Assembly (NCBI GenBank): GCA_937899075.1
Contig: CALDJX010000182.1
Location: forward strand, 1-35,632
DNA: 35,632 nucleotides
Source of the DNA: an uncultured Planctomyces sp.
GTDB taxonomy: Bacteria; Planctomycetota; Planctomycetia; Planctomycetales; Planctomycetaceae
Direction of reading: 5' to 3'
Every line of letters starts with the position of its first letter. Position 1 is the first letter of the stretch. The position numbers and the translations under genes are program-made. Below the pieces are notes generated by a model. It had not been told where the DNA came from and did no database searches. It saw nothing but the letters and a program-made list of their open reading frames with translations. This document shows, one piece after another, positions 1 to 35,632 of the stretch.

Positions 1-1
1 A

Positions 2-1363
2 GTTCTGAAGCTGTTCGATGCCTGGCAGGATGCTTCCGTGATCTGTCAGGTCGCCGTCCGAGACGCTCAGTTCTTTGTCAGCACTGCCGGCGCGGTTGCG
101 TGCTGCAACGCGGAAGGGCAAACGCTTTGGGTCAGACGACGCGAATGGACTCCAGCAAAGCTCGACAGTCGTTATCGAGATGCCCGCTCGTGGTCCGTCC
201 CTGTCATCTTCGAAGACCAGTTGATCGTCGGACAACCAGAGAGTCCGACTATCGATTGCCTGGACCTGCAGACCGGACGTCTGATCTGGCAACACGTCGA
301 ACCGGAACTGCGCCGTATCATCGCTCCGCTGGGCAAGTCGCTGCTCCTCGAAACCCGGGAAGGTTTCAAGAAGATCTCGTCAGAAACCGGACGAACAATC
401 TGGCTTCATTCAGCAGCCGATCTGCTGGACGGAGTTATTGTTGGGACGTCCGGTTCAGCGGAGAAAACACCTTCTGACAACGTCGATCAACCGGGGCGAA
501 ATACAATTCTGGCCGTTCGACACGTCCCTAACCAGGACGGCAGAGCCAATACAGCAATCCCAACTTTAGTCTGGATCGACTTCGAGACGGGCCATGAATT
601 TTCCCGGCAGCGATTTCCGAGTCTTGCCGACCGCGAGGCGCGAGTCGGGCCATTCCTTGTCACCAAAGATCGGTTCTTTGCCTTCTCCGGAAAGAATCGG
701 AAGGAAGGAAAACGGGACATCATTGAGTTCGTGCCGGAACCTGAAACTCCACTTTCGTCACCAATTGATCAGAGCGTGCTGGCCTCATGGCATCCAGAAT
801 TCCTGACAGCAACATTTCCTGACAAGCTTCCTGGTCGACCGGATCTCACAGTAACGGCAATCCAGCGCGATGCCCGAAACGGACTCGACGAGCTTTGTCC
901 CGGTTGGATGCTGGTCGCTCCGCCTCAGCCTGGCGGCTTGGGGAAACGCGATGAACATCGTGGGCAGAAAGACGTGCTTAGTTTGCGTCTGCAGCCCCGC
1001 AGAGTCACACCAGAAGAAGAGCTGGCTCTGGCCGACACGCCGATCAACTCCATCCGGTTGATTCGCGACGCGTTCGTTCCAGCGAGCGGCGAGCAGGCAC
1101 TTCGATTCAAGGCTGGACATGACGCAGGCCAAACCTGGAATCTGACCGTCGACGTGAACGGTCAGCAGATTTACTCGGCGATCGTCAGTGATGAAACCTC
1201 ACCGTCCGGCTGGTCAGCGATTCATACCAGCCTGAAACGTTGGGGGGGGCAGCAAGTTCGAATCATGGTGACGTGCTCGCTCGATCCGGATGCCAAACAG
1301 ACGTCACTCTTCCTGAGCGAGATGAACTCGTCCACGCTCGCGCGGCAGGACGAAACGAACTAA
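2..1363 (+). CDS. PQQ-like beta-propeller protein, 5' end outside the window
   Basis: The reading frame is open from base 2, so the gene begins upstream of the window; a GTG at 38 is only the first internal start-like codon. The visible part carries propeller repeats of the PQQ/quinoprotein type, seen as the recurring pattern D-x-x-T-G-x-x-x-W: LDLQTGRLIWQH, SSETGRTIWLH and a weaker DFETGHEFSRQR. The last 120 or so residues are beta-rich and may form a separate jelly-roll-like domain. Many planctomycetes encode large secreted or membrane proteins of this kind whose substrates are unknown; no quinone-binding or catalytic residue can be named here. The TAA stop (1361-1363) overlaps the TAG stop of the convergent glycosyltransferase gene. 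Confidence 0.75.
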   Translation, partial: VLKLFDAWQDASVICQVAVRDAQFFVSTAGAVACCNAEGQTLWVRRREWTPAKLDSRYRDARSWSVPVIFEDQLIVGQPESPTIDCLDLQTGRLIWQHVEPELRRIIAPLGKSLLLETREGFKKISSETGRTIWLHSAADLLDGVIVGTSGSAEKTPSDNVDQPGRNTILAVRHVPNQDGRANTAIPTLVWIDFETGHEFSRQRFPSLADREARVGPFLVTKDRFFAFSGKNRKEGKRDIIEFVPEPETPLSSPIDQSVLASWHPEFLTATFPDKLPGRPDLTVTAIQRDARNGLDELCPGWMLVAPPQPGGLGKRDEHRGQKDVLSLRLQPRRVTPEEELALADTPINSIRLIRDAFVPASGEQALRFKAGHDAGQTWNLTVDVNGQQIYSAIVSDETSPSGWSAIHTSLKRWGGQQVRIMVTCSLDPDAKQTSLFLSEMNSSTLARQDETN

Positions 1364-2517
1364 CGACGAGCCAGGACCTGCTGATAGACATCGCGAATCT
1401 GAGCAGTCATTGTCTGATGCCGAAAAACTTCTGTGAAACGGGCCCGACCGTTTTCTCCGAGTCGGTTACGAAGTTCAGAAGACTCGGCAAGTTCACAGAT
1501 CGCATCGGCAAGGCCGGTGATCTCTTCGACGGGCAGCAGATAACCGGTTTCGCCAGGAATGACGACTTCACGAGCACCGTCGACGTCGTAACTGACCACC
1601 GGCTTCCCGGAGATCAGTCCTTGAGGCAGGACCCGGGCGAGGCCTTCCCACTCGCTGGTGTGAGCGACGATGTCAGCCGCGTTAACGAGTTCAGGAATCT
1701 GCTCTGGAGGCACCAACCCGGTCAGAATGAAATGCTCTGACAATCCGAGTTCGCTGATTCGCTGTTCAAACTGTTCCCGCAGAATTCCGTCACCGATCAG
1801 AACGAAGCGAACATCAGGGCATCGATCAATCACGGCCCGCGCAGCCTCGATCAGAAACTTGTGTCCCTTGAGATGAAACAGCCGAGCCACTTTAGCAACG
1901 GCGACATGTTCAGGTTGCAGGCCAAGCTGCTTCCGAGTTTCGTCTCGGCTGCGAGGTGGGTTAAGAAACGGATCAACGTCCATCCCGCTGTAGACCGTCG
2001 TGAACTTATCACGCGGCGCGATTCCGGCATCAACGTACTGATCCGTCAATGAGTCACAGACGCTGATGAACGCGTCTGTTTTCCGAGCCGCCCAGCGTTC
2101 GAGTTGGCGATAAACGTTGAAGGCCAGAGCGGACTGACCTCGGTGAAACGACGATCCGTGGATTGTGTGCACCGCTGGAATCCCAACCTTAGCTGCAGCG
2201 TATCGTCCAATGATCCCTGCCTTCGAGCTGTGGGTGTGGACGATGTCGGGCCTCAGTTCGCGGAGCGTTTCAATAATCTGCCCATAACTTATCCAGTCCA
2301 TAAGCGGGTAAATACTTCGTCTCAATTCAGGAATCTCGATGATTCGGAACCCGACTTCGCGCGCCTGATCCATCAGGCTGCCTTCGGGGCCGATTGCCGG
2401 ACCAGTGATCAGCGTGACTTCGTCACCAAAGTCTCGATGCTGATCTTCGCACGTGAAAAGCGTGTTCTGCTGCGCCCCGCCAATGATCATTCGAGTAATC
2501 ACATGGGCGACATGCAT
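1360..2517 (-). CDS. GT4-type glycosyltransferase
   Basis: This 385-residue protein has the GT-B fold signature of family GT4 enzymes, which transfer a sugar from an activated nucleotide donor, usually for cell-surface polysaccharide or glycolipid. The N-terminus shows MHVAHVITRMIIGGAQQNT (acceptor domain, GGAQ loop), followed by VHTHSSKAGIIGR. The C-terminal domain has the donor-site region HTSEWEGLARVLPQ and GKPVVSYDVDGAREV. In the E-x7-E motif the second Glu is Gln (EGLARVLPQ). I recall this in a GT4 subgroup, so it need not mean loss of activity. The ATG at 2517 is preferred over an upstream TTG at 2538 because it begins the conserved first beta strand. It is the third gene after hflX and ktrA, about 68 bases downstream of ktrA. 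The acceptor cannot be inferred. Confidence 0.85.
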   Translation of the reverse strand: MHVAHVITRMIIGGAQQNTLFTCEDQHRDFGDEVTLITGPAIGPEGSLMDQAREVGFRIIEIPELRRSIYPLMDWISYGQIIETLRELRPDIVHTHSSKAGIIGRYAAAKVGIPAVHTIHGSSFHRGQSALAFNVYRQLERWAARKTDAFISVCDSLTDQYVDAGIAPRDKFTTVYSGMDVDPFLNPPRSRDETRKQLGLQPEHVAVAKVARLFHLKGHKFLIEAARAVIDRCPDVRFVLIGDGILREQFEQRISELGLSEHFILTGLVPPEQIPELVNAADIVAHTSEWEGLARVLPQGLISGKPVVSYDVDGAREVVIPGETGYLLPVEEITGLADAICELAESSELRNRLGENGRARFTEVFRHQTMTAQIRDVYQQVLARR

Positions 2518-2585
2518 GAAATCGTTCCGACTGCACAAGGCAGAATAATTGGGGAGCGTTCGAGAGCGGGCGGTAAACCCAACGG

Positions 2586-3287
2586 CTAATCGCGAGGCAG
2601 CTTATCGATGGCTTCGTGAGAACCGACGAGCATCAACAGGTCACCTTCCTGAATCAAGTCATCCGGCCGCGGTACGCTGATGACTTCGACAGGTGGCGGG
2701 GCGGCGGCATCGCCTTCGTCAGTGGCCGGTTCCGGAGCACTCGCCTGACGCTTGATCGCAACCAGGTTGACATCAAATTTCGTCCGCAGCCCAATGTCCT
2801 TCAGGCCGATCCCCCACCATGATTTGGGGGCTTGAGTTTCGACAATCGAGTACCCCTCGGCCAGGTAGATAACATCCGTCAAACGAGGATTCGCTAATCG
2901 ACGAGCCATCTGCTCACCGGCGCTGGTTTCAGGCTGAATGACTTCGTCCGCTCCGATCTGCTTGAAAATTTCCGCATGAAACGTCGTCTGAGCACGGCAG
3001 ATGATTCGAGGCACGCCCAGCTTCCGAAGGATGACCGTCGTCAGCAACGACGCTTCAAAGTTCTCGCCGATCGACACAATGCAGACATCGACTTTGTCGA
3101 TGTCCTGAGCGTCCAGCGCGTCGCGGTCGGTTGAGTCCAGCCGAACGGCCAGATCAACATCGTCCTTGATTTCGTTCACCAGTTGCATGCTGCGGTCGAC
3201 GGCGATGACCTGGGCTCCCAGACGCGCCAGGTTTCTGGCCAGAGCCATTCCAAAACGCCCCAGTCCAATGACAGCAATTCTTCGCAA
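2586..3287 (-). CDS. ktrA: TrkA/KtrA-type potassium channel regulatory subunit (RCK domains)
   Basis: This 233-residue cytoplasmic protein has an RCK_N Rossmann domain (about 1-120) starting with IAVIGLGRFGMALA, the glycine-rich nucleotide-binding loop, and an acidic residue at the end of beta 2 (IAVDRS). An RCK_C domain follows from about residue 135 to the end (EGDLLMLVGSHEAIDKL). Such subunits form octameric rings that gate K+ uptake channels in response to ATP/ADP or NAD(H). The membrane partner (KtrB/TrkH) is not in this window. The start is TTG at 3287, supported by GGAG eight bases upstream. It sits 29 bases after hflX and is probably co-transcribed with it. The insertion between the RCK domains (Ala/Pro-rich, roughly 185-205) is slightly longer than usual. 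Confidence 0.88.
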   Translation of the reverse strand: MRRIAVIGLGRFGMALARNLARLGAQVIAVDRSMQLVNEIKDDVDLAVRLDSTDRDALDAQDIDKVDVCIVSIGENFEASLLTTVILRKLGVPRIICRAQTTFHAEIFKQIGADEVIQPETSAGEQMARRLANPRLTDVIYLAEGYSIVETQAPKSWWGIGLKDIGLRTKFDVNLVAIKRQASAPEPATDEGDAAAPPPVEVISVPRPDDLIQEGDLLMLVGSHEAIDKLPRD

Positions 3288-3316
3288 CGGTCTATCTCCA
3301 GATTGATCATCGACAA

Positions 3317-4783
3317 TTATTCGGCGGCCGTTGAGATGTCGGTCTCGGCGCTGGCTGCCGGCGTGTCAGTTTCGACTCGTTCGATGCTGACTTGAAACTC
3401 GTCGAGACGATAAAGCAATTGCCTCGACAAGCGACAGTGAAAAGTGACCTGTTCATTGTCATAGACCGTGTCGGCGATTTCAGAATGCTCGTTGAGAAAA
3501 TGATGAAGCCGACCGTCTCCGACGTGACCATCAATCTTCAGCTCAACAGCTCCTTCACCAAGTCGTTCGGTCACCGCAGCACACAACCGGTCGATTCCTT
3601 CGCCGGTGGCAGCACTCACCGTTACGGCATTTTCAAACTTCACACGCAACACATCTACGATCGATCGATCGTCCATCGCGTCGCACTTGTTAAGAACAAG
3701 CAGCATGTTTTCATGTGAAACGCCCAGTTCGTCGAGTACGCTGTTAACCGTATCAACCTGCAGTTGGGCTTGAGGATGGCTGGCGTCGACGACGTGCAAC
3801 AGCAGATCTGCGTAACGTGCTTCTTCAAGAGTCGACCGGAACGATGCGACCAGGTGATGCGGCAGGTCTCGAACGAAGCCGACCGTGTCGCTCAGCAAAA
3901 CATCGCCCCACGACGGAATCGACCATTTTCTGGTACGGGTATCCAACGTCGCGAAAAGCTGGTCCGCGGCGTAAACATCGGCACCGGTCAGAGCGTTCAT
4001 CAGCGTGCTCTTGCCGGCGTTTGTGTATCCAACCAGTGAAACGGTCATGTGATCGCTTCGCTGGTGAACCATCCGGCCACGATGCTTCTCGACACTCGAC
4101 AGCTTGCGACGGAGTTCTGTGATTCGCTTATCGACCAGCCGCTTATCGGTTTCGAGTTGCTTCTCACCCGGTCCACGACCGGCACCGACACCGCCTTCGA
4201 TTCGCTCCAGGTGAGTCCACAACCGTTTCAGCCGCGGCTGGAAATAGAGCAGTTGAGCGAGTTCGACCTGCAGCTTCGCTTCGTAAGTCCGGGCTCGGCT
4301 GGCGAAGATGTCGAGGATGACTTCGCTGCGGTCGACGATGACCATGTCGAGTTCCCGCTCCAGGTTACGCCCCTGACTCGGGCTGAGGTTGTTGTCAAAA
4401 ACGACCAGTTCGGCCCCGAGCGACTCGGCCAGCATCTTCAGTTCTTCGACTTTTCCCTTCCCCATCAGCGTGGCGGGGTGAGGCATCCGGCGTTTCTGAA
4501 TCAATTGCCCAACGACCTCGACACCAGCGGTTTCGACCAGACCACGCAGTTCTTCCAGCGGGTCTTCGTCGTTGCTTTGCTCGGAATCTTCAAGAACCAC
4601 TGTCGCCAGGATGGCTTTTTGATTTTTGACTTTTAGTTTTTCGCGTTTCGGCTCAGCCAAGAGTTTGTTTACCTCGGTCTTCCTGCGTGGGCTGTGCGAC
4701 GCCCGCGGCGGCACACCTGCTGAAGTCGCCGGACGATCGCCAGTGACGCTGTGAGTGTAGGGGGAGATGGTCGTTGATTCCAT
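3317..4783 (-). CDS. hflX: GTPase HflX
   Basis: This 488-residue protein belongs to the HflX family of ribosome-associated GTPases, which rescue or split stalled or heat-damaged ribosomes. The HflX N-terminal domain spans about 75-235 and includes the glycine-rich GGVGAGRGPGEKQLE segment. The G domain follows with G1 GYTNAGKST (252-260), G3 DTVGF (299-303) and G4 NKCD (365-368). The first 50 or so residues are basic and poorly conserved, and the last 30 are Ala/Thr/Glu-rich. An upstream in-frame extension exists to 4915. The ATG at 4783 is chosen because an AGGAG sequence lies six bases before it. It is the first gene of the hflX-ktrA-glycosyltransferase run. Confidence 0.93.
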   Translation of the reverse strand: MESTTISPYTHSVTGDRPATSAGVPPRASHSPRRKTEVNKLLAEPKREKLKVKNQKAILATVVLEDSEQSNDEDPLEELRGLVETAGVEVVGQLIQKRRMPHPATLMGKGKVEELKMLAESLGAELVVFDNNLSPSQGRNLERELDMVIVDRSEVILDIFASRARTYEAKLQVELAQLLYFQPRLKRLWTHLERIEGGVGAGRGPGEKQLETDKRLVDKRITELRRKLSSVEKHRGRMVHQRSDHMTVSLVGYTNAGKSTLMNALTGADVYAADQLFATLDTRTRKWSIPSWGDVLLSDTVGFVRDLPHHLVASFRSTLEEARYADLLLHVVDASHPQAQLQVDTVNSVLDELGVSHENMLLVLNKCDAMDDRSIVDVLRVKFENAVTVSAATGEGIDRLCAAVTERLGEGAVELKIDGHVGDGRLHHFLNEHSEIADTVYDNEQVTFHCRLSRQLLYRLDEFQVSIERVETDTPAASAETDISTAAE

Positions 4784-5047
4784 AATCGACTCCTGAAGCT
4801 TCCACCGTTTGACTGACTGTTTCGTTGTCGCGTGGACAGCAATGGGAAGAATCCGGTTCGGACTGAATCGATTCCTGTCTGGCGGAAACTTCCGCTGAAC
4901 CCAGGCGTCGTTCAATTGGTCTGACGCTGAGCTTCGTTAAACTCTCCCGCCGAACTTATCCCGCTAATCGATTGAGCGGTTACTCGATGGCCTGCCGGTC
5001 AGTCGAAATCGATCAAGACCTCACCAGTTAAAAAATCGGATGATTCC
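4784..5047. other. Divergent intergenic region between hflX and the aminotransferase gene
   Basis: These 264 bases separate two divergently transcribed genes and should hold both promoters. I see no clear -35/-10 pair, hairpin or small gene. The upstream extension of the hflX frame to 4915 has no ribosome binding site as good as the one at 4783. Confidence 0.4.
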
Positions 5048-6166
5048 ATGAGTGAACGATGGATCGCGGACAGGATGCGAAATATTGACGCATCCGGCAT
5101 TCGCAAGGTGTTTGACCTCGCGGCCAACATGAAAGACCCGATCAACCTGAGCATCGGGCAGCCCCATTTTGATACGCCGGATGAAGTCAAAGAGTCGCTC
5201 TTCGAAGCCGTTCGCGATGGCAAGAACGCTTACAGTCAGACTCAGGGGATTGCTCCGCTGCGTGAGAAACTTCAAGCCCGAGTGACCGCCGAGTTTGGAC
5301 ACGCTGATCGGCAGCTCTTCGTTACCAGTGGCACCAGCGGCGCGCTGATGCTGACTCTTTCATCGCTGGTCAACCCCGGCGACGAAGTCATCGTCTTCGA
5401 CCCGTACTTCGTGATGTATAAACATCTGACGTCAATGTCCGGCGGCAAAGTCGTGCTGATCGACACGTACCCTGATTTCAAAATCGACGTCGAGAAAGTG
5501 CGAAACGCGATCACCGACCGGACGAAGATTATTCTGTTTAACAGTCCTTCGAACCCAACGGGAACCGTCGCCAGCGCGGAAGAAACGAAGGCTTTGGCCG
5601 AGCTGGCCAAAGAAAAAGATGTGGCTCTGCTGAGCGACGAAATCTATCGGTCATTCTGCTACGACGAAGAATTCGTCAGTCCGGCAAAATGGAACGAAGA
5701 CACCATCGTCATTGATGGATTCAGCAAGTCTCACTCGATGACCGGCTGGAGATGCGGCGTTGTCCACGGTCCGGCTCACGTCATGCAGCAAATGACAAAG
5801 CTGCAGCAATTCACGTTTGTCTGTGCGCCTCATCCGGTGCAATGGGCCGCGCTGACCGCCGCCGACTATGACATTTCCGGACGGGTCGACGAGTACCGCG
5901 AGAAACGCGATTTCATGGTTAGCGAACTTTCTGCCGATTACGAAATCGCTGGCGCCGACGGAGCGTTTTATCTGTTCGTGAAAGCTCCGTGGGGGACTGC
6001 CACCGAATTCGTCAAAGCGGCCATTGATCAGAACCTGCTGGTGATTCCCGGCAACGTTTTCAGTTCGCAGGACACGCATTTTCGGATTTCCTACGCCGCC
6101 GAAAACTCGACGCTCGAACGCGGCGTCGAAGTCCTGAAGAGTATCGCAAAAGGCCCGGCGACGTAG
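5048..6166 (+). CDS. PLP-dependent class I/II aminotransferase
   Basis: This 372-residue fold-type I aminotransferase has a full set of PLP-site motifs: NSPSNPTG (N168 region), SDEIY (D197, Y200), SKSHSMTGWRCG with the Schiff-base lysine K227, and R235. The N-terminal segment INLSIGQPHFDTP is typical of aspartate/aromatic-type aminotransferases. It transfers an amino group between an amino acid and a 2-oxo acid in the cytoplasm; the substrate cannot be fixed from motifs (aspartate, aromatic and alanine-type enzymes share them). The ATG at 5048 has only a weak purine tract upstream. It stands alone, divergent from hflX and convergent with the ATPase gene at 6231. Confidence 0.9.
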   Translation: MSERWIADRMRNIDASGIRKVFDLAANMKDPINLSIGQPHFDTPDEVKESLFEAVRDGKNAYSQTQGIAPLREKLQARVTAEFGHADRQLFVTSGTSGALMLTLSSLVNPGDEVIVFDPYFVMYKHLTSMSGGKVVLIDTYPDFKIDVEKVRNAITDRTKIILFNSPSNPTGTVASAEETKALAELAKEKDVALLSDEIYRSFCYDEEFVSPAKWNEDTIVIDGFSKSHSMTGWRCGVVHGPAHVMQQMTKLQQFTFVCAPHPVQWAALTAADYDISGRVDEYREKRDFMVSELSADYEIAGADGAFYLFVKAPWGTATEFVKAAIDQNLLVIPGNVFSSQDTHFRISYAAENSTLERGVEVLKSIAKGPAT

Positions 6167-6230
6167 AAGGCACGTCCGGACCTTTGCGATTTGCGACGAG
6201 GCTGCGACTTATATCGAACCGCGCGAGCGG

Positions 6231-7496
6231 TCAGTCGACGATTGCCGTCTGCAGTCTCAGCAGGGCTTCGACGGTCGTCTCACCGCGAAGCACTTTGCGT
6301 ATTGCAGCTTCTTCCAACGTCATCATGCCATTCCTGACGGCAATTTCGCGCAGGTCGTCCTGACCGTTGGCTTGAAGAACTGCCTGTCGCAATTCTGTCG
6401 AAAAGGTCAACACTTCAAAGACGCCCGTTCGCCCCGAATACCCAGTGGAGAAGCAACTGTCGCATCCCTTGCCGCGGTAGAGCTTCGTGGTGGCTGCTGC
6501 TTCAGCAGACAACTTGAGAGCTGCCACGGCGGCGGCATCGGCACTGTATTCTTCGCGGCATTCCGGACAGATTTTCCGGATCAGCCGTTGCGCGATTACA
6601 CACTTTAATGCGTCAACGATGAACATTGAGGAAACGCCGAATTCTCGGAAGACGTCAATCACCGCCAGACTGTCATTGGCGTGCAGCGTGCTGAGCACCG
6701 TTACGCCGGTCAGACCAGCTCGAACCGCGATCTGAGCCGTTTCCGGATCGCGGATTTCTCCAACCATCATGACGTCCGGGTCCTGTCTCAGAACACCGCG
6801 CAGACATTTCACGAAGGTGAAGCCGATCTTCGTGTCGATCTGAATCTGGTTGATACCATCCATGTGGCGTTCGACAGGATCTTCGATTGTTACAACGCTT
6901 TGGGTTGGCCGATTACGCATCGTCAGCGCACTGTAGACCGTCGTGCTTTTGCCAGATCCAACCGGGCCAACGGACAGAAAGACTCCATTCGGTACGTCAA
7001 CCAGCCGCTTGACCTTCTCAAGCTGTTCGGGTTCGAAGCCGAGTTCGTCGAGCTGTGTGAAAGATTGCTCGTCCGGCATCAGGCGAAGCACAAGCCGTTC
7101 GCCATAAATGGTCGGTCCGCCACCGACCCGGATATCTCGCTGGTGTTTGATGACCGACTTCGAAATGTGGCCATCCTGAGCAGCTCGTCGCTCGGTGATA
7201 TCCATGCCGGCCATGATTTTCAGCCGCGAAATAACCTGAGCCGTCAGTTTCTGAGGAAGCTGCAAGACGTCGTGCAGTATGCCGTCGACGCGAAGCCGAA
7301 TCCGCAAACCATCCTGATTCGGGTCGATGTGGATGTCGGTGGCGTTGAGCTGAAACGCCCGTTCGAGCAGCAGGTCGACTAACGGCGCCGGGCCGACGAC
7401 ATCGATCAGTTCCCGCAGCTCTTCCTGCAGCGCTTTCTGTCGAACTTCCAGTCCGCCAGACGCTGCCGATGTTCCGGTAGTTGTTTCAGTCGACAT
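6231..7496 (-). CDS. GspE/PilB-type secretion ATPase, short form
   Basis: This 421-residue ATPase belongs to the type II secretion/type IV pilus motor family. Visible motifs are Walker [10 protein letters not shown] (177-185), an Asp-box region (TIEDPVER), Walker B with [13 protein letters not shown] (241-253), a His box (STLHANDS) and the zinc-binding Cys pairs C310/C313 and C345/C348. Family members usually have about 560 residues with an N-terminal MshEN/N1 domain that docks to the inner-membrane platform. Here only about 35 residues precede the N2-like domain, so that domain is absent. The start is firm: AGGAGG lies six bases before ATG 7496. No pilin, GspF or secretin genes are in the window. 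It lies 139 bases downstream of the STAS gene in the same direction. Confidence 0.9.
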
Positions 7497-7635
7497 CAGT
7501 TTCCTCCTGGTGAATCTTCAACGCCGCCATCTCTGCGAGATCAATGTTCGATCCAGTTCGACCGACAGCTCGAATCCTGCAAACACGCGACAAGGTAATT
7601 TGAACTCATTTCAAAACGCCCCGAAGGTGCACTTC

Positions 7636-8286
7636 TTAAAAGTTTGGAACTCGGCCAAGAGCCTCCGCAGTGGTCACGCCAGCGGCGATAATGGCCAGCA
7701 GAATTCCAAGCAACCGCCAGACTCCACGATCACGCACAACGGAGACCAGGCCAGCGATTATTGCAACACCCCCGCAGGTCAAGGCGAGTGTCTTTGCCGT
7801 TTGCGGATCAAGCTGCAGAAGCTCTTTCCTCGGAGCCACGACGAACAGAAGGGCTCCGGCAGCGGTCACCCAGCCAAGCACGGCCAGGAAAAATATCGCC
7901 ATCGGTGACGCAGGCGTGAACTTCTTAACGCCCAGCACCGCTTCGGCTTCTTCGTGCGTTTCGACAATCTTCCAGACGCGAGTCAGACCAGCGATTTCAA
8001 GGACTTCGCCAATCATTGAGCTGCTATTCACGACGACCATGTCGCCGTCTTTCTCCTGAGTTGCCTTCCATAGTCTGACAATCAGAGCGACAACGGAGCT
8101 GCCCATAAACTCAAGGCGGGTCAGGTCCAGCATGAATGTTGGGCGATCGAGCGCTACCAGCTTCTCTTTGATCTCCGTTCCGGCTGCTTCAATTTCCCCC
8201 CACCGACAGTCGCCGAGGGACGGGTTAAATGCCACAACCGCATAGCCTTTGGCCATGTTGAATTCGTAAGGCGGTGCGTCAGCCAT
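7636..8286 (-). CDS. STAS-domain protein with three C-terminal membrane segments
   Basis: This 216-residue protein starts with a STAS fold (about 8-115), the domain of anti-sigma-factor antagonists. The stretch DLTRLEFMGSSVVALIV matches the core D-x-S-x-V-x-x-x-D-S-x-G/S-hydrophobic region, and S63/S64 sit where the regulatory phosphoserine occurs in SpoIIAA-like proteins. Three hydrophobic segments follow at about 129-150, 167-184 and 191-207, so the STAS domain would be tethered to the membrane. The frame extends upstream to 8421, but the ATG at 8286 begins right before the STAS strand and has GGAG 12 bases upstream. It may be co-transcribed with the secretion ATPase downstream. Its partner kinase or phosphatase is not visible here. 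Confidence 0.75.
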   Translation of the reverse strand: MADAPPYEFNMAKGYAVVAFNPSLGDCRWGEIEAAGTEIKEKLVALDRPTFMLDLTRLEFMGSSVVALIVRLWKATQEKDGDMVVVNSSSMIGEVLEIAGLTRVWKIVETHEEAEAVLGVKKFTPASPMAIFFLAVLGWVTAAGALLFVVAPRKELLQLDPQTAKTLALTCGGVAIIAGLVSVVRDRGVWRLLGILLAIIAAGVTTAEALGRVPNF

Positions 8287-8872
8287 CCTGGGTGTGATCT
8301 CCCGAAAGTGGCGGCAAACTGCCGACCTTGATTTCTGCTTCGACGGGACGTTGATTGCCCAACCAGTCCGGAGCCACGACAAAATAAGTAATAGTGAAAA
8401 AGGCCCGGTTCCCGACATCAATTATTCGAGTCCAGCGCGAAATCCACGTCAGACACTTCGCAAGTTAGCTAATCGCAGGCAGTTACCAAAGGCGATTCTC
8501 CTCGAAACTTTTGCAGATTGCCCCCGCCGCGTCACCTCACAGTGTTCGGTCCAGCTAGAGACAACAACCGTTATGACACGCCTTCAACCATGTGTCAGCC
8601 GCGCCGGTCCGCAGTTTAGAAGCCCTGCTGAACACATTCGGTTCGCGTCGGACTTGCCGGCGATCCTCGATTCCTGACAGCCTGACGGCTGGGTTTCGCG
8701 AGGGATCGCTCCAGGATTACTGGATGCTTGACGACGCGGACAGATCGGTGAGACTCCCGTCGGTCGTGGATTATTGAATTCCGAGCAGTCAAGGTGGCTC
8801 GAAATCAGCCGCTCGTCCACCAGCATTTTTCGGCCACTCGATGCGAACCAGCCTTGCAGGTACCGTTTTTCC
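8287..8872. other. Long divergent intergenic region between the STAS gene and queE
   Basis: About 586 bases without a convincing gene. Several short frames cross it, but none has a ribosome binding site plus plausible composition. A queuosine-type (preQ1) riboswitch might be expected before queE, but I see no aptamer-like core or following expression platform. The region should carry the promoters of both flanking genes. Confidence 0.4.
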
Positions 8873-9562
8873 GTGTTGCAGATCGCAGAAATTTACCGAT
8901 CCATCCAGGGTGAGGGAGAATTCACCGGCACGTCGTCAGTTTTCGTACGGACGACGGGCTGCAACCTGCGCTGCTGGTTCTGCGACACCCCGTTTACCTC
9001 GTGGGCTCCGGAAGGCGAACCGCTAAGCATCGAACAGGTGCTGTCGCAGGTCGCCGCTCTCGCGACGGAACATGTTGTGGTGACAGGCGGCGAACCGCTC
9101 CTTCTCCCCGAGATCGTTCCCTTGACTGCCGAACTTCGATCGCGGGGCCACTTCGTCACGCTCGAAACTGCGGGCACAGTATTTCGAGCGGCCACTGCCG
9201 ACCTGATGTCCATCAGCCCGAAACTGGCGAATTCGACGCCCAGCGCCGATCGATCAGCAACCTGGTCAAAACGGCATGAAGAATTGCGGCATCGACCGGC
9301 AGTGATTCGGAGCCTCATTTCCGAGGCACGCTACCAGTTGAAATTTGTCATCGACGTTCCGGCCGACGTGGCTCCGGTCGAGGAATGGCTGACTGAATTC
9401 CCGGAGATCGACCGCGGCCGCGTCTGGCTGATGCCTCAGGCAACGACTCGCGAAGAGCTTGCGGCAAAGTCCGACTGGATCGAGGACGCTGCAACGAAGG
9501 CCGGATTCCAGTTCACCTCGCGGCTGCACATTGAGCAATTCGGCAACGCCCGCGGCTATTGA
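8873..9562 (+). CDS. queE: 7-carboxy-7-deazaguanine synthase QueE
   Basis: This 229-residue radical-SAM enzyme converts 6-carboxytetrahydropterin to 7-carboxy-7-deazaguanine, a step of queuosine/7-deazaguanine synthesis. The N-terminus IAEIYRSIQGEGEFTG is the QueE signature, and the cluster motif C-x3-C-x2-C is C30-NLR-C34-WF-C37. VVTGGEPLLLPE supplies the SAM-binding GGE motif. The start is uncertain: the frame is open to a TTG at 8774, but QueE proteins begin just before the EI-x-x-SIQGEG motif, so the GTG at 8873 (or adjacent TTG at 8876) is chosen. No queC, queD or queF is nearby, so the rest of the pathway must be elsewhere. It converges on the FGGY kinase gene. Confidence 0.9.
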   Translation: MLQIAEIYRSIQGEGEFTGTSSVFVRTTGCNLRCWFCDTPFTSWAPEGEPLSIEQVLSQVAALATEHVVVTGGEPLLLPEIVPLTAELRSRGHFVTLETAGTVFRAATADLMSISPKLANSTPSADRSATWSKRHEELRHRPAVIRSLISEARYQLKFVIDVPADVAPVEEWLTEFPEIDRGRVWLMPQATTREELAAKSDWIEDAATKAGFQFTSRLHIEQFGNARGY

Positions 9563-9576
9563 GCCATCGTCAGGTT

Positions 9577-9606
9577 GAAGTGGCAGTCGGCGAAGTGGCA
9601 GTCGGC
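9577..9606. repeat. Perfect 15-bp tandem duplication
   Basis: The 15-base unit GAAGTGGCAGTCGGC occurs twice head to tail (9577-9591 and 9592-9606) in the short gap between the converging queE and sugar-kinase genes. It has no visible coding role and could be a recent slippage product. Confidence 0.85.
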
Positions 9607-9615
9607 CGAGTCTGC

Positions 9616-11061
9616 CTACAACGTCTGATGCCGAACCAGCCGCCCGGCCTCGTCAAGCGATGAGAACACGCCGGCGGCGACTCCGCCAACGAGCGCCGCA
9701 CCGAACGCTGCTTCCTCTCGATGTTCAGTCACCACGGCGGGCTTGCCAAATCGTCGCGCGACCGCGTCGGCCAGTACCGGATTCTCGCGCAACCCGTTTC
9801 CCGCTCCGACCAGCGTTGTTGGTTCGCTGTGTCGACCGGTGATCTCAAAGATTTGATCCAGCGCCTCGCGATAATTATTCGCCATGCCTTCGAGAACTGA
9901 TCGAGCGAAATTTGCTGGCGTCAGGCTGGCCGGCGAAATGCCTGCCAGCGAGCCCGTCTGCCGAGGGTTCGAACGTGTGCCCGAGAAAGTGGGCACACAC
10001 TCAAGCCCCAGAGAATCGGGCTCCGCTTGCCCCGCAAGTTCCACAAGCTGGCTGTAAAGAGGCCGTTCGGCGTCAGCACCAAAAAGCTCGACGCCGAGCT
10101 GCCGCACAAAGTTCTCCACCACCTGAAACGACCATCCGCCGGTAAGACCAACGTTGGAAAGAAGATTGCCTTGAATCGGAAACGGCCGCAGCTCAACCGG
10201 CGGCGTGAACGTCGTGTCGTCCGTAAAAACCGCGACCTGTGCGCCGGTTCCGACGTTAAGTAGAACACTCGATCGACGATCCGCAACGCTGCCCAGAAAA
10301 CTCGCCTGGTGATCTCCGATCGGCACGGACACCGGAATTCCTTGAGGTAGCCTGTCAACGTGACGGCCGGACAATTCGCCAGCCGGACGATCGGCTTCAC
10401 GAACGGCAGGCAATTGATCGCGACGAAATTCCAGAGCCGCCAGAACGTCGTCGTCCCAGTCGCGAGAAGCAACATTCAGCATTCCACCGGAAGCGGCCAC
10501 TGAGGGATCTGTTACCAACTCGCCGCCGGTGAGCATCGCGACAAACAGATCCATGATGAAGCACGCTTTGCTGCCTTTCGGAACCAGACCCTGCTGCGAC
10601 AACCAGAAGAACGTCGTGCCAAGAAACCCTGAGTTCAGCCGACATCCCAACCTGCTCAGCGAATCTTCACCGCAGCGGGAGCGAGCTTCGTCGACCCAAC
10701 TCACGTCGCGGCCGGGCATCACATCGTTGCCGCGCTGATCCTGCCAGTTGATCAGCGGGGTCAGCGGCTTCAGGCCAGCATCGACCAGCACCATGCCATG
10801 CTGCTGCCCGGTCACTCCGATGCTGCAGAGCGAGTCCGTCTCGACGGTCGCCTGTTCAAGGATTTCTGCAACACAGTCAAAGCCACTTCGCAATACGGAC
10901 GCAGCGTTCCACTCAGACCGACCGAGCTTTCGCCCTTCGTCAGATGTGATGTTGCCGTCAGTTGGTTTCGCAACCGAAGCGACTAACTGCCCCGACTCAG
11001 AATCAACAGCCACGCAAGTCGTTTTGGTGGTTCCAAGATCAATCCCCAGCAGCAGCGACAT
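9616..11061 (-). CDS. FGGY-family carbohydrate kinase (sedoheptulokinase- or xylulokinase-like)
   Basis: This 481-residue cytoplasmic kinase has the FGGY actin-like fold: phosphate-1 loop GIDLGTTKT (6-14), GVTGQQHGMV (82-91), the catalytic aspartate in PIGDHQASF (D250), phosphate-2 NVGTGAQ (269-275) and the adenosine-site loop VGAGNGLREN. The run LINWQDQR and the pattern GD-x-QAS remind me of eukaryotic sedoheptulokinase more than bacterial xylulokinase, so a seven-carbon sugar is a reasonable guess, not a conclusion. The length suits the family. A weak GGAGAAG precedes ATG 11061. It lies downstream of a phosphofructokinase gene on the same strand, separated by about 300 bases of repeat-rich sequence. 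Confidence 0.82.
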   Translation of the reverse strand: MSLLLGIDLGTTKTTCVAVDSESGQLVASVAKPTDGNITSDEGRKLGRSEWNAASVLRSGFDCVAEILEQATVETDSLCSIGVTGQQHGMVLVDAGLKPLTPLINWQDQRGNDVMPGRDVSWVDEARSRCGEDSLSRLGCRLNSGFLGTTFFWLSQQGLVPKGSKACFIMDLFVAMLTGGELVTDPSVAASGGMLNVASRDWDDDVLAALEFRRDQLPAVREADRPAGELSGRHVDRLPQGIPVSVPIGDHQASFLGSVADRRSSVLLNVGTGAQVAVFTDDTTFTPPVELRPFPIQGNLLSNVGLTGGWSFQVVENFVRQLGVELFGADAERPLYSQLVELAGQAEPDSLGLECVPTFSGTRSNPRQTGSLAGISPASLTPANFARSVLEGMANNYREALDQIFEITGRHSEPTTLVGAGNGLRENPVLADAVARRFGKPAVVTEHREEAAFGAALVGGVAAGVFSSLDEAGRLVRHQTL

Positions 11062-11150
11062 CTCGATCTTCTCCAGCCGGAAAGGGCAACGAACATCCGT
11101 CGCGACATCGGTATGCCGGACTGACTTTCGTTCGATCAGGCTGACATTTT

Positions 11151-11348
11151 AACGCAGAGGCCACAGAGGTAAAAAACGCAGAGGAACAGGATGATCCGCT
11201 TTGTTCTCGTGTCATTTCGCGTGATTCGTGGTTGATCTCCGTCAGTCAGAAACTGAGCACATTCCCAAACGATGAACTGCACACGGCATCGGCCGCTCCC
11301 TGAAGCATCCTGCCTGATCCGTGTTTCATCCGCGCAATCCGTGGTTCC
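11151..11348. repeat. Cluster of short dispersed-repeat fragments between phosphofructokinase and sugar-kinase genes
   Basis: The gap holds fragments of two repeat types. One is a purine-rich run with two copies of ACGCAGAGG around CCACAGAGG (11152-11184), related to the palindrome at 14243. The other is a motif present twice in the same orientation, TTTCGCGTGATTCGTGGTT (11215-11233) and a diverged copy TCATCCGCGCAATCCGTGGTT (11326-11346). I recall scraps like these being frequent in intergenic DNA of planctomycetes and some other phyla. No gene is seen here. Confidence 0.55.
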
Positions 11349-11357
11349 TGAATCCGG

Positions 11358-12731
11358 TCAATCCAGATACTGAATTCGCTTCTGCATCTCGACATTGAAG
11401 CTCTGATACCGAGTCACCAGGTTGCCAGGTGAAAACAGATTCGACTTGATGGCTTCCATGTCTTCGTGGCCGATCGCATTCCGAAAGATCGGAGCAAAAT
11501 ACTGTCGCCCCAGTTCTGAGGGCTGAAAACGCTGCTCGTTGTACAGCGAATGATGAACTTCCCGAGCGTGGATCACGCCCCACTGATCTCGCAGCTTGTT
11601 CGCAGAAAGATGTCCGGTGGTGAATCCAGAGTCTTCGGTCCAGTTCAGCGTGGCGAGGTGATTGTTCTGTTCCCGATCGAGAATCTCGACGGCCTTACCG
11701 CCAAGCTGAGCTCCGTAAAAACGATCGAACAGAATCGGACGACCGCCTCGCTGAGTGTGCCCAACCTTTCGCGTGAAGATTGCTGACTTCGCGTCGTCGT
11801 GCCGTTGGTTCGTTCGGAAGTAGTCGTCGCCTAACTCTTCGATCAGGATTTCGCCGAGACGTTCCGCCGCACCACTGAAGAGAACATTCCCGGCAGGATC
11901 GACGCTCTTCGACTTTGCACCAAGCTGACCTTCGGAATCCTGCACACCTTCACCGATCACAATCACAGCGTGCTTCTGCATGTCGTAAAGTTCGCGCACG
12001 CGGCTGATCAGCTTCGGATAATCCAGCTCCACTTCGGGAATCAGGATCATGTCAGGTTGCCCGTAAGCCGCTCCGAGCGCGATGTATCCGGAGTCGCGCC
12101 CCATCACTTCGATAATGGCAATTCGGCGATGGCTTTCCGCCGTCGTACGGATTCGCTCGATGCTCTGCGCGACGACGAACACCGCGGTGGCATACCCCGG
12201 CGTCACGTAGTTGACGATCTCGCCGAGCGAAACCTCATCCCGAGTCGAAGCGTGTCGGTACCCATCATGGATTGAATCATTCTTGTCCTTCACCCATTCA
12301 TTCGGCTCGTCGATGTAGTTCAGGCCGAGGTCGTTATCGATTGTTTTCGGAGCCAGAACGCAAGGAAAGTATTCACTCAGCGGTTGCATTCCGTTGATCG
12401 TCCCGTCGCCTCCGATGCAGATTAAACCCTCGATCTTCAGCTTCGCCATCCGCGCAGCCACGGACTCCAACTGCTCTTTGTCGTTCGCGTCGATGTACGT
12501 TCGCGACGCGCCGATAATCGTTCCGCCCTGGCACGGGTCGAGTTCGGGAATCGTTGAAAACAACGGATTCAGTCGCACGTGAGGCAACTTCGGACTGACC
12601 ATCCCGCCGAAGCCCTTGATCAAACCATAGACTTCGATGCCCAGCTCGTTGGCTTGCTGCACAGCTCCGAATAACGTCGCGTTAAGAGCGGGCGTGTCAC
12701 CGCCAGCGGTTAGAATGGCAATTCTTTTCAT
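11358..12731 (-). CDS. 6-phosphofructokinase, likely ATP-dependent (GGDG type)
   Basis: This 457-residue member of the phosphofructokinase superfamily phosphorylates fructose 6-phosphate. The N-terminal loop is ILTAGGDTPALNA, the donor site is CIGGDGTINGM (GGDGT at about 107-111), the catalytic loop is PKTIDND (128-134), and MGRDSGYIA binds the sugar phosphate. Gly after GGD is the ATP-type residue, whereas Lys in PKTIDND is common in pyrophosphate enzymes; the combination GGDG plus K is known from an ATP-using group of long enzymes. Frame analysis gives GTG-ATG; the ATG at 12731 is chosen because MKRIAILTAGG is the usual N-terminus. A second, different phosphofructokinase lies at 19306. Confidence 0.9.
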   Translation of the reverse strand: MKRIAILTAGGDTPALNATLFGAVQQANELGIEVYGLIKGFGGMVSPKLPHVRLNPLFSTIPELDPCQGGTIIGASRTYIDANDKEQLESVAARMAKLKIEGLICIGGDGTINGMQPLSEYFPCVLAPKTIDNDLGLNYIDEPNEWVKDKNDSIHDGYRHASTRDEVSLGEIVNYVTPGYATAVFVVAQSIERIRTTAESHRRIAIIEVMGRDSGYIALGAAYGQPDMILIPEVELDYPKLISRVRELYDMQKHAVIVIGEGVQDSEGQLGAKSKSVDPAGNVLFSGAAERLGEILIEELGDDYFRTNQRHDDAKSAIFTRKVGHTQRGGRPILFDRFYGAQLGGKAVEILDREQNNHLATLNWTEDSGFTTGHLSANKLRDQWGVIHAREVHHSLYNEQRFQPSELGRQYFAPIFRNAIGHEDMEAIKSNLFSPGNLVTRYQSFNVEMQKRIQYLD

Positions 12732-12928
12732 CACGGATTCTCATCGAAGAGTGAACGACGGCTGAGTTATCAGTCTCTCAAACCATCTTGAGGCAGGTCA
12801 TCAAACAACTAACATCCGTTCGGTCGTAACGGAGTTTGTGGTCTTCCGACCGCGAGTCATATCACAGATGATTCTTCCAGGCTGCCGCAATTTTCGTAAA
12901 GCACGACGACTGACTAGGAGACAGGGAA

Positions 12929-14128
12929 ATGAGATTTCTGGCTGGATGTGTTTGCTCGGCAGTTCTCGGCAGCTTCTTCACCGTCTGGATGCTCGACGGC
13001 CGAAACGTCGATCAAGGCGCCGCAGTCGCCCAGGACAGAGCTGGCCAGGCAGGCCCGCTGTTTCCGACACAGGTTCCTCGCCCGGCTGCCGCCAATGTTG
13101 AGCAATACTTCAACGCGGACGGCTTGAGCCCTGAGGAGGTGATCAATGTTTCGGTATACGAAAAGCTTCACAAAAGCGTGGTCAACATCACGACGCGCAG
13201 TACCAGAGTCGACTCGTTTTTCTTCACCGAACAGACGTCCGAAGGGACAGGTTCAGGATCGGTCATCGACACCTCTGGCCACATCGTCACGAACTGGCAC
13301 GTCGTCGCCGACGCACGCAACATCGGAGTCACCCTGTACAACGGCGAAACCTACGAAGCCATCGTCGTCGGTTACGACCCGCCGAACGACATTGCCATCA
13401 TTAAAATCGACGCTCCCAAGGGCGTGCTTTTTCCGATCACGATGGGCGATTCCAACAAGCTCAAAGTTGGTATGCGAGTACTGGCCATCGGCAACCCGTT
13501 CGAACTGGAAAGAACGCTGACGACTGGCATCGTCTCCAGTCTGAATCGGTCGATCCAGGTCCAGGAAAACTGGTCCATCAAATCGATCATCCAGATCGAC
13601 GCGTCGATCAACCCTGGCAACTCGGGCGGTCCGCTGCTCGACCTGCACGGCCGGCTGATCGGTATCAATACAGCCATTGCCAGTCGAACTGGCCAAAGCG
13701 CTGCCGTCGGCTTTGCGATTCCGGTGAACCTGGTCTCACGAGTCGTCCCGGAACTGATCACTCACGGCCGAGTCTACCGCGCAGAAATCGGCATTCAGCG
13801 AGTCTTCGAAACCGAAAACGGTTTGCTCGTCGAACGTCTCACTCCCGGCGGCGCTGCAGAAGTGTCGGGTGTCCGAGGCCCAACTCTGGTCCGTCAACGC
13901 CGAGGTCCCTTCGTCTTCGAACGACTCGATCGTAGCACCGCCGACCTGATCGTCGCGGTGGATGGCAAGTCCGTCCTCACCGTCGCCGACTTCCGCGAAG
14001 CCATCGAAAGTCTCAAACCCGGCGACATCGTCCAACTGACCGTGCTCCGTAAGGACCAGCAGGCCAACATCCGAGTCCAACTCGGCGGCGGCCCTCCAAA
14101 ACCTAAGACGCCCGGAACTCGTCTGTAG
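12929..14128 (+). CDS. HtrA/Deg-like serine protease with one PDZ domain
   Basis: This 399-residue protein has an N-terminal hydrophobic segment (MRFLAGCVCSAVLGSFFTVW) acting as a signal sequence or anchor, a linker, then a trypsin-like S1C domain with the complete triad: H124 in TNWHVV, D154 in PPNDIAIIKI and S232 in NPGNSGGPL. A single C-terminal PDZ domain (about 285-395) follows, including DLIVAVDGKSVLTVADFREA. Such proteases degrade or refold damaged envelope proteins in the periplasm. The length is typical of one-PDZ DegS-like forms. AGGAGACAGGG lies just before ATG 12929. It is divergent from the phosphofructokinase gene and convergent with rtcB. The client proteins are unknown. Confidence 0.92.
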   Translation: MRFLAGCVCSAVLGSFFTVWMLDGRNVDQGAAVAQDRAGQAGPLFPTQVPRPAAANVEQYFNADGLSPEEVINVSVYEKLHKSVVNITTRSTRVDSFFFTEQTSEGTGSGSVIDTSGHIVTNWHVVADARNIGVTLYNGETYEAIVVGYDPPNDIAIIKIDAPKGVLFPITMGDSNKLKVGMRVLAIGNPFELERTLTTGIVSSLNRSIQVQENWSIKSIIQIDASINPGNSGGPLLDLHGRLIGINTAIASRTGQSAAVGFAIPVNLVSRVVPELITHGRVYRAEIGIQRVFETENGLLVERLTPGGAAEVSGVRGPTLVRQRRGPFVFERLDRSTADLIVAVDGKSVLTVADFREAIESLKPGDIVQLTVLRKDQQANIRVQLGGGPPKPKTPGTRL

Positions 14129-14242
14129 TGCCCGAACTTGAGTACTCGAACCTGAGTGGCCAGAGCCGGTTGCTGACAGCTTTCTCCCGTCTCAAGTTTG
14201 CTGCTGGCCTCAGACTAACGGTGATCATTCCGGCAAAGGATT

Positions 14243-14316
14243 AGCCACAGAGAACACAGAGGTCTCAAAGGAATTCTCGTCAGAGCAACTCCGTGATCTC
14301 TGTGTCCTCTGTGGCT
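14243..14316. repeat. Imperfect palindrome of the CACAGAG repeat type
   Basis: Two 19-base arms (14243-14261 and 14298-14316) pair with a single mismatch; they read AGCCACAGAGAACACAGAG and CTCTGTGTCCTCTGTGGCT. A spacer of 36 bases separates them. It lies between the converging protease and rtcB genes, where it could act as a bidirectional transcription barrier, although there is no T-run. Similar CACAGAGGACACAGAG sequences are, from memory, widespread intergenic repeats. Confidence 0.7.
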
Positions 14317-14351
14317 GAAATTCTTCTTACCCAGAGGCCTGGCAGATTCTC

Positions 14352-15815
14352 TTAGCCCTTCACGACGCCGATCGGGCGCATCCTTGCGACCTTCTTCGAG
14401 ATGCCAGCTCGGTGGACGACGTCGACGACCTGGTTGACGTCTTTGTAGGCGTCGGGTTGTTCTTCGGCGAGGCCTCGCCAGCTTTGGGCTTTGGCGATGA
14501 CGCCTCGGGCGGCGAGTTCCTGATCGATGCGCCGGCCTTTCGCCTCTTTGACGGCGCGAGTTCGGCTCATCAGTCGCCCCGCTCCGTGGCAGGTTGTTCC
14601 GAAAGTCTGCTCCATGCTGCCCTGCTGACCGGTCAGCACCCAGCTTGCTCGGCCCATGTCGCCTGGGATGAGGACCGGCTGGCCGATCGCCTGGTAGCGT
14701 TCCGGAATTTCAGCGTGTCCCGGTGGGAACGCCCGCGTCGCTCCTTTGCGATGCACCCAGACTTTCTTATCGACGGAGTCGACCCTGTGTTCCTCGAATT
14801 TGGCGATGTTATGCGCGACGTCGTAGACCAGGCCCATGTTCAGGCTTTGCCACGATTCGGAGAAGACTTTTTTGAAGACCTCACGAGCCTGCCACATCAG
14901 CAACTGACGATTGCACCACGCATAGTTCGCGGCGGCCCGCATCGCGCCGACGTAGTGGGTGCCTTCCGGGCTGTCGACCGGTGCGCAGGCGAGTTGCCGG
15001 TCGGGAAGTTCGATGCCGTATCGCTCGGGGACTCCTCTTAGTAGACGCAACGCGTCGTCGCAGACCTGGTAACCAAGTCCGCGCGAGCCCGAATGGATCA
15101 TCACGCAGATCATGTCCTTGGCCAGGCCCATGGCTTCGGCGGCTTCTTCATCGACGACGGCTTCGACCACCTGGACTTCCAGAAAGTGGTTTCCCGAGCC
15201 CAGCGTTCCGCACTGGCTGCGGCCTCGCTCGATCGCGCGATCGCTGACGTTGTCGGGTTCCGCTCCGGCCAGGCAGCCGCGAGCTTCGGTGAACTCAACA
15301 TCTTCGTCGGTCGCCAACCCTCGACCTTTCAGAAACGGAACGCCTTCGCCCATCAGTTGTCGGAGTTCAGATTCGGAGTATCGGTACTTGCCTTTTCGGC
15401 CCGTCCCGGCTGGAACGTTCTTAAACAGGCTGTCGACCAGCCGCTCCATGTGAGGCTTGACGTCCTGGTAAAACAGATTCGAACGAAGCAGCCGGACGCC
15501 GCAGTTAATGTCGTAGCCGACGCCGCCGGGCGAGATGACTCCGCCTTCCAGCGGATCGGTCGCGCAGACTCCGCCGATGGTGAATCCGTAGCCCCAGTGG
15601 ATGTCCGGCATCGCCAGGCTGGCGAGCTGGATGCCGGGCAGAGTCGCCACATTGGCAACCTGATCCGGAGCTTGATCGTTCCGCATCTGATGGATCAGCT
15701 CGTCGCTTGCGTAGATCAAACCATCGACGCGCATGTCCGACCGGTAGCTGCGAGGAATCCTCCAGCAGTAGTCGTTGACCCGTTCGAGGGGACCTTCAAA
15801 TCCTTTTCTGGTCAT
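14352..15815 (-). CDS. rtcB: RNA-splicing ligase RtcB
   Basis: This 487-residue GTP- and Mn2+-dependent RNA ligase joins 3'-phosphate or 2',3'-cyclic phosphate ends to 5'-OH ends. Metal- and GTP-binding motifs are all present: GGVGYDINCGVRLL (D102, C105), GTLGSGNHFLE, HSGSRGLGYQ, KGATRAFPPG and TTCHGAGRLMSR with the conserved histidine. The C-terminus ends in RPIGVVKG, close to the typical terminus. In bacteria it serves RNA repair and sometimes tRNA or rRNA end healing. No archease or rtcA/rtcR gene is adjacent, so there is no sign of the sigma-54-controlled rtc operon known from Escherichia coli. ATG 15815 has only a weak purine tract upstream. Confidence 0.95.
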   Translation of the reverse strand: MTRKGFEGPLERVNDYCWRIPRSYRSDMRVDGLIYASDELIHQMRNDQAPDQVANVATLPGIQLASLAMPDIHWGYGFTIGGVCATDPLEGGVISPGGVGYDINCGVRLLRSNLFYQDVKPHMERLVDSLFKNVPAGTGRKGKYRYSESELRQLMGEGVPFLKGRGLATDEDVEFTEARGCLAGAEPDNVSDRAIERGRSQCGTLGSGNHFLEVQVVEAVVDEEAAEAMGLAKDMICVMIHSGSRGLGYQVCDDALRLLRGVPERYGIELPDRQLACAPVDSPEGTHYVGAMRAAANYAWCNRQLLMWQAREVFKKVFSESWQSLNMGLVYDVAHNIAKFEEHRVDSVDKKVWVHRKGATRAFPPGHAEIPERYQAIGQPVLIPGDMGRASWVLTGQQGSMEQTFGTTCHGAGRLMSRTRAVKEAKGRRIDQELAARGVIAKAQSWRGLAEEQPDAYKDVNQVVDVVHRAGISKKVARMRPIGVVKG

Positions 15816-15981
15816 GTCGTGTGCTCTGTCTCACAGATGGAAAAACCGGTCCGGCAATAGGCTGGCCGAACGATGTAAATCTCGGTCGTGATCCGCTTCG
15901 ACGCCTGTTTCCAGGCAGCTCTGGCAGCTTCCGCACAATGGGTAAGCAAGAGGCCAGATTGATTCCAGCGGATCGGAAGCT

Positions 15982-16002
15982 ATTCCCGTCAGTTTCGGGA
16001 AT
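15982..16002. other. Small perfect hairpin in the rtcB-thioredoxin intergenic region
   Basis: ATTCCCG and CGGGAAT form a 7-bp perfect stem with a 7-base loop, 100 bases upstream of the thioredoxin-like gene. There is no T-run, so it is not an intrinsic terminator. It could be an operator or chance. The rest of the 286-base divergent region shows nothing else. Confidence 0.35.
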
Positions 16003-16101
16003 GGTGGTCGCTACTGACAGCCTGAACCGTTGATGAGGTTCGGGCAAGCCGCCAGGATGCGACGCTTTTCTGGACTAATAAATCTGCGGAGGCAGCGGAC
16101 C

Positions 16102-16668
16102 ATGCGGAAGTTATGCGGGCTAATGATGGTTGTGATGTTGGGAGCAGGCTCCGTTTCGGCGGCTGAACTGTCGACAGCGACCAAGGGAAAAATCGTTTCT
16201 ACAACGTCGACCAGTACGGTCGGTGATCAGGCGTTGAACCTGAAACTCGCTGTGAAAATTGGCGAGGTGAAGGACAGTGCAAGGCAGGCGAAGGCTGGCG
16301 AGGATCGGTCCGGCAAGATCGAGCAGGCGTCGGCGAAGGTCGAAACATCCAGCAGTGCATCTGCGAAGCCAAAGGTTTTGAAGCCTGTCAAACGCAGGAT
16401 CCTTGTCTTCAAGGCAACGTGGTGTGGTGCTTGTCAGGCTTTGAAATCCGAGTGGCCAAGCATGAAGCAAGTCGGCTGGCGAGTCGGCCAGAAGCTGACC
16501 GACCACATCCAGCTTGTCGACTCAGATGAACGCCCGGATCTGGTTTCGAAGTACGGAATTACTGCATTGCCGACGCTCATTCTCGTCGACGATGGCGAGG
16601 AGTTGAACCGTCGCGGTTCGCTCGGAGCCATTAACATTGCAGAGTTCTACTATGGCCGGCTCCAGTAG
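16102..16668 (+). CDS. Secreted thioredoxin-like protein
   Basis: This 188-residue protein starts with a signal peptide (MRKLCGLMMVVMLGAGSVSA, cleavage likely before AE), followed by about 75 residues of Ser/Thr/Ala/Lys-rich linker without predicted structure, then a thioredoxin fold. The redox site is ATWCGACQ (C108, C111) and the cis-proline loop is ALPTLIL (P157). It probably exchanges disulfides or relays electrons in the periplasm; the natural substrate is unknown. The start at ATG 16102 is chosen over an upstream one at 16030 because GGAGG precedes it and it gives a proper signal peptide. It is monocistronic, ending at a clear intrinsic terminator. Confidence 0.88.
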   Translation: MRKLCGLMMVVMLGAGSVSAAELSTATKGKIVSTTSTSTVGDQALNLKLAVKIGEVKDSARQAKAGEDRSGKIEQASAKVETSSSASAKPKVLKPVKRRILVFKATWCGACQALKSEWPSMKQVGWRVGQKLTDHIQLVDSDERPDLVSKYGITALPTLILVDDGEELNRRGSLGAINIAEFYYGRLQ

Positions 16669-16698
16669 CCGCAAAATCCGTCATCAGCACTGATTGAG

Positions 16699-16733
16699 AA
16701 GCCGCCTGAAGATAACTTCCAGGCGGCTTTTTT
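16699..16733 (+). terminator. Intrinsic terminator of the thioredoxin-like gene
   Basis: AAGCCGCCTGAAG pairs with CTTCCAGGCGGCTT across a four-base loop with one bulged C, followed by a run of T that ends at 16733. It starts 30 bases after the stop codon. This is the clearest terminator in the window. Confidence 0.9.
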
Positions 16734-16991
16734 GATGCGCAAGCCGTTACTGATAAACGGTTTCAGTCGTGACAGGCTGTGTATGTTCTTGGTTGAATCT
16801 TAAGTCAGGCAAGGGTAATATCGACCAAACTTTTGCCGCTTCGATTGGTTGTCCTTCAGCCGGTCTGTTTTCGAAGAACGGGCGGTAATCCGTTTTTGCA
16901 GTGGAACATCCAGCGTTTTATGCAAGTGATGCAATCCGCTGACGACTTCAAAGCAGTTAGTATTCACCTGAAACAGCGGTAGGTTTTACAT
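16734..16991. other. Upstream region of accB
   Basis: These 258 bases must carry the accBC promoter and leader. No strong promoter match, hairpin or small gene was found. A short purine stretch (GCGGTAGG) just before ATG 16992 is the likely ribosome binding site. Confidence 0.4.
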
Positions 16992-17486
16992 ATGTCTGAC
17001 GACGATGACCAAGCTGGGAACGAGTCCTTCAATCTCGACAAATTGAAGGAGCTGATCGAGCTGATGGAGAAGCACGATCTGACCGACGTTCACCTGCGGC
17101 ATGGTGCCGAACAGTGGCGTCTGCGGCGAGGCCCTCAAGTTGTGGCTGCGGCTCCTGCAGCACCGGTTGCCTACGCGGCTCCGCCGGCAGCACCCGCTCC
17201 TGCTGCTTCAGCGGCGGCACCGGAAGCGGTAGCACCGGCGAGCAACCTGCTCGAAATCAAGAGCCCGATCGTTGGGACGTTTTACTCGTCACCGACGCCT
17301 GAAGATCCGGTGTTTGTCACGGCAGGCTCGAAGGTGACTCAGGACACCGTCGTTTGCATCGTCGAAGCCATGAAAGTCTTCAACCAGATCACCGCAGACA
17401 TCAGCGGCACCATCGAAGAAATGCTTGTTGGTAATGGCGATCCGGTTGAGTCTGGTCAGGTGCTGTTCCGCGTGAAGCCGAACTGA
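16992..17486 (+). CDS. accB: Biotin carboxyl carrier protein of acetyl-CoA carboxylase
   Basis: This 164-residue protein carries the biotin that shuttles carboxyl groups in the first committed step of fatty-acid synthesis. The N-terminal helix region ([20 protein letters not shown]) is typical of AccB, followed by an Ala/Pro-rich hinge (about 50-85) and the biotinyl domain with [11 protein letters not shown]128 is the biotinylated lysine. The thumb segment [12 protein letters not shown] of AccB proteins is present. It is directly followed by accC, 147 bases apart, as in many bacteria. The carboxyltransferase genes accA and accD are not in the window. Confidence 0.96.
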
Positions 17487-17633
17487 GCCGATCGAGTTTC
17501 GGCGAGCCACCCATCGATGGCTCGACCGACAGATTGTCCGGTACGAGCCGAGGACGACGCCCGCATCCGGTTACTTGTCGATGCTGTTTTGCAGTCTCCC
17601 TTTTGTTTCCGCTTTTCGTTGTCTGAGTCTCGC

Positions 17634-18995
<1,362 letters not shown>

Positions 18996-19097
18996 CCTTC
19001 GCTCCCTGAAAGTGTATCGGAAGCCAGTTGCCAGATGCCGGGCGAGATTCAGGAACGTATTGTGAATAACTTTCCGGAAGCCGAGTCATGGTGAGTC

Positions 19098-19180
19098 GTA
19101 GGCTGGAACAAGCTCCGCGCAGTTCCGGCATTTCAGAATTATCGTACTGCCGGAACTGCGCGGAGCTTGTTCCAGCCTAC
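19098..19180. repeat. Perfect 33-bp inverted repeat (REP-like palindrome)
   Basis: Left arm 19098-19130 and right arm 19148-19180 are exact reverse complements over 33 bases, beginning GTAGGCTGGAACAAGCTCCG, with a 17-base loop. It lies about 100 bases after accC. No T-run follows. The GTAGGCTGGAACAAG core resembles abundant planctomycete intergenic palindromes I recall; whether a cognate transposase moves it cannot be told here. Confidence 0.92.
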
Positions 19181-19305
19181 TGTTCGAAATCGGAAACTGA
19201 TTGCGGACACGTTTCTTAGATGTAGCGCAACGCTGAGCCTTCGAACTGGCTTTGGCGAGCAAATACATACTGAATCAAATCAAACCAGGAAGTTTGGAGT
19301 TTTCG

Positions 19306-20619
19306 ATGGCTGAATCCGCTCCCCTCTCTCATCCCGCGAAGAAAGAACACAACTTCAAGAAAGTTGCGATTCTGTTTTCTGGCGGACCGGCTCCAGCGGC
19401 CAACGCGGTGATCTCCACCTGTGCGGCCAGCTTTCGAAAAAGCGGTATCGAAGTCGTCGGAGTTCTGCACGGCTACCGACACCTGATGGAGTACAGCGCG
19501 GACAATCCGATGCAGGAAGGCCGCGACTTCATCATGCTCAACGACACAACGTTGAAGCGAACTCGCAATCAGCGAGGCATTATTATCGGCACGGCTCGAG
19601 CAAATCCGGGCAAGCTGATTCAGGCTCCGGCAGACCTTCAGGATGCCGACAAGACGGCTCCGATGAAGACAGCTTACGAAGCTCTGTGCTCGCTGGGAGC
19701 CGACGCGCTGATCTCCATCGGCGGAGACGACACGCTCAAAACAGCCAACAAGTTCAAGCTTTATCAGGACACGCTTCCTGCAGGCAGCAAGAAGCTTCCC
19801 GTCGTCCACGTTCCGAAAACGATCGACAACGATTACCACGGAATCGACTTCACGTTCGGATTCTTCACCGCCGTCGAAGTTCTGGGTGGCGAACTTCGCA
19901 ACCTGCTCGCCGATGCCGAAGCCAGTGAAAGTTACTTCGTGGCTGAGTGCATGGGACGAAGCGCCGGCTGGCTGGCTTATGGGGCTGCGATTTCCAGCGA
20001 GGCGAGTCTGGTCGTCAGCGTCGAAGACATCGAAGGTAATCTTGCGGGAACCGAAGAATGGACCAGCCCCAAGACCGGTCAAATTGAGTCGCGCAAGATC
20101 ATGAACATCGAAGCTCTCGTCGGGCGAATCGTTAAGACAATGCGAGCGCGTGACGCGGGCGGCAAACGGTTCGGAACGATCGTCATGGCGGAAGGTCTCG
20201 CCGAGATGATGCCGGCCAGTCAGCTCGAAGGAATTCCTCGTGACGACCACGGCCACATCTCTGTGGCTCATGTCGACCTTGGCAAGCAGTTCGCCAAGTT
20301 GATCGCCGCTGAGTACAAAGCTCAGACTGGTAACGCTCGAAAAATTACGGGCTTGCAGCTTGGTTACGAATCCCGCTGTGCACCGCCGACAGCGTTCGAC
20401 GTCATGCTCGGCAGCCAGCTTGGTGTCGGCGCTTTCCGAGCCATCGTTGAGCAGGGACTCAACGGGGTGATGGTTTCGATCGTCGGGCAACTTGAATTGC
20501 ATTACGTCCCGTTTGAAGAGCTGGTCAACCCGGCCGACCTGGTGACGAAGGTTCGGTTTATCGAAACCGGTTGCGACTTCCATCAGCTCGCCCGGTTCCT
20601 CGAAACTCACGTCGACTGA
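19306..20619 (+). CDS. pfp: Diphosphate--fructose-6-phosphate 1-phosphotransferase (PPi-type phosphofructokinase)
   Basis: This 437-residue enzyme interconverts fructose 6-phosphate and fructose 1,6-bisphosphate with pyrophosphate, a reversible step useful in both glycolysis and gluconeogenesis. The donor site is SIGGDDTLKTA (GGDDT at 139-143): the second Asp blocks ATP and is diagnostic of PPi use. The catalytic loop is HVPKTIDNDYHG (170-176), and MGRSAGWLAYGAA is the sugar-phosphate site. The start at ATG 19306 is favoured by TTGGAG six bases upstream; an earlier in-frame start at 19252 lacks one. It differs strongly from the GGDG-type enzyme at 11358, so the two are not recent duplicates. 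ftsH follows after a 236-base gap with a long hairpin. Confidence 0.92.
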   Translation: MAESAPLSHPAKKEHNFKKVAILFSGGPAPAANAVISTCAASFRKSGIEVVGVLHGYRHLMEYSADNPMQEGRDFIMLNDTTLKRTRNQRGIIIGTARANPGKLIQAPADLQDADKTAPMKTAYEALCSLGADALISIGGDDTLKTANKFKLYQDTLPAGSKKLPVVHVPKTIDNDYHGIDFTFGFFTAVEVLGGELRNLLADAEASESYFVAECMGRSAGWLAYGAAISSEASLVVSVEDIEGNLAGTEEWTSPKTGQIESRKIMNIEALVGRIVKTMRARDAGGKRFGTIVMAEGLAEMMPASQLEGIPRDDHGHISVAHVDLGKQFAKLIAAEYKAQTGNARKITGLQLGYESRCAPPTAFDVMLGSQLGVGAFRAIVEQGLNGVMVSIVGQLELHYVPFEELVNPADLVTKVRFIETGCDFHQLARFLETHVD

Positions 20620-20689
20620 TGGCTCTACTGACGGTCGGTCGTGAGAATCGTCCTTCTCGCAACCGGCATGATGGCTATACTTCCTGCAG

Positions 20690-20753
20690 CGGCTGGAAGG
20701 GTTAATGCAGCGAGGTCGCATTTGCGGCTTCGATTCGCTAACCCTGCCAGCCG
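20690..20753. other. Long symmetrical hairpin between pfp and ftsH
   Basis: Outer arms 20690-20704 and 20739-20753 pair over 15 bases with one mismatch (CGGCTGGAAGGGTTA / TAACCCTGCCAGCCG). Inside, after matching 6-base internal loops, 20711-20720 pairs with 20723-20732 over ten positions including two G-U pairs, closing on a two-base loop. The whole 64-base element folds into one rod. There is no T-run. It could be a leader structure of ftsH, an RNase-processing site or a mobile palindrome. Confidence 0.7.
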
Positions 20754-20855
20754 TTGAACGATTAACGACGTATTGAACATACGATCGTAGTCCATATTTG
20801 CCTGCAAACAGACGCCGCCGAACGGTCGGACGTAAATCCGATTCCGGAGCCGGCC

Positions 20856-22931
20856 ATGCAGACTCACTCAGGGAAAGAACACCACTCGATGTCCGATTCC
20901 GACCAGCGACCAGCGCCGGATGCCAAGCCGAAAAAAGATTCGAACGGTGGCCAGCCTCGCAAGCCCGAGTCTCCGAATTCCAACCGCACGGTGCTCTACC
21001 TGCTGATTGTGGCGACGATTTGCCTGGTCTTCTCGCCGCTGCTCTTTACGAAATCCGATCTCAAGACTCTGACGCTCAGTGAGTTCGAAGAGGGGCTCGA
21101 AGACGGCAACTTCAACAAGACCAACGTCTACAATCTCAAGTTTGGTTTGACCGCGATCACTTTTCAGGATCAGCCACTACCCAAGCCAGAGGATCCTCCA
21201 TCGGAAGTCAGCCCGAAATTATTTCGGATACCGACAGCCACGATGGGGAATACCTGGCAGGCAGAAGTAAAAAACGAAATTGAAGAGAAATACGGGATCA
21301 GAGCGTCGCCAACGGATGGCCCCTCCGAGTGGCAGTCGTGGGCGTTGCTGATGATCATCGCAGCGCCGCTGATCCTCCTTCTGATCTTGATGATTCGACG
21401 TGTGGGTGGTGCCGGATCAGCTTTGTCGTTCGGCCGAAGTCGAGGCAAGGTCTACGCGCAGGACGATCTCGACACGACGTTCGATGACGTCAAAGGAATC
21501 GACGAAGCCGTTGAAGAACTGAAAGAGGTCGTCGAGTTTCTCAAGTCGCCGGGTAAGTACCAGGCGTTGGGCGGGCGAATTCCGAAAGGGGTTCTGCTGG
21601 TCGGCCCTCCGGGAACGGGCAAGACGATGCTTGCCAAAGCCGTCGCCGGTGAAGCAGGGGTTCCATTTGTAAGTATCTCAGGTTCTGACTTTGTTGAGAT
21701 GTTTGTCGGCGTGGGAGCCGCTCGTGTTCGAGACATGTTCCAACAGGCGGCTCAGCGTTCGCCGTGCATTATTTTCATCGACGAACTCGACGCGCTCGGC
21801 AAGGCTCGCAGCAACGGAATGCCCGGCGGAAACGATGAGCGAGAGCAGACTTTGAATGCATTGCTCGTTGAGATGGATGGCTTCGGATCGGACCAAAGCG
21901 TCATCGTCATGGGAGCCACCAACCGACTCGACGTTCTCGATCAGGCACTGCTTCGTCCCGGACGATTCGATCGTCAGGTTCTCGTCGACCGGCCGGACAT
22001 CAAGGGCCGGGAAGCGATCCTCAAAGTCCACATGACCAAAATCAAAATGGACGAGTCAGTCAATCTCGCTCGGATCGCGAAGCTGACCGCCGGCTTTGTC
22101 GGAGCAGACCTGGCCAACCTCGTCAACGAGGCCGCGTTGCTGGCAGCTCGAAAAGACAAGAAGTGCGTCACGCAGGACGAATTTGAAGAGGCCGTCGATC
22201 GAGTCGTCGCCGGCCTGGCCAAGCATACGCGGATCATCGATGACGAGGAACGAGAACGGACGGCCTATCACGAGTGCGGCCATGCTCTGACGGCATGCAG
22301 CCTGCCGAACGCCGATCCGGTGCACAAGATTTCGATCATCCCGCGAGGGAGAACGCTGGGCTTCATGATGCAAAGCCCGGACTCCGAAAGTCACAACATG
22401 ACGAAGTCAGCATTGCTGGCAGAGATCTGCGTGATGCTCGGCGGCACGGCTGCGGAACACGTCATCTACGACGAGCCTTCCGTCGGTGCTCAAAACGATC
22501 TTCAGCGAGCCACTGACACGGCTCGGCGAATGGTCACCGAATGGGGCATGAGCGAGAAGATTGGCAAAGTGCACTACAGCGAGTCTCGATCGTCACCATT
22601 CCTCGGTGGAAGAATGAGTGAGGAGCCAACCCACAGCGAACAAACAATTCGCGAGATCGATCTGGAAGTAAAAAAAATTATCGACGCCGGCTACGCACAG
22701 ACTCTGGAGATCATCAGAAGCCGACGGCAGGTGCTGGAGCAGATGACTCGTGAGCTGATCGAAGTCGAAACGATGGACGCGGACCATCTCAAAAGGATCC
22801 TCGACGAGCATCATCCCGGCGCTCAGATCGTGCCCGGCACGTTTTCAAAGGCCGACACGGCGAACCCGTTCGCGGCAGCCGATCAGGAAAAAAACGACAG
22901 CGATGCGGAAGTTTCCGGCACCGACGACTGA
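20856..22931 (+). CDS. ftsH: ATP-dependent zinc metalloprotease FtsH
   Basis: This 691-residue membrane protease extracts and degrades misfolded membrane proteins and some cytosolic regulators. The order is: a polar tail of about 43 residues, TM1 (about 45-64), a periplasmic domain of about 95 residues, TM2 (about 162-180), then an AAA+ module with Walker A GPPGTGKT (250-257), Walker [10 protein letters not shown], the pore motif FVGVGAAR and the second region of homology (RPGRFDR). The zinc protease domain has HECGH (472-476). The ends are normal for the family, except for an Asp/Ala-rich tail. ATG 20856 has GGAG 11 bases upstream; ATG 20889 is an alternative start. Confidence 0.96.
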
Positions 22932-22955
22932 GAAACGTAGCGAGTGCTGAGCCGG

Positions 22956-24086
22956 CTACTTGAGAATCTCAGCCACTTGTTGATGACTGAGTACGTTCAT
23001 GACGAGCGGCTGTGAGAGGTCATCTTGAGACTGTTGCCACGTTGCGACCAGGCCAGCTTTCGTTGAGACGACGTCGACGTAACGGCTGCAGCCGGTTCCG
23101 TACGGGCTGATGAACTGCGGCAGGTACTTCGACAATCGTTCGATGTTTTCGAAGCTGCCGTTCTGAATGAACGCCACGCCGCCGAGTTCCTCGCACGAGT
23201 ATCCTCGCGGGCGTTTAACCGCCGTTGAATGTTCGTCCAGGTCACGCAAAGACTCGCCGCCGTCGTAGAAGAACAGACTCGCGTCAACGTCGGTGAACGC
23301 TCCAACTTTCGGAACATCCACCACGCAGGTTCCGCGAGTCATCGCGACATCCCATGTTGTTCCGCGAGGGAAGAAGTCGTATTCCGTATCGCCGAATGGC
23401 GGAGTCGTCGTGACATCATTCGCGGTGTCGGCGGATGCCGTTCGAAAGCCGGTATTCGAACTCGACCAACTGAAAGGATGGCTGCAGAACAGCAGGTTCA
23501 GGTCGTTGTCGGCTCGTTCGTAAAGGAACGGGTCTTTGACATGCAGCCAACGCAGATCCGAACACGCGGCCACGGTTTCAAGAGACGATTGCTTCAAACC
23601 TTCGAGCGTGTTGGCGGCCAGTCGTTCGGTCGTCCAGACGCCCGTTCCGGGTTTGAGATAACTTTCGAAACCTTTCGGGTAGCCGACTCCGTCCTTTTCC
23701 GTCGAGACATAAAGCTCATAGCCGTTTGACGTGCGTCGCAACGCGCTGCCTTCGATCGAGAGAACTGTTCGATCTCCGATGTTGAGATCCGGCTTCGAGA
23801 AGCTGAGCGATTTCTCCCAGCTCGTCCCGCCGTCATTCGAGGTGAAGACGGCCAGTTCCAGGCCTCGTTGTCCCGCGGCAACCCCGGTCCGCGAGTCGCC
23901 GTGATTTCGGTATCGGCCGACGACGTGCAGGTCGCCATTTGAGTCTTCAATCGTATTGCCGCCTCCGAACCAGAAGCCGGTCGATTGTTGCTGAGCGGGC
24001 ACAATGATTCGCGCGAGCTTCTGATCGATCAGAGCGTTGGCAAGATTCGCGAGTCGTTCTTCCTGGGTGGCGGACAATGCAGCCAT
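22956..24086 (-). CDS. Sialidase-like beta-propeller protein of unknown function
   Basis: This 376-residue protein has no signal peptide, so it is probably cytoplasmic unless exported otherwise. One clear Asp-box (S-x-D-x-G-x-T-W; SNDGGTSWEKS at about 83-93) and the long beta-rich body with repeated F/Y-W turns suggest a sialidase/BNR-type propeller. Other notable pieces are GFWFGGGNTIEDSNGDLHVV near the start and LVATWQQSQDDLSQPL near the end, which resemble neighbouring blades. The Arg triad of true sialidases cannot be assigned by eye, so the substrate is unknown. AGGA lies 10 bases before ATG 24086. It is convergent with ftsH and divergent from the repeat protein. Confidence 0.7.
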   Translation of the reverse strand: MAALSATQEERLANLANALIDQKLARIIVPAQQQSTGFWFGGGNTIEDSNGDLHVVGRYRNHGDSRTGVAAGQRGLELAVFTSNDGGTSWEKSLSFSKPDLNIGDRTVLSIEGSALRRTSNGYELYVSTEKDGVGYPKGFESYLKPGTGVWTTERLAANTLEGLKQSSLETVAACSDLRWLHVKDPFLYERADNDLNLLFCSHPFSWSSSNTGFRTASADTANDVTTTPPFGDTEYDFFPRGTTWDVAMTRGTCVVDVPKVGAFTDVDASLFFYDGGESLRDLDEHSTAVKRPRGYSCEELGGVAFIQNGSFENIERLSKYLPQFISPYGTGCSRYVDVVSTKAGLVATWQQSQDDLSQPLVMNVLSHQQVAEILK

Positions 24087-24479
24087 GTGAAGTTGATCCT
24101 GAGAGGAGTGGTTGTTGTCGATTCATGAAGCAGGCACCGGTGCTGACTGCCAACTGAGTTTTGACGAATCGCTCCAATCGACTCAACGCTGGCGACGGCA
24201 AAAGAGCGGCGAGATCGTCGAATCGTCGGCAACGATATCAGATGTACCCCGTTCCGGTTATGACGGACGTGATCGCCGCAACTCTATTTTGCGTGCCTTA
24301 CGCTTCTTTACGGCTTGTGGGGGCACTCGTATCATGCCGGCTCGGTCTATACCGTCAAACCATCATGTCGCGTTTTTCGACGACCAAAAAGCAACGATCA
24401 CACGGTAACTGCAAGGGCTCTGGAGAAACAGATATTCGAGTAGTTGCGAATTCAGCGGGCACAAACATGCGGGCAAAAC
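24087..24479. other. Divergent intergenic region before the repeat protein
   Basis: These 393 bases separate the sialidase-like gene from the repeat-protein gene. Short frames pass through it, but none has coding character. No clear hairpin, promoter or repeat was recognised; it should hold both promoters. Confidence 0.35.
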
Positions 24480-25481
24480 ATGTCAAAGAAGCGAACGCGG
24501 GCTGTCAAAGGAGCGGGCCAGAGAGCAAACCCACTTGCCAGAAAAGTTCCCCATCGAGAAGCCGTCTGGCTGGAAGGACCAGTTCCGACCGGCTACTGGC
24601 TGTCGGCTGACAATCGTCGGCTGTATCTGATCTGGCTGGGGCAGCGACTTGGGTTTCGGACGCTCGACGACTTTTATCAAATCAAGACAAGCGACTTCAA
24701 ATTGAACCGAGGCAGCGGCGTGCTGCTGCATTGCTGGGGCAGTTCGTCGGTCACTGCCGTCATGGAGACCTTTCCCGATCACGGTTGGATCGAGTGGTTG
24801 TTCGTGTCCTGCCCGAGATCGTTCTGGGCTGATCGCAAGAATCATCGCCGCTACATGAAGTGGCTCGCGGAGCAATGCGGCGTTGACGAGCCGGACGACT
24901 GGTACCGCATTACGAATCGAGACTTTCGAACGCACAAAGGCGGAGCATTTCTGCTCTACTATGAGAGCACGATTTCGGAAGCGGTGAAGGCTTACCTTCC
25001 AAAACGAAGGTGGAACGAATGGCAATTCGGAAAGACGCCAAAGAACTTCTGGGCTGACCGAACCAACCGGGTTCGTTATATGAAATGGCTGGGCAAGCGT
25101 CTGGGATGCAGAAAACTGGACGACTGGTACGGAGTCACTCGCAAAGATTTTGAGCGGAATTACGGCAACCAGTTGATGAAGCACTACAATGGCTCACCAC
25201 TGGCCGCTGCGATGGACTGCTTTTCGAATCACGAATGGCTCGAATGGAAGTTCGCTCGCGTTCCGGTCGGCTTCTGGAAGACGAAGAAGAATCGAGAGCG
25301 GTATCTCGTCTGGTTGGAAAAGAAGCTGAAGATTCGCAAACCCGAAGACTGGAACCGAGTCCGCCGAGTGGACTTCAAAGATAACTTCGGAGGCGGTCTG
25401 CTGGCGATGTATCGATCGGTCGAATCGCTGCTGAAGAAATCAGGTCGCACGAAAGCAATCAAGAGTGGCACCCGTCGTTGA
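24480..25481 (+). CDS. Protein with four approximately 75-residue W/Y-rich repeats, function unknown
   Basis: This 333-residue basic protein has no signal peptide. After a K/R-rich tail (1-30) it is almost entirely a tandem repeat: units begin at FW/YW at 39, 115, 190 and 265, a spacing of 75-76. Each unit follows F-W-x5-N-R-x2-Y-x2-W-L, then L-G-x-R-x2-D-D-W-Y, D-F, G-x3-L, then x-S-x3-A, and ends W-x-E-W-x-F. The last unit stops before the W-x-E-W-x-F part. No catalytic motif was recognised. I recall repeats of this pattern mainly in predicted proteins of algae and glomeromycete fungi, unverified. The basic N-terminus suggests nucleic-acid contact, an inference only. ATG 24480 is chosen over 24444. 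Its stop overlaps the GTG start of pabB by 17 bases, suggesting co-transcription. Confidence 0.8.
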   Translation: MSKKRTRAVKGAGQRANPLARKVPHREAVWLEGPVPTGYWLSADNRRLYLIWLGQRLGFRTLDDFYQIKTSDFKLNRGSGVLLHCWGSSSVTAVMETFPDHGWIEWLFVSCPRSFWADRKNHRRYMKWLAEQCGVDEPDDWYRITNRDFRTHKGGAFLLYYESTISEAVKAYLPKRRWNEWQFGKTPKNFWADRTNRVRYMKWLGKRLGCRKLDDWYGVTRKDFERNYGNQLMKHYNGSPLAAAMDCFSNHEWLEWKFARVPVGFWKTKKNRERYLVWLEKKLKIRKPEDWNRVRRVDFKDNFGGGLLAMYRSVESLLKKSGRTKAIKSGTRR

Positions 25482-26985
25482 AGAGTTGAAAGTCGTCCCG
25501 TCACCAGCAGACGCGTTGCAGGCGTTTGCTGGCTGTGACGGTTTGATCCTCTTCGACAGTGCCCTGCAACGAGACCGTTTGGGGCGATATTCGTTTCTCA
25601 CTGCTGACCCGATCGCCACCTTTGAAGTTGAACGGGCGACGTTCGGCGACTCGCCGTTCGAGTCGGTCCGTGCCGCCGTTGCTCGATTGAATGATCGTTT
25701 CAGTCTGAGTCGGTTGTCGGACTTGCCACCGTTTCAAGGCGGCGTGGCGGGCCTGCTTTCGTATGAGCTTGGTGGTTGCTGGGAACGCATCGCGCGAACT
25801 GGCAGAGACGAATTCGAGCTGCCCGACGCATGGTTCGGGATTTACGACTGGGTCATCGCGTGGGATCACCAGCAGAACCGAGCTTGGGTCATTTCTCACG
25901 GGCTGCCGAAGCTTGATTCGCAGGATGCTGACAGTCTTCAACCCTCAATCTCCAATTCCGATCTGAGCAGTTGTCAGGACAGAGCGGCTGCGCGAATCCG
26001 AGAGGTGCTGGCAAAGCTGTCGTCGGCGAATACTGAACCGTCAAACGACGACCTTAACGAAGCCTCACAGGACGTGCCGGAAGCCGAGCTTGCGCCCCAG
26101 CATCCACTTCCTGGCTGGGACGGTGTGACCTCTGACTTTTCTCGTGATGAATATCTGGCCGCTGTCGCGCGAGTCATCGAGTACATCCACGCGGGCGACG
26201 TCTTTCAGGCGAACGTTTCGCAACGATTGCTGGCTCGGTGCAATCTTCCGCCCACCGAACTTTATTCAACGTTGCGGCGTTGCAATCCTGCGCCGTTTGC
26301 AGGGTTTCTTGCTCACAATGACTGGGCGATCGTTTCGGCTTCTCCGGAACGGTTTATTCGAGTTGAAAACGGAGTCGTGGAAACTCGCCCCATCAAAGGG
26401 ACTCGGCAGCGACGAACCGGCCCGGAAGCCGACCTTTTCACACGCGACGAGTTACGACAAAGCGAAAAAGACGTCGCCGAGAATGTGATGATCGTCGACT
26501 TGCTCCGCAACGATCTGTCGCGTGTGTGTGAGCCGGGTTCGATCTCCGTGCCGGAACTCTGCGTTGTCGAGACTTACGAAACCGTCCAGCACCTGGTCTC
26601 GGAAGTTCGCGGAACATTGAAGCAGGGCAGGGGGCAACGCGGAGAGAAGTCTGACATCTGGTCGCTGCTGGCCGCGTCGTTTCCCGGCGGATCGATTACC
26701 GGTGCTCCGAAAGTGCGAGCGATGGAGATTATCTCGGAGTTGGAGCCGACCGCCCGCGGTCCTTATTGCGGATGCTTGTTCTACTCCTGCTTTGACGGCA
26801 CCTTTGACAGCAGTATTCTCATTCGGTCGTTCGTGTGGCGGCGAGGCTGGGTGCAGTGCCGAGTCGGCGGCGGAATCGTTGCTCAGTCGAACCCCGTGGC
26901 GGAATACGAAGAAACATTGCACAAGGCGGAAGGGATGTTGCGAGCACTCCAGCAGTCCGGACTTTGCGAGCCTCGTGCGAAATAG
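25465..26985 (+). CDS. pabB: Aminodeoxychorismate synthase component I (PabB)
   Basis: This 506-residue chorismate-utilising enzyme adds ammonia to chorismate to make 4-amino-4-deoxychorismate for folate. The decisive residue is the lysine in TRPIKGTRQR (K311): PabB enzymes have PIKGT, whereas anthranilate synthase TrpE has PIAGT. Other family motifs are GDVFQANVSQR, VSASPERF, DLLRNDLSRV, PGGSITGAPK and YCGCLFYSC, ending with VGGGIVAQSNPVAEYEET. The N-terminal domain is Trp-binding-fold-like. The start is GTG 25465, inside the end of the repeat-protein gene; no better start lies nearby. The glutaminase subunit follows eight bases later, completing the synthase. No pabC is visible. Confidence 0.9.
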   Translation: MAPVVEELKVVPSPADALQAFAGCDGLILFDSALQRDRLGRYSFLTADPIATFEVERATFGDSPFESVRAAVARLNDRFSLSRLSDLPPFQGGVAGLLSYELGGCWERIARTGRDEFELPDAWFGIYDWVIAWDHQQNRAWVISHGLPKLDSQDADSLQPSISNSDLSSCQDRAAARIREVLAKLSSANTEPSNDDLNEASQDVPEAELAPQHPLPGWDGVTSDFSRDEYLAAVARVIEYIHAGDVFQANVSQRLLARCNLPPTELYSTLRRCNPAPFAGFLAHNDWAIVSASPERFIRVENGVVETRPIKGTRQRRTGPEADLFTRDELRQSEKDVAENVMIVDLLRNDLSRVCEPGSISVPELCVVETYETVQHLVSEVRGTLKQGRGQRGEKSDIWSLLAASFPGGSITGAPKVRAMEIISELEPTARGPYCGCLFYSCFDGTFDSSILIRSFVWRRGWVQCRVGGGIVAQSNPVAEYEETLHKAEGMLRALQQSGLCEPRAK

Positions 26986-26993
26986 ACGGCCAC

Positions 26994-27692
26994 ATGATTC
27001 TACTGATCGACAATTATGACAGCTTCGTTTTCAACCTCGCTCGGTACGTGACCGAACTTGGCGTTGAGTCCGAAGTCGTCCGCAACGACGCGATTTCAGT
27101 CGCGCACGCGATCGAGATGAAACCGCAGGCGATCATTCTCTCACCCGGACCGTGCACGCCCGCCGAAGCCGGCATTTGCGTGGACCTTGCCAGGGAAGTT
27201 TCCGGCACGATTCCATTGCTTGGAGTTTGCCTCGGCCACCAGGCGATCGCGGCAGCATTTGGAGCGGACATCGTCCGAGCACCTGAGCCCGTTCATGGTC
27301 GAACCTCGCTGGTGACTCACGACGGCCGGAGCCTCTTTCAAGGTCTGCCGAATCCATTGCGAGTCACGCGGTACCACTCGCTGGTCGCTGACGAAAAGTC
27401 GCTGCCGGACGAACTTGAGGTAACTTCGCGAACCGCCGATGGATTGGTCATGGCGTTCGAGCATCGCCAGCACTCGACTTACGGAGTTCAGTTTCACCCG
27501 GAGTCCATCCTGACTCAGACGGGCCATGCTCTGGTCAGAAACTTTCTTCTGTTATCAGGGATCGAAGCGTTGGACGTCCCTGCTGGCGACTCGCTGGGGG
27601 CTGGCGGAATCGGGGCAGGAGTCGTCCCGGATCCGGACTCCGAGATCGACCAACCGTGGGACCACAATCCGGACAATCCACTCCACTGGTAA
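26994..27692 (+). CDS. pabA: Class I glutamine amidotransferase subunit (PabA/TrpG type)
   Basis: This 232-residue glutaminase supplies ammonia to PabB. It begins MILLIDNYDSFVFNLARYV, with catalytic C79 in LLGVCLGHQAI, H168 and E170 in VQFHPESI, and the oxyanion loop ILSPGPCTP. PabA and TrpG share these features and one protein can serve both; the neighbour pabB argues for folate, though amphibolic use is possible. The family usually ends near residue 190. Here a Gly/Asp/Pro-rich tail of about 40 residues (GDSLGAGGIGAGVVPDPDSE and on to PDNPLHW) follows, which is unusual. An upstream frame extension overlaps pabB and is rejected. Confidence 0.9.
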   Translation: MILLIDNYDSFVFNLARYVTELGVESEVVRNDAISVAHAIEMKPQAIILSPGPCTPAEAGICVDLAREVSGTIPLLGVCLGHQAIAAAFGADIVRAPEPVHGRTSLVTHDGRSLFQGLPNPLRVTRYHSLVADEKSLPDELEVTSRTADGLVMAFEHRQHSTYGVQFHPESILTQTGHALVRNFLLLSGIEALDVPAGDSLGAGGIGAGVVPDPDSEIDQPWDHNPDNPLHW

Positions 27693-27855
27693 TTCTTGAC
27701 AGGCTGAACGAGCGGTCGCGGACTTACGATTCATTCGCTGATTGTTGGGGCGAACCGGCAACCGTACAATATCGCACGTCGTTCGCGAGGAGCGGAGCAC
27801 CAGACACTGAGTGCCTGCCTCGGCGAGGCGACAAAACGGGGATTCGCAATGACCG

Positions 27856-28638
27856 ATGTCAAAACGGCAATCTACAGACGATCCAATGTCAGAACTCACC
27901 AAATCCACAGTCTGGACTTCGCACGGCCGAACATCGGCGGCGCTTGAGGTCTACCTGCTGGGAACGGTCGATTTCGACGCGGCGATGGCTTTGCAGGAGC
28001 GTCTGGTTGACGAAATTTCCGGGCGGTCGGATCGCCTTGGAACGTTAATCATCTGTGAGCATCCGCCGATCGTGACGATCGGACGCGAAGGCCGCATCAC
28101 CGATCTGCCAGTCGACACGCGAGACTTCACGTCGCGAATGATGGAAGTTCGCCGCGTGAACCGCGGCGGCGGAACTCTGGTCCATGCTCCCGGTCAGGTT
28201 GTTGCGTATCCGATCCTTCCGATGGACAGGCTTGGTTGCAGTTTCTCGAATTTTCGAACTCGGTTGCAGGCTGCGACCGTGGCGACCGTTGCGGAACTTC
28301 GAGTGACCGCGCACCCGACTGAAACTCCCCACGGAACGACGTGCCGCTGCGGTCAGTTTTCATGGGTTGGAGCATCCGTGCGAGATGGAGTTTCTCATCA
28401 CGGTCTGTTCATGAATGTGTCGCCGGTTCTGGATACAGTTCGTCTGGTCCGGTCGACTGCCGACCGAGTGAAGATTTCGTCGTTATCGATGCAGCGGATG
28501 GAACCTGTGCCCATGCAGAAAGTTCGCGAAGCATTGGTGCGACATATCGCCGACCAGTTTGGCTACGAAGAAACACACCCCTACACCGGCCATCCGATGC
28601 TGAAGCGGACGTGGCGAAAGGTGATGCAGCATGCTTGA
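27856..28638 (+). CDS. lipB: LipB-like octanoyltransferase homologue with a missing catalytic pair
   Basis: This 260-residue protein matches the LipB fold (octanoyl-ACP:protein octanoyltransferase): LIICEHPPIVTIGREG, VNRGGGTLVHAPGQVVAYPI (101-120) and SHHGLFMNVSP. Against Escherichia coli LipB, the lysine K135 position is Gln (GQFSWVG) and the catalytic cysteine C169 position is Leu or nearby non-Cys residues (VRLVRSTADRVKIS). The signature T-Y/F/W-H is L-V-H. Two other cysteines (C163, C165) precede the Gln. So the product may be inactive, use other chemistry, or be a scaffold. The start is uncertain: ATG 27856 or 27886. It overlaps lipA by eight bases, so it is in the right operon for lipoate. 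Confidence 0.75.
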   Translation: MSKRQSTDDPMSELTKSTVWTSHGRTSAALEVYLLGTVDFDAAMALQERLVDEISGRSDRLGTLIICEHPPIVTIGREGRITDLPVDTRDFTSRMMEVRRVNRGGGTLVHAPGQVVAYPILPMDRLGCSFSNFRTRLQAATVATVAELRVTAHPTETPHGTTCRCGQFSWVGASVRDGVSHHGLFMNVSPVLDTVRLVRSTADRVKISSLSMQRMEPVPMQKVREALVRHIADQFGYEETHPYTGHPMLKRTWRKVMQHA

Positions 28639-29596
28639 TGGTCCTGAATTTAATCTTTCATTGCCCGTGGTCTCGGACGCGTCTTCGAACGAAACGCCGG
28701 TTGCGGACTCGGTCACGGCCGCTCCGCGAGAGAAACGTCGACTGCCAAAATGGTTGAAGCGGCCACTTCCGCAACCTGGCATGTACTACACAGACAGCGT
28801 CATCCAGGACTTGAAGCTGGAAACCGTCTGCGAAAGTGCGAAGTGTCCCAACCGAACCGAGTGCTGGTCGCAGCAAACCGCGACGTTCATGATCCTCGGG
28901 AACGTCTGCACCCGACCATGCGGTTTCTGCTCCGTGCCGAAAGGTAAGACGGAGATCGTCCAGTTCGACGAACCCGAACGAGTCGCCGAAGCTGCCGAAC
29001 GCCTCGGGCTGAAATACGTCGTCATCACGTCGGTCACGCGCGACGACATGGCCGATGGCGGAGCCGACCACTTTTACAACTGCGTCCTGGCCGTTCGCGA
29101 GCGAACCGGAGCCAAAGTCGAAGTCCTCACTCCGGACTTCATGGGCAACCGCGCCGCGATCAGCCGCGTCGTGGAAGCTCGACCGGACGTCTTTAACCAC
29201 AACACCGAAACTGTGCCGCGACTCTATCATCGAGTCCGAAGAAACGCCGAATACCAACGGACGCTCGACCTGCTCGCTCAGGTCAAAGAAGAAGACCCCA
29301 ACATGCCGACCAAAAGCGGCATCATGCTGGGCCTTGGCGAAACGGTCGACGAAGTCATGGATGTCTGTGCGGACCTTCGATCGGTCGGCTGCGACATGAT
29401 CACGATCGGCCAGTACCTGCAGCCCTCGGGCGTGCATCTTCCAGTCGAGCGTTACCTGCCGCCGGAAGAATTTGACGAGATCGGCGACCGGGTCCGAGCC
29501 TTGGGATTCACGATGGTCGCGAGCGGCCCCTTTGTTCGATCAAGCTACCACGCCGGCGAAATGGCATCCGAGCACGAAAACACAGCAACCGTGTAG
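28631..29596 (+). CDS. lipA: Lipoyl synthase
   Basis: This 321-residue radical-SAM enzyme inserts two sulfurs into octanoyl groups bound to lipoyl domains. Both iron-sulfur sites are visible: the auxiliary-cluster motif C-x4-C-x5-C at C67, C72, C78 (VCESAKCPNRTECW) and the SAM-cluster motif C-x3-C-x2-C at C93, C97, C100 (VCTRPCGFC). The C-terminal RSSY motif (VRSSYHAGE), which ligates the auxiliary cluster, is present. The acidic linker in the first 30 residues is longer than usual. It starts inside the end of the lipB-like gene and is probably translationally coupled to it. Confidence 0.96.
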   Translation: MLDGPEFNLSLPVVSDASSNETPVADSVTAAPREKRRLPKWLKRPLPQPGMYYTDSVIQDLKLETVCESAKCPNRTECWSQQTATFMILGNVCTRPCGFCSVPKGKTEIVQFDEPERVAEAAERLGLKYVVITSVTRDDMADGGADHFYNCVLAVRERTGAKVEVLTPDFMGNRAAISRVVEARPDVFNHNTETVPRLYHRVRRNAEYQRTLDLLAQVKEEDPNMPTKSGIMLGLGETVDEVMDVCADLRSVGCDMITIGQYLQPSGVHLPVERYLPPEEFDEIGDRVRALGFTMVASGPFVRSSYHAGEMASEHENTATV

Positions 29597-29627
29597 CTGC
29601 GTCAAAGACTGTCGGTCAGTGCCGTAG

Positions 29628-29644
29628 GTCAGGCTCGGCCTGAC
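29628..29644. repeat. Short REP-like hairpin after lipA
   Basis: GTCAGGC-TCG-GCCTGAC forms a perfect 7-bp stem with a 3-base loop, within GTAGGTCAGGCTCGGCCTGACG. This looks like the small GTAGGTCAGGC-type palindromes common between planctomycete genes. It lies 31 bases after the lipA stop and has no T-run. Confidence 0.5.
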
Positions 29645-29802
29645 GAAGTCTGGATTCAGACTCTCAGCTGGCATCCGGGTTTCCCCAGCGCAGTGCAGGT
29701 TCGCAAGCCCGGCGAGTCGCCCAGAAATCCGATTCAGCTCGTCCATCCGTCCCAACCGAACTTTCACCCCGGACGAGCCCTCAAAAAACGCCGCCCCACG
29801 AC

Positions 29803-29831
29803 TTGTTCGAGCATTCACCAGCCGATATTCT
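29803..29831 (+). promoter_or_regulatory. Possible sigma-70 promoter of tRNA-Leu
   Basis: TTGTTC (29803-29808) and TATTCT (29826-29831) are spaced by 17 bases, and the -10 element ends 18 bases before the tRNA. Both hexamers are partial matches (3/6 and 4/6), so this is a suggestion based on position. Confidence 0.4.
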
Positions 29832-29849
29832 GCCGCCTCGCACTCGCGA

Positions 29850-29936
29850 GCCCAAGTGGCGGAATTGGCAGACGCGCTAGGTTCAGGTCCTAGTGGGGTA
29901 TTACTCCCCGTGGAGGTTCAAGTCCTCTCTTGGGTA
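29850..29936 (+). tRNA. tRNA-Leu (anticodon CAG)
   Basis: The 87-base gene folds as a class II tRNA. Acceptor GCCCAAG pairs with CTTGGGT, with A as discriminator. The anticodon stem CTAGG/CCTAG holds the loop TTCAGGT, giving anticodon CAG for CUG leucine codons. A long variable arm (GGGG-TATTA-CTCCCC) and a T-arm with loop TTCAAGT follow. No CCA is encoded. The 3' half is also the last part, antisense, of the integrase remnant, as expected for an integration site in a tRNA gene. Confidence 0.97.
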
Positions 29937-30404
29937 CTCAGTAGAACGAACAAGTTGGAACCCTTCGGAATTCATAGGAATTTCGAGGGGTTCTTTCTTT
30001 TGACGGTCGCCCATTCCGCCCAGTTCCGACGTGTACCGTGCCGGATTTCGTGCCGCTTTTTCTTCAGCAGGTTCCAAAGTCACGTCGAGTGATGCCGCCA
30101 GCTCGAAATGGTCGCTGGTTGTCATCAGGTAGTGTTTCAGAGCAATGGTCGGAGTGTTGCCGCACCAGGCGGTCACGACGTGCAACGGCAGTGTGCTGGC
30201 CAGTCCGGTTTCCCGAGTCGCTCGCAATGCCTGAAACATCTTCGGCCACGGTGCCACGCCAGCCCGCTTGACGATCTTTGTGAACATTCGCCGCCAGTTC
30301 ACCGAATCACCCTGTTCGGGGTAAAGGATCGGAGCCGAGAATGGGCATTCGATTCCCGGCTGGACGATGTCCCGCAGTTCGATCAGAAGACTCAGAACGG
30401 GCTG
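29901..30404 (-). pseudogene. Remnant of a tyrosine-recombinase integrase
   Basis: Only the C-terminal catalytic part survives. From an upstream TAA (30405-30407) the frame reads ELRDIVQPGIE, then VNWRRMFTKIVKRAGVAPWP, the Arg box region KMFQALRATRETGLA, and ending in WCGNTPTIALKHYL with the nucleophilic tyrosine, then TTSDHFELA. This resembles planctomycete phage-type integrases, which are about 350-400 residues, so more than half is lost. The first Arg box and N-terminal DNA-binding domain are absent. Its final residues (EYPREDLNLHGE) are encoded by the antisense of the tRNA-Leu 3' half, which suggests the element once inserted at that tRNA. No intact start or matching N-terminal part is seen nearby. 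Confidence 0.82.
29958..30001 (+). terminator. Terminator after tRNA-Leu
   Basis: A 16-bp stem (29958-29973 with 29978-29993, two G-U pairs) with loop ATAG is followed by TTTCTTTT. It begins 21 bases past the tRNA and fits an intrinsic terminator on the plus strand. The same bases are part of the integrase remnant on the other strand. Confidence 0.7.
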
Positions 30405-30431
30405 TTAGATTCTCATAACACGTGGATCGGG

Positions 30432-30722
30432 TTAAGGGATGCATTTCACGGTGATGACACGTTGCAGTAGTTTCAGCGGGTAGGCGGAATTCCCTATCAT
30501 TCCGGTGGCTCACTGGTTGGCGTCGTTGACGATGTCGCTCTTTTTGTCGGTGGTGACGGCCTAGCGTTCCATGACCTATTCGATGGCTGTTTTACCAATC
30601 ACGACATCGTCGTAGGCTTCCAGCCGAATCTTGCGAACGGTGATTTACTCGGTGTAAATGACCGTCGTTTTTTCGTTGATGCTCTTGCCAGTGTCTGGAT
30701 CGTTGACCATCGAGAATTTCAT
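30432..30722 (-). pseudogene. Fossil C-terminus of a restriction-type DEAD/DEAH helicase
   Basis: Reading the minus strand in a single frame from 30722 gives MKFSMVNDPDTGKSINEKTT, VIYTE-stop-ITVRKIRLEAYDDV, VIGKTAIE-stop-VMER-stop, AVTTDKKSDIVNDANQ-stop and YPLKLLQRVIT. This matches the typical end of predicted helicase / type ISP-like restriction-modification proteins, where W-V-M-E-R-Q, K-x-S-G-I-V-N-D-A-N and Y-P-L-x-L-x-x-R-V-I-T occur. The four stops fall at 30645-30647 (TAA), 30576-30578 (TAG), 30561-30563 (TAG) and 30510-30512 (TGA), with the frame otherwise intact. Three of them are one transition from TGG or CAG (W, Q, W). The final TAA is at 30432-30434. The rest of the gene is gone, replaced by the desaturase. 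Confidence 0.75.
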
Positions 30723-31756
30723 TATGCGGACGTAGGAGTGTTCGTCTTTGCAGGCGGGGAGTGATTGCCGGCCGCCCTTGTCGAGTCCGAGTGATCTCCA
30801 GTCGCCGGGTTATTCCACAGGCTCGGCAACGTGTGCAGAAATGCAGACAGGTAGTTCGGGAAAACCGGCACTTGCAGATCCGGATGCTGGCATTGATACG
30901 CTTTAAGCCGCGGCGCCAGTTCGAAATGTCTGGCCCTAGGGTAGCGATGATGCGGACCATGCACCGCGATGTCAAAATTCAGATATCTCAGCAAACGCGA
31001 CAGCCAGTTGCCGCCGACAACGGTGCGAGTTCCGAGCAGTGGTTCGCGGCTCGTGAGTCCCAGATGCTCGACAAACTTTCTCGCAGTATTTGCAACTGGC
31101 GATAGCAACAGCGGCAGCAGCCAGACGGGATCGAACTGCCGCCAGTCATATCCGCGCGCATTCAACACCAAAACCAGTCCAGTGATGAGCACCAGCCAGA
31201 CGCCGCCGATCGTCAGATATTCCATGCGAATAGTGCGGCGTGTTTCGGGCTTCAATGGGGAAACTTCGGAAAAGTAGATCCGGCCGTATATCCAGGGGGC
31301 GGTCACGACGCCCAGACTGAGATCGATCCAGACGAACAATCGACGAAATCCTAGAGACGTCGCAGGGTCGCAGTAAGGCCACAGTTCATAGTCGCCCGGA
31401 GTGTTTAGACAAGCGTGATGTTGCCGGTGAGTTTCCTTGTACACGGTGAAGGGGATTCCGATTACAACGCCAATCGCACGCCCAACAATGCGGTTTGGCG
31501 TGGGATTCCGAAAGAGGGTGTCATGTGCTGCTTCATGAAACGAGCCCCCGACGCAAAACATGCAATAGGTAAGAACGATAACCCAGACGCATTGTGTGAG
31601 AGCGTCGTATGATCCGACGCCGAAGATGAACAGGGGATACAGGACGATCGCCAGCACGGGGAAAGCCATGAAACGGAGAGCGAATACGAATCGACTTTCG
31701 CCAGATTCTGATGCCGCAGATTGAATGGAGTTCACGATCTTCTCACTTGCCTGCAA
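30722..31756 (-). CDS. Membrane fatty acid desaturase / hydroxylase-like
   Basis: This 344-residue di-iron membrane enzyme has the three histidine boxes of the desaturase superfamily: HEAAH (74-78), HRQHH (110-114) and HGPHH (266-270), with an extra EHLG histidine at 231. Hydrophobic segments at about 28-48, 54-70, 92-104 and 182-200 and a hydrophobic stretch around 210-222 suit a protein that anchors the iron site on the cytoplasmic face. The substrate could be an acyl-lipid, acyl-CoA or a carotenoid-type ring, so desaturation, hydroxylation or ketolation is possible. The start is unclear: a TTG at 31756 or a GTG at 31735, which gives MNSIQSAASESG. The TAA stop (30722-30724) abuts the helicase remnant. 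It lies 24 bases downstream of the acyltransferase gene on the same strand. Confidence 0.87.
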   Translation of the reverse strand: MQASEKIVNSIQSAASESGESRFVFALRFMAFPVLAIVLYPLFIFGVGSYDALTQCVWVIVLTYCMFCVGGSFHEAAHDTLFRNPTPNRIVGRAIGVVIGIPFTVYKETHRQHHACLNTPGDYELWPYCDPATSLGFRRLFVWIDLSLGVVTAPWIYGRIYFSEVSPLKPETRRTIRMEYLTIGGVWLVLITGLVLVLNARGYDWRQFDPVWLLPLLLSPVANTARKFVEHLGLTSREPLLGTRTVVGGNWLSRLLRYLNFDIAVHGPHHRYPRARHFELAPRLKAYQCQHPDLQVPVFPNYLSAFLHTLPSLWNNPATGDHSDSTRAAGNHSPPAKTNTPTSA

Positions 31757-31779
31757 TAGAGCTTAATCGGCCAATCATC

Positions 31780-33192
31780 TTAAACCTGCCCGACACTGGT
31801 TCCCTCAGCCTTATGTTGAGCGGGCAAGTTCGGCGCAGATCCGGCGAACAGAGCTCGAAGGTGATTGAAATAGCTCTCTGCGAATTCGTTCGCCTCATCG
31901 CGACTGAAAAAGTCGGGATCGCAATTCAGATTGATAATAAAACGTCCCGCGTATTTCCCAACCGACGTCGCCACATGAGTGCCTTTGCGAACCGGAGCGG
32001 CACCGACGAGATAATCGAGAGTCACGTTGCCGGCGACACATTTTCCGCGATGCAACGGAAACTGGTTTCTTAGCTGTCGTTTCACATCCCCGACATTGGC
32101 CAGTATTGATGTCGCAAATCGCACAGGAAGTCTGAGAAGTAACCGCAGGAGCCCTGGAATCACACAAGCTGCTTCCATCGAAAGTAAGACCAGCCCAGTT
32201 TCGCGTCCGTTGAGTCCCTGTCGGGACTCAGACGCGACATAGTTCATTAGTGACTTGCCATCCACAATGTCTCGTCCACGACGCGTCAACAGGATATAGC
32301 TCAAGACGTTTGCCGCTGGACAATCCTGATGTTCTGGAGTGCGAACACTCGCCGGCATAACAATACGGAAAACGTCGCGAGCGCCATTACGATCGTGATG
32401 CCTGTTCCATTCATGCAACGTCTGAAACATTGCGAGGGTCAGCAGCTCGTTTGCGGTTACATTCCGACGTGCAGCTTCGGCGTTCAGGGCCTTCACTTCG
32501 TTTCGTTCAAGAAATCGCGTCAGGAACAGCAACTCGTTCCGGCTCATATCGTCAATTAGGCGAGTGCGGCGTCGAATCGAACACGGAATTGCACCCAATA
32601 CTTCAATAAGACGGAAGAACCATCGACGAAGCACTCGTGGCGGCTCTTTCCCTTTCTCCCAGCGTTCGCCACGCAATCGCAAAGATGCTGCGTCCAAATT
32701 GGCGAATTGCGGCTGCTCAGCATCGCTCGCGGCGGTTGCACATCCGTATGCGGCAAGCACGTCCCCGATGAACTGAATGGCTCCGATCCCGTCCGTTGAC
32801 GCATGATGAAACTGAAAGACAATTCGGGAGAAATCCGGATGATACTCGGTCGAGATTCGCAGCCCGCACTCATCTCGTAAATCGATGTGCCGATCGGCGT
32901 TTGATGGCATTCCAGTGGGCGATTTATGCCAACTGACAATGGCTGAATCACTTGTCGGCACCCAGCGCCACCTGCCCCATCGCGAGCGTATATTCGCCGC
33001 CAGCAACGGATGGCGATCTCTGGCTGTCTGACAGGCAGACTCAAACGCCGCTTTGTTTAGACTGCCGGTCACACCGATTTCGATGAAGAATGTCATCGGA
33101 TAAGCAGGAGTGTCATCCGCTACCATAAACTGCTCAAAAGCTGTCAGTGGCAGTGGGAATAACGAGCTGGAGTCGGACAATGAATCGTTCAT
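31780..33192 (-). CDS. Condensation/acyltransferase-type protein (HHxxxDG family)
   Basis: This 470-residue protein carries HHASTDG (129-135), the HHxxxDG catalytic motif shared by NRPS condensation domains, PapA-type acyltransferases, WS/DGAT wax synthases and alcohol O-acetyltransferases. The N-terminus PLTAFEQFMVADDTPAYPMT resembles the PapA/WES-type entry (x-x-D-x-x-F/M). The second half keeps the channel domain (PASVRTPEHQDCPAANVLSY). The length (about 450-480) suits a stand-alone acyltransferase that esterifies a fatty acyl group to an alcohol, sugar or amine. The exact acceptor is unknown. The ATG overlaps the TGA of the Mpo1-like gene by four bases, so the two are translationally coupled, and the desaturase follows. 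Confidence 0.85.
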   Translation of the reverse strand: MNDSLSDSSSLFPLPLTAFEQFMVADDTPAYPMTFFIEIGVTGSLNKAAFESACQTARDRHPLLAANIRSRWGRWRWVPTSDSAIVSWHKSPTGMPSNADRHIDLRDECGLRISTEYHPDFSRIVFQFHHASTDGIGAIQFIGDVLAAYGCATAASDAEQPQFANLDAASLRLRGERWEKGKEPPRVLRRWFFRLIEVLGAIPCSIRRRTRLIDDMSRNELLFLTRFLERNEVKALNAEAARRNVTANELLTLAMFQTLHEWNRHHDRNGARDVFRIVMPASVRTPEHQDCPAANVLSYILLTRRGRDIVDGKSLMNYVASESRQGLNGRETGLVLLSMEAACVIPGLLRLLLRLPVRFATSILANVGDVKRQLRNQFPLHRGKCVAGNVTLDYLVGAAPVRKGTHVATSVGKYAGRFIINLNCDPDFFSRDEANEFAESYFNHLRALFAGSAPNLPAQHKAEGTSVGQV

Positions 33193-33596
33193 GTATGCTT
33201 CTCAGGCAGCGATTCATCCAGCATCGATTCCGCAGATGTTTGGCCGTCGGCTGTGACCGTCGGCGACAGCTTCGGGCGGTTGCCGGACAACATCAGCAGC
33301 GTGAGTCTATAATCGGCGAGGAGTGAACGGATTGGGTAGCGGATAGAAACTGGCTTATTACCCTCGACCACGAGGTGTCCCACCCAGGCAGGAGTATAAC
33401 CCACGACAGGAACCAGCAGCAGCAACCACCAGAGTTGCAGAATCACAGCCGTCGCAAGCAGAATCCAAGAAGCCACGGTTCCGAAGACATGCAACCAGCA
33501 ATTGACTGTGTTCCTGTGCTCACACAGATAAAGCTCCCAGAACGGTTGCTCTGCGCCTTGTGCGAGGCCAGCGGGATCGGATTTCGCGGCTGGCAT
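33189..33596 (-). CDS. Mpo1-like (DUF962) membrane protein
   Basis: This 135-residue protein has EHRNTVNCWLHVFG near the start (H27, H36), two hydrophobic stretches (about 43-66) and AWVGHLVVEGNKP (H74, E78, N80), then YPIRSLLADYRL. This His/Glu/Asn pattern is that of the DUF962 family; its yeast member Mpo1 is an iron-dependent dioxygenase that shortens 2-hydroxy fatty acids by one carbon. The dioxygenase role is inferred from family. GGGAG lies 12 bases before ATG 33596. The stop overlaps the acyltransferase start. A lipid-related role fits the two genes downstream. Confidence 0.8.
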   Translation of the reverse strand: MPAAKSDPAGLAQGAEQPFWELYLCEHRNTVNCWLHVFGTVASWILLATAVILQLWWLLLLVPVVGYTPAWVGHLVVEGNKPVSIRYPIRSLLADYRLTLLMLSGNRPKLSPTVTADGQTSAESMLDESLPEKHT

Positions 33597-33843
33597 TAAG
33601 TTCGTACTCCCGTGTGTTGTCGAAAAAGAGGCGCTCCGGAGTCATTTTAACATGAGTCCATCCGACGGGATGACCCTCACTGATCCCAAGCAGCGTCAAC
33701 GCACAATCGATATAACGATGTACTTGTGTCGTGCACAATATCGGGCAGTGTAGCCGCACCTGCTTAGATGTTCCACGGGAAGCCACTCTTGAGACAGATT
33801 GGGAAATTCGATAAGCCGCCATCGGGGGATTGGGAGCGTTCAT
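33520..33843 (-). CDS. Hypothetical protein, overlaps the DUF962 gene
   Basis: This 107-residue frame starts at ATG 33843 with GGAG seven bases upstream, the best ribosome binding site in this stretch. It reads MNAPNPPMAAYRISQSVSRV and later IDCALTLLGISEGHPVGWTH, then KMTPERLFFDNTREYELNAS, with no recognised domain. It overlaps the start of the DUF962 gene by 77 bases in another frame, more than usual for a real operon, so the last part may be spurious or the gene may be decayed. If real it would be the first gene of the lipid cluster. No function is proposed. Confidence 0.35.
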   Translation of the reverse strand: MNAPNPPMAAYRISQSVSRVASRGTSKQVRLHCPILCTTQVHRYIDCALTLLGISEGHPVGWTHVKMTPERLFFDNTREYELNASREIRSRWPRTRRRATVLGALSV

Positions 33844-34035
33844 TAAAGTGCTCCAACGCAGCTGAGCGATGACATCAATCTGCCTCACGATTCGCCAGAG
33901 CCAGCTTCAGTATGGAGTCGATTATGGCATCAGACAGCCCCGGACACACATCCACCAACAGCCGCAAAGCAACGTCCCTCGCACCAACCGTGCCGGATTT
34001 CGGGCTGATATCGAGACTTATTTCGAAGGTGATTC
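33844..34035. other. Gap between the lipid cluster and the porin gene
   Basis: These 192 bases carry no clear gene. A short minus-strand frame that begins in the porin 3' end continues here to 33875, but lacks a ribosome binding site. No second copy of the tRNA-Leu 3' end (a possible att site) was found here or elsewhere in the right part of the window. Confidence 0.35.
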
Positions 34036-35454
34036 TTAGTACTGCCAGTGGATGACCATCTGGACGCCTTCGATGATCGTGGCTTGGCCGACGAACGCGT
34101 TGCCGTCGACTGTCCATTCGGAGTACTCGGTGAAAAGTCGCACGTTTGGCGTTACTTGAGTCACCGTGCCGAGGCTCCAGATGTTCTGTCGTCCGTCCGG
34201 GTTGGCGTCATAGCTAGCTGAGTAGACGCCGCGGTACTTTACCGGACCGACTGTGTATCCGGCTTCGGTGGTGAAGCTGGTGATGCGGTTTGACGGGCCG
34301 CCTGATGCGAAGCGGTTGGGAACGGTCGGGCCATTGATTTGTAGAACCTCGCCGCGCAGATTCAGCGGACCTTTGTAGTAGTCAAAGTCGGTTCCCCAGA
34401 CTGATCGCGTGCCGCTGCTGAAACCGGCGATGTCGCTGTCGATGTTTCCGACCATGCCCGACACGCCCCACGCCAGCGTCGAGCCATCCTCGAGTGTCCA
34501 CTTCGGGACGACTCGGATGACGGCCGTGTTTCGTTCGTGAAGTTTGGCAACACTTTCCGCGTCATGGTTGGCCAGGCTGCCGTTCCACTCGCCGTCGTGG
34601 AAGAAGAACTGAGCGAACGTGTCGACGCTCAGGTTGTCGCAGACTTCGTGAGTCTTTTCCCACGAGACACCATAGTCTGAGTCCTGGATGAAACCGTCGA
34701 AGTAGGGAGCCGTCCCAATGAAGCCGAGATAGCCGTCGAGGCCAAACCTGGTGTTGACCAGTCCGCCTTTGAGCGTCCCGAGTTCGTCATTCGAGTAGGA
34801 CGCGTAGCCTTCCACGAACCAGAAGTTTCGCGAATAGTACGATCGGTAGGGATCGCCATCGCGGCCGGCAAAGAACACGAATCCACCAATCTTGCTGCCA
34901 TCTTCCAGCGTCACCGAAGGCTGACCAACCACGTAGTACGCGTAGGTGCCGCGGAAGCCTGCGGCTCCGTATCCGCCATTGCCCACTCCGCCGGTGTCGA
35001 TGTTCCACCAGTGCCAGCCGCCGACGTTGACTGGGAAATCGAACCAGTCCTTCGGAGCCAGAGCCTTCTTCATCAGGCCGTCGATCGGATTGTCAGCCGG
35101 CAGGACAGACTTCGCTTCCGAGTCAAAACGAAACCACGCTTCCGATGCGCAGGCTGAGTCGGACTGACAACCAACTGCTGCGGCGCAACTGTCGGCCAAT
35201 GAGCAGCCACCTGCTCGCGGTGAGGTCTCAGAATTCGGACAGCAGTCGGATTCGTAATACGCTTCAGCCACGACCGGAGTGACAGCGGACTTCCCGAAAA
35301 TCCGGTCAACCAGCGAGTCGGACGGCTCCAGAACCGCGGCGGCTTCCGCTTCCGGGTGCACGACAAAACTGGTCGGTCCGTCAGCAAAGACGGAGGTTGT
35401 TCCGGCAAGTGTTACCGCGACGGCGGACGAAAGAATCGCGCGAAAGTTGAGCAT
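34036..35454 (-). CDS. Outer-membrane beta-barrel porin-like protein with Cys-rich N-terminus
   Basis: This 472-residue protein has a signal peptide (MLNFRAILSSAVAVTLAGTT, cleavage likely after SVFA), then a 90-residue periplasmic or surface region, then a long alternating-hydrophobicity beta-barrel (about 120-472) rich in Gly/Tyr/Trp, with a final strand ending HWQY as in outer-membrane proteins. The N-terminal part holds six cysteines at 71, 72, 84, 90, 96 and 102, the last four exactly six apart. Planctomycetes have many such outer-membrane proteins of unknown substrate; some resemble OmpL/OprB porins, but this one cannot be assigned. ATG 35454 has GGAG eight bases upstream; the longer frame to 35502 is rejected for lack of a signal peptide. 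Confidence 0.8.
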   Translation of the reverse strand: MLNFRAILSSAVAVTLAGTTSVFADGPTSFVVHPEAEAAAVLEPSDSLVDRIFGKSAVTPVVAEAYYESDCCPNSETSPRAGGCSLADSCAAAVGCQSDSACASEAWFRFDSEAKSVLPADNPIDGLMKKALAPKDWFDFPVNVGGWHWWNIDTGGVGNGGYGAAGFRGTYAYYVVGQPSVTLEDGSKIGGFVFFAGRDGDPYRSYYSRNFWFVEGYASYSNDELGTLKGGLVNTRFGLDGYLGFIGTAPYFDGFIQDSDYGVSWEKTHEVCDNLSVDTFAQFFFHDGEWNGSLANHDAESVAKLHERNTAVIRVVPKWTLEDGSTLAWGVSGMVGNIDSDIAGFSSGTRSVWGTDFDYYKGPLNLRGEVLQINGPTVPNRFASGGPSNRITSFTTEAGYTVGPVKYRGVYSASYDANPDGRQNIWSLGTVTQVTPNVRLFTEYSEWTVDGNAFVGQATIIEGVQMVIHWQY

Positions 35455-35632
35455 GACTCGGCTCCGACTGGGGCTGCGGCCGCCGTCAAACCGTCGGCAC
35501 AAAGGCCCGCGGCAAATGACGCAACCGTATCGGTCTCTTTCGTCTTAACGCATCGGCCGGTCCCAGCATGACCAACGGTGTAGCTGTCTATTCGGTGAAA
35601 CGCGCGCTGCTTGAAATCTGCGAGTCGGTTAT

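Follow-up and report, generated by a model that had tools for sequence, protein, structure and literature searches.

A nuclease-free tandem array of helical modules of about 75 residues, putatively a site-specific DNA-binding protein, in a planctomycete

The window analyzed here, a 35,632-nt stretch of DNA from an uncultured Planctomyces sp. (contig CALDJX010000182.1), carries on its plus strand an open reading frame at 24480-25481 that begins with ATG and encodes a product of 333 aa with a pI of 10.2, 19 tryptophans, and 14 tyrosines. Within the genus, this gene sits at a fixed locus, with the gene at 22956-24086 on one side and pabB on the other, and, as the sequence-only reading had stated, its last codons overlap the start of pabB, by 17 nt if pabB begins at GTG. 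The features of the locus are as follows.

24454..24486, plus strand: leader spanning the start codon, an imperfect tandem repeat (GCGGGCACAAACATG / GCGGGCAAAACATG) conserved in four species
24480..25481, plus strand: coding sequence of the four-unit repeat protein, including the stop codon; frame conserved, dN/dS 0.06-0.13
24480..24581, plus strand: N-terminal basic tail and residues preceding unit 1; model confidence low at residues 1-14
24582..24803, plus strand: unit 1, full; profile E value 1.1e-27
24810..25028, plus strand: unit 2, full; profile E value 1.0e-29
25035..25253, plus strand: unit 3, full; profile E value 2.1e-29
25260..25418, plus strand: unit 4, truncated, profile positions 1-54 of 74; profile E value 9.2e-18
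25465..25481, plus strand: overlap of 17 nt with pabB (25465-26985; presumed start codon GTG), kept in genus members

Cutting the product at P-x-x-[YF]-W yields units of 76, 75, 75, and 73 aa, and when these were aligned with each other, all six pairs scored above shuffled sequences (z = 19-28). A profile built from relatives and searched in the 8-Mb host genome matched the four units with E values of 1e-29 to 9e-18 and revealed no further copy there. Four units of about 75 residues had been proposed; the repeat is real, but because the fourth unit spans only profile positions 1-54 of 74 and lacks the terminal WxEWxF found in units 1 to 3, only three of the units are full, and the last is truncated. 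Other details of that proposal likewise needed amendment: FW is present at 115, 190, and 265, but unit 1 has YW at 39-40, and the motif WLxxxLGxRxxDDWY, recognizable in outline in every unit, is exact only in unit 3, with DDFY in unit 1, WLAEQCGVDEPDDWY in unit 2, and WLEKKLKIRKPEDWN in unit 4. The array alone has a pI of 9.8 and a net charge of +19. The predicted product consists of the tail plus the four units, with no catalytic nuclease domain, in keeping with the suggestion of a binding array rather than an enzyme.

AlphaFold2, supplied with a 31-sequence alignment, predicted an all-helical array with confidence (mean pLDDT 91, pTM 0.79), in which each unit comprises one long helix and about four short ones. 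Foldseek comparison of the array with the PDB and BFVD returned nothing at an E value of ≤0.001 and no known DNA-binding fold, the weak matches being to TPR- and HEAT-type proteins, with E values of >1 and TM-scores of ≤0.2. The K/R-rich N-terminal tail had been taken as a hint of nucleic acid. A connection with nucleic acid does exist, but it comes from the fusion of relatives to nuclease domains, not from the tail, which is predicted to be disordered (pLDDT about 40, residues 1-14).

Direct searches with the protein in Pfam, NCBIfam, PHROGs, PADLOC, and PDB sequences gave no match above chance, and a literature search found no publication naming DUF4046 or the four-unit repeat. Relatives are present in 25 of 150 genomes of the host's family, in 8 of 51 genomes of another family, reached via a record labeled Phycisphaeraceae, and in at least 2 of the 392 genomes of a phylum-wide sample, the window's own included, a lower bound since 14 candidates per genome were scored. 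Pattern scanning based on the protein alone gave no relatives; IUPAC patterns of unit DNA yielded 34 loci among 84,980 species genomes, mostly in Planctomycetota, with single matches outside that phylum in genomes labeled Victivallaceae, UASB270, and Deltaproteobacteria. Family proteins carry three to six units and are nearly always encoded by one or two genes per genome, with no repeated mobile copies; Rfam searches found no intron in the window or with the nuclease-bearing relatives L055, L063, and L082 described below. Most four-unit arrays are strongly basic, and several relatives with three units are close to neutral or acidic (net charge of -5 for L067 and -4 for L070). The family, which the sequence-only reading had called undescribed, is real, widespread, and without a Pfam model of its own, but its unit is distantly homologous to PF13255 DUF4046. 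The resemblance to predicted algal and fungal proteins that the same reading had suggested is no more than a lead.

Within the genus, dN/dS values of 0.06 to 0.13 indicate strong purifying selection. In nine four-unit orthologues, unit order is preserved, as are some residues specific to particular units, while the units differ from each other; by a strict criterion, the unit-specific conserved profile columns are 1, 36, 52, and 55, with 46, 56, 58, and similar columns nearly so, a pattern that structural roles can also yield. One genus member (G031; L010, 1169-1872 on G031:C129) has at the same locus a copy broken by stops and frame breaks, and the gene can therefore be lost; G031 is a draft genome, yet the genes flanking the broken copy read intact.

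The leader (24454-24482 in this comparison) shows 96.6% identity among the four species, versus 47.5% for the remaining upstream region. It occurs within the genus almost only at the repeat gene, and it is altered in G031, the species with the broken copy. It is absent from other genera, and a tandem repeat before the start codon is not a general feature of the family; even in the genus, this repeat is barely longer than shuffled sequences give, and only its conservation is striking. The leader could be a candidate operator or target site or, equally, a translation signal. Its first repeat copy holds an out-of-frame ATG, located 13 nt upstream of the start codon, whose reading frame (window 24467-24610) overlaps the start of the gene. 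A second conserved upstream stretch (window 24285-24313; 86% identity in the four species) contains a GCGTGCCTTACGC hairpin, with a promoter-like hexamer pair nearby.

Three relatives, from unrelated sources, carry an additional C-terminal domain. L055, encoded by a viral contig, has four units and then a domain containing LDIFIPSLKLAIEYQGQQHY...RDKEKRLLCEKNNIILIEIPY; nuclease-type domains of the same kind terminate L063 of bacterium UASB270, which has at least three units and whose 5' side enters masked sequence, and the six-unit L082 of a Deltaproteobacteria MAG. These three domains have 33 invariant positions in common and match homing endonuclease, intron encoded nuclease, and HNH endonuclease families in PHROG with E values of 1e-23 to 1e-7, while tblastn with L055 retrieved phage proteins annotated as "group I intron-associated VSR homing endonuclease" and "homing endonuclease EDxHD." Across 17 sequences, phage homing nucleases included, the D, E, H, and D/K positions of the domain show little or no variation. 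The AlphaFold model of L055 resembles the catalytic domain of I-Bth0305I (3r3p_B; probability 0.99, TMt 0.67) and Vsr (1cw0 and 1vsr; TMt 0.53 and 0.57); because the Foldseek E values were near 1, the fold assignment leans on probability, TM-score, and PHROG matches together, and since nuclease profiles found no match in a PDB sequence search, 3r3p and Vsr were reached by fold comparison only. By these comparisons, L055, L063, and L082 end in a predicted homing-endonuclease domain of the EDxHD/Vsr type.

Most phage proteins with this nuclease domain (L095-L173) have no recognizable unit, and the same is true of a second UASB270 protein of 390 aa (L239; G518:C15:434861-435157). A separate nuclease acting in trans was considered and rejected, as none was found in 20 genomes, including that of the window, by a nuclease profile that does recover the domain in the genomes with fusions. 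Three further phage proteins, L224, L225, and L226, from IMG/VR contigs, contain diverged units (profile E values of 1e-9 to 6e-15 in the set searched) between a Cys-rich N-terminal segment and a C-terminal domain. For L225, the N-terminal segment matches part of a homing-endonuclease PHROG (1.2e-13), and this protein also has a subthreshold match to DUF4046 (E value of 0.0011). The C termini of all three are weakly similar to phage endonuclease I, the best E value of 0.0014 falling short of the cutoff, and these proteins possibly represent an unnamed type of homing endonuclease.

We lean, with some reserve, toward reading the window protein as a nuclease-free tandem array of helical modules of about 75 residues that is putatively a site-specific DNA-binding protein and perhaps a regulator. 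Because modules of this family elsewhere precede nuclease domains of the homing-endonuclease type, the protein is probably DNA binding without the cutting part. In the fused relatives, three to six modules would hold the C-terminal nuclease on a long target; the planctomycete array would lie along DNA by itself, several units making contact in series, the nuclease having perhaps been lost here or gained elsewhere. A regulatory role is a guess, as is the idea that the protein might control its own expression via the conserved leader. The nuclease fusions, the basic charge, the preserved unit order and unit-specific residues, and the purifying selection argue for a DNA-binding array; against it stand the nonbasic relatives, the lack of a known DNA-binding fold, the unit-free phage nucleases, and the absence of a shared genomic context showing a target.

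Also counting against DNA binding is the occurrence of the Vsr-like fold in RNA-binding proteins, as the RNA-associated RAP/FASTK domain (PMC11879112). The array might accordingly bind RNA, as do helical-repeat proteins whose last domain is a Vsr-like RAP domain, affecting the translation or stability of an mRNA and possibly acting on its own leader, within which the start codon lies. The L055 model does give weak fold matches to mitoribosome proteins of Toxoplasma and Tetrahymena, but their TM-scores are ≤0.18, and the fused domain resembles homing endonucleases by sequence and retains their nearly invariant D, E, H, and D/K positions; we regard binding to RNA as unlikely. We think it more improbable still that the array is a scaffold for peptides or proteins, with the nuclease fusions a secondary use: helical repeats often bind proteins, and both the TPR/HEAT resemblance and the relatives that are not basic would fit, but that resemblance is of the low significance given above, and the partner domains that recur are nuclease-like. 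Nuclease-bearing relatives and the broken copy in one genus member would also suit a homing-endonuclease remnant with no present function, an explanation made very improbable by the low dN/dS, the fixed locus in the genus, and the spread of the family across Planctomycetota. That the protein is coupled to pabB in translation and contributes to p-aminobenzoate or folate synthesis, as the overlap kept in the genus might suggest, is scarcely credible, and we rejected it, as every relative examined outside the genus has neighbors other than pabB. No neighbor is common to relatives of other genera, sharing being limited to close relatives; because neighbors vary from locus to locus outside the genus, pabB does not explain the repeat gene, and the adjacency, which the earlier reading had offered as a clue to function, is a genus-level position that says little about it.

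If the protein is a site-specific DNA-binding array, each unit, in a series of three to six, may recognize a short stretch of DNA by means of a few positions specific to that unit, which would make the units a new modular class, re-orderable in principle, common to the planctomycete proteins, the DUF4046 proteins of Bacillota, and two types of nuclease; we advance this extension as a tentative and rather doubtful one. DNA binding would provide a testable function for an unannotated family and, by homology, for Pfam DUF4046. If the units bind along DNA one after another and their specificities can be separated, DNA recognition would gain a new modular scaffold, and the family would illustrate the exchange of parts between homing endonucleases and host DNA-binding proteins.

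The closest known family is PF13255 DUF4046, a Pfam family of Bacillota without an assigned function. Neither the window protein nor 25 family members reach its curated Pfam cutoff, but the units of DUF4046 proteins align with the planctomycete units (hhalign probability 97.5%, E value of 2.2e-11, 72 columns), and an Alicyclobacillus plasmid protein (L174) serves as a bridge, having four diverged units by the family profile and also passing the DUF4046 cutoff. The two are, on these alignments, distant homologues at the superfamily level that have a repeat unit in common, and the planctomycete proteins differ in their WLG..LG and DWY signatures, their more regular 75-aa unit, and their hosts. 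DUF4046-family genes lie beside or near spore germination genes in all five loci read (L174 and L178-L181, on Alicyclobacillus and Priestia plasmids), four of which come from closely related Priestia plasmids. TALE-type arrays, with a unit of about 34 aa, offer an analogy only, as tandem arrays of one helical module; the unit here is about 75 aa, and its copies are few and diverged. With the EDxHD/Vsr homing endonucleases, such as I-Bth0305I, the family is linked through the three array relatives that end in such a domain, whereas the window protein has no nuclease domain and its genome yields none by the nuclease profile. In phage homing endonucleases, the nuclease is joined to DNA-binding regions that are elongated and modular (PMC3943268), and in the fused relatives the unit array takes the same place in the protein. 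None of the proteins scanned matched a NUMOD model of Pfam, and, unlike NUMOD and the modular regions of homing nucleases, the array repeats one larger unit that occurs also without a nuclease. A modular binding region in homing-type nucleases is already known; a nuclease-free tandem array of one unit is a new variation on it.
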